Of a DNA stretch of 64,000 nt, positions 1 through 64,000 are shown piece after piece. How positions within the stretch are numbered: position 1 is the first letter of the stretch; the number at the start of each line of letters is the position of its first letter. The translations under genes and the position numbers were made by a program. Source of the DNA: Pseudanabaena sp. PCC 7367 (lineage in GTDB: Bacteria; Cyanobacteriota; Cyanobacteriia; Pseudanabaenales; Pseudanabaenaceae); assembly GCF_000317065.1 (NCBI RefSeq), contig NC_019701.1:4164001-4228000 (forward strand), written 5' to 3'. The notes under the pieces are model-generated. The model was not told the DNA's origin and made no database searches. It saw only the letters and a program-made list of their open reading frames with translations.

Positions 1-369
1 AGGTTTAATTATTTCTAGTTGTGGTGGTTGTGCCACTAGTCGGGTTGTCATATGACATAGATTCGATCGCGCTGCACAAGCAGGGATGGAGGAGATAGTT
101 AAATATCCAGAACCCAGACAAGCTAGCTGCAAATCATAAATCGATCGCTGATTATCCATACTGCTGCATAACTACCCATAGACTTTTTGAATAGGTGATC
201 GTCTTGAATAGCGATCGAGACCATGATACTTTCATCCCAGAATTAAGCTTTGACAGGAGTTTGCATCAACTTAGATTCAGTGGCAATGTGATTGTTATCG
301 CTGCCGATCGTAATCGACAGTCCCAAACCAGCTACAATCATGATCTAGATCAATCTACTAAGAATAAAG
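1..369. other. Upstream region of ffh, no gene seen
   Basis: This AT-rich stretch at the window edge contains several CGATCG/HIP1-like words but no convincing gene. A 67-codon open frame starting with GTG at 195 runs into ffh in another frame and has no recognisable motif, so it is not called. The ffh promoter should lie here, but no clear -35/-10 pair was identified. Confidence 0.5.
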
Positions 370-1788
370 ATGTTCGACGAGCTATCGGAAAAATTTGATT
401 CAGCGTGGAAGAAGCTACGCGGTCACGACAAGATTAGCGATACCAATGTGCAAGATGCGATCCGCGACGTGCGGCGGGCATTGTTGGAAGCAGATGTGAA
501 CCTGCAAGTGGTCAAAGAAGTGGTCGATCGCATTGGCGAGAAAGCGCTCGGCACTGATGTGATTGCTGGGGTGCGTCCCGATCAGCAATTTATTCAGGTG
601 GTCTATAACGAGCTAGTCGAGTTGATGGGCACAGACAATCAACCGCTGGCGCAGAGCGAGAATTCACCCACAATTATCTTAATGGCGGGCTTGCAGGGGA
701 CTGGTAAAACCACCGCTTCGGCTAAGTTGGCCTTGCAATTGCGCAAACAAGAGCGCAGTGCTCTGCTAGTGGCAACGGATGTATATCGTCCGGCGGCGAT
801 CGATCAGTTGATTACCCTGGGCAAGCAAATTAATGTGCCAGTGTTTCAGTTGGGCACAGATGCCAACCCGGTCGAAATTGCCAAACAGGGTGTGGCTCAG
901 GCCCAGGCCGAAGGGATCGACACCGTGATCGTCGATACGGCGGGGCGATTACAAATTGACCAGGACATGATGGCGGAGCTGTCGCAGATTAAAGGGGCGA
1001 TCGATCCGGATGAAGTCTTGCTGGTGGTGGATGCCATGACTGGCCAAGAAGCCGCCAACCTGACCCAGACTTTCCATGACCAAATCGGTATTACTGGGGC
1101 GATCTTAACCAAGCTGGATGGTGATACTAGAGGTGGGGCAGCCCTGTCGGTGCGGGAAATTTCTGGCCAGCCGATTAAGTTTGTGGGTGTGGGCGAAAAA
1201 GTAGAGGCACTGCAACCCTTTTATCCAGAGCGGATGGCTTCACGGATTCTGGGGATGGGGGATGTGCTCACCCTGGTGGAAAAAGCCCAGGAAGAGATCG
1301 ATATTGCCGATGCCGAAAAGCTGCAAGAAAAGATCCTGGAAGCTAGATTTGACTTTGATGACTTCCTCAAGCAAACCCGAATGATGAAAAACATGGGTTC
1401 GTTTGGTGGGATCATGAAGCTAATTCCAGGCATGAAGATCAGCGACGATCAATTAAATCAAGCAGAAACCCAGCTTAAGCGAGTGGAATCAATGATTAGC
1501 TCCATGACCAAACAGGAGCGTAAAGATCCCGATCTGCTTGCCCGTAGCCCCGGTCGCAAACAAAGAGTGGCGAAAGGTGCAGGGTATAAAACCCAGGATG
1601 TAACTAAGCTGGTGTCTGATTTTCAGCGGATGCGTGGCCTGATGCAGCAAATGGGGCAGGGCAATATGCCGATGGGAATGCCAGGAATGCCGGGGATGCC
1701 TGGGATGAGCGGGAATCTACCGCCGGGTGGCAAGAAACCCAAATATGGCAAGAAGAAGAAAAAGCGCAAGGGCTTTGGCGAGTTATAG
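370..1788 (+). CDS. ffh: Signal recognition particle protein Ffh (SRP54)
   Basis: This GTPase subunit of the signal recognition particle binds 4.5S RNA and hydrophobic signal sequences and targets nascent membrane proteins to FtsY at the plasma or thylakoid membrane. The 472-residue length is normal for the family. An N-terminal helical bundle (about 1-90) precedes the NG GTPase domain with P-loop GLQGTGKTT (107-115), DTAGR (189-193) and TKLDG (247-251). A methionine-rich M domain follows (about 325-435). The tail is a run of Met-Pro-Gly repeats ending in a lysine-rich stretch, a low-complexity end often seen in cyanobacterial Ffh. The ATG at 370 gives the canonical start MFDELSEKFD. The rpsP gene follows after about 160 bp on the same strand. 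Confidence 0.98.
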   Translation: MFDELSEKFDSAWKKLRGHDKISDTNVQDAIRDVRRALLEADVNLQVVKEVVDRIGEKALGTDVIAGVRPDQQFIQVVYNELVELMGTDNQPLAQSENSPTIILMAGLQGTGKTTASAKLALQLRKQERSALLVATDVYRPAAIDQLITLGKQINVPVFQLGTDANPVEIAKQGVAQAQAEGIDTVIVDTAGRLQIDQDMMAELSQIKGAIDPDEVLLVVDAMTGQEAANLTQTFHDQIGITGAILTKLDGDTRGGAALSVREISGQPIKFVGVGEKVEALQPFYPERMASRILGMGDVLTLVEKAQEEIDIADAEKLQEKILEARFDFDDFLKQTRMMKNMGSFGGIMKLIPGMKISDDQLNQAETQLKRVESMISSMTKQERKDPDLLARSPGRKQRVAKGAGYKTQDVTKLVSDFQRMRGLMQQMGQGNMPMGMPGMPGMPGMSGNLPPGGKKPKYGKKKKKRKGFGEL

Positions 1789-1829
1789 TTAGGATCACGA
1801 TCGATCGAAAATGTTATTAGCGATCGCTA

Positions 1830-1856
1830 TTGGATTTGGCAGCATTCTGCTATGAT
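1830..1856 (+). promoter_or_regulatory. Candidate promoter of rpsP operon
   Basis: A TTGGAT element (1830-1835) lies 15 bp upstream of TATGAT (1851-1856). Transcription from here would give an rpsP leader of about 85 nt. The spacing is short for a sigma-70-type promoter, so this is only a candidate. Confidence 0.3.
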
Positions 1857-1946
1857 ATATTTCTTGCAGACTAATCCCCGATACCAAGTTACTAATTGGG
1901 TTATAGTTGGGGTAATTAAATAGGACAGGATTTTAACTAAAGCTTC

Positions 1947-2195
1947 ATGGTCAAACTGAGATTAAAACGCTTTGGCAGAAAGCGTGCCGCCACCTACAGA
2001 ATTGTTGCTGTCAATAGCACCTCCCGCCGCGATGGCCGTCCCCTAGAGGAATTGGGCATCTATAACCCAATCACTGATGAAACTCGCCTTGAAGTAGAAG
2101 CGATCGTCAGAAGACTCAAGCAAGGTGCGCAACCCACTGAGACAGTGCGGGCAATTTTGAATAAGGCAAAAATATTTGACTTGGTCAGTGCCTGA
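1947..2195 (+). CDS. rpsP: 30S ribosomal protein S16
   Basis: This small-subunit ribosomal protein is needed for 30S assembly. The 82-residue product opens [20 protein letters not shown], the family's most conserved segment, and includes the GIYNP element typical of bS16. The downstream KH-domain gene overlaps its 3' end (internal GTG 2188, TGA stop 2193-2195), and cinA follows. This points to a translationally coupled rpsP-khpA-cinA unit. The rpsP/KH pairing is widely conserved in bacteria. Confidence 0.97.
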
Positions 2196-2541
2196 TTACC
2201 CCCAATTGGTTAAGTTTTTGGTTGACCCCTTGTTAGATAAGCAAGATGCTTTGAGCATTCACTGTGAAGTAAACAACAAGGGCGATCGCGTTTGGGTCAG
2301 GATTGCCTTCGATCCCAATGATAAAGGCCGAGTTTATGGCAAAGGGGGGCGGACAATTCAGGCGATCCGCACTGTGATCCAAACCGCTGCCAAAAGTGCT
2401 GGCCAAAATGCCCATTTTGAAGTGTTCGATCCAGAAGGTAGTAAACCACCTAGCCGATCTAACAATCGTGCCAATAATCGTGCCAATAATCGTGATGGTA
2501 ATAATCGTCGTCCATCAAGAGGGCCATCGCGGCGAAGATGA
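2188..2541 (+). CDS. khpA: KH-domain RNA-binding protein (KhpA/YlqC family)
   Basis: The product is a small cytoplasmic RNA-binding protein with a single KH fold. The KH signature GKGG sits at residues 51-54, followed by the helix [11 protein letters not shown]. The GTG at 2188 is preferred because it gives the family-like start (M)[10 protein letters not shown] and an 8-bp overlap with rpsP. A TTG at 2176 would extend the protein by four residues. The C-terminal 27 residues are an Asn/Arg repeat tail ([11 protein letters not shown]...) encoded by short tandem repeats of aatcgtgcc(aat), ending in basic residues. This extension beyond the normal family end (about 80 residues) could add non-specific RNA affinity. 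Its TGA stop overlaps the cinA ATG in an ATGA. Confidence 0.9.
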
Positions 2542-3803
2542 ATGCGGCAATAGCAGAAATTATTTGTGTTGGTACTGAGTTGCTGTTGGGAGAGATCCTG
2601 AACAGCAATTCGCAGTATTTGGCGCAACAACTTGCCACCCTGGGCATCACGCACCATTATCAAAATGTGGTTGGTGACAATAAAGAGCGCCTCCAAAAGA
2701 CCCTGGCGATCGCCGCTGGCAGAGCGAATTTAATTATTTTTACGGGTGGTTTGGGGCCGACCCCCGATGACTTGACCACGGAAGCGATCGCGGAATTCTT
2801 TGATGTGCCGCTGGTGGAGCAACCAGAAGTCTGGGCAGATATTCAACGTAAATATGCTTCGATCGGTCGCCAGGTGACTGCCAACAATCGCAAGCAAGCC
2901 CTTTTGCCTCAGGGCGCAGAAATTCTACCCAATCCGATCGGCTCTGCCCCTGGCATGATCTGGCAACCTACGCCAGGTTTGCTGATTCTTACTTTTCCGG
3001 GCGTGCCTGCGGAAATGCAGATCATGTGGCAACAGACAGCAGTAGATCTATTGCGATCGCAACGCTTATCAACGGAAACCTTTTTCTCGCGGGTGCTGCT
3101 TTATTGGGGCATCAGTGAATCCCAGCTAGCAGAGCAAGTCCAGCATTTGTTTGCCAGCCAAAACCCCACCCTGGCTCCCTATGCCAACTTTGGCCAGGCA
3201 CGCTTGCGGATTACGGCCAGAGCTGAAAATCAAGCCGCTGCTGAAAAATTAATTGAGCCGGTTCAAGCGGAAATCCTGAGCCTGACCGGAGAATATTGCT
3301 ATGGCAACGATCACGATACTTTGGCCAGCGTGGTAGGCAAGCTATTAATCCAACATAATCAGACCCTGGCGGTGGCTGAATCCTGTACTGGTGGGTGGTT
3401 AGGGCAAATGCTTACCGAAGTGCCTGGTAGTTCTGCCTACTTCCTAGGGGGGATCATTAGTTATAGCAATGCCGTAAAAGCGGACTTGTTAAATGTTAAT
3501 CGTGACGATCTCGATCGCTATGGTGCAGTGAGCACTCAGGTAGCGGAGCAAATGGCGATCGGCGTAAAACAAAAACTCCAAAGTAATTGGGGCATAAGCA
3601 TTACCGGGATTGCTGGGCCCGATGGTGGCAGTGCCCAAAAGCCAGTTGGTTTGGTTTATATTGGCTTAGCCGATCCAGAGGGAAATGTGGATGCGATCGA
3701 AGCCCGGTTTAGTCCTTCCAAAGGCAGAAATTGGGTCAGAAAGCTGAGTGCTTACTCAGCATTAGCCCGTTTAAGGAAAAGATTTGTTATGATTGGTGTA
3801 TAA
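2538..3803 (+). CDS. cinA: CinA family protein (competence/damage-inducible, NMN amidase domain)
   Basis: The 421-residue protein has an N-terminal molybdopterin-binding-like (MoCF/COG1058) domain starting IICVGTELLLGEILNSNSQ, with FTGGLGPTPDDLT near 70-82. A C-terminal CinA/PncC-type domain follows from about residue 265 (VAESCTGGWLGQ, SYSNAVK, GIAGPDGG). The family hydrolyses pyridine-nucleotide by-products such as NMN and ADP-ribose, which gives a role in NAD recycling. The name comes from its induction with competence genes. The length matches full-length two-domain members. The ATG overlaps the upstream KH-gene stop by 4 bp, so it is translationally coupled to it. Confidence 0.95.
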   Translation: MNAAIAEIICVGTELLLGEILNSNSQYLAQQLATLGITHHYQNVVGDNKERLQKTLAIAAGRANLIIFTGGLGPTPDDLTTEAIAEFFDVPLVEQPEVWADIQRKYASIGRQVTANNRKQALLPQGAEILPNPIGSAPGMIWQPTPGLLILTFPGVPAEMQIMWQQTAVDLLRSQRLSTETFFSRVLLYWGISESQLAEQVQHLFASQNPTLAPYANFGQARLRITARAENQAAAEKLIEPVQAEILSLTGEYCYGNDHDTLASVVGKLLIQHNQTLAVAESCTGGWLGQMLTEVPGSSAYFLGGIISYSNAVKADLLNVNRDDLDRYGAVSTQVAEQMAIGVKQKLQSNWGISITGIAGPDGGSAQKPVGLVYIGLADPEGNVDAIEARFSPSKGRNWVRKLSAYSALARLRKRFVMIGV

Positions 3804-3832
3804 TTGCAAAAATAGATTAGAGGTTACTAATA

Positions 3833-3970
3833 GTGAAGTCTATAGGTAAAATCTTACGAGAGCTCGGAGACATGATTGGTCGTTTGATCGATACTCTAGT
3901 TGGTGGAAGGGAACCTGAGCCTCAATTGATTCCCATCCCAGTTAGAAACAACGATCGCCGCACTCGCTAG
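3833..3970 (+). CDS. Small basic conserved-looking protein, 45 aa
   Basis: This short open frame begins with GTG at 3833, preceded by an AGAGG ribosome-binding site about 9 bp upstream, and sits 29 bp after cinA. The product begins MKSIGKILRELGDMIGRLID. It forms an amphipathic helix and then a Pro/Glu segment GGREPEPQLIPIPVRNNDRR with a basic end. I do not know its function. Support comes from the good RBS, co-directional spacing after cinA, HIP1-rich coding-like composition, and a helix-plus-Pro motif that resembles small cyanobacterial proteins I have seen but cannot name. No signal peptide or membrane segment is visible. Confidence 0.6.
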   Translation: MKSIGKILRELGDMIGRLIDTLVGGREPEPQLIPIPVRNNDRRTR

Positions 3971-3976
3971 ATCTTT

Positions 3977-4018
3977 AAGGTTTAGTTAAGAAGGTTTAGT
4001 TAAGAAGGTTTAGTTAAG
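3977..4018 (+). repeat. Tandem repeat, 3 x 14 bp
   Basis: Three perfect head-to-tail copies of AAGGTTTAGTTAAG begin 6 bp after the stop of the small gene. The array forms no hairpin and has no T-run, so it is not an obvious terminator. It is one of several short tandem duplications in the spacers of this window. Confidence 0.9.
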
Positions 4019-4863
4019 GTAGTTCAGTACATAGATATCCAACAATGTTTGAATGTCGCTGACTATCGTTGAAACCAAATATTTATACGTTACGTTGTCA
4101 TAACTATTGACTATTAGTTATCTATGTCTAGTCACAGCAGAGATAACGGATCTTCCTGGCTGTATGTAGTTTTGATTAATGCAAAATTGAATAGACAAGA
4201 TATAGCTTGCTTAGATCGATCGGGGCGCTTCATCCTGAATTGATGAGCAAGTTTTTTGTTTATCTGTAATATTACTTGTTCGGTAATTATTAAGTCTTGG
4301 AACATTGCTGATACTAGCACGTCATTAACTGGGATCAGCAAATATCAATTGCTTTCGCATTTTTGTCCAAGATAAACCAATGATTGATAGCAGTCGGCAA
4401 GATTGATTATGCTTCAAATCATCCCTCAGATAGGCAATGCCAATGTTGCTGCTCATAGGTATTATTTGATTCCTTCAATTAGACGAAAATTGTTAATCAG
4501 CCCCGTCTTATGTTAGATTGAACACTCAATCAGCCTCGATCGAATAAGCAAGCAAACTCTAGCTACGATCTACGACTTATTAACCACTATTAATCAGTTA
4601 ATCAGTGAAAATCATTGATAATGATCGCTGGGGCAATAAGTCAATCAAAAGCTAAGGCAATTAAATTATTCGTTAGATTATTTAAGTAAATTTCATTAAT
4701 TCGATTGACAGAAACATATTGACGATTGGATGGTTAGGCATTGAATTAGCTAAACTTTATTGAGCTATTTCGTTGCACCAAATCAACTAAATAAGTAAGT
4801 CAATATTACGCACCATAGCGAAACATCAGCCACTAGGCGCTAGTTGAACATTTAGGTTTAAAT
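4019..4863. other. Long AT-rich spacer, no gene seen
   Basis: About 845 bp lie between the small gene and the conserved unknown at 4864. A 69-codon minus-strand frame (4132-4341) has no recognisable motif. The stretch contains a 15-bp palindrome ATCATTGATAATGAT (4611-4625) that resembles a Fur-type half-site arrangement. Nothing else with structure was found. Confidence 0.5.
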
Positions 4864-5211
4864 ATGGCTAGGTATACCCAACATTATGTGATTGCGATCG
4901 GCCAGGAAAAACTAAAACCAGCGATCGTTAATAGCCTAGAGGCCTGTAATCTTGCTGTAATTTATGTTAGTGATGATTATTTTATGGCGCGCGAGGTGGG
5001 CGGCAAAATCTCATTTACTAAATTAGTAACAGTGGAAGTTCTGGTTAATCAAACGGAAATGCCAGAGGATAAAATCAAACTTACCTGCGTTACCAAAAAT
5101 GAAGAGCTACCATTAAAGCTGGATAACCATTGCAGTCAAATGGCGGAGGTGGTGGGTAATGCATTTAAACAAAACGAAAGCTGGAATCTACTCGAAGCGA
5201 TCTCTGGCTAG
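4864..5211 (+). CDS. Conserved hypothetical protein, 115 aa
   Basis: I do not recognise a named family. The protein begins MARYTQHYVIAIGQEKLKPA, has no signal peptide or membrane segment, and looks like a small alpha/beta protein. Hydrophobic strands alternate with acidic helices, and the mid-segment is MAREVGGKISFTKLVTVEV. It contains two isolated cysteines and no metal-binding motif. It lies 29 bp upstream of smpB on the same strand, so the two are probably cotranscribed. Being unknown, it could equally have a role unrelated to ribosome rescue. Confidence 0.75.
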   Translation: MARYTQHYVIAIGQEKLKPAIVNSLEACNLAVIYVSDDYFMAREVGGKISFTKLVTVEVLVNQTEMPEDKIKLTCVTKNEELPLKLDNHCSQMAEVVGNAFKQNESWNLLEAISG

Positions 5212-5240
5212 TAATTATTTAACTTGATTGAAGCAGTTGA

Positions 5241-5699
5241 ATGGGAAATTATAACCGCACATATGTAGACAATCGGAAAGCAAGGTTCAATTACGAAATC
5301 CTAGAAACCTTTGAGGCAGGAATTGAACTGAAGGGGACTGAGGTTAAATCAATCAAGGCCGGGCAGGCAAACCTGAGCGATGCCTATGCGATTATTCGCA
5401 ATGGTGAGGTGTTGCTACTAAACCTCCACATTTCTCCTCACAAGACCACCAGTGAGTTTTTTAATCATGATCCCAGGCGCACCAGGCGATTGCTGATGCA
5501 TAAAGAACAGATTAGAAAGTTAATTGGCAAGATCGAACAAAAGGGGCTGACATTAGTGCCCCTCAAGGTATATCTAAAGAATGGTTGGATTAAGGTGGCG
5601 ATCGCCTTGGCTCGCAGTAAAAAACTTTACGACAAACGCGAAGCAATCAAGAAGCGTGAAGACAAACGTGAGATCGCTAGAGCGATTAAATATAACTAG
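5241..5699 (+). CDS. smpB: SsrA-binding protein SmpB
   Basis: SmpB binds tmRNA (SsrA) and delivers it to stalled ribosomes for trans-translation. The 152-residue length is normal. Family signatures are present: NRKARFNYEILETFEAGIEL, GTEVKSIKAGQANLSDAYA, the HDPRRTRRLLMHKEQI segment, and the basic C-terminal tail that folds in the mRNA channel (KKLYDKREAIKKREDKREIA). The ssrA gene itself is not in this window. The start ATG 5241 gives the usual short N-terminus. Confidence 0.97.
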   Translation: MGNYNRTYVDNRKARFNYEILETFEAGIELKGTEVKSIKAGQANLSDAYAIIRNGEVLLLNLHISPHKTTSEFFNHDPRRTRRLLMHKEQIRKLIGKIEQKGLTLVPLKVYLKNGWIKVAIALARSKKLYDKREAIKKREDKREIARAIKYN

Positions 5700-5912
5700 T
5701 ATTCAGCCAAATTGCAGTAAAAGGATCAAAAACAATGAACCTATATATCCTATGGCAAGTTACGAACTTAGCTTAGATATATAGGTATTGCTGTTTTGAG
5801 AATTATTCAAACCGCAAAATAATATGGGTATTAATTCCGATTGGTGGAGTCTCTTGCGCGAAGAAATCAGCCAATATTATTTTAAAAGTTAAATTGATCA
5901 AGCAAGAACTAA

Positions 5913-6887
5913 CTATCTAGCTTGACCAGATTCAACAAGCGATCGCTCATCTTCTTGACTTGCCACTTTTCCATTCGTAGGTGAATTCAATTTGTCAGAC
6001 TTTGCAAATGCTTGCCAAAAGCTGAGCCGATGTGATTCTGTGCTTTCAGTTTTTCCATCCGGTGCCATCAACCATAACCCGAATACGGGAAATAGACCCA
6101 AAAGCAAGCCTAAGAAAATTGGTGGATAGATGTCAGCCGAGGCGGAGATGATCAATGCAAACACAAAATTACCGGCATAGAGTAACGCTGGATAAACTAG
6201 TTGTTGCTTGGTGAGTGTCGGCTGCTCCTGTTTGCCCCACAATAGCGAAGCGATCGTCATAAACACAGTGCCAGTGAGCATCCAGCCAGCAAAGTTCTGA
6301 AACGGCATCCCGAAAAATGCGCCGGGTTGATGCCACTCCCAGAATGCAAACGAAGCTTGACTCATCGCTGGATCAAGCACGAAATCCCAAGCTGTGAGCA
6401 TCATTGCCCCTAGCAAGATTGCCTCTACCCGCTGCAACCAATGGGTTCCCTGCCGCAAAGACACATTTGCCAACAATAGGCAAACAAATCCCATATAGAA
6501 CCAGGACAAGGGGATCGTAAATGGTACCAAATCGGCAACCTTTGTGCCCAAACCGCTCAAGTAGGCATAATCCCCAAAGGGAAAGCCAGTGCTGGTGCCA
6601 AGGAGTTCGCTACCCAGGGAAATAGTGACCGCTGGGATAAAAAACGCCAGTGTTTTTTTGATGCCGATCGTCCCTATGCCATACATAAACGCCGCGATCG
6701 CACCCAGGATCATAAATACAGCGCCACCGCCAACCATGCCCCAAGCAAAGAGGTTCATCCCAAACTCAGGGAGATTGCTAATAAATTCAGCATTAGGCAA
6801 CACCAGCAATAAGCCTGCCAGTCCAAATAACATTGCTGCCATATGCATGATCAGCGTGGCCCACTGCCAGAAAACAAATCGCCTCAT
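5913..6887 (-). CDS. cruF: Carotenoid 1',2'-hydratase CruF
   Basis: This integral membrane protein of the carotenoid-biosynthesis (DUF422/CruF) family hydrates the psi end of gamma-carotene-type intermediates on the route to myxol glycosides (myxoxanthophyll), normally together with the glycosyltransferase CruG. The sequence shows 324 residues with seven or eight hydrophobic segments. Motifs typical of the family are GTSTGFPFGDYAY near 100 and AWDFVLDPAMS near 170, followed by FWEWHQPGAFFGMPFQNFAGW. These carry conserved acidic and aromatic residues. The last 50 residues are a hydrophilic tail. No cruG lies next to it here. A GAGGAG ribosome-binding site precedes the ATG by about 9 bp. Confidence 0.9.
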   Translation of the reverse strand: MRRFVFWQWATLIMHMAAMLFGLAGLLLVLPNAEFISNLPEFGMNLFAWGMVGGGAVFMILGAIAAFMYGIGTIGIKKTLAFFIPAVTISLGSELLGTSTGFPFGDYAYLSGLGTKVADLVPFTIPLSWFYMGFVCLLLANVSLRQGTHWLQRVEAILLGAMMLTAWDFVLDPAMSQASFAFWEWHQPGAFFGMPFQNFAGWMLTGTVFMTIASLLWGKQEQPTLTKQQLVYPALLYAGNFVFALIISASADIYPPIFLGLLLGLFPVFGLWLMAPDGKTESTESHRLSFWQAFAKSDKLNSPTNGKVASQEDERSLVESGQAR

Positions 6888-6921
6888 TTACAAATACTCC
6901 TCAAGTTAGTTAAACAGATCG

Positions 6922-6927
6922 ATTATA
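6922..6927 (-). promoter_or_regulatory. Candidate -10 element of cruF
   Basis: On the minus strand a perfect TATAAT lies about 35 bp upstream of the cruF ATG, with the GAGGAG ribosome-binding site (6897-6902) between them. No good -35 at the usual spacing is visible, so this would be a -10-dominated promoter with a short leader. Confidence 0.4.
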
Positions 6928-7559
6928 TCTAGATCTTTCTTTACAAAAGTATAAACTAATCTATCTGTGGAAATATGAAATAACAATTACAGTTAGCCCG
7001 ATCAAGTTAAAATTCACTGTTTCTTGCTGGAGATCGAGCTGAATCTGACCACTTGAATGGGCTTGGGTTTGTGGCGATCGCCGCCCTGATCTAGTAGTTT
7101 AGTTCGATTTGGTCGTGGTTCCAAAATGCCCCAATCATTGCGGAGGCCACTGCAACAGGTACTAATCTACTAACTTATTCAAGTTGCCACTTATTTAAGC
7201 TATCACTTGCGGCGCAATCAATTCTTGGACGTTAGATTAAACGTTTAGATTAAGAGGACTTGTCGATCGTATTTAGCTCAAAAATATTACAAGTTAATCT
7301 GTGGGTTCAAAAGTTGCTTTTTATCTAGTTTTATTCTGATTGTTAGCAACTGTGACCCAAAATTTGGCTAATAGTCAACCGGAGCAAGGAATTAAAATTA
7401 ATATCTATCTTTGATCTTGCCTATAATTTTTGATCCTGCCTATCATTTAGGATTATTATTCTGTACACACAAGCCTGCTGTAGGTAAGCCCAGGCTCTAA
7501 ACAACTGACTAGCCTGAATAGAATTGTCTTCCCTAAGGCATAAATACTTATTATTCATG
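6928..7559. other. Spacer between divergent cruF and the helicase gene
   Basis: About 630 bp of AT-rich DNA with no open frame, RNA gene or long repeat that I could support. It separates the divergent cruF and RNA-helicase transcription units. Confidence 0.5.
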
Positions 7560-7587
7560 TTTACAAACTTTAACACTCGTTTATACT
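7560..7587 (+). promoter_or_regulatory. Promoter of RNA helicase gene (TTTACA-N16-TATACT)
   Basis: TTTACA (7560-7565) and TATACT (7582-7587) are separated by 16 bp. This is the best sigma-70-type promoter in the long spacer. It would start transcription near 7594 and give a leader of about 230 nt before the helicase ATG. Long leaders are known for cyanobacterial cold/redox-regulated helicase mRNAs such as crhR. Confidence 0.5.
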
Positions 7588-7688
7588 GTTAAGATAAAGA
7601 TTGCCTCTACGTACTTGCATCTATGGAGCAGATCTAGGCTTAGATCTAGTTCCAAAATTTATCAGAATTTCGTTCAGCAAGGCAGCGA

Positions 7689-7715
7689 GGCAATGGAAGA
7701 TGATACTTCCCTGCC
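7689..7715 (+). promoter_or_regulatory. Leader hairpin upstream of RNA helicase
   Basis: GGAAG (7695-7699) and CTTCC (7706-7710) form a stem around a 6-nt loop, extended below by GGCA (7689-7692) and TGCC (7712-7715) across a small bulge. It lies inside the predicted 5' leader, about 110 nt before the start codon. It could be a regulatory structure, but its function is unproven. Confidence 0.4.
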
Positions 7716-7824
7716 ATCGCCTGCTATGGTTTTAGATTTGCGAATTAACGGCAAATGCTAATCAAGGCGGGGGTTACAGAAGTACTTACTTACCACTCAC
7801 GTTAATCTATTTTCAGGAGCATAC

Positions 7825-9336
7825 ATGCCCTCTTTCGTAAATCTAGGCATTTCAGAATCACGCAATCACGTTTTAGAAGAACTCGGTTTTACAGAGCCCA
7901 CCCAAATTCAAGCGCAGGCGATCCCACCCCTACTTAATGGGAACGATGTGCTAGGTCAAGCTCAAACAGGTACAGGCAAGACGGCAGCCTTTTCTTTGCC
8001 GCTCTTGGAAAGCATTGATATTCAGTCGAAGACGCTGCAAGCGTTAGTTTTGGCTCCTACTAGGGAGTTAGCTCTTCAGGTGACTCAGGCAATGCGCAGC
8101 TTTAACCAAAAGCCCAGCGCCAAAATTGTTACGGTTTATGGTGGTCAATCGATCGATCGCCAGATTTCTCAGCTAGAGCGCGGTGGTCAAGTGGTGGTTG
8201 GTACGCCTGGTCGGGTGATTGATTTAATGGATCGCGGTCATCTGCGGTTGGAGAACATTAGATTCTTTGTGTTGGACGAAGCCGATGAAATGTTGAACAT
8301 GGGCTTCATTCAAGATGTTGAAAAGATTTTGGCTGCTACTCCCGCCGATCGCCAAACTGCTTTCTTCTCGGCGACGATGCCATCCCAGGTGAAGCGCTTG
8401 GCCAAGAGCTACTTAATTGATCCAGTGATGATCAAGGTGGAAGCTGAGCAAAGAACCCCCGATCGGATTGAGCAACAGGCCTATGTAGTGCCCAGACACT
8501 TGAGCAAAGAAGAAGCACTATTGCCGATTCTGGATCTCGAAGCCCCCCATGCCTCAATTATTTTTGTGCGTACCAAGGACAGCGCCCGCCGCTTGACTAG
8601 TATGCTGCAAGAATATGATTACAGTGTGGATGAGTATCATGGCAACCTGACTCAGGTGCAGCGCGAAAGTCTGTTGCGTCGATTCCGTAACCAGCAAGTA
8701 AAACTGGTGGTGGCCACTGATATTGCGGCTAGAGGTTTGGACATTGATAGCCTCACCCACGTGATCAACCTTGATATTCCCGACGATCTTGAAAAGTATG
8801 TGCACCGGATTGGCCGCACTGGTCGTGCTGGCCGCACTGGTAAGGCGATCGCCATTTTGACTAGCCGTGAGCGCTATAAAGTCAGACAGCTTGAAAAGCG
8901 CACCGGTCAATCGATCGAGGTTAAGCAACTGCCAACGATGGCTGAATTGCAAGCAAATCGCCTGGCTCGCTTCACCGAACAAATCCATGCTGCCTTGAGT
9001 GGTGAACGGTTAGCCTCTTTCTTGCCTTTGGTTTCTCAATTGTCGGAAGAATATGACAATCAGGCTGTCGCTGCTGCTGCTTTGCAACTAGCCTACAGCC
9101 GGGTTCAGTCTGAAAAATCTGAAAAGGGCGCGATCGAAGTGCTTTCCAAGGAAGCAAAGGTGGAAAGACCTGTGAAGCGTTCTGGCAACAGCGGCAAGCC
9201 AGTGAAGCGTTACGGACGTAATAGCTATAACGATAATGGCGGTAAGCGCAGCTATGACAAGCGTTCGAGTAGACGTAGCTCTGGCAGACATGAAAAATCT
9301 GGCGAGTATGTTAACAGTTCTCCAACTAGGAAGTAG
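7825..9336 (+). CDS. DEAD-box ATP-dependent RNA helicase (CrhR/CsdA-like)
   Basis: This ATP-dependent RNA-unwinding enzyme is probably involved in RNA structure remodelling during cold or redox stress, as CrhR is in Synechocystis. The 503 residues carry the Q motif (PTQIQAQAI), Walker A AQTGTGKT (46-53), PTRELALQV, TPGRV, DEAD (151-154), SAT (182-184), ARGLDI and HRIGRTGRAGRTG. A C-terminal domain ends in an Arg/Lys/Ser/Gly-rich tail, a likely RNA-binding extension. AGGAG (7815-7819) lies 5 bp before the ATG. The gene stands alone, with a long leader upstream and a hairpin-T terminator downstream. CrhR orthology is likely but not proven by sequence alone. Confidence 0.95.
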   Translation: MPSFVNLGISESRNHVLEELGFTEPTQIQAQAIPPLLNGNDVLGQAQTGTGKTAAFSLPLLESIDIQSKTLQALVLAPTRELALQVTQAMRSFNQKPSAKIVTVYGGQSIDRQISQLERGGQVVVGTPGRVIDLMDRGHLRLENIRFFVLDEADEMLNMGFIQDVEKILAATPADRQTAFFSATMPSQVKRLAKSYLIDPVMIKVEAEQRTPDRIEQQAYVVPRHLSKEEALLPILDLEAPHASIIFVRTKDSARRLTSMLQEYDYSVDEYHGNLTQVQRESLLRRFRNQQVKLVVATDIAARGLDIDSLTHVINLDIPDDLEKYVHRIGRTGRAGRTGKAIAILTSRERYKVRQLEKRTGQSIEVKQLPTMAELQANRLARFTEQIHAALSGERLASFLPLVSQLSEEYDNQAVAAAALQLAYSRVQSEKSEKGAIEVLSKEAKVERPVKRSGNSGKPVKRYGRNSYNDNGGKRSYDKRSSRRSSGRHEKSGEYVNSSPTRK

Positions 9337-9349
9337 TTAGCTATTAATT

Positions 9350-9369
9350 AAGTAACTTTAAGTAACTTT
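9350..9369 (+). repeat. Tandem repeat, 2 x 10 bp
   Basis: Two perfect copies of AAGTAACTTT lie just downstream of the helicase stop. This is another example of the short tandem duplications seen in the spacers here. Confidence 0.7.
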
Positions 9370-9440
9370 TCCTTTCGCCTAGTGGAACTCTAAGCCTGAG
9401 CTTTTCAGTTGGAGTTGGCTAGGCTAACCATCAAATAGCT

Positions 9441-9490
9441 GATACCTTGCTTTGTTCTATGATTGATCAAGGCAGGGTATCTGTTTTTTT
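9441..9490 (+). terminator. Rho-independent terminator after RNA helicase
   Basis: GATACCTTGC (9441-9450) pairs with GGCAGGGTATC (9471-9481), including one G-T wobble. This gives a stem of about 10 bp with a 20-nt loop, followed by TG and seven T residues (9484-9490). Confidence 0.75.
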
Positions 9491-9750
9491 ATCTTTGATG
9501 CTTATAAATATTTCCTTGGTTAGAGCTTGGTGAGGTAAATTTGGCTGCCCTTAACTAGAGACTTAGGTCAAAAGTCAGAATATATGGGTTGCAGATGTAA
9601 GTGAAGCTGTGATCAACCTAGAGATGCTCGATTTCTTGACTTAGTTCGGTCAAAAATAGCTAAAGGTTGAGTTGTCTAGTGATTAGATCAAAATCAGTGA
9701 TCAAATCCTAGAGCAGCTCTAATTTAATATTCAATCGGCAAAGCAACTAT

Positions 9751-11082
9751 ATGAGCATTCGTAAAACCTTTCAACAAGTCTCACCGGAGATTCGCAAAAA
9801 CCTGGTGGTGATATTTCTGGCTGGGGTTTTGTTCTGGACCAGTATGGCTTCGCAATTGCCAACTATTCCGCTCTATGTGCGTAGCATCGGTGGTACCCCT
9901 GAACAAGTGGGTACGGTAATGGGAGCATTTGCGATCGGCCTGTTGACATTTCGCTCCTGGATGGGCAAGTTTGCTGACCAAAACGGTAGGCGCAGAGTAG
10001 TCCAATTAGGGCTTTTGGTTGCGGCGATCGTGCCAGTTTTCTATGCCATGCTGCCGCCATTGCCGATTATGTTTGGGCTGCGCGCGATTCATGGGGTTTG
10101 CATTGCCGCCTTCACCACTGGCGTTAGTGCCCTAATCTCCGACCTGGCTCCGCCTCAACATCGCGGTGAAATCATTGGCTATATGACCCTGGTCAATCCC
10201 TTGGGGCTATCTTTGGGGCCACTCTTGAGTATTTGGATTGGTGCGGAGTATGGTTATCGAGGTATTTTTATTGCGGCGGCGATCCTGGCGGCAACTGGTC
10301 TGGCGATCACGATCGACCTACAGGAAGCGGAATCGTTTTTAAAAGCAAAAATGCTCGATCGCATTAATCTTGCGGAGCAAGCAGCACAAAATGAGCTTAG
10401 CGATCGCCCTGGCAATATTGATCGCATTGATCGTCTCGATCGGCAATTATTACCGCAAATTTCCTTTTGGCAACTCCTGAGTAGCGATCGGGTGCGGATT
10501 CCCACCATCACGCTATTCATGTGTGGCGCTATGTTTGGTACGCTGGCATCATTCCTGCCCTTATTGATCGAAGATCGCGGCTTGGCAATGAGTGCGGGCT
10601 TGTTTTACACAGTTGTGGCGCTGGCCAGTTTTATGTCTAGGTTGCAAGTTGCGAATACAGTCGATCGCTATGGACGCGGCCTGTTTATCACTGTTGGTTT
10701 GATCTGCTATGCCCTCTCGATGTTATGCCTATTCATTTCTAGCCACAGTATTTTGGTGATTTTGGCAGCAATCATGCAAGGTGCTGGCTCTGGGATTGTA
10801 TTGCCAACGATCATTGCCCTCCTTGCCGATCGCAGTACAATCAAGGAGCGGGGCTCGGTGTTTGGGGCTGCCTGGATTGGCTTTGATCTGGGGATCGCGG
10901 CGGCTGGCCCAGTTATTGGTGGCCTGGTTAGGAATGTGGCGATTAATAATGCCTTTTCGATCGCTGCCTGTTTGGGAATAGTGGCGATCTTGTTGTTTGC
11001 GACCCAATCAAACCATAGTCTGACTGATTCGTTTCGATTTGCGATCGGTCGAGGCAAGGATAAATATGCTGTACCTAGTTGA
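9751..11082 (+). CDS. MFS transporter
   Basis: A major facilitator superfamily permease of 443 residues with about twelve hydrophobic segments. The MFS signature between TM2 and TM3 reads GKFADQNGRRRVVQLGLLV, and RAIHGVCIAAFTTGVSALI follows in the TM4 area. The central cytoplasmic loop (about 195-245) is charged and linked to the second six-helix bundle. The substrate cannot be read from sequence; the architecture fits drug or metabolite exporters of the MFS_1 type. It is monocistronic between the helicase and the NDH-1 operon. Confidence 0.9.
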   Translation: MSIRKTFQQVSPEIRKNLVVIFLAGVLFWTSMASQLPTIPLYVRSIGGTPEQVGTVMGAFAIGLLTFRSWMGKFADQNGRRRVVQLGLLVAAIVPVFYAMLPPLPIMFGLRAIHGVCIAAFTTGVSALISDLAPPQHRGEIIGYMTLVNPLGLSLGPLLSIWIGAEYGYRGIFIAAAILAATGLAITIDLQEAESFLKAKMLDRINLAEQAAQNELSDRPGNIDRIDRLDRQLLPQISFWQLLSSDRVRIPTITLFMCGAMFGTLASFLPLLIEDRGLAMSAGLFYTVVALASFMSRLQVANTVDRYGRGLFITVGLICYALSMLCLFISSHSILVILAAIMQGAGSGIVLPTIIALLADRSTIKERGSVFGAAWIGFDLGIAAAGPVIGGLVRNVAINNAFSIAACLGIVAILLFATQSNHSLTDSFRFAIGRGKDKYAVPS

Positions 11083-11795
11083 AGATTGATCGCGGCTGAT
11101 TTCAACCAACGGATGACCCTGCACATAGAACGATAATCCAGTGCATCTTCAAAAGACTTCTTTTGTATGAATACCTGATAGAGCGAAGCATTCATGTCTC
11201 TACTTACACAACATCTCACTTAAAATAGCACTAGGAATTAGGAGGAAGACTAGGTCAAGTATTTTGAGCCAAAAATAATTACTTTTATGTCTTTATATCA
11301 TTACCTAGTTTTACCTGAATTTTGATACTAGCGCTTCGAGCATTGCATTAGGCACAGTACAAGCGAAGTAAGTTTATATTTTGCGATCACCCTGGTAATA
11401 GCAAAGTAATAACAATAAGCCAGTTAATTTGGTATTGACGAAATCGATCATAGTGATGCGGGTATGTCGATCGCTGCTGGTCATTTTTTTGCTGTGAATT
11501 GAAAGCTTGAGGTTCTAGCATCAAGTCTAGTTAGATTACTCAGGACAGGAAGCAGAAAAGACAGGGTTACTAAAGTCTGGTTAGCACTGGCGATCGCCTT
11601 GCTCTAGCCTAGTTATTCATACTTAGTTGTCTTGCTTAGTTGTCTTGGTCAAGCGCAACTTAACATTTAGAAATCTTAGGGAAACTATAAGGGATATCCA
11701 TGCTTGAACCCTTTTCATTTGGGCAATTTAATGGCATCTTAATAATATCATCGATTCACCTCTTCAGTATAATAAGCTGCCATAGATAATCTGCT
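11083..11795. other. Long spacer upstream of the NDH-1 CO2-uptake operon
   Basis: About 710 bp with no supported gene. A TATAAT hexamer (11768-11773) lies 22 bp before the ndhF start and is a possible -10, without a recognisable -35. If it is real, the leader is nearly absent; other promoters could lie further upstream. No Shine-Dalgarno sequence is obvious before the ATG. Confidence 0.4.
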
Positions 11796-13637
11796 ATGAA
11801 TAATTTTTTACTTGACACCATTTGGTTGGTGCCATGTTACCCATTGATGGGATCGCTAATGTCGATCTTTTGGGCTCCCTCAATTACCCGCGACACTGGC
11901 CCACGTCCAGCGGGATATGTAAATATAATCGCTACCTTAGTTGCTTTCCTGCATGGGGCGATCGCCCTACCAATTGTTTGGCAACAACCTGCCTATGAAA
12001 TTGCCTACACCTGGCTGGATGTAGCTGGTCTAACCTTTAGTTTTCCAGTTTTGGTCTCTGCTCTAACTATTGGCGCTACGGTTTTGATCACGGGTGTGAA
12101 TCTGTTCGCCCAAATCTATGCGGTCGGCTATCTGGAAATGGACTGGGGTTGGGCACGCTTCTTTGCGTTTCTGGCCTTGTTCGAGGCTGGCATGTGTTCC
12201 CTGGTGTTGTGCAATTCATTATTCTTTAGCTATATCATTCTTGAAATTCTCACCCTGGGCACCTACATGCTAGTGGGGTTCTGGTTCAATCAAGCCCTGG
12301 TGGTTACGGGCGCTCGTGATGCGTTCCTAACTAAGCGGGTGGGTGACTTGTTCTTACTCATGGGAGTTGTGGCCTTATTGCCGCTGGCTGGCACCTGGAA
12401 TTTTAGCGAATTGGCGGAATGGGCAACAACGGCAGATGTTAATCCGGTGACAATCACCCTGGTTGGTTTAGCATTACTTGCCGGGCCGTTGGGTAAATGC
12501 GCTCAGTTCCCACTGCACCTTTGGCTGGATGAGGCGATGGAAGGGCCAATGCCCAGTACGGTGTTGCGTAATTCACTGGTGGTTGGTGTTGGTGCATGGG
12601 TGTTGATTAAATTGCAACCGGTGTTAGCACTTTCGCCGACAGTGGAAGTCACCATGATTACGATCGGCTCAGTTACGGCGCTGGGTTCAACTTTGATTGC
12701 GATCGCCCAAATTGATATTAAGCGCGCTCTTTCTTATTTAGTCAGTGCCTATATGGGCTTAGCCTTTATTGCGGTGGGGTTGGGTGAGACGAATGCGGCT
12801 TTGATGCTGCTGCTTACCTATTCTGTGGCAATGGCCACTTTGATTACCAGTGTTGGCAATATTGTGCTCACCAATATTACCCAGGATTTAACCCAGATGG
12901 GGGGATTGTGGTCACGTCGGCCGATTACAGGTCTGGCCTTTGTGATTGGTGCTTTAGCGCTAGTTGCTATGCCCCCGTTTGGTTGCTTCTGGGCTTTGCT
13001 CAGCCTGGTTGAGAATGTTTGGTACACCCAACCGTGGTTAGCGGCAATCATTCTATTAATTAATGGTCTGGCTGCGTTCAGTTTGGTGCGCGTATTTGGT
13101 TTGATTTTTGGTGGTCAGCCTCAGCAAATGACGGTGCGATCGCCAGAAGGACTGTGGGCAATCACTTTGCCAAATGTAATTTTTGCGGCTGTTTGTTTGC
13201 ATGTGCCGATTATGCTGGCAACCTGGCAAATTTTGCCAACCTGGTCGGCGACTAGTCAGTTGGTGGCAGTGATGCTCGGTGCTTCCAGCATTATGGGGAT
13301 TGGCATATCTGCCTATATTTATCTCAATGAAAAAGTGGCGAAACCAGTGGTGCTGCCATCCAAGGCACTCCAGGAGTTCTTCTCTTACGATCTCTATACT
13401 GCCAAGCTCTATCGCGGCAGCATTGTGTTGAGTGTGGATGTAATTTCCAAGGTTACCAACTGGTTCGATCGCTATTTGATTGATAACGTTGGTAGTTTCT
13501 TTGGCCTGGTGACGATTTTCAGTGGCGAAAGCCTGAAATATGTAAACTTTGGCCAGTTGCAAGCCTATCTGCTCACGATCGTGATTGGTATCGGTGTAAT
13601 GCTGTTGCTGTTGTTTCGGTTTACAACCATGCTCTAG
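11796..13637 (+). CDS. ndhF4: NAD(P)H dehydrogenase subunit NdhF of the CO2-uptake complex (NdhF4-type)
   Basis: This proton-pumping antiporter-like subunit belongs to the NDH-1 variant that drives CO2 hydration at the thylakoid membrane. The 613 residues carry about 15 membrane segments. Typical NdhF3/F4 motifs are RPAGYVN near 38, GKCAQFPLHLWLDEAMEGP with the LRNSLVVG stretch after it, and AQIDIKRALSYL. The long lateral helix region lies at the C-terminus. In respiratory NdhF1 the corresponding segment runs [20 protein letters not shown], so this is the CO2-uptake paralogue. It is followed by ndhD and a Cup gene on the same strand. I favour the F4 (constitutive) over the F3 (inducible) type because no cupS follows; F3 remains possible. 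Confidence 0.88.
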   Translation: MNNFLLDTIWLVPCYPLMGSLMSIFWAPSITRDTGPRPAGYVNIIATLVAFLHGAIALPIVWQQPAYEIAYTWLDVAGLTFSFPVLVSALTIGATVLITGVNLFAQIYAVGYLEMDWGWARFFAFLALFEAGMCSLVLCNSLFFSYIILEILTLGTYMLVGFWFNQALVVTGARDAFLTKRVGDLFLLMGVVALLPLAGTWNFSELAEWATTADVNPVTITLVGLALLAGPLGKCAQFPLHLWLDEAMEGPMPSTVLRNSLVVGVGAWVLIKLQPVLALSPTVEVTMITIGSVTALGSTLIAIAQIDIKRALSYLVSAYMGLAFIAVGLGETNAALMLLLTYSVAMATLITSVGNIVLTNITQDLTQMGGLWSRRPITGLAFVIGALALVAMPPFGCFWALLSLVENVWYTQPWLAAIILLINGLAAFSLVRVFGLIFGGQPQQMTVRSPEGLWAITLPNVIFAAVCLHVPIMLATWQILPTWSATSQLVAVMLGASSIMGIGISAYIYLNEKVAKPVVLPSKALQEFFSYDLYTAKLYRGSIVLSVDVISKVTNWFDRYLIDNVGSFFGLVTIFSGESLKYVNFGQLQAYLLTIVIGIGVMLLLLFRFTTML

Positions 13638-13782
13638 CTGTGTTTAATTTAGCGGCCTTGGCTGGGGATCAACATGGGGATCAAGCTCAAATCTCAAATC
13701 CCGATCGCTGGCCAGCCTCGCTGAAGAAAGTAAAGCAAGTCAAACCCCATATAGATATTGATTTAGTAAATTCAACAAGATT

Positions 13783-15417
13783 ATGCTTAGTGCTTTAATT
13801 TGGTTGCCCGTGGTGGGTGCATTAATTGTCGGCTTGTGGCGCAGTGATGACTATGAGGTAGCGGTTGCTGCCCCTGAAGGTGAAGCAAACCCAGTCAAAG
13901 CGCCGATGAGCCTGGCTGAGAGTAATTCAAGCTTAAAAACTACGGCTCTAGTGTTTGCTTCTTCCCTATTACTACTTACCTTTTTCCTGCTGAATCAGTT
14001 TGACCTCGGTAATTCAGGGATGCAGCTTAGCGAGTATCACAACTGGATCGAACCGATTGGGATTAGCTATAGTCTGGGCGTGGATGGCTTGTCATTGCCG
14101 CTGTTGGTGCTCAATGCCTTGCTAACCTGGATTGTGATTTTTAGTAGCAATCGCAGCCAGGGGCGATCGCGCTTGTTCTATGCATTGGTCTTTCTGGTTA
14201 ATGCTGGTGTGGCTGGTGCCTTTCTGGCTCAAAACCTGTTGCTGTTTGTTTTGTTCTATGAGATCGAGTTAATTCCGCTCTACCTGATGATCGCAATCTG
14301 GGGCAGTGAAAAGCGTGAATATGCAGCGACTAAGTTTTTAATTTATACCGCTGTCTCTGGCATTTTGATTCTAATTGGTTTCCTTGCGCTTGGTTGGCTT
14401 ACCACCAGTCCAGCTATCAGCTTTGATTTTGCTGACATCAATCCCAGCAGTTTGCCATTGGCGGTGCAAATCCCGCTGCTGCTTACCTTAATTGTTGGTT
14501 TTGGGATCAAAACTCCGCTGGTACCTTTCCATACCTGGCTACCGGATACCTATGTGGAATCTTCGCCCTCAACCACAATCTTGCTGGGTGGTATTTTGGC
14601 CAAGCTTGGCGCCTATGGCCTATTTCGTTTCTGTTTCCAGTTATTCCCCCAGGCCTGGGAAGTATTGGCTCCCTGGTTCGCGTTGTGGGCAGCGATCGGT
14701 GTGCTCTATGGGGCATTGGCAGCGATCGCCCAGAAAGACATCAAGCGTATGGTGGCCTATAGCTCGATCGGTCACATGAGCTATATCCTGCTCGCCTGTG
14801 CTGCCGGCACGGAACTAAGTCTGGTTGGTGGCGTAGCCCAAATGGTCAGCCACGGTATTATTCTGGCAATTCTGTTCTATCTGGTGGGGATTGTGGAAGC
14901 TAAGGTTGGTACCCGCGAGCTGGATGTTTTAAATGGCTTGCTTAACCCAGTACGGGGTCTACCATTGACCAGCGCACTGCTGATTCTGGGTGGTATGGCT
15001 AGTGCTGGTATTCCTGGCCTGGTGGGGTTTGTGGCTGAGTTTCTGGTCTTCCAGGGCAGTTTCGCCAAATTCCCAGTTCCCACGATTATCAGTATTATCG
15101 GTACTGGTTTGACTGCGGTTTACTTTGTGATTCTGTTGAACCGTACTTGCTTTGGCAAGCTGGACAATGATACGGCTTATTACCCGAAAGTCACTGCCTT
15201 TGAACAAGCCCCTGCTTTGATTCTGGCGGCAATAATTGTGTTCCTGGGTGTATTTCCTACTTGGTTGGTGCGTTGGAGTGAACCAACAACTAAATCACTG
15301 GTGGCGGCAATGCCTCATTCTCAGGCAAATCAAGTGGATGTAGCTTTGGAGAATCAGCCGATCGACCTGGACAATAGCCTTAGCTTGGCTCCGGCGATAG
15401 TACCAATGCTTAAGTAG
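13783..15417 (+). CDS. ndhD4: NAD(P)H dehydrogenase subunit NdhD of the CO2-uptake complex (NdhD4-type)
   Basis: This is the second antiporter-like membrane subunit of the CO2-uptake NDH-1 complex. The 544 residues have about 14 hydrophobic segments. NuoM/NdhD signatures include YEIELIPLYLMIAIWG, GFGIKTPLVPFHTWLPD, AAIAQKDIKRMVAYSSIGHM and VSHGIILAILFYLVG. The Lys and His residues proposed to line the proton channel are present. The N-terminal hydrophilic insertion (about 25-50: AAPEGEANPVKAP) is longer than in NdhD1. It lies 145 bp after ndhF and 213 bp before the cup gene. The subtype (D4 versus D3) is assigned from operon context. Confidence 0.88.
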   Translation: MLSALIWLPVVGALIVGLWRSDDYEVAVAAPEGEANPVKAPMSLAESNSSLKTTALVFASSLLLLTFFLLNQFDLGNSGMQLSEYHNWIEPIGISYSLGVDGLSLPLLVLNALLTWIVIFSSNRSQGRSRLFYALVFLVNAGVAGAFLAQNLLLFVLFYEIELIPLYLMIAIWGSEKREYAATKFLIYTAVSGILILIGFLALGWLTTSPAISFDFADINPSSLPLAVQIPLLLTLIVGFGIKTPLVPFHTWLPDTYVESSPSTTILLGGILAKLGAYGLFRFCFQLFPQAWEVLAPWFALWAAIGVLYGALAAIAQKDIKRMVAYSSIGHMSYILLACAAGTELSLVGGVAQMVSHGIILAILFYLVGIVEAKVGTRELDVLNGLLNPVRGLPLTSALLILGGMASAGIPGLVGFVAEFLVFQGSFAKFPVPTIISIIGTGLTAVYFVILLNRTCFGKLDNDTAYYPKVTAFEQAPALILAAIIVFLGVFPTWLVRWSEPTTKSLVAAMPHSQANQVDVALENQPIDLDNSLSLAPAIVPMLK

Positions 15418-15630
15418 ATGATTGCTTAAATTGCTTGAGTGAGTGATCGAGTAATTGCATAGAAGGAGCGATCGAATCTTGATCTTAAATTTAAGGTCGC
15501 TTCAACCTTACTCAAGCTAAATAACTAGCTAGGCTCAAGTAGCGATCGCCAGAATTAAAAATATTCTTATGGGTAATTCCTTAATTTAATTTCTTAACTT
15601 AACTGACAAATAAACCGGAGTTAATCAAAA

Positions 15631-16923
15631 ATGGTCCAAGCCCCAGAAAAGCCAGTTCTGCCCCCCTCCACCCATGAATTTGCTGATATTATTCATCGCC
15701 TTGAAGCTGGCGGTGCCATGTTGCCGGATACACCGGAAAACCTGATGCAAATAATCGGTATCTATAAAGCCTATGCGGTGCCAATGGACTTCTATTGGCG
15801 CGATCTGCTTTACATTGCCGAGCGCGTATTTCTAAACCCATTGCCATTTTTTAAATACTTTTTACCCCAGGAGTATTTAGATCTGCACAACCACTATGCC
15901 GGTGATGATTCCGAGTTGAGGGTGTGGCGCGGTGAGGCAACAGTGCATCCAGAATTACTGGAATTTATGCAGAAAGGTGAACTAAATCGTAAGCTGCCAA
16001 AGCTATTCCATCACCTCTGGCACGATCGCGTGAATATGGAATTTGCCGAAGCCTGTATGCGAGCGATGTTCTGGCATCGGGATATGGGTGGTGGTTTCGA
16101 TCCCTACCTGGACACCGATGAATATAAGGCCAATGCCGATCGGGCGATCAAGGCTTATTTTAAGGGCAACCCGCTCATGTTGGGCTTGTATAAACTGTTC
16201 CCCGATATGTTCATTGAGCAGGTGCGTGAGCTTTCCTATTACAGCAATCTCGGTTTGTTCTGGGAAGTGATGGCGCCGGTGTTTTTTGAAATGTCTGACC
16301 TCTACGATGAGGGCAAAATGACCACCGTAGTAGAGGCAATGGACTTTTTATATAACGGTATTTTTGCGGTGGCGGGGCGGCCAATCTACCACAATGTCTA
16401 TATTCGGGGCGAAAAGTATGAGATAGTCCCCGAATCCAAGGGCTTTACCTGGTTATTTGAAGCAGCCTTGCCCTATGTGGAAGCAGTGTTCTATCGCACC
16501 GCGCCATTCAGGGGCACAAAATCCTATAATGCCCAGGCCAAAGAAGTTCCGGCCGATCAGAATGACTTTCACTATGGCATTCTCTACGCGGATGTGTTTC
16601 CAGTTGGTTCCGCTGGGATTCCGCCTACACTGCTAATGCAGGATATGTATCACTTTTTGCCGCAATATTTGTTGGACTATTACGACGAGCATTGCCGCAA
16701 TCATGAAGATATGCTGGTGCAGCTAGGCATTACCTTCCAGCGATCGATGTATTGTGTGACCTCGGCGGTGCTTCAGGCGCTGTGTAAGGCCACCAGCCAT
16801 CCGCTCGATGATCCCGATCCAGAACATCTAATGGCGAATCGCAAGTTTTTTGAAAGCCAACTCGATCGGTTCAAGCGGCGGGAATCCAGGCTGCGGGAAA
16901 TTCAAAATTCCGATTATCGCTAA
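15631..16923 (+). CDS. cupB: CO2 hydration protein (CupB/ChpX-type)
   Basis: A peripheral subunit of the NDH-1 CO2-uptake complex, thought to act as a vectorial carbonic anhydrase that hydrates CO2 to bicarbonate on the cytoplasmic side. The 430 residues are soluble and rich in Tyr, His and Trp. The conserved block KLFHHLWHDRVNMEFAEACM holds H127, H128, H131 and R133. From memory this is the region of the zinc site described for CupA, whose ligands include a His and an Arg. A GGAG ribosome-binding site lies about 10 bp upstream of ATG 15631. It is the last gene of ndhF-ndhD-cup and is followed by a strong terminator, with no cupS gene. That favours CupB (constitutive NDH-1 complex) over CupA. 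Confidence 0.9.
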   Translation: MVQAPEKPVLPPSTHEFADIIHRLEAGGAMLPDTPENLMQIIGIYKAYAVPMDFYWRDLLYIAERVFLNPLPFFKYFLPQEYLDLHNHYAGDDSELRVWRGEATVHPELLEFMQKGELNRKLPKLFHHLWHDRVNMEFAEACMRAMFWHRDMGGGFDPYLDTDEYKANADRAIKAYFKGNPLMLGLYKLFPDMFIEQVRELSYYSNLGLFWEVMAPVFFEMSDLYDEGKMTTVVEAMDFLYNGIFAVAGRPIYHNVYIRGEKYEIVPESKGFTWLFEAALPYVEAVFYRTAPFRGTKSYNAQAKEVPADQNDFHYGILYADVFPVGSAGIPPTLLMQDMYHFLPQYLLDYYDEHCRNHEDMLVQLGITFQRSMYCVTSAVLQALCKATSHPLDDPDPEHLMANRKFFESQLDRFKRRESRLREIQNSDYR

Positions 16924-17008
16924 TCTAATTCCATATTCCATTTGTATAGGCATTACAACTCAAGTCGGTTGCCTAAATTAAAGCAACTGAGCACCATTTA
17001 TTTCTGCA

Positions 17009-17045
17009 AGGCTCCTGATCGCTAAAGATGGGAGCCTGGTTTTTG
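17009..17045 (+). terminator. Rho-independent terminator after the NDH-1 CO2-uptake operon
   Basis: AGGCTCC (17009-17015) pairs perfectly with GGAGCCT (17031-17037), giving a 7-bp GC-rich stem with a 15-nt loop. It is followed by GG and a run of T residues. It lies about 85 bp after the cup stop codon and closes the operon. Confidence 0.8.
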
Positions 17046-17087
17046 GCTTAAAAACTGCATTAGTCATTCACACATAGTGATGTTAGG

Positions 17088-17106
17088 CCATAGAAGCGTG
17101 ATTGAA
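17088..17106 (+). repeat. 19-bp direct repeat, copy 1 (ppk1 upstream region)
   Basis: CCATAGAAGCGTGATTGAA occurs here and again, identically, at 17198-17216, exactly 110 bp further on. It sits between the operon terminator and ppk1. The pair could be a duplicated operator or the scar of a duplication. Confidence 0.85.
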
Positions 17107-17197
17107 CTATGTCCAGGCAAAAACACTAAAACGATAAACTTTATATAGTCTGAGCAATGAGTTGATTGATACTGCTACATTGCTATATAGACACGTA

Positions 17198-17216
17198 CCA
17201 TAGAAGCGTGATTGAA
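17198..17216 (+). repeat. 19-bp direct repeat, copy 2 (abuts ppk1 RBS)
   Basis: This second exact copy of CCATAGAAGCGTGATTGAA ends four bases before the ppk1 ribosome-binding site, so it must lie in the ppk1 leader or promoter. A protein or RNA binding here could block initiation. Confidence 0.85.
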
Positions 17217-17229
17217 ATTGAAGGTGCAT

Positions 17230-19536
17230 ATGGCAAGAGCAAGAAGAACGATCGATCAAAAGGCAGCTACCGACGCGGCAGTTCAGGAAAGTGCTGAAAA
17301 TGCGATCGTAGAGAAAGAAACGATCGCTTCTGAATCTAAGCCTAACGGCAAAGCCAGCACCAGCAAGTCTGCTCAGAAAAAGTCAGAATCATCAGAATCA
17401 AGCGATCATGCTGCCGCGATCGAGGCCGCCAAAATCGAGAAAGCCAATCGACAAGAGCAAGCCTTTACGTTTTTTAATCGGGAAATTAGCTGGATTGCCT
17501 TCAATGAAAGGGTACTAGATGAAGGGATCGACGATCGCACCCCATTACTGGAGCGGGTTAAGTTCTTCTCAATTTTTAACTCCAACCTGGATGAGTTTTT
17601 TATGGTGCGGGTTGCCAGGAGCAAACGTAAAATTAATCTTGGTTTAGATATTTATACCGATGATGGTCTCACGCAACCAGAGCAATTGAGCGCGATCCGT
17701 AAAGCCCTGTTGCCCCTGGTCAAAAAAGAGCATCAGTTTTTTGAAAAGCACCTCAGGCAAGAGCTAAAAGCTGCCAATATTCATATCCTTGACTACAAAG
17801 ATTTAAACCAAAAGCAAAAAAATAGTCTCACGGAATATTACAAAGAAAATATTTTCCCGGTGCTTACGCCATTGGCGGTCGATCCCGGCCATCCGTTTCC
17901 CTATATTTCTAACTTGAGCCTGAATCTGGCCGTGGTGGTGGCCGATCGCCAAACCAAGGAAAAGCACTATGCCAGGGTTAAAGTCCCCAGTTCGATCAAC
18001 CGCTTTGTAACAGTGCCAGGGAGCGATGGCCAATATATTTTTGTGCCACTAGAGCAGGTGATCGCCCATAATCTGGGTAGTTTGTTCCGGGGCATGGAAA
18101 TCAAAGAATATTATGCGTTTCGGATTACCCGCGATGCGGAATTAGACATTGAGGAAGATGAAGCCGATGATTTGATCTCAGCCTTGCAAGCGGAGTTGCG
18201 TAAACAACGGTTTGGCTCGGTAGTGCGGATGGAGATCGCCGCTGATACCCCCAATTACATTCGCAGCAAATTGATCGAACAAATGTGCATCCAAGAAGAT
18301 GATGTATATGACATTGATGGTTTGCTCTGCCTGCGTGATCTAATGTCGATCGCTTCCCTGCCATTACCAGAATATAAGGATCAGCCCTGGCGATCGGTAA
18401 CCCATCCTCGACTCAAGACTGAAGATGGGGATGGCTACCAACCGGATATTTTTAGTGTGATCAAAGCTGGCGACTTCCTGGTTCATCACCCCTATCAATC
18501 GTTTACTACCTCAGTACAACGATTCATTGAAGAAGCCGCCGCCGATGAGCAGGTATTGGCGATCAAGCAAACCCTCTACCGCACCTCAGGAGATTCGCCG
18601 ATCGTCCACGCCCTGGTACGTGCCGCCGAAAACGGGAAGCAGGTGGCGGTATTGGTAGAACTAAAAGCCCGCTTTGATGAAGCTAATAATATTTTGTGGG
18701 CCAAGAAGCTAGAGAACTCTGGTGTGCATGTGGTCTATGGGGTGCGCAACCTGAAAACCCATACCAAAACCGCGCTGGTGGTAAGGCGCGAAGGCGATCA
18801 TATTGTCCGCTATGTGCATATTGGTACGGGCAACTACAACCCAAAAACGGCCAGGTTCTATAGCGATCTGGGGCTACTTAGTTGCCGCAAAGAATTGGGC
18901 GAAGACCTGAGTGAATTGTTTAATCATCTCACTGGCTATTCGCATCAAACTGAATATCGTAAATTGCTGGTAGCACCAGTGACCATGCGCGATCGATTTG
19001 AGCAAATCATCAGGCGCGAAATAGAGCACCAAACCGGTGGATATCAGTCTCGGATGATCGTGAAGATGAATTCCCTGGTTGATCCACGGATCATCAAGCT
19101 ACTCTATGAAGCTTCTGCGGCCGGGATTCAGATCGATTTGATTATTCGGGGGATTTGTTGTCTGCGACCAGGGGTCAAAAATCTCAGTGAGAATATTCGG
19201 GTGGTGAGTATTATTGGTCGATTCCTGGAACATTCCCGTATTTTCTACTTTAGCAATGGTGGCAAGGAAGAAGTTTATATTGGCAGCGCCGACTGGATGC
19301 CCCGCAACCTGAATTCACGGGTGGAGGTGATTACGCCTCTCGAAGACCCCGCGATCATCGAAGAGCTAAAGCATATACTTGATGCCACGCTTTCTGACAA
19401 ACGCCAGGCCTGGGATTGTCAGCCGGATGGCTCCTATGTACAGCGCAAGCCAGCCAAGGGTGAACCGGATATGGGATCGCAGCATTATTTCATGGCGCAA
19501 GCCCGTCCTGATTTTGAGAGTAAAGACTTGGATTGA
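17230..19536 (+). CDS. ppk1: Polyphosphate kinase 1
   Basis: Reversibly transfers the gamma-phosphate of ATP to polyphosphate, making the polyP store common in cyanobacteria. The family starts at FFNREISWIAFNERVLDEG, preceded here by an unusual N-terminal extension of about 75 Ala/Ser/Lys/Glu-rich residues. The phosphohistidine motif LKTHTKTAL places the catalytic His at about residue 511. The second conserved His is in FLEHSRIFYF (about 668), and GTGNYNPKTARFY is intact. ATG 17230 is chosen because GAAGG (17220-17224) lies 5 bp upstream; a TTG at 17212 would add six residues. The 768-residue length is slightly above the usual 690-720 because of the extension. Confidence 0.96.
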   Translation: MARARRTIDQKAATDAAVQESAENAIVEKETIASESKPNGKASTSKSAQKKSESSESSDHAAAIEAAKIEKANRQEQAFTFFNREISWIAFNERVLDEGIDDRTPLLERVKFFSIFNSNLDEFFMVRVARSKRKINLGLDIYTDDGLTQPEQLSAIRKALLPLVKKEHQFFEKHLRQELKAANIHILDYKDLNQKQKNSLTEYYKENIFPVLTPLAVDPGHPFPYISNLSLNLAVVVADRQTKEKHYARVKVPSSINRFVTVPGSDGQYIFVPLEQVIAHNLGSLFRGMEIKEYYAFRITRDAELDIEEDEADDLISALQAELRKQRFGSVVRMEIAADTPNYIRSKLIEQMCIQEDDVYDIDGLLCLRDLMSIASLPLPEYKDQPWRSVTHPRLKTEDGDGYQPDIFSVIKAGDFLVHHPYQSFTTSVQRFIEEAAADEQVLAIKQTLYRTSGDSPIVHALVRAAENGKQVAVLVELKARFDEANNILWAKKLENSGVHVVYGVRNLKTHTKTALVVRREGDHIVRYVHIGTGNYNPKTARFYSDLGLLSCRKELGEDLSELFNHLTGYSHQTEYRKLLVAPVTMRDRFEQIIRREIEHQTGGYQSRMIVKMNSLVDPRIIKLLYEASAAGIQIDLIIRGICCLRPGVKNLSENIRVVSIIGRFLEHSRIFYFSNGGKEEVYIGSADWMPRNLNSRVEVITPLEDPAIIEELKHILDATLSDKRQAWDCQPDGSYVQRKPAKGEPDMGSQHYFMAQARPDFESKDLD

Positions 19537-19599
19537 GCTTGAAGCTAAACAATCCATAATCGATATCAATCAATAATCAGGCTCGAAATATACCAAGAT

Positions 19600-19645
19600 C
19601 TGATCCAGATATATGTTTAAGTAATGTCCTACCAATCTGGATCAG
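19600..19645. terminator. Inverted repeat between convergent genes, possible bidirectional terminator
   Basis: CTGATCCAGAT (19600-19610) and ATCTGGATCAG (19635-19645) are perfect 11-bp inverted repeats around a 24-nt loop. They lie midway between ppk1 (plus) and the Fe-S/cNMP gene (minus). No strong T-run follows on either side, so termination is inferred from position and stem strength only. Confidence 0.5.
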
Positions 19646-19728
19646 AATTGTTGGCATCGATCAAGAGCCAGATCCCAGCCTGACTGACAGTTGCAGTCCG
19701 ATCGATAAATCGATATATAAATCGATAA

Positions 19729-22557
19729 TTAGAGTGGTGCGACCGCAACCGCATCAAAACCTTCCGCGGTTACCAATTGCTGTAATCGTTTACTTTCCAG
19801 TTCCAGTACCCGTCTGGCAAAGTCATGGTCACGATCGAGCAGGTGATCAAAGGCATCAACTGGGATCGCCATAATCCTGGTTGGTTCCTGCATTGCCACC
19901 AAACGACCCGATTGTTTACCGTGGGAGAGTACCTCCAACTCATCAAGTATTTGACCCGGCACCAGGCTCGACGTTACGGTATTGCCATCACTATCGTGGA
20001 CTTGAATTTCGACCCCACCCTCAATTAATAGTAATAATTCCCGGCAGGTGTCACCTTCATCGGAAATAATTGCCTCATTGTCATAGATATTAATGTAGGC
20101 CAGATTAGCCAGATCTAACAGGGTGTCGCTATGCATATCTACAAACAGGTCAGTATTAAAAAGATATACAAGCTTCTCTAGCAGAGGTAAGTTGGATAGC
20201 TCTAAAGCAGAATCACCAGAATTAGCAATAATCGCTGTGATCTCACCAACTGGTTGCGATTGCTTGCCTTCTTCTAATAATGGCTGAGCTGCTTTTTGTG
20301 CCTCTGCTGGTGAGAGCAAATGCATAATATATAAGCTGGCGATCTGGGTAATCGGATTGGTTTCCGAGAGCAGCGATCGCAAATGATAGTTAATATCATC
20401 AATGCTCAAGACCATCGAACAGGCTGGTGCAATATCCTCAGACTGGCGCAGCAATGAAATCTGTTCAGTGGTAAGGCGATTATTCCATTTGGAGGTGGGG
20501 TTTTCTAAAACATCTTGCAATACCCCTGGCGCAAGATTACCGAGATCGTGGGCGATCTGATTGGCGATCTTTTGATCTTCGGTGTTCTCAATCATCTCCA
20601 GCAGGCCACGCACTAGCAATCGCTTTTTCTGCTTAACGGTAGACCGCAGTAAGTTCAGGGTTTGTCCATATTGTCTGAGTAATGGTTGGTTCAGGGCATG
20701 ATAGCGCTCGATCAGCTCTTCTAATTGACCCAGCAAATGCTTGGCACGACGCAAAGTACCTGCTTCTGGTTCCAGGCCGCCCAGGATTTCTTCTTCTTCT
20801 TGATAGGTAATACAATAGTCCTGCCGCAGTCGTCGGATTGCCCCAGGATTGTCTAGCAACAGGTCATTGATCGATTGCTTTTGCTGTAGTTTCAGCATCC
20901 GTTCCAGAGCCCGCCGATAGCCGCTGAGTTTAACCTGGCTTTCCAGCGATCGCCGCCGCTCTGGGTTTAGTAGATCTGGGTCTTCGATTCCTAGCTCAGT
21001 CAGAATCGTGGCGTGCTCGTCATCGCTAATATTTAGTTCCGATCGCATTTGCGCTAATACTGACAGGCTATTTGCCGAATCCACATAACCTTCTGCCAGG
21101 GATTCTTGCAAAATGCCCTTATAGGCTTGATAGCGTTTTTCTTTGGTAAATCCTGGCAATACCTTAGACAGCACATAGACTTCGTCGGCATTCAAGGCTT
21201 CCAGGGATTTACCCTCTAACCAACGATCGAAGTTAAGACCAAGCTTGGCCAGTTGCTTACGCAGGCGATTAGCCAATCCTTCACGGGAGTAGGTTTCCGT
21301 AGTTCTGCCCCAGGTACGATATAGCCAGATTGCGCTGGTGGTAATCAAGACTAATTCCCATATATATTGCACTGAAACAGGCAGCAGTGCTAACCAGGAA
21401 CGCGCCGCAAAAATAAAGAAGAAGTTAAAAATAAAAAAGGTGCAGAGGGTAAAAATGCGGTGTTGAATCTGTTCGGTTGACAAAAATTTGCCCCAACGGT
21501 TTTTAAGATATTGTTCTAGGCGGAGTCCGGTGAAATAACCGATCGCACTAAATGCTCCCAGGGTGAGCGGCACTGCCACAATTTTAGGAATGGCGATCGC
21601 CTGACCAAAGAAGTAAAAGCCAGGATCGAGTAATGTACCCAATTGATTTGCCTCATAGGCCCAGATCCCCGACATGTAATATTGCCAGTTCCCGGCATAG
21701 AGATAGTAATAGACAAAGTAACCAATCACCAGGCCAACATAGCCGTAGTAGAGTAATTTACGATCGGCTTCGTCAATGCCATTCCAGTAGGTGCGCTCAG
21801 CATCAATATCAATGCAGGGGCTTTGGCAGGCAACACAAGCGCTTTTTTCTTGTCCATCGGCATCCACAATCCGACACATGGATTGGGTCACCTTGTTATT
21901 GGCAGTATGAGCCTGGGAAGTCAATAAACCCCTTGGTTCGCCATAGACTTTTTGCACCGGTGCCATGGGGCAGAAATAATTACACCAGGATTTGCCACCA
22001 TAGAGATAACCAACCGCGATCGCAGCACCGATCGTTATAAGCAACCAGAGCGCTAGTGCCATGCGATCGGCATTAATAAATAAAATCCGGCAGCATAAGC
22101 CCACAAAAAAATAGCCGAACTGGAGATAAATATAATTTTTTGCGAGCCAGGAATCCTTCGCCACCCTGGGAATCTCAAACCGCACTACACCTGCACTGCT
22201 AACCCGCTTGATTTTGCGCTGCCACCCCAGGGCACGGGGAATTTGCGACAGGAACGAAAGTGGACAAATGCGCCGCCACAACTCATGGCCAAAAACAAGC
22301 AGAATTAAAATAGCGCTGGGGACAATTAAACCCCAAAAGATTGGTGCGGCTAGCCCATAGGTATTTTGCTCTAGGCATACTTGTTGCACCTGGATGCAAA
22401 CTTCAGGCTTGGCGCGAAGCGGACTGGCAAGATTGTTTGGATCTGTAAGTAATGGCGAGATCGGATCATAAAACAATGAAACCAGTAAAATTAGCCAGCC
22501 CATTGTTAATACCCATCTCACCCGATGCATGGTCTGTTCGGAAGTCTGGTGAAACAT
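19729..22557 (-). CDS. Membrane 4Fe-4S protein with C-terminal cyclic-nucleotide-binding-type domain
   Basis: The first 430 residues form a polytopic membrane region with cysteine groups like those of NapH/NosR-type membrane ferredoxins: ICPLSF (C98), WCNYFCPM (C192, C196) and a C228-x12-C241-x2-C244-x3-C248 cluster. This fits one or two 4Fe-4S centres on the cytoplasmic face. Residues about 430-800 are a soluble, all-helical, charged region with HEAT-like character. Residues about 815-930 look like a CRP/CNBD beta-roll (LLLLIEGGVEIQ, PGQILDELEVLS). The expected phosphate-binding cassette is degenerate: DEL replaces GEL and the Arg is displaced. It lies 137 bp downstream of bicA on the same strand, probably in one operon. 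I infer a redox- or nucleotide-sensing membrane protein; no enzyme activity can be assigned. Confidence 0.7.
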   Translation of the reverse strand: MFHQTSEQTMHRVRWVLTMGWLILLVSLFYDPISPLLTDPNNLASPLRAKPEVCIQVQQVCLEQNTYGLAAPIFWGLIVPSAILILLVFGHELWRRICPLSFLSQIPRALGWQRKIKRVSSAGVVRFEIPRVAKDSWLAKNYIYLQFGYFFVGLCCRILFINADRMALALWLLITIGAAIAVGYLYGGKSWCNYFCPMAPVQKVYGEPRGLLTSQAHTANNKVTQSMCRIVDADGQEKSACVACQSPCIDIDAERTYWNGIDEADRKLLYYGYVGLVIGYFVYYYLYAGNWQYYMSGIWAYEANQLGTLLDPGFYFFGQAIAIPKIVAVPLTLGAFSAIGYFTGLRLEQYLKNRWGKFLSTEQIQHRIFTLCTFFIFNFFFIFAARSWLALLPVSVQYIWELVLITTSAIWLYRTWGRTTETYSREGLANRLRKQLAKLGLNFDRWLEGKSLEALNADEVYVLSKVLPGFTKEKRYQAYKGILQESLAEGYVDSANSLSVLAQMRSELNISDDEHATILTELGIEDPDLLNPERRRSLESQVKLSGYRRALERMLKLQQKQSINDLLLDNPGAIRRLRQDYCITYQEEEEILGGLEPEAGTLRRAKHLLGQLEELIERYHALNQPLLRQYGQTLNLLRSTVKQKKRLLVRGLLEMIENTEDQKIANQIAHDLGNLAPGVLQDVLENPTSKWNNRLTTEQISLLRQSEDIAPACSMVLSIDDINYHLRSLLSETNPITQIASLYIMHLLSPAEAQKAAQPLLEEGKQSQPVGEITAIIANSGDSALELSNLPLLEKLVYLFNTDLFVDMHSDTLLDLANLAYINIYDNEAIISDEGDTCRELLLLIEGGVEIQVHDSDGNTVTSSLVPGQILDELEVLSHGKQSGRLVAMQEPTRIMAIPVDAFDHLLDRDHDFARRVLELESKRLQQLVTAEGFDAVAVAPL

Positions 22558-22694
22558 ATTTCAGGTTATTAAAAAATAATTCTTAGATAGAGCTTAAATA
22601 GGTTAATAGGTAGTTCCTTATGTAATATGTAGCCAGATTTTTGGCAAAGGAGAGCCTAGAAATTGGATTAGATGGCTCTAGCCGCAACTTAACT

Positions 22695-24425
22695 TTAACT
22701 ATCGGCGATCGCTTCTGCGTCTAACTCCAATTTATCATCTTGATCATCTCTGTTTTCACCTACGGATCTAGGTCTAGTTTCAACTATTTCCAAGGCAAAC
22801 CTAAGCGCCATAGTCAAATCCAACAGCAATCGCTCCGGCGGAATCATTTCCATGATTTTCAAGGTTTCCAGACGACGCTTAATTTGACCAGTGGCACCAA
22901 CAATAAAGATATGTCGTTCTTCTTCGATCGCATCTTTAATTGCATTTTCCAATGCCAGTGAAGAAGTTACGCCCAGATGCGGTACATCACTGAGGTCCAA
23001 AATTAAAGCATCACAACTTTCGATCGCCTGGTTCTCGCGGGAGATTGCCTTAGCTACACCAAAAATCATTGGCCCACTGAGATGGAACAGCAACACCCGA
23101 CCATCGGTTTGACGCAATAGATCTTTTTGTTCGTCATTAAGGACAATTGCATCATCAGCATCGGTGATTAATTGCACATCCTTCGATCGTAATTCGCTCA
23201 GCTTTTGAATTGTGAGAACATTGGCCACAAATACACCAATCCCCACAGCCCAGATCAAGTCTACAAAGACCGTGAGCAAAATCACGCCATACATGATTAA
23301 CGAACCCTTCCAGGAAATTTCGTGGGCTCGCTTTAGGAAGCTCCAATCGATGATATCAAAACCAACTTTGATCGCAATCCCGGCCAGCACTGACATGGGA
23401 ATAATTTCGGTAAAGCCTAGTTGTCCGGCAGTGAGCACCAGAACCAGTAAAATAAATGCCCTGGTTAAGCCTGATAAGGCAGTACGCCCACCAGCTTGAA
23501 TATTAACTACCGTGCCCATTGTGGCACCAGCACCGGCGATCCCACCACACAAACCAGATACCAGGTTACCTAGCCCTTGGCCAATTAATTCTTTATCTGA
23601 ATTATGTTGACTACGGGTCAGGCTGTCGGCCACCACCGAGGTGAGCAGCGCATCAATACAACCCAATACACTCAAAACCAGCGCATCGATCACCATGATT
23701 TGCAATTGATCGGGGCTGAATGTGGGCATTTGCAACTGTGGCAAACCAGCATTGATTTGACCGATAACGGCAACATCCGTACCCCTGAGGAAGAAGAAAT
23801 AGACCACCATCCCCACCACTAGGGCAGTTAGCTGCGGTGGCAAGATCCGCTTGAGTTTACCAGGGGTAAGAAACAGAATGGCGATCGTCATAATCCCCAA
23901 ACCGGCTTCCGTGGGATTGATTTGCTGTGAAATATTGGGGATATTGCGAATCACGTCCAAAGATCCACCATCTACGGCATCAGCACCAAAGAACGGAATG
24001 ATTTGTAAAATAATTAGAATAATACCGATACCTGACATAAAGCCAGATATGACTGTATAGGGCATCAGGGTAATGAATTTGCCTAGCCGCAAAAAGCCAA
24101 AGATAATTTGAAAAACCCCGGCCATCATCACAACCGTAAAAGCCATTGCCATGCCGTTGTCTGGGTTGGCTACGGTAAGATGAGCGATCACAGCGGTCAT
24201 AATTACAGTCATTGGGCCAGTTGGCTCTGAAATCAGCGTTGGTGTACCACCAAACAGAGCCGCAAAGAAACCAACCAGAATTGCCCCATAGAGTCCGGCT
24301 GTTGCCCCAGCACCGGAGGCTTCACCAAATACCAGAGCCATTGGGATTGCGATAATAGCGGCTGTCACCCCACCAAAAATATCGCCCCGCAGGTTACGCA
24401 AGTGAATTCGATTCGTAATTCTCAT
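22695..24425 (-). CDS. bicA: SulP-family Na+-dependent bicarbonate transporter BicA
   Basis: A plasma-membrane, low-affinity, high-flux sodium/bicarbonate symporter of the CO2-concentrating mechanism. The 576 residues comprise a SulP transmembrane domain of about 14 segments and a C-terminal STAS domain (about 430-550). The start MRITNRIHLRNLRGDIFGG, the GGTPTLISEPTGPMTV motif (59-74), SLTRSQHNSDKELIGQGLGN and IIDWSFLKRAHEIS closely match the characterised Synechococcus BicA sequence as I remember it. That is much closer than generic sulfate permeases. STAS residues ILDLSDVPHLG are intact. The Fe-S/cNMP gene follows 137 bp downstream. Substrate assignment as bicarbonate is strong but by homology. 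Confidence 0.9.
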   Translation of the reverse strand: MRITNRIHLRNLRGDIFGGVTAAIIAIPMALVFGEASGAGATAGLYGAILVGFFAALFGGTPTLISEPTGPMTVIMTAVIAHLTVANPDNGMAMAFTVVMMAGVFQIIFGFLRLGKFITLMPYTVISGFMSGIGIILIILQIIPFFGADAVDGGSLDVIRNIPNISQQINPTEAGLGIMTIAILFLTPGKLKRILPPQLTALVVGMVVYFFFLRGTDVAVIGQINAGLPQLQMPTFSPDQLQIMVIDALVLSVLGCIDALLTSVVADSLTRSQHNSDKELIGQGLGNLVSGLCGGIAGAGATMGTVVNIQAGGRTALSGLTRAFILLVLVLTAGQLGFTEIIPMSVLAGIAIKVGFDIIDWSFLKRAHEISWKGSLIMYGVILLTVFVDLIWAVGIGVFVANVLTIQKLSELRSKDVQLITDADDAIVLNDEQKDLLRQTDGRVLLFHLSGPMIFGVAKAISRENQAIESCDALILDLSDVPHLGVTSSLALENAIKDAIEEERHIFIVGATGQIKRRLETLKIMEMIPPERLLLDLTMALRFALEIVETRPRSVGENRDDQDDKLELDAEAIADS

Positions 24426-24570
24426 ATCTAGTTTAATTAAGAATTTATTTAAAAAATCAAATAGCTAAAATATGCATAGCCAATCTGTATGTTAAGCATT
24501 ATTTGTAATAGCTAAATCTTAAGGTTAAACCGATTAAATCAAAAATAATCAGCAAGTATTCCTAGCAAAA

Positions 24571-24645
24571 ATCGGCGATCATTAAATAACCATTGCTCAC
24601 CTTAAACATCCCAAGAAGTAAGGTAGAGCTGGCATGATCGCCGAT
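24571..24645. repeat. 12-bp inverted repeat, 51-nt spacer
   Basis: ATCGGCGATCAT (24571-24582) and ATGATCGCCGAT (24634-24645) are perfect reverse complements. They lie about 150-220 bp upstream of the bicA start. This could be a large hairpin or a paired operator site. Confidence 0.6.
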
Positions 24646-24731
24646 CAATGTAACCTTCAAGGCATTGAACATGCATCAACTATTATCAACATACCATCAC
24701 ACAACGATAAACAAAAATCAACTATTTAGTG

Positions 24732-24761
24732 GCTATATATAGATTTAAGCCTATATATAGC
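24732..24761 (-). terminator. AT-rich hairpin downstream of znuB, possible terminator
   Basis: GCTATATATAG (24732-24742) and CTATATATAGC (24751-24761) form a perfect 11-bp stem with an 8-nt loop, 46 bp after the znuB stop on the minus strand. A T5 run occurs further downstream on that strand, so termination is plausible. The stem is weak in GC. Confidence 0.45.
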
Positions 24762-24806
24762 TGAATGAACATTTTTGCGGATATGGCATATGTCTAAACT
24801 AGGTAT

Positions 24807-25652
24807 TTAGTTTGTACTAGGTTGTCCGCGCCAATGTGAAAAGGCGATCGCACTCAGGAAAATTCCTAACTGGGTGATCACAATACTTGGCCCCGATGGC
24901 CAACGCAGCAATGCCGAAATAAACATGCCCAGCAAAGCACTGGTTGCGCCTAGAAGTGTTGATAAACCTGCATAATGAACAAAACTACGACTGAGCAATC
25001 TAGCAGCCGAAGCCGGAATCACCACAAATGCGCTCACTAATAACACGCCGATCGCTTTGACTGAGATCGCCACCAATAATGCCAGCATCACCGTAAACAC
25101 GTTGCGATGCGCTGAGACTGAAACACCACGGGCGATCGCCATCGGTTCATTTAGGGTGATCAGCATCTGGGTGCGAAAGGTCAAACCAAGGAATATTATA
25201 CAAGCCGCTAACAGCACACCACTAAACAGTAAATCGGCTTCCTGTATCGCCAGAATATCACCAAAGAGGAGGCTATGCAGTCCGCCCTTATATTGCTTTA
25301 CATAACTTAGAATAATGATCGCCAGCGCTAGGGATGACGAATAAACGATGTTGAGGAGAGCATCAGTACGAAGGTTGGTTCTTTCGAGAAGATAATTGAT
25401 TGCGATCGCAAAGATCACCGCAAACGGCAATAAAACCAGGGTGGGGCTGACTCCCCAAACGATCCCCAAACTAATTCCTAGTAAAGCTGAATGACCCAGT
25501 GCATCACTAAAAAATGATAGCTGGCGCAAAATGGTAAAACTGCCTAATAGCCCACCGGTCAGTCCGGTTAGCATTCCACCTAAAACTGCCCGTTGCATGA
25601 AGGGTTGTTGATACAGCTCAAAGACGCGGGTTAGTTCTGTGGTAATGGACAT
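24807..25652 (-). CDS. znuB: Zinc ABC transporter permease ZnuB
   Basis: Membrane component of a metal ABC-3-type importer. The 281 residues have about eight hydrophobic segments. The family motif GGLLGSFTILRQLSFFSDALGHSALLGIS lies at the N-terminus (about 32-60), and the cytoplasmic coupling segment SVSAHRNVFTVMLALLVAISV at about 190-210. The last gene of znuA-znuC-znuB, it starts 33 bp after znuC. The zinc rather than manganese assignment comes from the His-rich ZnuA and the Zur-like box upstream. Confidence 0.88.
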   Translation of the reverse strand: MSITTELTRVFELYQQPFMQRAVLGGMLTGLTGGLLGSFTILRQLSFFSDALGHSALLGISLGIVWGVSPTLVLLPFAVIFAIAINYLLERTNLRTDALLNIVYSSSLALAIIILSYVKQYKGGLHSLLFGDILAIQEADLLFSGVLLAACIIFLGLTFRTQMLITLNEPMAIARGVSVSAHRNVFTVMLALLVAISVKAIGVLLVSAFVVIPASAARLLSRSFVHYAGLSTLLGATSALLGMFISALLRWPSGPSIVITQLGIFLSAIAFSHWRGQPSTN

Positions 25653-25685
25653 AATTAGCGATCAGGTGATGAACTTAGCTTAATC

Positions 25686-26468
25686 TTAATGGCAAGAATG
25701 CTGATACCTGACAAACTCAGATCCATAGGCGGCAGCCAGACTATCAGCAGAAAGTGCCACTTCTGGTGTGCCCTGGCAGCGCAGGGTGCGATTGAGGCAA
25801 AGAACATGATCGCAATTCCGCCGCACCATGTTTAAATCATGGGAAACCTGCAAAATCGTCCAACCCTGTTCCTGTTTGAGTTGGTGGATCAGCTGATAGA
25901 ATTCGGCTTCGCTATGGAAATCTAGTCCCGCTGGTGCCTCGTCCAAAATTAATAACTGACGCGGCCTGACCAGGCAATAGGCCAATAGAACTCGCTTCAT
26001 TTCGCCACCGGACAAGCCACTGAGTACCTTCTGTTTCAGATGCATTGCTCCCACCTGCGAAAGGGCTTGACGCACTGCTAATGATCGTTGCCGCGATCGT
26101 CCCCAAGGGAGTTGCCAACCGAGCTTATCCCATCCCAGGCCAACTAATTCGGCTACGGTAATTGGCATATAGCGATCGAATCGAAAGCTTTGTGGTAAAT
26201 AGGCAATTTGCTGATCGATCGATGGTGGTAATCGGCCAGTTCGAGCAAGGGGTTGTCCCAACAAATGAATGCTTCCAGACTGCCGGGGTAGAATTCCCAT
26301 CAAGGCTTGAATCAGAGTGCTCTTGCCTGCTCCATTTGGCCCTACGATCGCCATGTCTGTCCCCTGGTGCAAGGTGAATGAAACCTCCTGCACTGCAACA
26401 TAAGCTTCGCGTTGAACTGTCAATCTTTCTACTGCCAAGACGATTGATTTATTAGATCCCAATTCCAT
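25686..26468 (-). CDS. znuC: Zinc ABC transporter ATP-binding protein ZnuC
   Basis: Cytoplasmic ATPase of the metal importer. The 260 residues show Walker A GPNGAGKST (43-51), the Q-loop YLPQS, signature LSGGEMKRV and Walker B LLILDEAPAGL. The H-loop histidine is in LQVSHDLNMV. Its ATG shares the final A of the znuA TAA stop (TAATG, 1-bp overlap), so translation is coupled to znuA. There is a short C-terminal extension without known motifs. Confidence 0.93.
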   Translation of the reverse strand: MELGSNKSIVLAVERLTVQREAYVAVQEVSFTLHQGTDMAIVGPNGAGKSTLIQALMGILPRQSGSIHLLGQPLARTGRLPPSIDQQIAYLPQSFRFDRYMPITVAELVGLGWDKLGWQLPWGRSRQRSLAVRQALSQVGAMHLKQKVLSGLSGGEMKRVLLAYCLVRPRQLLILDEAPAGLDFHSEAEFYQLIHQLKQEQGWTILQVSHDLNMVRRNCDHVLCLNRTLRCQGTPEVALSADSLAAAYGSEFVRYQHSCH

Positions 26469-27604
26469 TAGCTTGCTACTCCTGTAACCAAAACTAAGGA
26501 AGGAATACTGATGGGATACAATGAAAATAGCCAGGGTGCTTGCCAGGAGATAGCTCCACCGCCAAAGGCTGCTTCTAAATTGGCAGCATTTTGCCGCATG
26601 ATGGTGAAGTAATAATCCGGCTCCATGGCTGCTTCTGTTCCCGTTTCCAGTGGGTCAAATATGCTCACCTGTAGATCTAAATCCTTGGCTAGGGCAGCAA
26701 AAGCACTTTCACCTATTTGCGGCTCAGCTAGTAATGTTTTTAAATTGGACTCAGCCACCACATCAATCACATTTTTAACATCTTCCGGCGAAGGATTCTC
26801 TTCCGGTGTATCCACTAAAAACTCAGCAGCCAGACCATAACTATCGGCAAAATAGGGAGCGAAATCATGATAAGCAACAAAGGTTTGACCAGCATAGGGG
26901 GCTAGCTGAGTAGCAATCTCCGCATCTAGAGCCTGCAATTCGGCAATATAGGCCGCTGCATTCTCTTCGTATTCCTCGGCACCGGCCGGATCGATCGCAA
27001 TCAAACCGTCCCTAATGTTCTCCACCTGCATGATTGCTCGTTTGGGATCAAGCCATACGTGGGGATTATGTTCTCCATGTGAGTGGTGTCCCGCATGTTC
27101 TTCTTGATCATGTTCATCATGTTCATCATGTTCATCAGCATGATTATGCTCTTTGTTGTCTTCCTGGTGTTCATCATGCTCTTCTTCTATATCCGCGCTG
27201 GCGATCGTGGGGATACCCTCACTGGTATCAATAATGATTAGATCTGGATTTTCAGCATTGGCCACCATGTCATCTAGAAAAGCTTCCATTTCTAAACCGT
27301 TTTGCACCAAAACATCTGCCTGTGCCAGTTTAATTACATCATCAGGCTTAGCTTGATAATCATGGGGACTAGTATTAGAGGGGATCAGGCTAATCACCTC
27401 AGTCCGATCGCCTGCTACGGCTTTAGTAAACTGGGTGATCGGCAAAATCGTAGTTACTACTTGTAGTTGTTCTGCGTTACTGCCAATATCAACCGGGCTC
27501 GACTGTTCTGATGTTGAAGGCGCAGAGGTGCAACCGACTAAACTAAGCAATAATGCGGCGATCGCGCACCTGGATTGACGGGGCAATATTTTAATTTTTT
27601 TCAT
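26468..27604 (-). CDS. znuA: Zinc ABC transporter substrate-binding lipoprotein ZnuA
   Basis: A cluster A-I periplasmic binding protein that captures Zn2+ for ZnuBC. A lipoprotein signal ends at the lipobox LVGC (Cys25), followed by a Ser/Thr linker. Between about 146 and 182 there is a long His/Asp/Glu-rich loop (HDEHDEHDQEEHAGHHSHGE), encoded partly by a perfect 9-bp DNA repeat around 27110-27140. Such loops are typical of zinc rather than manganese receptors. Metal-ligand segments include SPHDYQAKPDD, NPHVWLDPKRA and VAYHDFAPYFA, consistent with three His ligands. At 378 residues it is slightly long because of the loop. It is the first gene of the operon, behind a Zur-like operator. Confidence 0.93.
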   Translation of the reverse strand: MKKIKILPRQSRCAIAALLLSLVGCTSAPSTSEQSSPVDIGSNAEQLQVVTTILPITQFTKAVAGDRTEVISLIPSNTSPHDYQAKPDDVIKLAQADVLVQNGLEMEAFLDDMVANAENPDLIIIDTSEGIPTIASADIEEEHDEHQEDNKEHNHADEHDEHDEHDQEEHAGHHSHGEHNPHVWLDPKRAIMQVENIRDGLIAIDPAGAEEYEENAAAYIAELQALDAEIATQLAPYAGQTFVAYHDFAPYFADSYGLAAEFLVDTPEENPSPEDVKNVIDVVAESNLKTLLAEPQIGESAFAALAKDLDLQVSIFDPLETGTEAAMEPDYYFTIMRQNAANLEAAFGGGAISWQAPWLFSLYPISIPSLVLVTGVAS

Positions 27605-27631
27605 ATGCGTAACAAGTAGGCAACCGTTTTT

Positions 27632-27646
27632 TGATAACGATTCTCA
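27632..27646 (-). promoter_or_regulatory. Zur-box-like operator of znuACB
   Basis: TGATAACGATTCTCA is a 7-1-7 imperfect palindrome that matches the general Zur-box pattern (TGATAAN-N-ATTNTCA), 28 bp upstream of the znuA ATG. Zur would repress the operon at high zinc. The call rests on pattern and position. Confidence 0.7.
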
Positions 27647-27856
27647 TTTTCGTATGATTGTATAAGCAGAGTTTCTACCTGTCAATCGCCCAGGTGCTTG
27701 ATTACTAAATATTTTATATTTTGCCCCAAACCTAGTTCCTTGCAGTTGAGAGCAGCTTAAATTACTCAGGCTTTTGTTAAGCTTGAGTTGTACAGGTAAA
27801 GGAGAATGGATCTAGGTTTTGATGGTAGTCTTATGGGCTCAGCACTAATGAAAAAA

Positions 27857-27930
27857 TGGACACAACTGGACTCGAACCAGTGACCCCCACGATGTCAACG
27901 TGGTGCTCTAACCAACTGAGCTATGCGTCC
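27857..27930 (-). tRNA. tRNA-Val (anticodon GAC)
   Basis: The minus strand folds into a complete cloverleaf of 74 nt. The acceptor is GGACGCA/TGTGTCC with one G-U pair and discriminator A. The D-arm is AGCTCAGTTGGTTAGAGC. The anticodon stem CCACG/CGTGG encloses TTGACAT, giving anticodon GAC. The T-arm carries GTTCGAGTC. The CCA end is not encoded. A run of six T residues follows on the minus strand and may act in termination. Confidence 0.95.
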
Positions 27931-28046
27931 ATCAGGTTTTTCATCATATCATAACTATTATCAAGAGTTGAGCTTTTGCCGTTATAATTCTTAGCCCCCC
28001 TCAAAACTATGGTATAAGATATCAGCCAAGAGTTAGGAGAGTGTAG

Positions 28047-28094
28047 ATGAGTCAGATAGAAGCACTAATTGATGACCCTGTCTCGAAAAAATAG
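28047..28094 (+). pseudogene. Truncated start of an interrupted ORF (15 codons)
   Basis: An ATG at 28047 with a GGAG-type ribosome-binding site about 9 bp upstream reads MSQIEALIDDPVSKK and then stops. The last codons run into the presumed left end of the IS3 remnant. This looks like the first codons of a native gene cut by the insertion. I did not find its continuation on the other side of the element, so it may have been deleted. It could also be chance. Confidence 0.3.
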
Positions 28095-28540
28095 ACACTC
28101 CGCAAGAGTTGAAAATATAGGCGGCTGTCCAAATGACAAAAAAAGGACATCGGCTATTTACAGCCGAGCAGAAAGCCGAAGCAGTAGCGATCGTAAACAG
28201 CCCAGACAAGCCAATCAGCCAGGTGGCAAGGGATCTGGGTATGGAGTGCCAGTGCTGATTACTGATTACCAAATTACCAATCTGCGCTCAAACATGCTGG
28301 TATATCCACTAGTATGAGCCGTCGAGCTAATTGCTGGGCTAATGCAGTAGCGGAAAGCTTTTTGGGTACGCTCAAGACAGAGTTGATCCAGCACAGGATT
28401 TTCGCAACCAGGGCAGCGGCCAGAACCACCATTGCTGAATGGATTGAGGTGTTTTACAATCGGCAATGCATTCATTCTACGATTGGCTTTGTACCACCAG
28501 TACAGTTTGAAGAGGAGAAGAGGATTATTGGCTCTCTCTT
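28073..28540 (+). mobile_element. IS3-family element remnant (internally deleted)
   Basis: The left part begins near TGACCCTGTCTCG (28073) and carries the first 38 codons of an IS3-type orfA in a good frame (28133-28258). This is joined directly to the 3' part of orfB. All of the central transposase, including the first two catalytic acidic residues, is missing. The right end is lost: OrfB homology stops after VQFEEEKR near 28530 with no terminal repeat seen. The junction contains a short GATTAC-type expansion also present in the second remnant at 42.1-42.3 kb. The element cannot be active. Confidence 0.8.
28133..28258 (+). pseudogene. IS3-type OrfA fragment (N-terminal 41 aa)
   Basis: The frame reads MTKKGHRLFTAEQKAEAVAI and continues through ISQVARDLGME, the first helix-turn-helix helices of an IS3-family OrfA. 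It then meets a stop after three unrelated codons. Intact OrfA is about 90-100 residues, so more than half is missing. Confidence 0.75.
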
Positions 28541-28586
28541 GAACAAACCGCTTAAACCAACCGTTCTCTTTTTTTGGGAAGGTTAA
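28259..28586 (+). pseudogene. IS3-type OrfB fragment (C-terminal, DDE end)
   Basis: After the deletion junction the sequence reads QSALKHAGISTSMSRRANCW in one frame. It continues through NAVAESFLGTLKTEL, which holds the final catalytic Glu of the DDE triad, and FYNRQCIHSTIGFVPPVQF. The two upstream catalytic Asp residues are missing. The longest open frame starts at 28314, and its last 15 residues (from IIGSLL) do not look like transposase and are encoded by flanking DNA. Confidence 0.8.
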
Positions 28587-28706
28587 GGCCAAGTCCGAAA
28601 TCTGCGGTAAGAAAACTTCAAAAGCATGGGTTGTAGCACGAATGCTCCTGCTAGTTGTAAATGATATTGTGATCATATCCATTTGGTGTAGAGGTGCAAA
28701 GAAGAT

Positions 28707-30338
28707 ATGCAGCAAGGACTTAGGATCAATCAATTTGTGCTAGGTGGTTTTGGAATCGTGGTTCTAATCGCTGGGATTGCCAGTTTTGTGTCACAATCGA
28801 CTACCAATTCCCTAGAAGAATCGAACGAATGGGTAATTCACACCTACCAGGTTGAAACCCAATTAAGAGCTTTGGAAAAACTTCTAGTGGATGCGGAGAC
28901 TGGTCAGAGGGGTTTTGTGATTACTGGTAAAGAGCAATATTTGCAGCCCTATAATGCCGCTAGAGATGTTCTGGACGACGAAGTTAGTAGTTTGCGAGAT
29001 AAGATCTCAGATAACCCAGCCCAGGTGGCGCGGCTGGATGCGGTGGTCGACCTAATCGATCAAAAACTGGCTGAATTAGCAGAAACGATCGCGTTAAAAC
29101 GGGTTGGCCAAGAGGAAGAAATGCTGGCTATAATTCTTTCTGATCAAGGTAAAATTTTTCAGGATCAGATTATTGAAGGCCTAGAGGAGATGATCCAGAT
29201 AGAAGCTGAACTCCTAGAGGAGCGAAATCAGCGTAGGCAGGAGATTGTAGCTCTATCTCGGCTGATGAATTGGGGCAGTTTTCTGGCTGTTTTAGCGATC
29301 GCAGCAATTATTTCATTGATCATTATTCGTATCATTGGCCGCAATTTAAGTCTTTCCTTGAAAAATGCGTTTAACGTTGCCGACAAGGTGGCGGCGGGCG
29401 ATCTGACCCCCCAAGTAGAAACAACCGCCAGTGATGAAATTGGCAAGCTGATGGCGGCACTGGGTAGCATGATTGAGCAGTTAAACTCCCTGGTTGCCCA
29501 GGTACAACGATCGGGGATTCAGGTCACTACTTCTTCTACCCAAATTGCGGCTTCTGGCAAGCAACTGGAAGCAACGATGACAGAGCAAATTGCTGCCACC
29601 AATGAAACTGCTAGCACGGCGATGGAGATTGCCGTCACCTCTCAAGAATTGGTACAGACCATGGAGTCGGTTGTGACCCTGTTACAAAATACCACTGATG
29701 CTGCTGCCGGTAGCCAAACTGATCTGGCGCGAATGGAATCGACCATGAGTCAACTGGTACAAGCAACTAATTCGATCGCGGCAAAACTGGGCGCAATTAG
29801 CGAAAAAGCCAATAATATTAATAATGTGGTGGTGACAATTACCAAAGTTGCCGATCAAACCAATTTATTATCGCTAAATGCGGCGATCGAGGCTGAGAAA
29901 GCCGGGGAATATGGGGCAGGTTTTGCCGTCGTTGCCCGCGAAATTCGTCGCTTAGCTGACCAAACTGCGGTTGCTACTCTCGATATTGAGCAATTGGTGA
30001 AGGATATGCAATCATCGGTTTCCACCGGCGTAATGGAAATGGATAAGTTTTCTACAGAGGTGGCGCAAAGCGTGGGCGATGTGCAAAATGTGAGTTTTCA
30101 GGTGGCTGGTATTATTGCCCAGGTGCAAGATTTGGGGCCACGATTTGAGTCGGTGAATCAGGGCATGGAAAACCAAGCAGAGGGGGCGCAACAAATTGGC
30201 GATGCGATGTCGCAATTGCGGGATACTTCTGAGCAAACCACTGGTTCGCTGCGGGGGATTAATTTGGCGATCGCCGACCTGAATAATGCTGCCCAGGGAT
30301 TGCAACAGGAAATTTCTCGCTTTAAGATCAAGTCCTAA
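28707..30338 (+). CDS. Methyl-accepting chemotaxis protein, CHASE3-HAMP-MCP (WspA-like receptor 1)
   Basis: Membrane receptor of the chemosensory cluster. A first membrane segment (about 8-28) is followed by an extracytoplasmic helical CHASE3-type domain with the hallmark DAETGQRGFVITG (about 61-75). A second membrane segment (about 187-210) leads to HAMP (about 212-265) and an MCP signalling domain. The hairpin tip reads KVADQTNLLSLNAAIEAEKA, followed by AREIRRLADQTAVATLDIEQ and STGVMEMDKF. I associate those stretches with the WspA receptor class rather than flagellar MCPs. At 543 residues it is complete. It is the first gene of the chemosensory cluster, directly after the IS3 remnant. Confidence 0.93.
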   Translation: MQQGLRINQFVLGGFGIVVLIAGIASFVSQSTTNSLEESNEWVIHTYQVETQLRALEKLLVDAETGQRGFVITGKEQYLQPYNAARDVLDDEVSSLRDKISDNPAQVARLDAVVDLIDQKLAELAETIALKRVGQEEEMLAIILSDQGKIFQDQIIEGLEEMIQIEAELLEERNQRRQEIVALSRLMNWGSFLAVLAIAAIISLIIIRIIGRNLSLSLKNAFNVADKVAAGDLTPQVETTASDEIGKLMAALGSMIEQLNSLVAQVQRSGIQVTTSSTQIAASGKQLEATMTEQIAATNETASTAMEIAVTSQELVQTMESVVTLLQNTTDAAAGSQTDLARMESTMSQLVQATNSIAAKLGAISEKANNINNVVVTITKVADQTNLLSLNAAIEAEKAGEYGAGFAVVAREIRRLADQTAVATLDIEQLVKDMQSSVSTGVMEMDKFSTEVAQSVGDVQNVSFQVAGIIAQVQDLGPRFESVNQGMENQAEGAQQIGDAMSQLRDTSEQTTGSLRGINLAIADLNNAAQGLQQEISRFKIKS

Positions 30339-30379
30339 TTTAATTTCTCAGGATCACGATTAGGTTCTGGACAGATAAA

Positions 30380-30445
30380 ACTATATCAGTGCTGGAAAAA
30401 CCATGGGCAATGATTACTGGAACCAACTTTAGGTGTATGGGGCAA
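30380..30445 (+). pseudogene. Relic of the start of a WspD-like cheW gene
   Basis: ATG 30403 begins ATGGGCAATGATTACTGGAA, then a 2-bp frameshift, then GTGTATGGGGCAATCGCC. This mirrors the start of the intact cheW gene at 32890 (ATGAGCAATGATTGCTGGAA, then GCGTATGGGGCGATCGCA). The similarity extends some 20 bp upstream of both ATGs. In frame it would read M-G-N-D-Y-W-N-Q before a TAG. It sits at the same place relative to receptor 1 as the intact gene does to receptor 2, so it is a decayed tandem-duplication copy. Nothing of the later gene body remains. Confidence 0.7.
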
Positions 30446-30586
30446 TCGCCTCCTCTAATCTCTGCATTCGCTAATTTAATCTATCCCCTCCATCGACAAT
30501 TCCCCACCCCCAGACAACCAATTATTTCGCTAAGGTTGCGCTAGGGTTTCGCTAAGTTATGGTCATCTTTATCAACAAATTGTCCT

Positions 30587-32725
30587 ATGTTAAAGCTATT
30601 GCGGTCTCAATCCCTTCTCATGCGTGGGATTGCCATTTTTGTGCCTCTGTTGTTAGCTAATAGTGGCTTGTTTATGCTGATCCATCGTAACCAGTTGCAA
30701 GCGGAAAAAGAAAACCTTGCCACGCGCACTGCTAGACAAATCGAGCAGAGGAAACTTGCCTTATTGGGGGGGGTTCGGGAAGTTGTGGCGGATCTTAATT
30801 TTCTGGCCAATCATTCAGATATCAGCACCCTGGGCGCATCGCTGCTCCAACCACCAGATGATGGGGAAACTGTGACAATCTTCGTCAATAGTCTGCGCCA
30901 AAAATTAAACCGCGACTTTTTTCTATTTGTCGATCAAAAAAAGTTATATACAATGGTTCGACTTATCGATCGCCAAGGACAAGAGATAGTTAGAATTAAC
31001 CTCAATTCAACCAATGAACGTCCTGAGGTAACGCCGATCGATGAACTACAAGATAAGTCTTCTCGGTACTACTTTCAAGAGACAATCCAGCTAGGGAAAA
31101 ATGAAATTTTTATTTCTCCATTCGATCTCGCTAAGGATCTCGGAAAGGTAAAGCGCCCCTTCCTTCCGGTGATTAGGTTTTCTACCCCTGTTTATAGTGC
31201 ACAAGATGACAAAGCTGGCATTTTGATCCTCAGTGTGTTTGGCGAAATTTTGCTCAACGAAATCGATCAACGCGAAACAGGCAATGAAGAAGAAGGACAA
31301 ACGAATGAATTTATGCTCCTCAACGCCGAAGGTTATTGGTTAAAGGGCTTAACCCCCGAAGACGAGTGGGGGTTTATGTTTGACCAAGGCCAGGATCGCA
31401 CCTTTGCCAATGCCTACCCCCAAGTTTGGCAGAGCATGCAGACCGAAGTAACTGGGCATATCGAAACCACTGCAGGGCTATTTATTTTTAGCAATATCTC
31501 ACTTCTAGCCGAAGTGCAAAAAATTACCAATCAAGCAGTCAGAGGGGTTAATGTGGATGGTAGTGCAAGCTACAGTTGGCGAATTGTTGCCTACGTTTCC
31601 CCCCAGACATTGGCTGGCTTATCCAACCAGATTTATGCTCAACTTTTGCCCATATACCTTGGCATTGTTGCCATCCTGGCTATTGCTACTCTGATTATTT
31701 TAAGACAGTTACAGGCGGCCGAAAAAACTCAAGCCCGCATCGATGTCGGGGTGATGGCGGCTGAGAAAATTGCGGCAGGCGATCTGACAGTTCACTTTGA
31801 TACCGTCGACACCAGCGATGGGCTCAATCGGCTATTTGAGGCATTTGAGTATACGACCCAAAGTCTGAGCAAATTGATTGGGCAGGTGCAGCGGTCTGGG
31901 GTTGAGGTGACCACATCTAGCACCCAACTAGCTTCCAACAGCCAACAGCTCCAAGCTACTATGACTGAACAGGTTGCCACCACCAGCGAAATTATGTCCA
32001 CAACCCAGCAAATTGCTGCCACATCTGAAGAATTATCCAAAAACGTCAGTCGGGTTGCTGACGAGGTTGCTACCACTGCGTTTACTGCGGATCAGGGGCT
32101 GTCTGAATTGCAACAAATGAAACAAACGATTCAGCAACTGTCCGCTGCCACCGCGGCGATCGCCAATCGGCTGGGATTGATCAGCGAACGGGCAAATATG
32201 ATTAATATGGTTGTCACTACGATTACCAAAGTTGCCGACCAAACCAATCTGCTCTCTTTGAATGCGGCGATCGAAGCCGAAAAAGCGGGTGAATATGGCG
32301 CTGGCTTCTCGGTGGTGGCCAGAGAAATTCGCCGTCTGGCCGATCAAACTGCCGTTGCTACCCTGGAGATCGAAACGATGGTAAATGAGATGCAGTCTGC
32401 TGTTTCCACTGGGGTGATGGAAATGGATAAATTCACCCAGGAGGTTAACCAGAGCGTGAATAGTATTGAAAGCATTAGCCAGCAGGTCGCGCTGGTAATT
32501 GAGCAAGTGCAAAACCTGACTCCCAAGTTTGCCGAGATTAATCAAGGGAGCGAGAACCAATCCCTGGGAGCACAGCAAATTAGCGAGGCGATGGGGCAAC
32601 TGAATGACGCTTCCCAACAAACTGCTAAGTCTATGCAAGATGGCACTAATACGATCGCTAACTTGCAACAGGTTGTGCAAGGACTGCAACAGGAAATTTC
32701 CCGCTTTAAGATGGCTCAAGGCTAG
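30587..32725 (+). CDS. Methyl-accepting chemotaxis protein, Cache-HAMP-MCP (WspA-like receptor 2)
   Basis: Second receptor of the cluster, 712 residues. Membrane segment 1 (about 8-30) precedes a large extracytoplasmic region of about 320 residues with double-Cache character (MVRLIDRQGQEIVRIN, SRYYFQETIQLGKNEIFISP, FMLLNAEGYWLKG). Segment 2 lies at about 354-376, followed by HAMP and an MCP domain nearly identical in motif content to receptor 1 (KVADQTNLLSLNAAIEAEKA, AREIRRLADQTAVATLEIE, STGVMEMDKF). The two MCP halves are clearly paralogous while the sensor domains are unrelated. This indicates duplication of the signalling half with a swap of the input domain. Cache domains usually bind small organic ligands; the ligand here is unknown. 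Confidence 0.92.
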   Translation: MLKLLRSQSLLMRGIAIFVPLLLANSGLFMLIHRNQLQAEKENLATRTARQIEQRKLALLGGVREVVADLNFLANHSDISTLGASLLQPPDDGETVTIFVNSLRQKLNRDFFLFVDQKKLYTMVRLIDRQGQEIVRINLNSTNERPEVTPIDELQDKSSRYYFQETIQLGKNEIFISPFDLAKDLGKVKRPFLPVIRFSTPVYSAQDDKAGILILSVFGEILLNEIDQRETGNEEEGQTNEFMLLNAEGYWLKGLTPEDEWGFMFDQGQDRTFANAYPQVWQSMQTEVTGHIETTAGLFIFSNISLLAEVQKITNQAVRGVNVDGSASYSWRIVAYVSPQTLAGLSNQIYAQLLPIYLGIVAILAIATLIILRQLQAAEKTQARIDVGVMAAEKIAAGDLTVHFDTVDTSDGLNRLFEAFEYTTQSLSKLIGQVQRSGVEVTTSSTQLASNSQQLQATMTEQVATTSEIMSTTQQIAATSEELSKNVSRVADEVATTAFTADQGLSELQQMKQTIQQLSAATAAIANRLGLISERANMINMVVTTITKVADQTNLLSLNAAIEAEKAGEYGAGFSVVAREIRRLADQTAVATLEIETMVNEMQSAVSTGVMEMDKFTQEVNQSVNSIESISQQVALVIEQVQNLTPKFAEINQGSENQSLGAQQISEAMGQLNDASQQTAKSMQDGTNTIANLQQVVQGLQQEISRFKMAQG

Positions 32726-32889
32726 CGAATATATGGCAGTAGGCTGTCATACAATGTTGCATAAGATTGTATAAGATTGCATAGATGAGATGGTTACTAG
32801 ATTCGAACTGCTTAGGGTATTTGCCTTCAGCCCAAGCCCTGACTGAGTGCCTGGAAACATAGAAAAACGCATCAGCGATAGGTAAGACC

Positions 32890-33606
32890 ATGAGCAATGA
32901 TTGCTGGAATCAAATAGGCGTATGGGGCGATCGCACTTGCCCAGAATTAGCCAACTTTACCCATTGCCGCAATTGCTCGGTCTATGCCAAGGCCGGACGT
33001 GGATTGCTAGAGCGCGCAGTCACCACAGCATATATGCAGGAATGGACAAATCTGCTAGCCAAGCCTAGTGCTGAACGCGGGGGGCAACGATCGGGCGAAA
33101 CGATCGCAGTGGCAATTTTTCGATTGGGACGCGAATGGCTAGCACTGCCCGCGAACCTATTTAAGCAAGTAACATCGCCGGAGCCGGTGCATATCCTGCC
33201 CCATCGCAGCAATCAAATTTTGCGCGGTATTGTCAATGTGCGCGGTCAGCTATTGTTATGCATCTCCTTGGCCGATCTGTTGCATGTGGAAAAAGCGACC
33301 CCGACGATCGCTAATAGTTCCATCGCTAAAACCACGACCACTGACGTAGCGATCAGTAAAGATGTCAGCCCGATCGTATATCGGCGCTTGCTGGTAATTG
33401 CCCAACAGGGTGAAGACTGGGCCTTTGAGGTGGACGAATTTTATGGCATTCAACGATTTGCCAGCGAAGAACTGCGATCGGCGCCGACAGTGGTAGCCTC
33501 AGCCACCGAGACCTATACCCGCTGCATTGTACCCTGGCAAGCTAGAAACGTTAACTATCTGGATGCACAACGGCTATTGCAGACCTTAACCGAAAAAATC
33601 CTATGA
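32890..33606 (+). CDS. CheW-domain coupling protein, WspD-like with N-terminal Cys motif
   Basis: Scaffold linking receptors to the CheA-type kinase. The N-terminal 45 residues carry four cysteines in CWNQIGVWGDRTCPELANF followed by HCRNCSVY, a motif I know from WspD-type CheW proteins. It could bind a metal, possibly Zn. Residues about 72-235 are a CheW domain with the strand pairs typical of the fold (FRLGREWLALPANLFKQV, GIVNVRGQLLLCISLADLL). A Thr/Ile/Ser insertion lies near 140-155. It ends in an ATGA overlap with the CheA-type kinase gene at 33603, so translation is coupled. A relic copy of its start lies at 30.4 kb. Confidence 0.9.
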   Translation: MSNDCWNQIGVWGDRTCPELANFTHCRNCSVYAKAGRGLLERAVTTAYMQEWTNLLAKPSAERGGQRSGETIAVAIFRLGREWLALPANLFKQVTSPEPVHILPHRSNQILRGIVNVRGQLLLCISLADLLHVEKATPTIANSSIAKTTTTDVAISKDVSPIVYRRLLVIAQQGEDWAFEVDEFYGIQRFASEELRSAPTVVASATETYTRCIVPWQARNVNYLDAQRLLQTLTEKIL

Positions 33607-36035
33607 CCAGCGACACACCAGATTGGAGCAATTTTTCCATGTTGGAGTTGTTCCGCATGGAGGTAGAAAGCCAGGTGGCAATTCTGGTGGAATGCCTATT
33701 GGCACTAGAGCACTGTGGCCAGTCAGATAGTTGCGATCGCGCTGAAATTGACAAAATGCTAGAGTCGCTGATGCGGGCGGCTCATTCAATTAAGGGGGCA
33801 GCTCGGATTGTGCAAATTGAAGCGGCGGTGGAAATTGCCCATCGGCTTGAAGATTGTTTTGTGGCTGCCCAAAAAGGTCTATTTCATCTCGATTCTGAGC
33901 GCGTTGATATTTTGCTCAATGGGGTAGATTTACTCGCTCAAATTGGTCGTCTAGAAGAAGCTGAATTAACTACCTGGTGCGTCGATCATCAAAAAGTAGT
34001 CGAAGGGCAAACTGCCGCGATCGCCGCAATTACTAGCGCGCCATTAATACCAGAATCATCTACCCCAGCTACTCAGGCTCCCCCAACCACAGATGCGCCA
34101 ACGATTTCACCCAGTGATGTACCGCAATCTACTCCATCTCCACCCACGATCGCCCTGGAACCAAACCCAACTGAAAGCCAATCCCATCAACCTCCCCAGC
34201 CGCAGACCAGCCAGCAATCGAGCCAGCCAGCCAGCCAGCAAGTAGCGATCGAAAATCCAGTTACACCCACCACCGCCAAACCCACCATTCCCGATCGGGT
34301 AGTGCGCATCAGCGCCGACAACCTCAATCAACTGATGGCATTAGCTGGTGAATCACTGGTAGAGGTCAATTGGCTGCAACCATTTTCTGATTCTTTATTG
34401 CAACTCAAACGTCGTCAGCAGGAACTATCCCGCCGTCTCGAAAATTTTCAGTCGGTGCTTGCTGATGTCAGCCTAAATCCCAGCGTTGCCCAATCTCTGG
34501 GTGAAATGCAACAAAAGTCCCGCGATTGCCATGAATTATTGAGCGATCGCCTGAATGATCTAGAACTGTTCTCCCGCCGCTTTACCAATTTATCTGACAA
34601 CCTCTACCGGGAAGTAATTGCCAGTCATATGCGTCCCTTTGGTGATGGCGTGCAGGGGTTTCCGCGCATGATCAGAGACCTGGCTAAGCAATTGGGCAAA
34701 CAAGCACGTCTAGAAATTAGCGGCCAGTCCACCCAGGTGGATCGGGATATTTTAGACAGGCTGGAAGCACCGATCACCCAGATGCTGCGTAATGCGATCG
34801 CCCACGGGATTGAAGCCCCTGCCGCCCGCCTGGCAACTGGCAAACCAGAAATCGGCACAATTCGCCTAGCCGCCACCCATCGTGCTGGCATGTTAGCAAT
34901 TACGGTGGAAGACGATGGTTGTGGCATCGACCTGGATCAGTTGCGGCAATCGATCGCTGCCAAAAAACTGGCCAACGCCGATGTGATTGACCGCCTTTCC
35001 GAAACAGAACTAATGGAATTTTTATTCTTGCCGGGATTTACCACTACTGAGCACATTACCGAAATTGCCGGACGCGGGTTTGGTCTTGATATTGCCAAAA
35101 GTATGGCTCAAGAGGTGGGTGGCTTCCTGCGTGCCTTCACCCAAGCTGGCCAGGGCACCACCTTTCGCTTCCAATTACCCTTAACCCTGTCGGTAATTCG
35201 AGCTTTGCTGGTGGAAATTGCTGGCGAAGTCTATGCCTTTGGACTCACCCGCATCGATCGGGTGTTAACCATCCAGCGAGAAGCCATCTTCGTGGCCGAA
35301 AATCGCCAGTATATTGTAGTAGACGAACAAAATATCGGCCTGGTCTCTGCTGGTCAGGTTCTGGAATTGCCAGATCCAGGGCGCGAAGAAAGCTCGCTAT
35401 TGTCAGTCGTGGTGATCGAAGATCAATCCGATCGCTATGGCCTAGTCGTCGATCGCTTTTTGGGGGAGCGGGATCTGGTTGTCCGTCCCCTCGATCCGCG
35501 CCTGGGCAAAGTCAAAAACATTAGTGCCGCCTCGTTGATGGGCAATGGCTCACCTTTGCTAATCATTGATACTGCCGATCTGGTGCGATCGATTGATAAT
35601 TTAATTTCCGGTGGCAATCTCAATTTAATTGGCAATGATGAAGCGGCAGCCACCGAACGCGATCGGCAACGGGTTTTAGTCGTAGATGACTCGATTACGG
35701 TGCGGGAAATGGAACGCAAACTACTCCAAAATAATGGCTATGAGGTTGATGTTGCCGTCAATGGCGTAGAAGCATGGAATGCGGTGCGCATGAGCAACTA
35801 CGACCTGGTGATTTCTGATATTGATATGCCGCGCATGAATGGGATTGAATTAGTAGAGCAGATTAAATCCCACCCAAAGTTAAAATCTATTCCCACCATT
35901 ATTGTGTCTTATAAGGATCGAGAGGAAGATAAGATCGCTGGCCTTAAAGCTGGTGCAAATTATTACCTCACCAAAAGCAGCTTTCATGATGACAGCTTAA
36001 TTAATGCAGTTGTAGACTTGATTGGCAAGTCTTAG
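33603..36035 (+). CDS. Chemotaxis histidine kinase CheA fused to receiver (WspE-like)
   Basis: Central kinase of the pathway, 810 residues. The N-terminal HPt domain carries the phosphorylatable His61 in AAHSIKGAARIV. A long Pro/Gln/Ser/Thr linker spans about 145-230. A dimerisation region (about 240-345) precedes the HATPase with N-box LRNAIAHGIE (about 394-404), EDDGCGID and GRGFGLDIA. A CheW-like domain (about 525-670) and a C-terminal REC domain (about 685-805) follow, with DDS near 695 and phospho-Asp739 in SDIDMPRMNG. Architecture and order match WspE. The stretch CVDHQKVVEGQ and the rest of the P2-like linker have no clear fold. It is coupled to the WspD-like gene by a 4-bp overlap. 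Confidence 0.94.
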   Translation: MTSDTPDWSNFSMLELFRMEVESQVAILVECLLALEHCGQSDSCDRAEIDKMLESLMRAAHSIKGAARIVQIEAAVEIAHRLEDCFVAAQKGLFHLDSERVDILLNGVDLLAQIGRLEEAELTTWCVDHQKVVEGQTAAIAAITSAPLIPESSTPATQAPPTTDAPTISPSDVPQSTPSPPTIALEPNPTESQSHQPPQPQTSQQSSQPASQQVAIENPVTPTTAKPTIPDRVVRISADNLNQLMALAGESLVEVNWLQPFSDSLLQLKRRQQELSRRLENFQSVLADVSLNPSVAQSLGEMQQKSRDCHELLSDRLNDLELFSRRFTNLSDNLYREVIASHMRPFGDGVQGFPRMIRDLAKQLGKQARLEISGQSTQVDRDILDRLEAPITQMLRNAIAHGIEAPAARLATGKPEIGTIRLAATHRAGMLAITVEDDGCGIDLDQLRQSIAAKKLANADVIDRLSETELMEFLFLPGFTTTEHITEIAGRGFGLDIAKSMAQEVGGFLRAFTQAGQGTTFRFQLPLTLSVIRALLVEIAGEVYAFGLTRIDRVLTIQREAIFVAENRQYIVVDEQNIGLVSAGQVLELPDPGREESSLLSVVVIEDQSDRYGLVVDRFLGERDLVVRPLDPRLGKVKNISAASLMGNGSPLLIIDTADLVRSIDNLISGGNLNLIGNDEAAATERDRQRVLVVDDSITVREMERKLLQNNGYEVDVAVNGVEAWNAVRMSNYDLVISDIDMPRMNGIELVEQIKSHPKLKSIPTIIVSYKDREEDKIAGLKAGANYYLTKSSFHDDSLINAVVDLIGKS

Positions 36036-36151
36036 CGGCGGACTCTGTACTTGTTTCAAGCGCCGGGGCAATAACTATCATAATGCTTCTGAACCTTAGC
36101 TCATACCGCGACTGCTAAACTAGATTTATCTTGCCTAGAAATTCAATCGCC

Positions 36152-36718
36152 ATGACCATTACAACCAAACCAGTGCCTAGCCTGGCAGAATTTCTACAAC
36201 TCCCCGAAACCAAGCCAGCCAGCGAATATATCAACGGTGCGATCGTTGCCAAGCCCATGCCGAAAGGAAAGCATAGTCGATTGCAACTCAAGCTATGTAA
36301 TTGGATTAACGAAATTGCGGAAAGCCAGAAAAAAGCTTATGCTTTGCCAGAGTTGCGCTGTAGTTTTGGCAGCCGATCGATTGTCCCTGATATTGCCGTG
36401 TTCAAATGGTCGCGGCTTCCCTTTGATGTTGATGGAGAGATACCCAATGATTTTTTATTGCCCCCCGATTGGATGATTGAGATTCTCTCCCCCGAACAAA
36501 GTTCAAATCGAGTGATTGATAATATTCTTTATAGCCTAGACCATGATTGCCAATTAGGTTGGTTAATCGATCCCACCGATCGCTCTATTTTAGTCTTCCT
36601 TCCAGATCAGCAACCAGAATTGTGGCGCGGTAGCGATCGCCCGCCTGGACTAGCCCAAATCCCACTGGAGTTGAGCGTAGAGCAAATTTTTAGTTGGTTG
36701 AAAATGTTAGATGCTTAG
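36152..36718 (+). CDS. Uma2 family (DUF820) restriction-endonuclease-like protein
   Basis: A PD-(D/E)XK-fold protein of the Uma2 family, which is greatly expanded in cyanobacteria and of unknown role. The 188 residues start at ATG 36152; an in-frame TTG at 36131 would add seven. Family marks are EFLQLPETKPASEYINGAIV, RCSFGSRSIVPDIAVFKW with the conserved PD, and the EILSPEQSS motif. It sits alone between the CheA-type and CheB-type genes, 116 bp after the former and 95 bp before the latter. It interrupts an otherwise conserved chemosensory gene order, so it is probably a later insertion with no role in signalling. Confidence 0.88.
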   Translation: MTITTKPVPSLAEFLQLPETKPASEYINGAIVAKPMPKGKHSRLQLKLCNWINEIAESQKKAYALPELRCSFGSRSIVPDIAVFKWSRLPFDVDGEIPNDFLLPPDWMIEILSPEQSSNRVIDNILYSLDHDCQLGWLIDPTDRSILVFLPDQQPELWRGSDRPPGLAQIPLELSVEQIFSWLKMLDA

Positions 36719-36813
36719 ATGCCTAGGCTTCGGATTTTACTACAGCGATCGCTTGTGCCAATAACCTGTAATATCCGGGCTAAAATTTGCCCCATCTTCA
36801 AAATTGCCCGCAT

Positions 36814-37857
36814 ATGTTAAAAATTGCCATTGTGAACGATACCATGATTGCGATCGAAGCGATGCGCCGCGTCATTGCCACGATTGCCGATTATCAAATT
36901 GTTTGGATCGCCCGTGATGGCAGCGAAGCGGTTGCTAAATGTGCTAGCTCCTGCCCAGATTTAATCTTGATGGATTTGCATATGCCCAAAATGGATGGGG
37001 TCGCCGCCACCCGCCAAATCATGCAACAAAGCCCCTGCTCAATCCTGATTGTGACTGCCACGGTTCATGCCAATACCGCCAAGGTGTTTGAGGCTATGGG
37101 GTATGGTGCTTTAGATGTAGTGCGAACGCCGATCTTGGGTCTGCAAGGGCAACCCGCCGTCGCTCCAGATCTGCTGCATAAAATCGCCACGATCGCTAAA
37201 CTGATTGGCAAATCACGCAGCTCCAAGCCTAACAATCCAAATCTGCCCAACCGATCGCCGCTTGCTGTACCTCGCAGCGCTGGGCAACTGCCCCCTTTAA
37301 TTGCGATTGGCGCATCCACTGGCGGCCCCAATGCCCTGGCAAGTATTTTGTCTGAGCTACCCCAGAATTTTGAAGCGGCGATCGTGGTGGTTCAGCATAT
37401 CGATGCCCAATTTACACCCGGTTTGGGGCAATGGCTAAATCAGCAAACGCCTTTAACCGTGGAATTGGCGATCGCTGGCACTCAACCCACCGCCGGCAAA
37501 GTATTATTAGCAGCAACCAACGAACATTTGGTGCTCAAGTCCGATCGTCGGCTTTACTATACCAAGCAACCCAGCCACTATATTCATTGTCCATCGGTGG
37601 ATGTATTGTTTAGCAGCCTGGCCCAGCACTGGACCAGAGCAGGAATAGGCCTGTTGCTCACTGGTATGGGCAAGGATGGGGCCGAAGGGTTAAGTTTATT
37701 ACGTCGATCTGGATGGCACACGATCGCCCAAGATCAAGCTAGTTGTGTGGTTTATGGCATGCCCAAAGCAGCGATCGAGGCGGGGGCAGCCGTTGAAGTT
37801 CTACCAATCGAGGCGATCGGCGCTGTCCTACGCAACCGAAAAGTCATCACCCCTTAA
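36814..37857 (+). CDS. cheB: Protein-glutamate methylesterase CheB (WspF-like)
   Basis: Removes methyl groups from receptor glutamates in response to phosphorylation by the CheA-type kinase. The 347 residues begin with REC ([16 protein letters not shown]; phospho-Asp54 in [11 protein letters not shown]). A short linker of about 30 residues leads to the methylesterase domain with the catalytic triad Ser168 (IGASTGGPN), His195 ([10 protein letters not shown]) and Asp288 ([10 protein letters not shown]). The N-terminal wording IVND and [14 protein letters not shown] resembles WspF. ATG 36814 is chosen over an in-frame TTG at 36787 because the family starts directly with the beta-strand. Confidence 0.94.
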
Positions 37858-37910
37858 CTTCGACTCCTATGTTTAGCTGCATAATTTTAGTAAAACTACT
37901 GCATATCTCA

Positions 37911-37930
37911 CATTAACCCACATTAACCCA
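37911..37930 (+). repeat. Tandem repeat, 2 x 10 bp (CATTAACCCA)
   Basis: Two perfect copies of CATTAACCCA follow each other, and a partial third (CA) follows. Each copy has an ATTAACC core, reminiscent of the half-sites recognised by OmpR-family regulators in cyanobacteria. The spacing is not the 11-bp period expected for a Pho box. Confidence 0.6.
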
Positions 37931-38150
37931 CAAAATAGTATCGCCATAGACATATTTATCCCACAGACAGATGTCTGGTTTGACTATTATATTCAGCATA
38001 TATACTCGTATGCTACTGGCATAGTAGTGGGGCAAAATGGCTGATTGCAGCCTTTCGCTACTTAGTCAAAAGATTTATAAATGTAAATTAGAGTAGGGAT
38101 TTAGCCCATACCTGCTGACTTACCTTGTAATTGCCAATCCAAATAATTAT

Positions 38151-38180
38151 TCAGTCATAATCAGTCATAATTAGTCATAA
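38151..38180 (+). repeat. Tandem repeat, 3 x 10 bp (TCAGTCATAA)
   Basis: TCAGTCATAA occurs twice perfectly and a third time as TTAGTCATAA. The 10-bp unit puts successive copies on the same face of the helix, so a DNA-binding regulator is possible. Simple slippage is equally possible. Confidence 0.65.
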
Positions 38181-38665
38181 TTATTCAGTAATTAGTGCCG
38201 ATCGAGGAACTACCAAAATTTTGCCTAGTTTGATTCGAGCATAATTATGCTGCTATTTCTGGTTTTTGCCCGTGGAATTGATAAAGCCTATTTAATATTA
38301 TATTTGTTTTGGAATACTTAACTTGTGAAAGTTACTAACTAATTCGCCAAATACTTTCGTCTCTTTGCTAGGTAAGGGCGATCGCATAACATCGCATAAT
38401 TAAATGCTTTTTAGATACTTTGATGTCATAGGGCAATTTTTATTTGGATGAAGTATGCATACACTTGCAATCGTTAGCTTTTAAAAATCGAGCATTCAAA
38501 CGCCATAGAAATAATATACAAATAATTTACTATATACATCAATCAACCATATTAATTAATGTATATTGTTTGATCTAATTTTGGCATATTTTATTAATGT
38601 GGGTATTCTTTGATTAGGAGCATCTTATCTACTAGCACCTTTATCAATAGACGGAAATTGAGGAC

Positions 38666-40111
38666 ATGAATTCTCCTGATGCCATAGAGCCCAGCAACAA
38701 CCTGACTGAACCAGCGATCGCGGTTAACAATTTGTCTTATAGCCAAGACGGTAACGCCTCAGCCACTGCAGTAGCCCAGCAAACTTTAGCTCGCAGCAGC
38801 CAAGCCGTGGTGGTGTTGCTAGTTGATGATCAACCAATTGTGGCCGAGTCGATTCGCCGCTTGTTGGCATCGGAACCTGATATTCAATTTCATTACTGTG
38901 GCGATGTCCAAAAAGTAATTCCCACGGCAATTCAACTAGCCCCGACGATTATTTTGCAAGATCTGGTGATGCCCGATGCCGATGGGCTGATGTTGGTCAA
39001 GTTTTTTCGCGCCAATCCAGCTCTCAGCAAAATCCCGGTGGTGATTCTCTCTACTAAAGACGAAGCAACCGCCAAGGCTGAAGCCTTTGCCCATGGCGCT
39101 AATGATTATTTGGTCAAACTGCCCGATCCGATCGAACTAGTTGCCAGAATCCGCTACCATTCTGCTGCCTACGTCAATTTGTTGAAAGGAGAAGAAGCCG
39201 ATCGCACCCTGGCATATAACAAAGAGTTAGAACAGCGCGTTGACGATCGCACCGCCGAACTGCAGCAAACCTTAAAGAATCTCAAGCAAACTCAAGCCCA
39301 AATGGTGCATAACGAAAAAATGTCTAGTTTGGGACAATTGGTCGCTGGTATTGCCCATGAAATCAATAATCCAATCAATTTTATCTATGGCAATATCAAA
39401 CATGTAAAAGCATATGTCAACGATCTATCAGAGATGGTTCGCCTTTACCAGGAGCACTACTCTGAGCCCGTCTTACCGATTCTTGAAAAAAGCGCAAGTA
39501 TTGACATAGAATTTATTAATCAAGATTTGCCAAAGCTTCTAATATCCTTGGATACAGGGGTTGAGCGAATCCGTAATCTGGTGCTTGGCTTGCGTAACTT
39601 TGCGCGTCACGACGAAAGCCCAGTCAAAGCAATTGATATTCACGAAGGGATCGATAGCACCCTTTTGATTCTGAAGCACAAAATTGATGACATTGAAATT
39701 GTCAAAGACTATGGCGATCTCCCCCTAGTTGAATGCTGTGCCAGTCAGATCAATCAAGTATTTATGAATATTCTGGCCAATGCGGCTGATGCACTAGATG
39801 AAGCGAGGGAAGTAGGGAAACAGCCCCAGCCCAAAATTACAATTCGCACCGCCAAGCAAGAATCAGACCAGATTACGATCGAATTGAGCGATAATGGCAT
39901 AGGCATTCCACCAGAAGTGCAACAACTCATCTTCGATCCGTTCTTTACCACCAAAATTGTAGGGGAGGGCACTGGCTTAGGTCTTTCAATTAGCCATCAA
40001 ATTGTAGTCGATAAACATAAGGGTAAATTGGATTGTATCTCGGCAATTGGGAATGGAACTACTTTTCGGATTGAGCTGCCCACTTCATTCCAAATTGAGC
40101 AAGATTCTTAA
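38666..40111 (+). CDS. Response regulator-histidine kinase hybrid (WspR-like receiver fused to HisKA/HATPase)
   Basis: Likely output protein of the chemosensory cluster, 481 residues. After a polar N-terminus comes a REC domain (about 48-165) with acidic pair D54/D55, phospho-Asp99 in TIILQDLVMPDADG and K151 in GANDYLVKLPDPIELVARI. These stretches closely resemble, from memory, the receiver of Pseudomonas WspR. A coiled coil (about 175-215) leads to a HisKA domain with His231 in GIAHEINNPINF. The HATPase shows N-box NILANAADA, DNGIGIP and GTGLGLSIS. So in place of a GGDEF cyclase the effector is a kinase. The receiving partner is not in the window. It sits about 800 bp from cheB but directly upstream of the second cheW. 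Confidence 0.9.
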   Translation: MNSPDAIEPSNNLTEPAIAVNNLSYSQDGNASATAVAQQTLARSSQAVVVLLVDDQPIVAESIRRLLASEPDIQFHYCGDVQKVIPTAIQLAPTIILQDLVMPDADGLMLVKFFRANPALSKIPVVILSTKDEATAKAEAFAHGANDYLVKLPDPIELVARIRYHSAAYVNLLKGEEADRTLAYNKELEQRVDDRTAELQQTLKNLKQTQAQMVHNEKMSSLGQLVAGIAHEINNPINFIYGNIKHVKAYVNDLSEMVRLYQEHYSEPVLPILEKSASIDIEFINQDLPKLLISLDTGVERIRNLVLGLRNFARHDESPVKAIDIHEGIDSTLLILKHKIDDIEIVKDYGDLPLVECCASQINQVFMNILANAADALDEAREVGKQPQPKITIRTAKQESDQITIELSDNGIGIPPEVQQLIFDPFFTTKIVGEGTGLGLSISHQIVVDKHKGKLDCISAIGNGTTFRIELPTSFQIEQDS

Positions 40112-40259
40112 TTGGCCACCCATGTAATCCTTAGGAATGAGACTAGAATTACAGCGTAAAATGATTGGCAGAACCCCAAGTGAGTAGGACAAGATTACAA
40201 GATGAAAGGTGCGAGCATAGATTTATAATTTATAACTGTAAGGGGAGCTTGAATCGCCG

Positions 40260-40730
40260 ATGCTAATGTTAATTTTTCAGGCTGGTGACGAACGCTACGC
40301 TCTGGCGACGGATCAGGTGGTAGAGGTGGTGCCGATGGTGATCCTGCGGCAGTTGCGCCACGCTCCTGACTACATCGCTGGAGCCTTCAACTACCAAGGG
40401 CAAGTTGTTCCGGTGCTTGATTTGAATTATTTGCTCAATGGAGCTAACAGTCGCCCTTTTTTAAGTACGCGGATCATATTAACCAATTTTGCTAATCATG
40501 AGGGCGATCGCCACATCTTAGGGCTAATGGCAGAGCGTGTTACCCAAACAATTGAACTGGCAGAAACTGACCTGGTTGATGCTGGTTACCACACCCTTGA
40601 TACACCTTATTTGGGCAAGATGACGTTGAGTCAAACAGACATGATTCAATGCATTCAGGTGGAGCAACTATTGCCATTAGTGGCGAAAGACAATCTGTTT
40701 TTAGCTTTAGAGGGCAGTAAGGTTGACTAA
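40260..40730 (+). CDS. CheW-domain protein (WspB-like)
   Basis: Single-domain CheW scaffold of 156 residues. The start MLMLIFQAGDERYALATDQV leads into VVEVVPMVILRQLRHAPDYI, GAFNYQGQVVPVLDLN and LGLMAERVTQTIEL. These match the CheW beta-barrel and resemble WspB in their wording. No cysteine motif is present, in contrast to the WspD-like protein. It overlaps the next gene (cheR) by 8 bp if that gene starts at the TTG 40723. Confidence 0.9.
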   Translation: MLMLIFQAGDERYALATDQVVEVVPMVILRQLRHAPDYIAGAFNYQGQVVPVLDLNYLLNGANSRPFLSTRIILTNFANHEGDRHILGLMAERVTQTIELAETDLVDAGYHTLDTPYLGKMTLSQTDMIQCIQVEQLLPLVAKDNLFLALEGSKVD

Positions 40731-42087
40731 TTCAGCTAACACAATTAATCCAGATAGAGGAGCGCGGTTAAAGATCAAACAGTTGCTAGGCAAGCGGATT
40801 GGCCTCAACCCTGACTCAATTGGTGACAAGGCGATCGCCAGGGCAATTGACCAGCGCTTGCACCTGCTGGGGATTGAGAATCCACATAAGGATACTCGGT
40901 ACTATCAATATTATCAATTGTTGCTAACTTCTGCGACGGAGTTTGAAGCCCTGGTTGAATGTGTGATCATTCCTGAAACCTATTTTTTCCGGGGTCGTCA
41001 ATCCTTCACATTCCTAGAGCGTTATGTTCGCCAGGAATGGTTGCCAAAGCATAGCCATAGAAGTTTGCGCGTGCTAAGTGTTCCTTGTTCTACGGGTGAG
41101 GAGCCATATTCGATTGCAATTACACTGGCAAAAGCGGGTTTAAGTCCGGAGCGGGTGCAAATTGAGGCGATTGATATCAGTCGTCAATCGCTTGTAAAAG
41201 CTGAACGGGCGATTTATACAGATTATTCATTTCGGCAACAGTTCCTTACCGATCGCCAAGCCTATTTCCATCAGGTGCCAGAAGGTTATCAACTGTGCAA
41301 TTCAATGCGTCGCTGCGTCAAGTTTGAACATAGTAATTTGCTAGATCCCTGGTTCGCCCTAGAACGTCAACCCTACGATCTCATTTTTTGTCGTAACTTG
41401 TTGATCTATTTCCATGCTGCTGCCCGCACCAAAGCAACTCAAGTTTTAGACCAATTGTTGATCGATCAGGGTCTATTATTTGTCGGCTATGCTGAGACAA
41501 CCCAGATAGACCATCGCAAATTTGTGTCGGTGGGACATTCCCTGACCTTTGCCTACCAAAAAGCTCAAAGAGCAAAAAAAGCAAGTGCTACCAGCCCCAG
41601 GCCAGCTCATAAAAACCGCGATCGGCTGCTTGATGCTCCATCCCCGATCCTCAAAAGCAAGACTGCTCAACCAGCAACCAACCTGGCCAACAAGACTAAA
41701 AAGGAACAGTTAGTTAAATCAACCGCCCTTGACGATCGCATAGCGGAGCCCAAATCAGACCCCAATGATCAAGCCGATAACCTATTGCAAACTGCGAGAA
41801 GTTTGGCCGATGTGGGACAACTCGCCGCCGCCGCTGAACTTTGTCAAGCATACTTGAGCCAGAATCCGATCTGTGCCCATGCCTATGTGTTATATGGAGA
41901 GATTTTGCAAGCAATCGGCAAAGATGAGCAAGCAGAGGAATGTTGGCAAAAGGCGCTCTATTTACAGCCAGATTATTATGAAGCACTGGTGCACCTAGCC
42001 TTATTAAAGGAGCAAAGGGGCGATCGCCTCGGTGCAGCAGTTATTTTTCAAAGAATTTGCGTAAATGTGCGCTTCGGATCGGAGTAG
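40723..42087 (+). CDS. cheR: CheR methyltransferase with C-terminal TPR region (WspC-like)
   Basis: SAM-dependent methyltransferase that methylates receptor glutamates. The all-helical CheR N-domain (about 15-90) leads into ECVIIPETYFFRGRQSF. The SAM-binding domain carries VPCSTGEEPYSIAITLA and LIFCRNLLIYF. From about 270 to 340 there is a Lys/Ala/Pro-rich linker. From about 345 there are TPR-like repeats (SLADVGQLAAAAELCQAYLS, EECWQKALYLQPDYYEALVH), as in WspC. Start TTG 40723 overlaps the upstream cheW stop; no ATG or GTG alternative fits the domain start. It is the last gene of the cluster and is followed by an IS3 remnant. Confidence 0.9.
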   Translation: MTNSANTINPDRGARLKIKQLLGKRIGLNPDSIGDKAIARAIDQRLHLLGIENPHKDTRYYQYYQLLLTSATEFEALVECVIIPETYFFRGRQSFTFLERYVRQEWLPKHSHRSLRVLSVPCSTGEEPYSIAITLAKAGLSPERVQIEAIDISRQSLVKAERAIYTDYSFRQQFLTDRQAYFHQVPEGYQLCNSMRRCVKFEHSNLLDPWFALERQPYDLIFCRNLLIYFHAAARTKATQVLDQLLIDQGLLFVGYAETTQIDHRKFVSVGHSLTFAYQKAQRAKKASATSPRPAHKNRDRLLDAPSPILKSKTAQPATNLANKTKKEQLVKSTALDDRIAEPKSDPNDQADNLLQTARSLADVGQLAAAAELCQAYLSQNPICAHAYVLYGEILQAIGKDEQAEECWQKALYLQPDYYEALVHLALLKEQRGDRLGAAVIFQRICVNVRFGSE

Positions 42088-42133
42088 GTGTCATTTTTAA
42101 AAAAGGAATGCACCCCAAAAGAAATTAAATCCA

Positions 42134-42340
42134 AATTATCCCAGCAATTAGCCCGACGGCTCATACTAGTGGATATACCAGCATGTTTGAGCGCAGATTG
42201 GTAATTTGGTAATCGGTAATCAATCAGTAATCAGCACGGGCACACTGCGAACCACGGTCAGAATGAAAGAGCAAGCCATTGGTTGAGGGTATGCGCTACC
42301 TCCAGAGCAGCCGCTAAAGCCGTCGCACTCTACACATCAT
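42134..42340 (-). mobile_element. IS3-family OrfB fragment, second remnant
   Basis: On the minus strand this reads LLFHSDRGSQCA, the DRG-region of an IS3-type transposase. A short GATTAC-type insertion follows, then QSALKHAGISTSMSRRANCW and a break after NCWDN. A further upstream piece (LAAALEVAHTLNQ) is one frame off. From about 42145 to 42225 it is nearly identical, in reverse orientation, to 28245-28325, and shares the same out-of-frame insertion (26 nt here, 15 nt there). It has no ends and no open frame, so it is inert. Confidence 0.75.
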
Positions 42341-42360
42341 GGCAACTAGCTTAAATCGAA

Positions 42361-42819
42361 TCAAGTTAAAGAGGAGCTTTGCCAGGAACTTGATAACAGT
42401 TTTCGTCCCAGTTCAATATCTTTACTCGAGCTTTGCCAATCAGGATGTGCTGTCCTTAAAAGGCTCTCAATCGTCTCACGATCGAACAGATGCCAGACCA
42501 ATGCGCCCTGTTTGATTTGGCCAGACTGATTTTCGATTACACTCTCAATGGCATAGCAATCAATGCTGAGGCAATAGATTAAGCAGGTAGTAGCAGCGCG
42601 ATCGAAAACCAGCCGATCGCCAACCTGCATAGTGCGAAAATTAATGATTGCCTGTTTAAACTCTTGGGGTGAGTTGACTACCAAGCCTGGTACTGGCGTA
42701 ATATACTGCCGATCGCCATTGATTGCCAGCCAGTAATGTCTGGTTGGATCAATGCCCTCAAGCCAAACTGACTCATCATCAAGACGGTATCGGGGTGCAA
42801 TAACAAGAGGATTGGTCAT
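42361..42819 (-). CDS. Hypothetical protein, 152 aa
   Basis: I do not recognise this protein. It begins MTNPLVIAPRYRLDDESVWL and appears soluble, with alternating strands and many Asp/Glu/Trp residues. Two cysteines (TCLIYCLS) lie near 88-93. No catalytic motif or membrane segment is visible. The frame is well formed with HIP1-like words inside, which supports it as genuine. Its 3' end (LLSSSWQSSSLT) lies only 20 bp from the IS3 remnant, so the C-terminus may have been altered by that insertion. It is convergent with cheR. Confidence 0.6.
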   Translation of the reverse strand: MTNPLVIAPRYRLDDESVWLEGIDPTRHYWLAINGDRQYITPVPGLVVNSPQEFKQAIINFRTMQVGDRLVFDRAATTCLIYCLSIDCYAIESVIENQSGQIKQGALVWHLFDRETIESLLRTAHPDWQSSSKDIELGRKLLSSSWQSSSLT

Positions 42820-43836
42820 AGGTGCTGGATTAGGGCATTAGGGTAGCAGTGGCAAATATTAAGCTTCTCGCATAAACATTTCACCCAAATGATCAAGCTA
42901 ATAGAACCAAAGCTGCAATCTCGTAATCATAGACAACAGGTCAGTATGGGAGGTTAGGGAGTAAAAGATCTATAAGCCTAACCCTAGTTTAAGCAAAACT
43001 CGCCAATTCATCCATCCCTAGAGGTACAAACTTAGCAGGTATAAATCCAACCTAAGTCAGATTATGTCGGCGATCGCTGCTGTTAGGTTTAGTCAGAGCC
43101 TAATATTAAGGTCAGTCTAGCTCAAATTAGAATAAAGGTATTTCCTAATTCATTGCCTAATTCAGGGATGATTAATATCAATCACCGATTGAGAGTCTAT
43201 TATTAGGATGGGCAAGGCATGAAGAGCTAAACTGCATTTTATTTTTGTCAATTATATATTGATGTATATGTTGCATATGTAATGTATGTGAATGAAAAAT
43301 CATATGTACAACTGCAATAAGGTAATACCATCTGTAAAGCTTGTAACGGGGTGAATTTATGGCTGCTAGTGCTGAGCCTGGATTTAATATTTCTCAGCCA
43401 TGCCAGGTGATAGAAGCGTGGCTGTCGCAGTTTAATCAATACTAGTATTTATGGCAAAATTAAATATTAAATGTTGAAACGATCGGGTCATGCAGTATGA
43501 TGCAGTGGCCTTAACTTTTTATGATTTAAGTTTGTAATGCTAGAGCTTAGCTGTACTTAAAGCTTTACTTGGAAAAGACAAGTTAATCCAAATGGCGATC
43601 GTAATTGGAAGGCTAAAGACATCCTACTAATATGTTTTATGTTTTGCTTTGCTATTTGATAAAGCTTGATTGAGGTAGTAATTAAGCTGATCAGCTATTG
43701 GAGTTAGCGATTAAGTATTAAGGCAGAACTAAGATCCGCAGCATTATCCTGGCTAGATGCTAGTATTTCCAGAAGGATAAGTGGCAGATATCACAAGAAG
43801 AGAAAACAGAGAAATAAGCAGAAGAAGTTAGATATA
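42820..43836. other. Long spacer upstream of pnp
   Basis: About 1 kb of AT-rich DNA. It contains a 28-codon open frame (43359-43445) that I do not call. A purine-rich segment (about 43788-43830) with GAAGAAG near the start codon serves as the pnp ribosome-binding region. No hairpin comparable to the autoregulatory leader of enteric pnp was found by eye. Confidence 0.5.
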
Positions 43837-45981
43837 ATGACCCCGACAGAGAAAACAATCCCATTTTATGGGAGAGAAATTAATTTAAAAATGGGACTGA
43901 TTGCCCCCCAGGCTGGTGGCTCAGTGTTAGTTAGCTGCGGTGAGACAGCAGTTCTGGTGACAGCAACTAGAGGTTCAGCTCGTGATGGGATCGATTTTTT
44001 ACCCCTTTTAGTTGATTACGAAGAGCGCCTCTATGCAGTAGGCAGAATCCCCGGTGGTTTTCTGCGCCGCGAAGGACGACCACCAGAAAAGGCAGTGTTA
44101 ACCTGTCGCTTGATCGATCGCCCGATGCGCCCGCTATTTCCCAATTGGTTGCGCGATGATATTCAAATTGTAGCTACAACGATGGCTCTGGATGAGCAAG
44201 CACCACCGGATGTTCTGGGGGTGACCGGGGCTTCGCTGGCAGCACAAATTGCCGGATTGCCCTTTAATGGGCCAATGGCTGGGGTGCGGGTTGGCCTGGT
44301 GGGTGATGAGTTTATTATTAATCCTACCTATGCTGAGGTAGAAAATGGCGATCTCGATCTGGTGGTAGCTGGTACGCCAGAAGGGATTGTGATGGTGGAA
44401 GCTGGTGCCAATCAGTTGCCGGAGCAGGACATGATCGAGGCGATCGAGTTTGGCTATGAGGCCGTCACTGAATTAATCAATGTTCAAAATGAGGTTTTGA
44501 AAGACCTGGGGATTGAAAAAGTAGAAATTGTGCCCCCAGAAGTCGATCCTACTCTGGCTGATTTTATCCAAGATCGCGCCAGCGAAAAAGTCACCAAAAT
44601 TATCAGTAGCTTCGAGAAAGTGAAGCCTGTACGTGATGATGCCCTAGATGCGGTCAAGGCAGAGCTAGAAGCAGAGATTGCTGAACTCCCTGAAGATGAT
44701 TCAATCAGGCTAGCCGCTACTGGTAAAGCGTTGGGCAATGCCTATAAGAGCTTGACCAAGAAACTGATGCGCAAGCAGATCATTGAAGAAAGTGTGCGGA
44801 TTGATGGCCGCAAGCTAGACGAAGTCCGACCCGTTGATACAATGGTGTCATTGTTACCGCGCGTACATGGCAGTGCTTTGTTTAATCGCGGCCTTACGCA
44901 AGTGCTTTCGATCGCTACTCTGGGTACTCCTTCCGATGCTCAGGATCTAGATGATTTGCATCCCGATGAGTCGAAGCGATATTTGCATCACTACAATTTC
45001 CCGCCCTACTCAGTGGGTGAGGCACGGCCGATGCGATCGCCAGGCCGCCGAGAAATTGGTCATGGGGCGTTGGCAGAACGGGCAATTTTGCCGATTTTGC
45101 CCGGTGGCGAGTTTCCCTATGTGTTGCGGGTCGTATCCGAGGTAACGTCTTCTAATGGTTCTACTTCGATGGGTTCGGTTTGTGCTTCGACCTTGGCATT
45201 GATGGATGCTGGGGTGCCGATCGCCAAGCCGGTCAGTGGTGTAGCGATGGGCTTAATTAAAGAAGGCGAAGAAGTGCGTGTCCTGACCGATATCCAGGGG
45301 ATTGAAGATTTTCTGGGGGATATGGATTTCAAGGTGGCTGGGACTGATGCTGGTATTACTGCCCTGCAAATGGACATGAAGATCACTGGCATTGCGATCG
45401 ATACGATCAAGGATGCGATCATTCAGGCCAAGGCTGGACGCTTGCATATTCTGGAAAAAATGCTAGCGGTGTTGCCAGAACCAAGGCCAGAAATCTCGCC
45501 CAATGCACCACGTATTCTGACCATGCAAATCAACCCGGATCAAATTGGTTTGGTAATTGGCCCTGGTGGTAAAACAATCAAGGGGATCGTGGAAGAAACT
45601 GGCGCTAAGGTTGATATTAACGACGATGGCACAGTTACGATCGCCTCGGTTGAGTCGGCAGGTGCAAAGCAGGCGATGCGGATCATTGAGGGGATGACCA
45701 AGCAGGTTTCTCCCGGTGATGTGTTTATGGGCAAGGTAACCCGAATTATTCCGATCGGTGCCTTTGTAGAGTTCCTGCCCGGTAAAGAAGGCATGGTGCA
45801 TATTTCCCAGCTAGCTGAAGGACGGGTTGGCAAAGTTGAAGATGAGGTGAACGTGGGCGATGAGGTGATTATTAAGATCCGCGAGATCGATCAACGCGGT
45901 CGCTATAATCTCACTCGCTTGGGCATTCATCCAGAGCAAGCCGCTGCTGCTAGGGGCGGAGATAAAGAAGAAGAATCCTGA
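43837..45981 (+). CDS. pnp: Polyribonucleotide nucleotidyltransferase (PNPase)
   Basis: Phosphorolytic 3'-5' exoribonuclease and RNA tailing enzyme. In cyanobacteria it also makes the heteropolymeric tails, since a poly(A) polymerase is lacking. The 714 residues comprise an RNase PH-like domain 1 ([20 protein letters not shown]), a helical linker, and RNase PH domain 2 (RALPxVHG-type segment [14 protein letters not shown], then [11 protein letters not shown]). A KH domain with [10 protein letters not shown] and an S1 domain ([20 protein letters not shown]) follow. All catalytic-region motifs appear intact. It ends in a Glu-rich tail. Its nearest neighbours are monocistronic. Confidence 0.97.
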
Positions 45982-46186
45982 ATCCAGAGTGCTTGGCTAG
46001 TTGAGATCGAGCTAAGTTTAAATAAGCAAAACCAACTACGTTAGCTGCAAATCCGGTAGGATAGAAGGTGATAGGGCAGCGGAAAAATGGAGCATATGAT
46101 AGTCATCTTTGATGGTAATTACGATGCTCTGGATAACCTATAGTTATTGCTCTTAGCACTCATTCCAGTTAATCCTACCTAAGCCT

Positions 46187-47689
46187 ATGCTTACCTCCGA
46201 CCTGGCTAATCAAAATGCTCAAAATGCTCAGGATTGGCGATCGCTAGCCCAGCAGTTTGCCCAAATTGTTGGCGATCGTTATGTGGTGCGCACCCAGGAA
46301 GAGTTGATTGCCTATGAGTGCGATGGATTAACCAGTTATAAGCAACAACCCGCCCTGGTGGTATTACCAAAAGATACCGCAGAAGTCGCGGCAGTGGTGA
46401 AGGTATGCGATCGTTATCAAGTACCATTTGTGGCCAGGGGAGCCGGGACAGGATTATCTGGTGGCGCATTGCCGCTAGCTGATTCGGTGTTGATTGTGAC
46501 GGCAAGGCTAAAGCAAATCCTGGATGTAGATCTAGCTAATCAGCGGGTCGTGGTGCAACCAGGAGTGATTAATAATTGGGTGACCCAGGCCGTGAGTGGT
46601 GCTGGGTTTTATTATGCCCCCGATCCTTCCAGTCAAATCATTTGCTCGATCGGAGGGAATGTGGCGGAGAACTCCGGTGGCGTACATTGTCTTAAATATG
46701 GCGTAACCACCAATCATGTCTTGGGCTTGAAAGTAGTATTGCCCAACGGTGAGATTGTTAATATTGGGGGCAAAATCCCAGAAATGCCTGGCTATGATTT
46801 GCCTGGTATTTTAGTAGGTTCGGAAGGTACATTGGGAATTGTCACGGAAGTCACCTTAAGAATTCTCAAGGCGGCAGAAAAGATCCAGGTTTTCCTGGCT
46901 GATTTTGATAGTGTGGAAGCAGCGGGAGCTACGGTATCAGATATCACTGGGGCTGGCATCATTCCTGGTGGCATAGAGATGATGGATAATATGAGCATCA
47001 ATGCGGTTGAGGATGTGGTGGCTACCAACTGCTATCCCCGTGATGCGGCGGCGATCCTGCTGGTGGAACTGGATGGAATGGCGATCGAAGTGGCCGAGAA
47101 TGCCAAACAATTGGAAGCAATTTGTTATAAGAATGGCGCTCGGAATTTAGTTTCGGCGACCGATCCAGCAGAGCGAAATATTTTATGGAAAGGTCGCAAG
47201 GCAGCGTTCGCGGCAATGGGGAAACTCAGCCCCGACTATTATGTACAGGATGGAGTAATCCCGCGCACCAAGTTACCTTACGTGCTCAAGGAGATCGCTA
47301 ACCTGGGTGAGAAGTACGGACATTATGTAGCAAATGTATTCCATGCTGGTGATGGTAATCTGCATCCGCTGATTTTGTATGATAACTCTGTGCCTGGGCA
47401 ATTGGAACGGGTTGAGGAACTGGGTGGTGAAATCCTGAAGCTATGCGTGGCCGTGGGTGGTAGTATCTCTGGCGAACATGGAATTGGTTCCGATAAGCGC
47501 TGTTATATGCCAGAAATGTTCAGTGAGGCTGACTTGGAAACAATGCAGTGGGTAAGGCGATCGTTCGATCCCAAAAACATCGCCAACCCAACGAAAATAT
47601 TTCCCTCACCACGAACTTGCGGCGAGGGAGCGAAACCTCTATCGAAAGAAGAATTAGAATCGAAGTTTAAGAACGTACCACGATTTTAA
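46187..47689 (+). CDS. glcD: FAD-linked glycolate dehydrogenase subunit GlcD
   Basis: FAD-dependent oxidase/dehydrogenase oxidising glycolate (or D-lactate) to glyoxylate, the second step of photorespiratory 2-phosphoglycolate salvage in cyanobacteria. The 500 residues comprise the PCMH FAD domain (VARGAGTGLSGGALPLADSV, IGGNVAENSGGVHCLKYGVT) and the C-terminal cap domain with GDGNLHPLI and GEHGIGSDKRCYMPEMFS. The length fits GlcD. GlcE and GlcF are not adjacent, which is usual in cyanobacteria. D-lactate dehydrogenase of the same family cannot be excluded from sequence. It ends just before a convergent sensor-kinase gene. Confidence 0.88.
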   Translation: MLTSDLANQNAQNAQDWRSLAQQFAQIVGDRYVVRTQEELIAYECDGLTSYKQQPALVVLPKDTAEVAAVVKVCDRYQVPFVARGAGTGLSGGALPLADSVLIVTARLKQILDVDLANQRVVVQPGVINNWVTQAVSGAGFYYAPDPSSQIICSIGGNVAENSGGVHCLKYGVTTNHVLGLKVVLPNGEIVNIGGKIPEMPGYDLPGILVGSEGTLGIVTEVTLRILKAAEKIQVFLADFDSVEAAGATVSDITGAGIIPGGIEMMDNMSINAVEDVVATNCYPRDAAAILLVELDGMAIEVAENAKQLEAICYKNGARNLVSATDPAERNILWKGRKAAFAAMGKLSPDYYVQDGVIPRTKLPYVLKEIANLGEKYGHYVANVFHAGDGNLHPLILYDNSVPGQLERVEELGGEILKLCVAVGGSISGEHGIGSDKRCYMPEMFSEADLETMQWVRRSFDPKNIANPTKIFPSPRTCGEGAKPLSKEELESKFKNVPRF

Positions 47690-47865
47690 TTAGCTATGTT
47701 CAACTTTACACTAACTATGTGCATGGTGATTATTTAGTAGATGAGGAAGCAGCAGAGTCAGTAGAGATCCAGATAACGCATGGCTACTCAAGAGACCACC
47801 GCCGCGTTCCCATCCTTGCTTCTAGGTTTGGTCCAAAATATGAGAGCGAGATTTGTCCTAATCTG

Positions 47866-50865
47866 CTATAGAAAGCTACTACGACCAGGTTCAAGCTCTG
47901 AACTGTTAAATTTTTCTGGTAGCTGGATTGTGAAGGTAGAACCTTGGCCAAGCTCACTTTTGACCGTGATCTTACCGCCTAAAAACTGACAAATTTTGTT
48001 AGTGATTGCCAGCCCCAAGCCAGTGCCACCATACTTACGGGTAATTGAATTATCTGCTTGGGTGAAGGGAGCAAATAGTTCTGGCAATCGCTCCGGTTCA
48101 ATGCCAATACCATTATCGCTTACGGAGAAAATCAAGTAGCGATCGCCATGATGTTCCTGTGGCAATTCTAATTGAGAATCTGAAGACGCTGAAGAAGCTG
48201 GGGCTTTAGGCTCAACTTGCATATTAGTTTGGGAAACTTGCAAAGTTGTTAGCAACTCACCAAAACTATCCCTTGCTGGCTCTGCGATCGGCTCAGTTAA
48301 CCCATAGACCGAGAGCGTAATTTCCCCATCGTGGGTAAACTTACAGGCATTACTGAGAAGGTTATAAATGCATTGCCTGATCTTTGTCAGATCGCCATAC
48401 ATATCGGTTAAATCAGGTGCGCAACTAACCACAACTTTGTTATTATTTTTTTTCGCCTGCATCTGAATACTAGAGGCGAGTTCATCAACAAGCAAGCGTA
48501 CGTCAAAATCCTCTAAATATAAAGACACTCGTCCCGCTTCGATCCGACTGATATCCAGAATGTCATTGATCAAATTCAACAGATGCTTACCCGAAGTGCG
48601 AATCCTTTCTAAGTCTTCAACAATTTCTTCATGTCCCCATTCCACCACTTCTTCCTGCAAAACTTCCGTATAGCCAATAATTGCATTCAACGGAGTGCGC
48701 AATTCATGGCTCATTGTAGACAGAAATACATTGCGGGCTTTATAGGTTTTTTCGATCGCCTCCTTGGCATTTTTGAGCATGACTTCCGATTGCTTCCTGT
48801 CAGTAATATCACGAGCCACCCAAACCACCTGGTTCTCAAGCATAGGTGAAATACTGGCCGCAAACCAGATCTCCTGATCATTAATTTCTAGACTGTACTC
48901 AACTGGAATAGTCTGCTGGGAACGCAATGCTTTTCTAACATAGGCCATTAATTCATCGGCCTTATGCTTTGGCATCACTTCATAAATGGTGCGACCAAGC
49001 ATCTCTTCTGGAGCCAGGTATAAAACATCTGGATTGGTGGGAGCAACTTCTAGATACCGACCTTCATGATCTAGAACCAGAATTACATCGGTGATTGCCC
49101 TAAACAATGCCCTTAGCTCGGCCTCGGCATGCTGACGATCGGCAATTTGCGATTGCAGACTTTTATTGGTCGTAACTAGCTCCTGAGTGCGTTTAGAGAC
49201 TTCTGTCTCTAGATCAGCCGTAATTTTATGTAGTTCTGTTTCTGCATGTTTATAATCAGTAATATTCCGCACAATCCAGGCTACCCGATTTGCTGAAATT
49301 GGCGAAACCCGCGCAAAGAACCAGGTTTTCTGTTCGTTAATGTATAGGTAATATTCTATTTCCTGGGTGGTTTGACGATCGAGGGCAATCTGAATAAAGC
49401 GGTGATACATCTCTGCCTGTTTATGGGGCAGCACTTCATATACACTCTTGCCTATTTGCGATTGGTGGTGATCTACCAGATAACTAGGATCCGTAGGAGC
49501 AATCTGAAGACAATAGCCCTGCCGATCGAACACCAGAATCACCTCATCTATGATTGCCAGCAAAGTTAAGAGATCAATTTCCTCTTCATTACCACTAGCA
49601 GAGGGTTGAGCTGTATAGAGAGGAAGTTCCCTGGCATAGGTAGCCTCGGTTTGAGTGCTTGCGGGTTGATTCTGGTGAGTTGCACTAGTCTGGCTAAATT
49701 GAGCCAATAAATTAGTAATCAAAGATGATGAGGTATTTGTTACCCCTAACCAGGGTTGTGGTTCAATTTGCCGATCGCTTTCATATACTAATTTGAGCTG
49801 CCCATCTGGTTCAACTAAACCAATCCGACATGATTTATGAGTGTGTCGATCGGTGGCAAATTTGATCATGCCGCTGGGAGCCGGAAAGTCTATGTTTTGG
49901 CTGGCCATAACAATCTGTTCGGGGGCAAATGAGCCCACCACTTCAGCGGCTAGCTTCCATAGATAGATCTGGGTATAGGCAGTTTCGATCGGCGCAGAGG
50001 TAACTCGATCGGCACCATAATGAGCCTGGAAATTCTGGACAAACTGTTGATTCTCTTTGCTATCAAGACGCTGGAAGTAGCTGCTACAGCCATAATGGCC
50101 GATCGCTACAATTGGGTCAATTTGTTGTAACTCAGCTTCAGTTAAATTCAGCGAAATGATGGTGAAATCACTAGCCTCAACCCCAGTTTGGCTATACTGG
50201 CTATAAAAATCGATCGTATTAAAACTACTCATCAGATTGAAAACAACTGTCGCCTTACTCTGTTTAACTTGCTGGGCGATCGCGGCAAAATCAATGTGAG
50301 CGGTTCCCCAGGGCAAAACATAAACCTCACCAGCCAGGGTTTGATTATATTCTTGGAGCAGTGCTTTGAGGATGTTACTAGTGGTACGCGAAAAAATAGT
50401 ATTGTCACCGAGCAAAAAAATACTTTTATCTTCGGTTTGGGTTAATTGTTGGTCAAAGAGCCATTTAAGCGCAGGCTCTAACAATTGGTTGGCACAAGAC
50501 CCAGTATAAAAAACATGCTGACTTTGCTCTAGTCCTTCATAGGCAAATGGATACCAAAAGGAACAATCGGCTTGATCAATTAATGGAATTACGGCCTTGC
50601 GGGTTTGCGAAGAACCACCACTAAAAATTGCCACCACCCGATCGTGATGGATCAATTGGCTTACTTGTTCAGTAAATTTGGTTGGCTCAGCACTGCTATC
50701 CCTGATCACTGGTTCAATTGCTTTACCAAGTACGCCACCACCAGCATTGATCTCGGCGATCGCTAGCAATGCCGCATCTCGCATCGGCAACTCTGCAATC
50801 GAATCGCTCAAAGAGTTAAGAATACCAACTTTTACGGTGGGGGAATTTGCAGAATCGATCGCCAT
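47866..50865 (-). CDS. Cytosolic hybrid sensor kinase: UrtA/AmiC-like receptor domain - PAS - PAS - histidine kinase
   Basis: 999 residues. The N-terminal ~390 residues resemble the type-I periplasmic-binding fold of short-chain amide and urea receptors (VGILNSLSDSIAELPMRDAA, INAGGGVLGKAIEPVIRDSS, YPFAYEGLEQSQHVFYTG). There is no signal peptide and no membrane segment before or after it, so the sensor should be cytoplasmic, like AmiC. Two PAS domains follow (about 435-550 and 600-700; repeated VLVFDRQGYCLQI and ILVLDHEGRYLEV wording). HisKA has His720 in TMSHELRTPLNAIIGYTEVL. HATPase motifs include NLLSNACKF, DNGIGIEPERL and GGTGLGLAITNKICQFLGGK. No REC domain follows, so it needs a separate response regulator, not visible here. 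Confidence 0.85.
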   Translation of the reverse strand: MAIDSANSPTVKVGILNSLSDSIAELPMRDAALLAIAEINAGGGVLGKAIEPVIRDSSAEPTKFTEQVSQLIHHDRVVAIFSGGSSQTRKAVIPLIDQADCSFWYPFAYEGLEQSQHVFYTGSCANQLLEPALKWLFDQQLTQTEDKSIFLLGDNTIFSRTTSNILKALLQEYNQTLAGEVYVLPWGTAHIDFAAIAQQVKQSKATVVFNLMSSFNTIDFYSQYSQTGVEASDFTIISLNLTEAELQQIDPIVAIGHYGCSSYFQRLDSKENQQFVQNFQAHYGADRVTSAPIETAYTQIYLWKLAAEVVGSFAPEQIVMASQNIDFPAPSGMIKFATDRHTHKSCRIGLVEPDGQLKLVYESDRQIEPQPWLGVTNTSSSLITNLLAQFSQTSATHQNQPASTQTEATYARELPLYTAQPSASGNEEEIDLLTLLAIIDEVILVFDRQGYCLQIAPTDPSYLVDHHQSQIGKSVYEVLPHKQAEMYHRFIQIALDRQTTQEIEYYLYINEQKTWFFARVSPISANRVAWIVRNITDYKHAETELHKITADLETEVSKRTQELVTTNKSLQSQIADRQHAEAELRALFRAITDVILVLDHEGRYLEVAPTNPDVLYLAPEEMLGRTIYEVMPKHKADELMAYVRKALRSQQTIPVEYSLEINDQEIWFAASISPMLENQVVWVARDITDRKQSEVMLKNAKEAIEKTYKARNVFLSTMSHELRTPLNAIIGYTEVLQEEVVEWGHEEIVEDLERIRTSGKHLLNLINDILDISRIEAGRVSLYLEDFDVRLLVDELASSIQMQAKKNNNKVVVSCAPDLTDMYGDLTKIRQCIYNLLSNACKFTHDGEITLSVYGLTEPIAEPARDSFGELLTTLQVSQTNMQVEPKAPASSASSDSQLELPQEHHGDRYLIFSVSDNGIGIEPERLPELFAPFTQADNSITRKYGGTGLGLAITNKICQFLGGKITVKSELGQGSTFTIQLPEKFNSSELEPGRSSFL

Positions 50866-51296
50866 TAATCGTTGCCATATTAAGTGTTTAGGCAGCAGTA
50901 AAAATATGAAAAGCGCAATAGTTACACTTTTTTGATTATTATTATTTAATTATTATTTAACCGGATTTGAACCGACAGAGTAATAGTTGCAGATCAGGTT
51001 AACTATTAACACTATTAACTTAAGTAGTCGCAGACCAGGGTTTATAGTTCCGGAAATTTTGACTAAAAGTTGTTTACTGAGGCTGAATCAGTTTCTGAAC
51101 GTCTAATTAATCCATTGGTCTAAGGCCATGACATCAACCATCAATGCCAGATAAAAATGCCAGATCAAATAGTAGCCGGAGCCAGGAAAACCTGCTTCCA
51201 TTATTACTATTGCTCAACATGATGCTTTAGTCTAGATAACCTGGCAGTTATCTCGGTCACACTCAACAAACCAGAGCAAATCTGATTTCTGATTTT
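50866..51296. other. Spacer between two minus-strand genes
   Basis: About 430 bp of AT-rich DNA, including an ATTATT/TTAATTATT-rich patch around 50940-50960. It carries the sensor-kinase upstream region. No gene, RNA or clear terminator is seen. Confidence 0.5.
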
Positions 51297-52193
51297 TTAG
51301 ATATTACTCAGCCAATCAACGATCAGCGGGTTCACCAATTCTGGACGCTCATCGTGGGGGCAGTGGCCAGTATTGGCGATCGGCATAAACTTGATCGCTT
51401 TGGTTTCGCTATATTGCTGATAGATCGTAGCACCAGAAATGGGTGTCCAGGGATCTCGATCGCCCCAGAGTACCAACAATGGCCTGTCAATTTTCGGCAA
51501 CAATTCGTCAGGCTTGGGGCCAGGTGGGGCTGTCAAAATTGAAGCAAATACTTTTTGAGCGCCAGGATCACAAGAGGGCTGATGTAGCATTTCTACCAGC
51601 TCATCACTAATTGCCTCATGATTGCGATAGACCTGTTTGAGGGTACCGCGAATCCGCTGCTTTTGGCGTACCCGATTAAAAATAAACTGCCCCAATCGGC
51701 GCGAACTAACCAGCCTGGTAAAGGTACCCATGATCAAGCCAAACACCGGATTTAGTTCTTCCGGGCGATGATTCAGACCACCTGCCGAATTGAGCAAAAC
51801 TCCCGCCCTGGCCATTTCAGGATGATCGGCCAGCACCATTAAGCACAGTAATGCGCCGATCGAATTACCAATGAACACAGCCGGTTGATTAATTTTCTCT
51901 TGCCAGAAATCTTGTAATAGTTCCTGCCACAACTCCAGGGAATAATCTAACTCCGGCTTGTCGGCCGCACCAAACCCCAGTAGATCGATCGCAAAAACCT
52001 GATAACCAGCCGCCGCCAACGCTGGAATATTTTTCCGCCAATGGCCGATCGAAGCGCCAAACCCATGCACCAACACGATCGGCACATTATTGCTATTCCC
52101 ATTGACGCTATAGAAAATGCGGTGGCCACGCCATTGCCAGGCTTGTTTGTCGATATTTGGAGCTACGCTGATGGAACTGGTGGGGGCGATCAT
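51297..52193 (-). CDS. Alpha/beta fold hydrolase
   Basis: Serine hydrolase of the alpha/beta fold, 298 residues, with no signal peptide. The oxyanion/HG element is VHGFGASIGHW (43-52). The nucleophile elbow is Ser111 in FIGNSIGALL. The catalytic acid is probably Asp246 (LWGDRDPWTP), and the His is His276 (NTGHCPHDERP). A helical lid lies at about 140-215. The substrate is unknown; esterases, haloalkane dehalogenase-like enzymes and lipid hydrolases share this layout, and cyanobacteria carry many such paralogues. It stands alone between divergent genes. Confidence 0.9.
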   Translation of the reverse strand: MIAPTSSISVAPNIDKQAWQWRGHRIFYSVNGNSNNVPIVLVHGFGASIGHWRKNIPALAAAGYQVFAIDLLGFGAADKPELDYSLELWQELLQDFWQEKINQPAVFIGNSIGALLCLMVLADHPEMARAGVLLNSAGGLNHRPEELNPVFGLIMGTFTRLVSSRRLGQFIFNRVRQKQRIRGTLKQVYRNHEAISDELVEMLHQPSCDPGAQKVFASILTAPPGPKPDELLPKIDRPLLVLWGDRDPWTPISGATIYQQYSETKAIKFMPIANTGHCPHDERPELVNPLIVDWLSNI

Positions 52194-52520
52194 TTGGTTG
52201 GTGTTGAGATTAAGTTGATGGTTAATAGATCAAATTAGAAATTCAAAAAATTAAATGGTAATGGGCAAATTCGTAATCTAAATAATTACCCTGCTCTACT
52301 AATACCGATCGAATATTTTTAGTAGCGATCGAAACTGCGCATTTCATTTGTTCATTTCTAACATAGAAGCACTGGCCAAGCCTTCCGCCCTACGTTGGAT
52401 CTATTGGGTTAGATCTACAACCTCAGTTACGGCAGTTATGATTGAATTAGTAATGAATTAGTAATTAGTACCCACCATTTCAATTACTTCAATTATTCGG
52501 GTCAAACCCCATACCTAACC
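52194..52520. other. Spacer upstream of moaA
   Basis: About 330 bp between divergent genes. I looked for a molybdenum-cofactor riboswitch-like fold and saw no convincing one. No open frame or strong promoter is visible. Confidence 0.4.
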
Positions 52521-53507
52521 GTGAATCCAGTTGACTACCTGCGCATTAGCCTGATCGATCGCTGCAACTTCCGCTGTACCTACTGTATGCCCGAAGAGGC
52601 AGAATTTGACTATATTCAATCCCAACAACTGCTCAGCAATGACGAGCTAGTTGCACTCTTGGGTGAGGTATTTATGCCACTGGGCTTTTCTAAATTTCGG
52701 CTCACGGGTGGTGAACCATTGCTGCGCAAGAACCTGACCGAGTTAGTAGAATCGATCGCCAATTTGCCGGGGCTCCAGGATCTCTCCATGACCACCAATG
52801 GTTATTTGCTGCCCACAATGGCACAACCGCTCTATGATGCGGGTCTACGCCGGATTAATATTAGTCTTGATTCCCTGGATGCAGGCATATTTAAGCAAAT
52901 TACCGGGCGCGATCGCTGGCAACAGGTATGGCAAGGTATTTTAGCTGCCTATGCAGTGGGTTTTGATCCGCTTAAACTAAATGTGGTGGTGATTCCCGGC
53001 GTAAACGATCGTGAGGTGCTGGATTTGGCGGCATTGAGTATCGATCGTGCCTGGCATATTCGCTTCATTGAATTCATGCCGATCGGTAATTCCCCTTTGT
53101 TTGACAGCGTTGGTTGGATTGATTCCGCTACTTTACGCGAGCAAATTAGCGATCGCTATGGCCTATTCGAAAGTAACTGCAAAGGCAACGGCCCAGCGGA
53201 TGTGTTTCAAATTCCCAATGCCAAAGGGACGCTAGGGTTTATTAGTCAAATGTCGGAATGTTTTTGCGATCGCTGTAATCGAATTCGCCTCTCGGCCGAT
53301 GGCTGGCTGCGACCTTGTTTGCTGAATGAATCGGGGCAGATCGATCTTAAATCTTTACTACGAGAATCGGAGCCAGATTTCACCCAGATTAGAGCCCAGG
53401 TGAGGCAGTTATTAATCGACAAAGAAGCAATTAATTTCAAAGAGCGCGATCGCGGTGTAGGCGATCAATCTACCTATCGTCGTACCATGTCACAAATTGG
53501 GGGTTAG
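52521..53507 (+). CDS. moaA: GTP 3',8-cyclase MoaA (molybdenum cofactor biosynthesis)
   Basis: Radical SAM enzyme that, with MoaC, converts GTP to cyclic pyranopterin monophosphate. The 328 residues start with GTG 52521. Radical-SAM cysteines C15, C19 and C22 lie in RCNFRCTYC, and the GGEP motif is in [14 protein letters not shown] second C-terminal cluster is bound by [19 protein letters not shown]. The protein ends in the conserved GG ([11 protein letters not shown]), needed for activity in homologues. No other moa genes lie close by. Confidence 0.95.
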
Positions 53508-53681
53508 TAGTTTTTCCAATCAGCAACATACAAAATATTGCGACAAACAGCCTGGCTTAAAGCTCCATTCAGCCAAATCATTCAATCTATAGCCCAAATC
53601 TTGAATTAATGCGATGCCGCATATCCGCCTTATCAAGCATCAGATCGATCATTTGAATTGTTATTGCTCCTACTTAAAACT

Positions 53682-54143
53682 ATGCCCACCAATTCAGAAT
53701 TAAATCAAATCACCAACTTTGTGCCCATTTCCGACCACTTGAGCACCGCAGGACAGCCCACGATCGAGCAATTCAAGGCGATCGCGGCGGCTGGCTATGA
53801 CACAATTATCAATTTGGCGCTGAAAACATCTACCAATGCGATCGAGAATGAGGCGGAGATTATCGCCGATCTGGAGATGGAATATGTGCATATTCCGGTG
53901 GAATGGGAAAATCCAGCAATGGCGGATTTGGAATATTTTTTTGAGGTGATGGCCGCCCACCAGGACGAGAAAGTATTGGTGCATTGCGCCTTGAATATGC
54001 GCGTTTCTGCGTTTACCTATCTCTATCGCACCCTCAAGCAAGGGGTTGAGCCCCAGGTTGCCCAACAGGATTTAAATAAAGTCTGGGAGCCGATCCCAAC
54101 CTGGCAAAGTTTCATCGATCGGGCGATCGCCCACTACAGCTAA
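53682..54143 (+). CDS. Protein tyrosine phosphatase-like (DSP/Blh-type) protein
   Basis: Small cytoplasmic phosphatase-fold protein of 153 residues. It carries the cysteine-dependent phosphatase signature HCxxxxR (H101, C102, R107 in LVHCALNMRVSAF) after a strand. The N-terminal wording ITNFVPISDHLSTAGQPTIE resembles the beta-lactamase-hydrolase-like/DSP family that contains the same loop. The general-acid Asp of classical PTPs is not obvious, so activity is uncertain. Start ATG 53682 is preferred over a TTG at 53658, which would add LLLLLK-type residues. It lies 174 bp after moaA on the same strand. Confidence 0.85.
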   Translation: MPTNSELNQITNFVPISDHLSTAGQPTIEQFKAIAAAGYDTIINLALKTSTNAIENEAEIIADLEMEYVHIPVEWENPAMADLEYFFEVMAAHQDEKVLVHCALNMRVSAFTYLYRTLKQGVEPQVAQQDLNKVWEPIPTWQSFIDRAIAHYS

Positions 54144-54577
54144 AACGCTAACACCAGGCGATCGGTGGCCTCGTTAACTTTTGGGCTGATGTTTAGGCCA
54201 AGCCCCTGGAAGCCGAATCTATTGGTATGCATAAGATCCCCGCATAATTTAAATACGACCGATCAAACCTGTCCCTATTGGTGGATTGGTTTATTTAATA
54301 TTTCCTTTATAAACTAGTAGTAGCTATTTATGGACTTGCTACAAATATTGACATAGCTGTGCTTAGACCAGCTCGATCGAAATTTTTGCATAAGCAAACC
54401 AGCCAAAGAAATTAAGGTTGCAAATTTTAGATTGAACCGATTCATCACAATCGCAGTCTAAACCTGATAAGTTCCCCGATCGCAGCTTATAGAACCAACC
54501 TGAAGTAACTAGAACATAGTTACCACCGTCAATCTAGGCAATATATCCTGAATCATTAATACAGAAGCGATCGCCCC
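54144..54577. other. Spacer before the DCC-family gene
   Basis: About 430 bp of AT-rich DNA with no gene, RNA or clear regulatory element that I can support. Confidence 0.5.
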
Positions 54578-55078
54578 ATGACTAAAGTCAGCCCTACCAA
54601 TAAAATCAATAAACCCAGCACTAAGTCGGAACCGGAAGCCCCAAATCAAAACCAGCCCCAAAGCAGATATAAAGTGATCTATGACGGTAATTGCAACCTT
54701 TGCGTGAGCCTGGTGCAAATGCTCGAAAAACTCGATCGCGGCCAGAAATTCACCTATGCGCCGATGCAGGATCTAGAAACCCTGGCTAGCTTTGGTATTT
54801 CCGCAGCGGATTGCGAAATGGGTATGATTTTAATCAATGCAAATTTCCCTGATCAACGCTGGCAGGGTAGCGATGCCGCTGAGGAGATCGGCAGACTCTT
54901 ACCCGCTGGAGCGGTATTTGTAGCTGCCTATCGATCGCTACCGGGGATGAAGTGGCTGGGCGATCGTACCTATGAACAAGTTCGTGACAATCGCTATGCA
55001 ATCTTTGGCAAACGCGATCGCACCTATCAATCAGCCTATCCGATCGGTTGTCGGCAAGGGCAGAATTGCAAAGTTTAA
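54578..55078 (+). CDS. DCC (DUF393) family thiol-disulfide oxidoreductase-like protein
   Basis: 166 residues. The DCC motif YDGNCNLC (Asp36, Cys39, Cys42) defines the family, which is linked to thioredoxin-like redox chemistry but has no known substrate. The first 30 residues are a polar, disordered-looking extension rich in Asn/Pro/Gln/Ser. Aromatic and basic C-terminal segments (RYAIFGKRDRTYQS, YPIGCRQGQNCKV) contain two further cysteines. No membrane segment or signal peptide is seen. It is a single gene between spacers. Confidence 0.88.
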   Translation: MTKVSPTNKINKPSTKSEPEAPNQNQPQSRYKVIYDGNCNLCVSLVQMLEKLDRGQKFTYAPMQDLETLASFGISAADCEMGMILINANFPDQRWQGSDAAEEIGRLLPAGAVFVAAYRSLPGMKWLGDRTYEQVRDNRYAIFGKRDRTYQSAYPIGCRQGQNCKV

Positions 55079-55170
55079 ACTATTCAATTTGTATTCTTTT
55101 GATTAATTCGTTCACTTGATTAATTATTAATTAGTTCAATTGGTAATCATATTAATTAAGCAGAGCAACA

Positions 55171-55194
55171 TAAGTTCATAAGTTCATAAGTTCA
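55171..55194 (+). repeat. Tandem repeat, 3 x 8 bp (TAAGTTCA)
   Basis: Three perfect copies of TAAGTTCA lie in the spacer upstream of the RND efflux genes. The array has no dyad or other secondary structure. Confidence 0.75.
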
Positions 55195-55210
55195 GTCGAT
55201 CGCCATTGTG

Positions 55211-55236
55211 ACTGTAATAAAACACTGTAATAAAAC
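55211..55236 (+). repeat. Tandem repeat, 2 x 13 bp (ACTGTAATAAAAC)
   Basis: Two perfect copies of ACTGTAATAAAAC follow 16 bp after the 8-bp array. They lie about 110-140 bp upstream of the efflux adaptor start, in the expected promoter region. Confidence 0.75.
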
Positions 55237-55347
55237 TAAGTCAGGCATAAACAACTATTACAACTATTTAGTATTTGGTTAAAAGCCAATTCAAGATTTT
55301 ATATACATATTTAGTTTGATATTCAGGTTAGGTAGCGTGGTCAAGGT

Positions 55348-56739
55348 ATGAAACCAATTCAGCGTAATTTAGTTTTGGTTGGCTGTCTTAGTAGCCTGTT
55401 ATTGGTAGGGGTGGTTAGTGGTTGCGGCTCCAGCCCCGACAGAGCCAGTCAAGCTCAGCCGCAGGGGCGGGGTAGACCTAACCCAGGCGCAGCAGATCAA
55501 AATAGACCGATCGCGGTGGATGTGGCGATCGCGGCCACTGGTTCATTGCGTCCCGGCCTGGAATATACGGGCACCACTGCGCCGGTGCGAGAGGTGCTAT
55601 TGCGATCGCGGGTGGAAGGGCGTTTGCTCAGCCTGAATGCCGACATTGGCGATCGGCTCACCCAGGGGCAGATCGTGGGTCAACAGGATGATGCAGTTTT
55701 ACAGGCCACTGTCTTAGAAGCCAGGGCAGAGGTGGCAGTTTTGGAAGCGGAGGTAGCCCAGGCAATTACCGAGGTGAATACGGCCAAAACTCTGGTGGAG
55801 CAATCGCGGATTAGATTACAACAGGCGCAAGTTGACGCAAAGCGATTGCAAGATCTAGCTGAATCGGGTGCTAGCACTACGCAGCAGGCTGAACTAGCCC
55901 AAACTGAGGCCGAAACCGCAGCGCAGGTTTTACGCTCGGCTCAGGAACAGGTGCGATCGCGCCAGAACCAGGTTGTTGCTGCCAGACAACGGGTAGCTGC
56001 CCAACAGGCGGTGCTTGCCCAGGAACAAGAACAGCTTTCCTTTACTAGCCTGATTGTTCCCCTGAATGGGTTTGTGCTGGAGCAGATTGCCGAGCCGGGT
56101 AATTTACTACGGGCAGGGGATGAGGTAATTAGAATTGGTGATTTTAGCGAGGTTAAGGTGGTGGTGCTGGTGTCGGAACTGGAGCTAAGCCAGATTCAAG
56201 TCAATCAAACCGTGATGGTACGGCTGGATGCCTATGACGATCGCCAGATTGAAGGCAGGGTAAATCGGATCTCGTTGGCGGCTGATCCCACTTCGCGGCT
56301 GTTGCCAGTGGAAATTACGATCGCCAATAACCCCGACCAACCGATCGGTAGTGGGTTGCTGGCCAGGGTTAGTTTTACTGATCCTGGTGATCAAAGGGTG
56401 GTGTTGCCGCTCTCGGCGCTGGCGATAGGTGATGATGTTGCTGGTAGTCCTAATAATTCTAATAAACCTACTAATTCTAATAAACCTACTAATCCTGGCG
56501 ATCGCGCTGCCAATAACAATATCAATCAAGATCCCAGCATGGCGCAGGTGTTTGTGCTGAATGAAACGGGTGATGGGGCAACGGTGGTGGCCAAGCAAGT
56601 CCAGGTGGGCGATCGCGGTGATGGTCGGGTGGAGATTATTTCTGGCCTGGATCGGGATGAAAGGTATGTGGTGCGGAGTGCAAAACCGCTGAAGGATGGC
56701 GATCGGGTGGTTTTAAGCGCCTTGTCACAGAATAGTTAA
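55348..56739 (+). CDS. RND efflux periplasmic adaptor (HlyD/MFP family) lipoprotein
   Basis: Membrane-fusion protein linking the inner-membrane RND pump to an outer-membrane channel. A lipoprotein signal ends at VVSGC (Cys26). Mature-protein motifs include RSRVEGRLLSLNADIGDRL of the lipoyl hairpin, a long coiled-coil hairpin (about 120-220) rich in Ala/Glu/Gln, and the beta-barrel. Near 370-395 there is an Asn/Lys/Pro/Thr-rich insertion (NNSNKPTNSNKPTNPGDRA) encoded by an 18-bp tandem repeat, probably a surface loop. At 463 residues it is longer than typical for this reason. It is cotranscribed with the RND pump 106 bp downstream. The cognate outer-membrane protein is not seen here. Confidence 0.92.
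   Translation: MKPIQRNLVLVGCLSSLLLVGVVSGCGSSPDRASQAQPQGRGRPNPGAADQNRPIAVDVAIAATGSLRPGLEYTGTTAPVREVLLRSRVEGRLLSLNADIGDRLTQGQIVGQQDDAVLQATVLEARAEVAVLEAEVAQAITEVNTAKTLVEQSRIRLQQAQVDAKRLQDLAESGASTTQQAELAQTEAETAAQVLRSAQEQVRSRQNQVVAARQRVAAQQAVLAQEQEQLSFTSLIVPLNGFVLEQIAEPGNLLRAGDEVIRIGDFSEVKVVVLVSELELSQIQVNQTVMVRLDAYDDRQIEGRVNRISLAADPTSRLLPVEITIANNPDQPIGSGLLARVSFTDPGDQRVVLPLSALAIGDDVAGSPNNSNKPTNSNKPTNPGDRAANNNINQDPSMAQVFVLNETGDGATVVAKQVQVGDRGDGRVEIISGLDRDERYVVRSAKPLKDGDRVVLSALSQNS
56455..56490 (+). repeat. In-frame tandem repeat, 2 x 18 bp
   Basis: AATTCTAATAAACCTACT occurs twice perfectly, followed by a partial AATCCT. It encodes an Asn-Ser-Asn-Lys-Pro-Thr duplication within the efflux adaptor. 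This is a coding analogue of the many short tandem duplications in spacers here. Confidence 0.8.
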
Positions 56740-56845
56740 TAGTTAAACAAATCTAGTCCCCAAGTCCTCGTCAATAAACTGAATCCCAAAATAGAAACGT
56801 AATTAACCAAGCATCAATAATACAAACACCATGAGGCTAGGGTGA

Positions 56846-59800
56846 ATGAGAGAGCCGCAATTAGCTCAACCAACCACGAAGAATAGTTCAAGTAGCCGAT
56901 TCAGCATCAGCACAGTGGCGATCCGTCGTCACATTGGTACTTTAATGCTAGCGATCGCCGTGGTGGTGGTGGGCATCTTCTCGCTCACCCAACTGCAAGT
57001 AGACCTGCTGCCATCGATCACCTATCCGAGGATTGGCGCAAGGCTAGATGCACCAGGGATCTCACCCGAAGTTGCCGTTGATGAAATCACCCGACCCCTA
57101 GAGCAAGCCCTCGCCGCCACCGAAGGCGTGACCCAAATATTTTCTAGCACCCGCGAAGGCAGAGTCCGGGTCGATCTGTTCTTTGAACCAGGTAGCAACA
57201 TCGATCAGGCGCTTAATGATGCCACCGCAGCCTTCAATCGCAATCGCTCCCGCCTCCCCGACACGGTGGAAAACGCCCGATTATTTAAATTTGACCCCTC
57301 CCAACTGCCGGTCTATGAATTTGCCTTGACCTCGCCAAAGCTCTCACCAGTGGAATTGCGGGTGTTTGCAGACGAAGAACTGGGGCGAGAACTTACGATC
57401 GTCAAGGGGGTAGCTTCGGTCGATGTGTCCGGTGGCGTAAGCGAAGAGGTGCGGGTTAATCTGGATATGCAGCGATTGCAAGCTCTGGGGATTAGTTTGT
57501 CCGATGTGTTAGCTGCCCTCAGCGATCGCAATCAGGACATTTCTGGCGGTCGGATCGAAGGCACTCAAAATGAACCACTTACCCGCACGATCGGTCAGTT
57601 TGAATCAGCCACAGAGATCGCTAATCTCTCCTTTGAGGTTAATTCTGGTAATTCCAGCAATTCTAATCCAGTTACAAACCAGAGTCGGCGGGTCTATCTG
57701 CGTGACTTTGCCGAAGTGATTGATGGCACTGAAAAGGAGCGCATCACCGTAAAACTAAATGGTGAAAATGCAGTCAAAGTAAGCATCCAGAAACAACCCG
57801 ATGCCAACACGATCGAGGTGGTGGATGCAGTTAAACGTAAAATCGAAGAACTAAGACAGGCGAATGTAATCCCCATTGATGCGGTACTTACGTCCACCCT
57901 GGATGAGTCCGAGTTTATTCGCGCCTCGATCGGCAATGTCACTAATGCGGGCTTGTTGGGCACAGCCTTGGCAGCGATCGCCGTGTTGCTGTTTCTGGGC
58001 TCATTACGACAGACGTTAATTATTTTAATTGCGATTCCCATGTCGGTGTTAACAGCAATGATTTTGATGGGGGCATTTGGCCTCTCATTAAATCTATTTA
58101 GTCTGGGTGGTTTGGCCTTGGGCGTGGGGATCGTGGTCGATAACTCGATCGTGATGCTGGAAAATATTGTCGCTGGAGTCAGCGCCCAAAAGTCTAAATT
58201 GAATGGCGAAAATGGCGCTGAAATAAATATTGCTAATGGTGCTGATGATTCTAATGGCAATGGCCATGCCCAAAATAACCTCCATCATCACGATCGCAGC
58301 GCCGCAGTGATCGCCCAGGCCGAGCAGAGCAGCCAGGAAGTAGAATCTGCGCTGGTGGCCTCAACCAGTACCAACCTGGTGGTGGTGTTGCCGTTTTTGC
58401 TAATTGGTGGATTTATTGCGTTGCTGTTCAATGAGTTGATCCTGACGATCAGCTTTGCGGTGGCAGCTTCGATCGTAACCGCGATTACGATTGTGCCTGC
58501 GTTTGCTTCCCGATTGCTCACGCTGCCTTTTGCCAGCAACATCGATCGCTTCTGGCTATTGCAGCAGTTCAATCAACGCTTCGAGGCGGCCACGGCAGGT
58601 TATGGCAGAACCTTGGCAAAAGTATTACAGCATCGGCTAGTGGTGTTGGCGATCGCCTTTATTGTCCTGGGTGGTAGTAGCTTCTTCCTGGCTGGGCAAC
58701 TGTCCCAGGAAATTTTGCCACCAGTGAACACTGGCCAAGCAAGAGCATTTATCCAGTTTCCACCGGGTACAACCCTGGCCACCAATCGCCAGGTGACTAA
58801 ATTAGTAGACGATGTAATTTTGCAGCAGCCCGAAACCGAATTTGCATTTACTACATCGGGCGGTTTTCTGTTTGGTAGTTCTACCTCATTGAATACCCTG
58901 CGTAGTTCCAGCACAATTACGCTTACACCGAATACCAATGTGGCTGCTTATATTGAGCAGGTCAATCGCCAGATCGCTAAGCTCAATCTGGTTGATATTC
59001 GGGTGCGGCTGAGTCCAGGCCGGGTGCGTGGTTTGATTACATCCAATTCACCCACCTTTGGTTCTGATTTGGATGTAACTTTGCAAGGCAGCAATGAGGA
59101 GGCTTTGGAACAGGCAGGTCGTCAGGTTATGGCGGCTTTAGATGAGCAGGTGAATGCTGCTAGATTTCGACCCGACTCCGATCCGCGCCAGCCAGAGGTG
59201 CAAATCAAGCCAGATTGGGAGCGCCTAGAGGCTTTGGGGCTAACCACTGAGGACGTGGGTAGAACGATCGAAACGGCGATCTCTGGCACTGTGCCAACCC
59301 AACTACAACGGGGCGATCGCCTGGTGGATGTGAGGGTGCAACTGGATCAAAGCCGAATTACTCAGAATTATCAGCTTGAGCAAATCCCCCTTTTTACCAG
59401 CAATAATCAACTGGTGCGGGTGGCGGATGTGGCCAAAATTGATAAAGGACAAGCACCGGGTGAAATCCAGCGCATCAATCAGCGTGAGGTGTTTATCATC
59501 ATTGGCAATCTGAATGAGGGAGCTAGTTTGAGTGAGGCGATCGCCCAAACCAATGCTGCGATTACGCCATTAGACCTGCCCGCTGGCGTAAACATTCTGC
59601 CCAGTAGTGTGGGGGAAACAAATCAGCAATTGCAGAATTCGTTGATTATCCTGGGAGCGTTAGCAGCTTTCCTGGTGTTTGTAGTGATGGCGGTGCAATA
59701 CAATTCCCTGATTGATCCGTTGGTAATCATTCTGACGATCCCACTGGCACTGGCAGGGGGCATCTTGGGTTTGTATCTCACTGAAACTGCGATCGGTGCG

Positions 59801-60202
59801 ACGGTGGTAGTAGGGGCAGTGTTACTAGTAGGGATTGTAGTGAATAATGCGATCGTGCTGGTGGAGTTGGCCAATCAAATTAGAGATCAGCAAAAATGCG
59901 ATCGGCAAACGGCAATTTTGATCGCTGCACCCAGGCGATTGCGACCGATTTTGATGACTACAATTACTACTGTGTTGGGGTTATTTCCACTGGCGTTGGG
60001 GATTGGTGAGGGTGCAGAATTTATTCAACCGCTTGGCGTAGTAGTGTTTTCAGGATTATCGTTGGCAACATTGCTAACCCTGTTTATCATTCCCTGTTTT
60101 TATACGTTGCTGCATGATTTGCTGTCTGGCTCTGGCAATCAGCACGATCACCACAAGCAAAAACTAGCCAGGCAACGATCGCTTACCAAAGTAGGAAAGT
60201 AG
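56846..60202 (+). CDS. RND efflux pump (AcrB/HAE family)
   Basis: Inner-membrane, proton-driven RND exporter of 1118 residues with twelve membrane helices and two large periplasmic loops. The N-terminus QLQVDLLPSITYPRIGARLD and the transmembrane stretch GGLALGVGIVVDNSIVMLENI match the HAE1-like type. The Asp pair in TM4 that relays protons appears as a single D in VVDNS. In the cytoplasmic loop after TM4 there is an insertion of about 35 residues rich in Asn/Gly with HHHD. The second half repeats the plan (GAVLLVGIVVNNAIVLVELA). The substrate is unknown. It follows the adaptor gene by 106 bp; the spacer holds no terminator. Confidence 0.92.
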   Translation: MREPQLAQPTTKNSSSSRFSISTVAIRRHIGTLMLAIAVVVVGIFSLTQLQVDLLPSITYPRIGARLDAPGISPEVAVDEITRPLEQALAATEGVTQIFSSTREGRVRVDLFFEPGSNIDQALNDATAAFNRNRSRLPDTVENARLFKFDPSQLPVYEFALTSPKLSPVELRVFADEELGRELTIVKGVASVDVSGGVSEEVRVNLDMQRLQALGISLSDVLAALSDRNQDISGGRIEGTQNEPLTRTIGQFESATEIANLSFEVNSGNSSNSNPVTNQSRRVYLRDFAEVIDGTEKERITVKLNGENAVKVSIQKQPDANTIEVVDAVKRKIEELRQANVIPIDAVLTSTLDESEFIRASIGNVTNAGLLGTALAAIAVLLFLGSLRQTLIILIAIPMSVLTAMILMGAFGLSLNLFSLGGLALGVGIVVDNSIVMLENIVAGVSAQKSKLNGENGAEINIANGADDSNGNGHAQNNLHHHDRSAAVIAQAEQSSQEVESALVASTSTNLVVVLPFLLIGGFIALLFNELILTISFAVAASIVTAITIVPAFASRLLTLPFASNIDRFWLLQQFNQRFEAATAGYGRTLAKVLQHRLVVLAIAFIVLGGSSFFLAGQLSQEILPPVNTGQARAFIQFPPGTTLATNRQVTKLVDDVILQQPETEFAFTTSGGFLFGSSTSLNTLRSSSTITLTPNTNVAAYIEQVNRQIAKLNLVDIRVRLSPGRVRGLITSNSPTFGSDLDVTLQGSNEEALEQAGRQVMAALDEQVNAARFRPDSDPRQPEVQIKPDWERLEALGLTTEDVGRTIETAISGTVPTQLQRGDRLVDVRVQLDQSRITQNYQLEQIPLFTSNNQLVRVADVAKIDKGQAPGEIQRINQREVFIIIGNLNEGASLSEAIAQTNAAITPLDLPAGVNILPSSVGETNQQLQNSLIILGALAAFLVFVVMAVQYNSLIDPLVIILTIPLALAGGILGLYLTETAIGATVVVGAVLLVGIVVNNAIVLVELANQIRDQQKCDRQTAILIAAPRRLRPILMTTITTVLGLFPLALGIGEGAEFIQPLGVVVFSGLSLATLLTLFIIPCFYTLLHDLLSGSGNQHDHHKQKLARQRSLTKVGK

Positions 60203-60320
60203 AGTAGGAAAGTAGCACTTGAACAATTTAAACCCACATTCCGCGGTTAAGAAATAAAATAAGTTAATGTAGACTAACATAGCTCTAACATAGCTATGCC
60301 TAGAATCCCTTATGTCGTCC

Positions 60321-61847
60321 TCAGGCGCGATTGCAGAGTTTGTTCTGGAGTAATTGTTTTAGCTCGCCCTCAATCATTTGGCCTGCGGCTGGATACCGTT
60401 CCTTGCCATTGCTTTTAAGATAGATATATTCACAGTTAATATCATCAAATTGGGTGGCGCTATTAATCTGCCAATCCTGGACACAAACGCCGTTGAGCTT
60501 GGTGGAGGTAAAATTGGTGGCGATCGCCTGAGCCCTGGATAAATCTGCATTTTCCAAATTTGCACCACTCAAGTTGGCTTCGCTCATGTTCGCCCCATAC
60601 AAGTTGGCTCGACCCAGATTTGCCTCACTTAGGGAAGCACCACTCAAAATAGCACGACTCAAGTTGGCTCTGACAAAATTAGCCCCGGCTAAACTTGCTT
60701 CACTTAGATTGGTTTTGATCAAGATCGCGCCCACTATCTCTGCGTCGATCGCATATACCCCGGTCAAATTGGCTCTAGTTAAGTCGGTGCCACATAGATT
60801 TGCACTGATCAAATTGGCCTCAATAAAACTGGCTTCGGTCAAATTCGCTCGATTTAAGTCAGCGCGGCTCAAATTGGCTTCGGTTAAGTTGGCACGGAAT
60901 AAATCGGCCTCAATTAAAACTGCCCTAGTCAGATCGGCGGAAATTAAATTTGTACCCAATAAATTAGCTCGCACCAAATAGGCTCCGGCCAACTTGGACA
61001 TACTTAGATTTGCGCCATGTAAATCTGCCTTGATCAGATTGGCGCGACTGAGATCGGCTCGGCTCAAGTTCGAACCGCTTAAGCTGGCTTCGCTGAGATT
61101 TGCCTCATTTAATTCAGTACGAACAAAATTGGTGCGGCTGAGGTTGGCACGGCTGAGGTTGGCACGGCTCAAATTGGCGCGACTTAAATCCGCCCCATTT
61201 AAGTTAGCACCACTCAGATTAGCTCCGCGTAGGTCTGCGCCACTAAAATTGGCATCGCTGAGATCCAAGCCACTGAGATCTAATTTGGCGAGGCTGGCAC
61301 CCGTTAAATTAGCCCCATTAAAACTAGCCACACTGAGCTTGGCATCCTTTAAATTTGCCTCGACGAGTGTAGCTTTACTCAAATCAACCTGGCTCAGGTT
61401 GGCTCCACTCAGATTTGCCACGCTCAAATCTGCACCGCTCAGGTTTGCACCCATTAAATCTGCCTTGGTTAGATTCGATACCCGCAGATCGCAACGGGCT
61501 AAGTCTGCTTCCACCAGGATTGCACCACTGAGATTCGCACCAATTAGATTAGCTCGATTCAAGTTGGCCTCAGTTAAGGTGGCTCTGCCCAAATTAATAC
61601 TGATCAGGTCTGCGCCAACTAATACTGCTTCGGTGAGGTTAGCTCTTTTCAGGTTTGACTCACTCAAATCAGCCCGACTGAGATCGATGCGGCTCAGTTC
61701 AGCGTTTAATAGCTCAATTCTGGTCAAAGTAACGCCGATTAAACAAGCCTCGCTCAGATCAGCTTGAATCGAGCCATTTTTCTCAAACCACTGATTCCAG
61801 GCTGTTACACCCTTGCCAATTAATTTCAAATGCTGATCGTTTGCCAC
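60321..61847 (-). CDS. Pentapeptide-repeat protein, 508 aa
   Basis: Almost the entire length is built of A(D/N)LxX pentapeptides (LSRANLSRANLSRANLSR, LSGADLSVANLSGANLSQVD), which fold as a right-handed quadrilateral beta-helix. About 85 repeats are readable. The C-terminal 70 residues change to a non-repeat region (VQDWQINSATQFDDINCEYI). No signal peptide is visible, so it is probably cytosolic. Such proteins are abundant in cyanobacteria; the role is unknown. The 15-bp DNA periodicity also keeps long frames open on the opposite strand. Confidence 0.92.
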   Translation of the reverse strand: MANDQHLKLIGKGVTAWNQWFEKNGSIQADLSEACLIGVTLTRIELLNAELSRIDLSRADLSESNLKRANLTEAVLVGADLISINLGRATLTEANLNRANLIGANLSGAILVEADLARCDLRVSNLTKADLMGANLSGADLSVANLSGANLSQVDLSKATLVEANLKDAKLSVASFNGANLTGASLAKLDLSGLDLSDANFSGADLRGANLSGANLNGADLSRANLSRANLSRANLSRTNFVRTELNEANLSEASLSGSNLSRADLSRANLIKADLHGANLSMSKLAGAYLVRANLLGTNLISADLTRAVLIEADLFRANLTEANLSRADLNRANLTEASFIEANLISANLCGTDLTRANLTGVYAIDAEIVGAILIKTNLSEASLAGANFVRANLSRAILSGASLSEANLGRANLYGANMSEANLSGANLENADLSRAQAIATNFTSTKLNGVCVQDWQINSATQFDDINCEYIYLKSNGKERYPAAGQMIEGELKQLLQNKLCNRA

Positions 61848-62303
61848 AATCTTATCCCTGGATAGTATTTAACTGGATCTTAAAGTTATGTGAACTTTGG
61901 TGAAATCAGCTTAGCTCAGTTTCTGATGATTAATGTCGTTAGTTTCTCAATATTTTATCAATAAATTTACCTGATGGAATGTCAAGCCATAGGGCTGAAT
62001 CGATCGGAATGACTTTAGCTAAAACAAACTAAACCAAAGCTGGCTCTTGCTTTGTCATAACTCTAGTTCTGTTTAAGGAGCCTGATCAGAAATGGGATCA
62101 GGTTAATAAAAGGTTATGCATGAGACTTGGGGGATTCCACTTTTGTTTACTTTGTCTGCACTATTACTACCCGACTTCTCCACCTTTCAAGACCAAGCTT
62201 TTCCACTTTTGTTGTTTAGACTGCTATTAGTCAGAATATAGGGGCAAATAAATGATTTTTCCCTGATGTTCTTGCTTGGGTAGCCCTAGATGATTTGCCA
62301 ACC
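61848..62303. other. Divergent spacer with a small hairpin
   Basis: About 456 bp between the divergent pentapeptide-repeat and glycosyltransferase genes. CCTGATC (62081-62087) and GATCAGG (62096-62102) form a 7-bp stem with an 8-nt loop and no T-run. It lies about 200 bp before the glycosyltransferase start and may be an operator or leader element. Nothing else is evident. Confidence 0.45.
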
Positions 62304-63620
62304 ATGACTATTACACCAATTAACACAAAAGATGCTGGGTTTATCGATCGCCCTGTCAGTAGTATAGCTACTGTCGCGCCATTGATTGTTAATCCCGATC
62401 GGCCTGAAGCTATTCCCACTAAGCGAATTCTGCGTAATCCGGTCACTGCCATGGAGTTTGAGCAGCAAGTTACAACTATTATGCAATGGGCCGAATCACG
62501 CCAGAGCAAGGCGGTCTGTGTTGCCAATGTGCATATGCTGATGGAAGCATATTGGCGGCCGGAGTTTGCAGCGGTGTTGCGCAAGGCTGAGTTGGTTACC
62601 CCGGATGGAATGCCATTGGTGTGGATGTTGCGGCAACTGGGGATGAAAACGCAGGATCGGGTGGCGGGAATGGATATATTTCATGCCCTCTGTGAGCGAT
62701 CGCGCCAACAAAACCTGAATATTTTCTTCGTTGGTTCGACTCCTCAAATCCTAGACTCAATGGGAGCCAAGTTAGCTCAGCAATACCCTGGGTTGAATGT
62801 AGTAGGGATGGAGTCACTGCCCTTTAGGCCACTAACGGAGCAAGAAGATCAAGAACTAATTGCCAAGATTGAATCGAGTCAGGCTAATTTAGTCATGGTG
62901 GCATTGGGTTGCCCTAAGCAAGAATATTGGATTGCCCAGCATAAAGATAAGATCAATGCGGTCATGATTGGTCTGGGTGCGGTCTTTGCAGTCTATGCCG
63001 GAGTCCATAAACATGCCCCTAAATGGGTGCAAAAGTCTGGACTAGAGTGGTCATATCGATTGATGCAAGAGCCCCGTCGCCTGTTTGGTCGCTACAGCAG
63101 CACGATCCCACCATTTGTCTGGCTGGCGGTGAAACAGTTACTAACTGAGTCAATCGGCGATCGTCGTCGGGATGCATATTTTGAATCTTCGACTGTCAAG
63201 CATTCCGCGCCAGTCATGCCTGCGATCGAGGCTTTGGGTGAACAGATCGAGCAGGCAGCAATGATTGGTGAAATTCTGGTTAAGCATAGGATAATCACCA
63301 AAACTCACCTGGCTCAGGCATTACAGCAACAACAACAAACCGGCCAGAAGCTGGGTGAAATCCTGATTCAGAATCAATTGGTTTCTGCGCTAGAACTTGA
63401 AAAAAGCTTAAAAAATCAATCGATCAAACTTGGGCAATTGCTGGTTCGCAATCAGATTATTTCGCAAGAATTATTAGAGCAAACCTTGCAAAAACAAAAG
63501 CGCAGCCATGCCAAATTGGGTGAATGTTTGCTTCAGCAGGGGGTTGTTGCCCCTGAGCAGCTTGAGAATATTCTGCTTGAGCAATGCTGGCGACGCAAAG
63601 GAGTCTGGATGGTTGCTTAG
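62304..63620 (+). CDS. WecG/TagA/CpsF-family glycosyltransferase with C-terminal GspE-N/MshEN-like repeats
   Basis: Residues about 40-285 form a GT26-type glycosyltransferase, which transfers a sugar (ManNAc or similar) in exopolysaccharide or teichoic-type synthesis. Motifs are VANVHMLMEAYW, TPDGMPLVWMLR, FVGSTPQI and ALGCPKQEYWI. Residues about 318-427 hold four repeats of roughly 29 residues (IGEILVKHRII, LGEILIQNQLV, LGQLLVRNQII, LGECLLQQGVV). These resemble GspE-N/MshEN domains, some of which bind c-di-GMP. The key Arg and Gly of the MshEN motif are mostly replaced, so binding is uncertain. ATG 62304 is preferred over a TTG at 62295. An Alg13/EpsF-like gene follows. Confidence 0.88.
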   Translation: MTITPINTKDAGFIDRPVSSIATVAPLIVNPDRPEAIPTKRILRNPVTAMEFEQQVTTIMQWAESRQSKAVCVANVHMLMEAYWRPEFAAVLRKAELVTPDGMPLVWMLRQLGMKTQDRVAGMDIFHALCERSRQQNLNIFFVGSTPQILDSMGAKLAQQYPGLNVVGMESLPFRPLTEQEDQELIAKIESSQANLVMVALGCPKQEYWIAQHKDKINAVMIGLGAVFAVYAGVHKHAPKWVQKSGLEWSYRLMQEPRRLFGRYSSTIPPFVWLAVKQLLTESIGDRRRDAYFESSTVKHSAPVMPAIEALGEQIEQAAMIGEILVKHRIITKTHLAQALQQQQQTGQKLGEILIQNQLVSALELEKSLKNQSIKLGQLLVRNQIISQELLEQTLQKQKRSHAKLGECLLQQGVVAPEQLENILLEQCWRRKGVWMVA

Positions 63621-63646
63621 CTTGATCCTTTGCAGCTACTTTGATC

Positions 63647-63690
63647 AATCTCAAATCAATCTGAAATCAATCTCGAATCAATCTCAAATC
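63647..63690 (+). repeat. Tandem repeat, 4 x 11 bp
   Basis: Four copies of AATCTCAAATC lie head to tail (units 2 and 3 differ by one base each), just after the glycosyltransferase stop and 70 bp before the next gene. The array has no dyad and no T-run. The 11-bp period places each copy at nearly the same helical face. Confidence 0.85.
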
Positions 63691-63760
63691 GGGTTTAATC
63701 AACCCCAGCCATCGTTCAAAGCACAATTCTGAAGACCTAAAAAATGAGGGCAACACAGCG

Positions 63761-64000
63761 ATGATTTTGGTCACCTTAGGTTCTAGTCAATATCCATGTA
63801 AGTCCTTGCTGAGCTGGTTGGAGCTGCTGATTCGCTATGAGTTGATCGATGAGAAAATCTTGGTTAATACCCCTGGCAACATATTGCCAAACCCCACAAT
63901 CAAGTCTCAGCATTTACAGGCTATCTCCCTGACGACTCAGAAGCTACAGGAAAAAATTGCACAAGCTAGGGTGGTAATTGGTGATTGTAGTGAATATTGC
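63761..64000 (+). CDS. Alg13/EpsF-like glycosyltransferase accessory or catalytic subunit (partial, cut by window end)
   Basis: An ATG at 63761, with a GAGGG element about 10 bp upstream, starts an open frame that runs off the window (80 codons seen). It begins MILVTLGSSQYPCKSLLSWL and continues with LQAISLTTQKLQEKIAQARV, then VVIGDCSEYC. This pattern fits the C-terminal half of GT28 enzymes as found in EpsF/PssE/Alg13-like proteins: a short VTLG start, then a helix-rich region before a UDP-sugar-binding segment. It is cotranscribed with the upstream glycosyltransferase, suggesting exopolysaccharide synthesis. The assignment is tentative because the rest is missing. Confidence 0.55.
   Translation, partial: MILVTLGSSQYPCKSLLSWLELLIRYELIDEKILVNTPGNILPNPTIKSQHLQAISLTTQKLQEKIAQARVVIGDCSEYC

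Follow-up and report, generated by a model that had tools for sequence, protein, structure and literature searches.

We favour, with moderate confidence, the reading that the kinase encoded in the window (the whole stretch of 64,000 nucleotides of Pseudanabaena sp. PCC 7367 analysed here) is a soluble orphan sensor kinase and belongs to a family of cytosolic UrtA-like proteins, found mainly in cyanobacteria, whose canonical members would sense urea while the pocket of the window kinase has been remodelled for another small nitrogenous or amide-like compound. Leader-less UrtA-like domains placed N-terminal to signalling outputs have seldom been noticed. In the open-access literature, to which the search was confined (subscription papers were not covered), we found no description of cytosolic UrtA-like sensors, and a review of c-di-GMP sensors names SBP_bac_3 as the sole member of the PBP clan that has been investigated in such networks (PMC8846402).

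Domain layout and fold of the window kinase

The positions of the gene, its domains and its pocket residues are collected in Table 1. Between them the PAS domains share 40% identity over 117 aa (E 2e-32). In the kinase part we found SHELRTP with H720, the N box NLLSNACKF, DNGIGI, LFAPFTQ and GGTGLGL, and Pfam assigns HATPase_c to residues 906-984. These are the features of an orthodox histidine kinase, i.e. a HisKA with its phospho-acceptor His and a HATPase with N, G1, F and G2 boxes. Pfam, the identity of the PAS pair and the kinase motifs bear out the PAS-PAS arrangement and complete HisKA-HATPase of the original prediction.

Table 1. Positions, in window coordinates, of the kinase gene, its domains, its pocket residues and the upstream frame
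Feature	Position	Strand	Remark
Window kinase gene	47866..50865	(-)	Single intact 999-codon frame, ATG start at 50865; UrtA-like domain without leader, PAS, PAS, HisKA, HATPase
UrtA/AmiC-type Venus-flytrap domain (Peripla_BP_5), residues 11-375	49741..50835	(-)	Pfam E 3.2e-97 and AlphaFold2 fold matches
First PAS domain, residues about 429-545	49231..49581	(-)	Second PAS_4 stretch (Pfam) and identity to PAS 2
Second PAS domain (PAS_4), residues 588-692	48790..49104	(-)	Pfam
HisKA, residues 711-778, phospho-acceptor H720	48532..48735	(-)	Pfam and motif
Kinase ATP-binding part, N box (residue 835) to HATPase_c end (984)	47914..48363	(-)	Pfam and motifs; N box and D box separated by an insert
Pocket segment, residues 84-110	50536..50616	(-)	G84 (UrtA W120), S86 (S122), Y105 (Y141), A108 (Q144), E110 (E146)
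Pocket residues T156 (UrtA Y190), F158 (F192)	50392..50400	(-)	Mapping onto UrtA
Pocket residue S213 (UrtA N246)	50227..50229	(-)	Mapping onto UrtA
Pocket residue N240 (UrtA S274)	50146..50148	(-)	Mapping onto UrtA
Hydrophobic in-frame upstream codons (n=28)	50866..50949	(-)	Without ATG, GTG or TTG; judged not translated

The N-terminal part was modelled with AlphaFold2 (residues 1-392; mean pLDDT 88.2, pTM 0.89). The solved folds closest to the model are the urea-binding protein of Caldicellulosiruptor (8tg1, Z 48.9), UrtA (7s6e, 8hic and 7s6f, Z 47.1-47.5) and AmiC (1pea, Z 44.8), and a sequence search of solved structures with the same domain returned 8tg1 first (E 4e-85), then UrtA 7s6e, 8hic and 7s6f, then AmiC. 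The UrtA/AmiC-type domain proposed at first is therefore upheld by Pfam, by sequence matches and by the predicted fold, and the fold comparison proposed along with it ranks the urea-binding proteins best.

The window domain has its fold and sequence family in common with the UrtA-type urea-binding structures (7s6e, 7s6f, 8hic and 8tg1; 32-38% identity) and retains 55 of 95 near-invariant UrtA positions. It nevertheless differs from UrtA in several respects: it is fused to a kinase, its pocket is altered, and the protein scores 327.6 bits with the NCBIfam UrtA model TIGR03407, under the cut-off of 492.75. UrtA proper has a leader and is linked to urtBCDE elsewhere in the genome, whereas the window protein has neither. 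AmiC of Pseudomonas aeruginosa (1pea, 1qnl, 1qo0) is a clamshell of the same family and a cytosolic sensor, 27% identical to the window domain, with which it shares only S, Y and E among the nine pocket positions considered below. It is a stand-alone protein of an amidase operon that controls its partner AmiR (ANTAR), while the window domain is joined to a kinase and has no such neighbours.

The binding pocket and its probable ligand

In Prochlorococcus UrtA nine residues surround urea (W120, S122, Y141, Q144, E146, Y190, F192, N246 and S274); hydrogen bonds come from S122, Q144, Y190 and N246, and urea binding is abolished in the W120A mutant (PMC10392092). Mapped onto UrtA, the window pocket is composed of G84, S86, Y105, A108, E110, T156, F158, S213 and N240, and 4/9 residues are retained: S86, Y105, E110 and F158. 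W is replaced by G84, Q by A108, Y by T156, N by S213 and S by N240, leaving one of the four hydrogen-bonding residues. The loss of all ligand-contact residues, which the original prediction would have taken as evidence against itself, is thus not observed. Urea is nevertheless not the obvious ligand because five of the nine residues are replaced, including three of the four that form hydrogen bonds. In the reading that we favour, the pocket would be remodelled and roomier than the canonical one. Since the Trp and three hydrogen-bonding residues are gone while Ser, Tyr and Glu are kept, the window kinase most likely senses some other small polar metabolite instead of urea.

Relatives of the domain are of two sorts, free (about 400-470 aa) and fused to outputs (about 570-1600 aa). 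All nine pocket residues are present in 21 of the 53 entries for fused proteins, a few of these entries being one gene present in two collections. The free UrtA entries of the comparison set are all 9/9 except the cut-off fragment L106, in a set fetched partly by a pattern covering Y141-E146, so that those positions are biased. One locus (L171, 2665-8877) carries two soluble UrtA-like kinases side by side on one strand, with pockets of 9/9 and 1/9.

Two of the fused proteins with a 9/9 pocket can be set beside the window protein. The first, L039 (778 aa), is encoded in the same genome, where the close UrtA-like proteins number three: this second soluble kinase, the window protein and a true UrtA, which carries a leader. 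The true urtA lies about 50 kb from the window, with ureG ahead and urtB-C-D-E behind. L039, like the window protein, is a soluble kinase whose UrtA-like input domain lacks a leader (the two domains are about 40% identical), but it differs from it by its intact pocket, by passing the UrtA model cut-off (504.5), by the absence of a detected PAS and by its kinase subtype. A few kb downstream of this kinase, on the same strand (L039 locus, 2420-4897), lie genes for CheW and for regulators of the CheY and PatA type, with intervening Uma2-like genes.

The second, the soluble L038 kinase of Pseudanabaenaceae cyanobacterium MP8IB2.15, is the nearest relative of the window domain (45-47% identity); L038 and L109 are one contig in two collections. 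In contrast to the window gene it lies, with its 9/9 pocket, between urea genes, in the order urtE (1413-2165), kinase (2203-4509), ureD (4510-5388), ureA (5427-5729) and ureB (6290-6607), all on one strand; ureD begins at the nucleotide (4510) that directly follows the stop codon of the kinase gene (last base 4509). This urea-operon locus is the strongest evidence we have, and it supports the view that canonical members read urea; those with the 9/9 pocket most likely sense it inside the cell. The nitrogen link of the original prediction thus stands for the family, through this relative between urtE and ureDAB, but its urea-like ligand is, as stated, not supported for the window protein. Urea genes were found beside fused genes at this locus only, while some 45 free UrtA loci served as a positive control and most free UrtA loci adjoin urea genes. 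This lone fused gene in a urea context, which is not that of the window, counts against our preferred explanation.

The soluble kinases L038 (2203-4506) and L039 (7012-9345) score above the NCBI UrtA model cut-off, and automatic annotation can label such kinases "urea ABC transporter substrate-binding protein".

In the members with a 9/9 pocket that were tested, pocket retention is above the background identity to UrtA (P about 0.0005-0.003; 0.0014 for L038 and 0.0023 for L039). The 4/9 retention in the window pocket is not above that expected from overall identity (P 0.38). Such a background level would also fit a loss of binding, and this is the main rival, improbable but of some weight: the receptor domain would be a scaffold or a protein-interaction surface, and signals would enter via the PAS domains. 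The long branch of the domain agrees with it, as does the mechanism of AmiC, which works by touching a partner protein, AmiR (seen together in 1qo0). However the domain is full-length and confidently modelled, many near-invariant UrtA positions are kept, as are S86, Y105 and E110, and related cyclases of Pseudanabaena share a repeated new pattern. These UrtA-like class III cyclases (L041-L056 and others) have, as in the window kinase, a leader-less input followed by PAS and an altered pocket; they differ from it by their nucleotide cyclase output and, for most, by an Arg at the UrtA S274 position. The pocket reads GSYxExYxR in most of them, with Gly at the Trp position, and its repetition suggests, at the level of sequence, that specificity has been changed, not lost. 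Most of these cyclase genes follow a gene for a CBS-HisKA-HATPase-REC protein of about 800 aa (L041-L056, e.g. L042 2650-5052).

It is also rather unlikely that the window domain still senses urea, or a very close analogue, via changed contacts. Its closest folds are urea-binding proteins, it keeps four of the contact residues (S86, Y105, E110 and F158), the organism has urea uptake genes and its nearest relative, L038, is encoded within a urea operon; but of the four residues that hydrogen-bond urea only one is left, G84 stands where the W120A change left UrtA unable to bind urea (PMC10392092), and the same genome already possesses an intact-pocket kinase, L039.

In the preferred reading of a remodelled pocket, the clamshell would sample a small polar metabolite in the cytosol. 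Its closure would change how the linker, PAS and HisKA domains are arranged; the signal, transmitted by the linker and the two PAS domains to the HisKA dimer, would set autophosphorylation of H720. The ligand class, the direction of the signal and the downstream regulator are what we infer for this kinase.

Cellular location and gene neighbourhood

No membrane helix is expected in the window protein because the highest 19-residue Kyte-Doolittle mean is 1.67. The open frame upstream of the gene codes for a hydrophobic stretch, NNNNQKSVTIALFIFLLLPKHLIWQRL, which includes VTIALFIFLLL. Neither ATG, GTG nor TTG was found in these 28 in-frame codons, and none of the fused relatives examined has a hydrophobic stretch before its UrtA-like domain. 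An upstream signal anchor, which would have gone against the original prediction, was rejected on both grounds. Thus, with no membrane helix, an upstream frame lacking a usual start codon and a stretch that is not conserved, the window protein is taken as soluble, as first proposed from the lack of signal peptide and membrane helix, and we infer that it is cytosolic. That an unannotated N-terminal extension exports the domain or anchors it in the membrane is very unlikely: besides the missing start codon and the lack of conservation, an exported receptor needs a second membrane helix ahead of the kinase, and hydropathy gives none.

No response regulator adjoins the window gene, so that the search for a partner recommended by the original prediction had no adjacent candidate to offer; the nearest receiver-domain genes in the window, encoding a CheA-like protein (33603) and a REC-kinase (38666), are both more than 7 kb off. 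A cognate regulator may be encoded at an unlinked site. MCP, CheW and CheA-like genes stand in a row at 30587-36035 of the window, as a chemotaxis-type cluster. The neighbours of the kinase gene are a GlcD-like FAD oxidase gene (46187-47689) and a MoaA-like gene (52521-53507), but the first is convergent and the second divergent, behind an alpha/beta hydrolase gene, and it is hardly credible that the kinase serves them by reporting glycolate metabolism or molybdenum cofactor synthesis. No NtcA box (GTA-N8-TAC) was found in the 400 bp ahead of any of four genes, those of the window kinase, L039, urtA and L038; since urtA itself is without a box, this search says little on nitrogen control.

A family of leader-less UrtA-like modules, putative sensors

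Relatives were sought in the order (38 genomes), in the phylum (386 genomes) and in named genomes. In nearly all free UrtA proteins 32-94 residues precede the domain, and in the fused proteins it mostly starts within the first 20 residues. Judged by the lengths of the open frames, a fused protein is present in 17 or more of the 386 genomes of the phylum and in all but one of the 26 genomes of a sister genus (g6), hence in 25. The cyanobacterial outputs that follow the leader-less domain are histidine kinases (some containing PAS, some GAF, others neither of the two) and hybrid kinases, class III cyclases, GGDEF, GGDEF-EAL and SpoIIE phosphatase. One fused protein (L105 5785-7962, 726 aa) has a C-terminal half without Pfam match. 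In three proteins (L096, L099 and L102) the domain is followed by a two-helix transmembrane hairpin, HAMP and a kinase; it must be cytosolic there because two helices separate it from the kinase, which is inside.

Outside the cyanobacteria, the gammaproteobacterial Candidatus Thiodiazotropha has a UrtA-like hybrid kinase (L121), and no second fusion of comparable length was found in 60 genomes of its order. The gene after this kinase (L121 5555-8731) codes for a hybrid kinase with NIT (nitrate/nitrite sensing), HAMP and PAS domains, which adds a second link to nitrogen.

In a quick tree most of the fused domains group away from free UrtA, but at least two additional fusions (L040; L096/L099/L102) fall on the side of UrtA. 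The window domain lies among other divergent branches, and its long branch (1.86) and lack of a close orthologue make its placement and selective constraint uncertain. The window protein has the group feature, a UrtA-like domain that lacks a leader and stands ahead of a signalling output. As the sequences read, this input is a broad, mainly cyanobacterial module and not a one-off. The original prediction, right on anatomy and location and only in part on ligand class, had missed this membership and the intact urea pocket in the second kinase of the genome.

Substrate-binding-protein sensors are taken to work outside the membrane, with AmiC as the familiar exception. Urea and amides in the cytosol can come from uptake or from the breakdown of arginine and guanidine compounds. 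The family is of more interest than the single window gene, and the pairing of intact- and altered-pocket kinases in one genome makes ligand retuning directly testable. We propose tentatively, as a possibility somewhat short of even, that a cytosolic module derived from UrtA serves cyanobacteria generally to sense urea and related nitrogen compounds inside the cell, with at least six kinds of output, and that the window kinase and the Pseudanabaena cyclases form a branch whose specificity has shifted to a new ligand within the cell. If the family holds, cyanobacteria would read their own cytosolic urea or amide content via kinases, cyclases, c-di-GMP enzymes and phosphatases.
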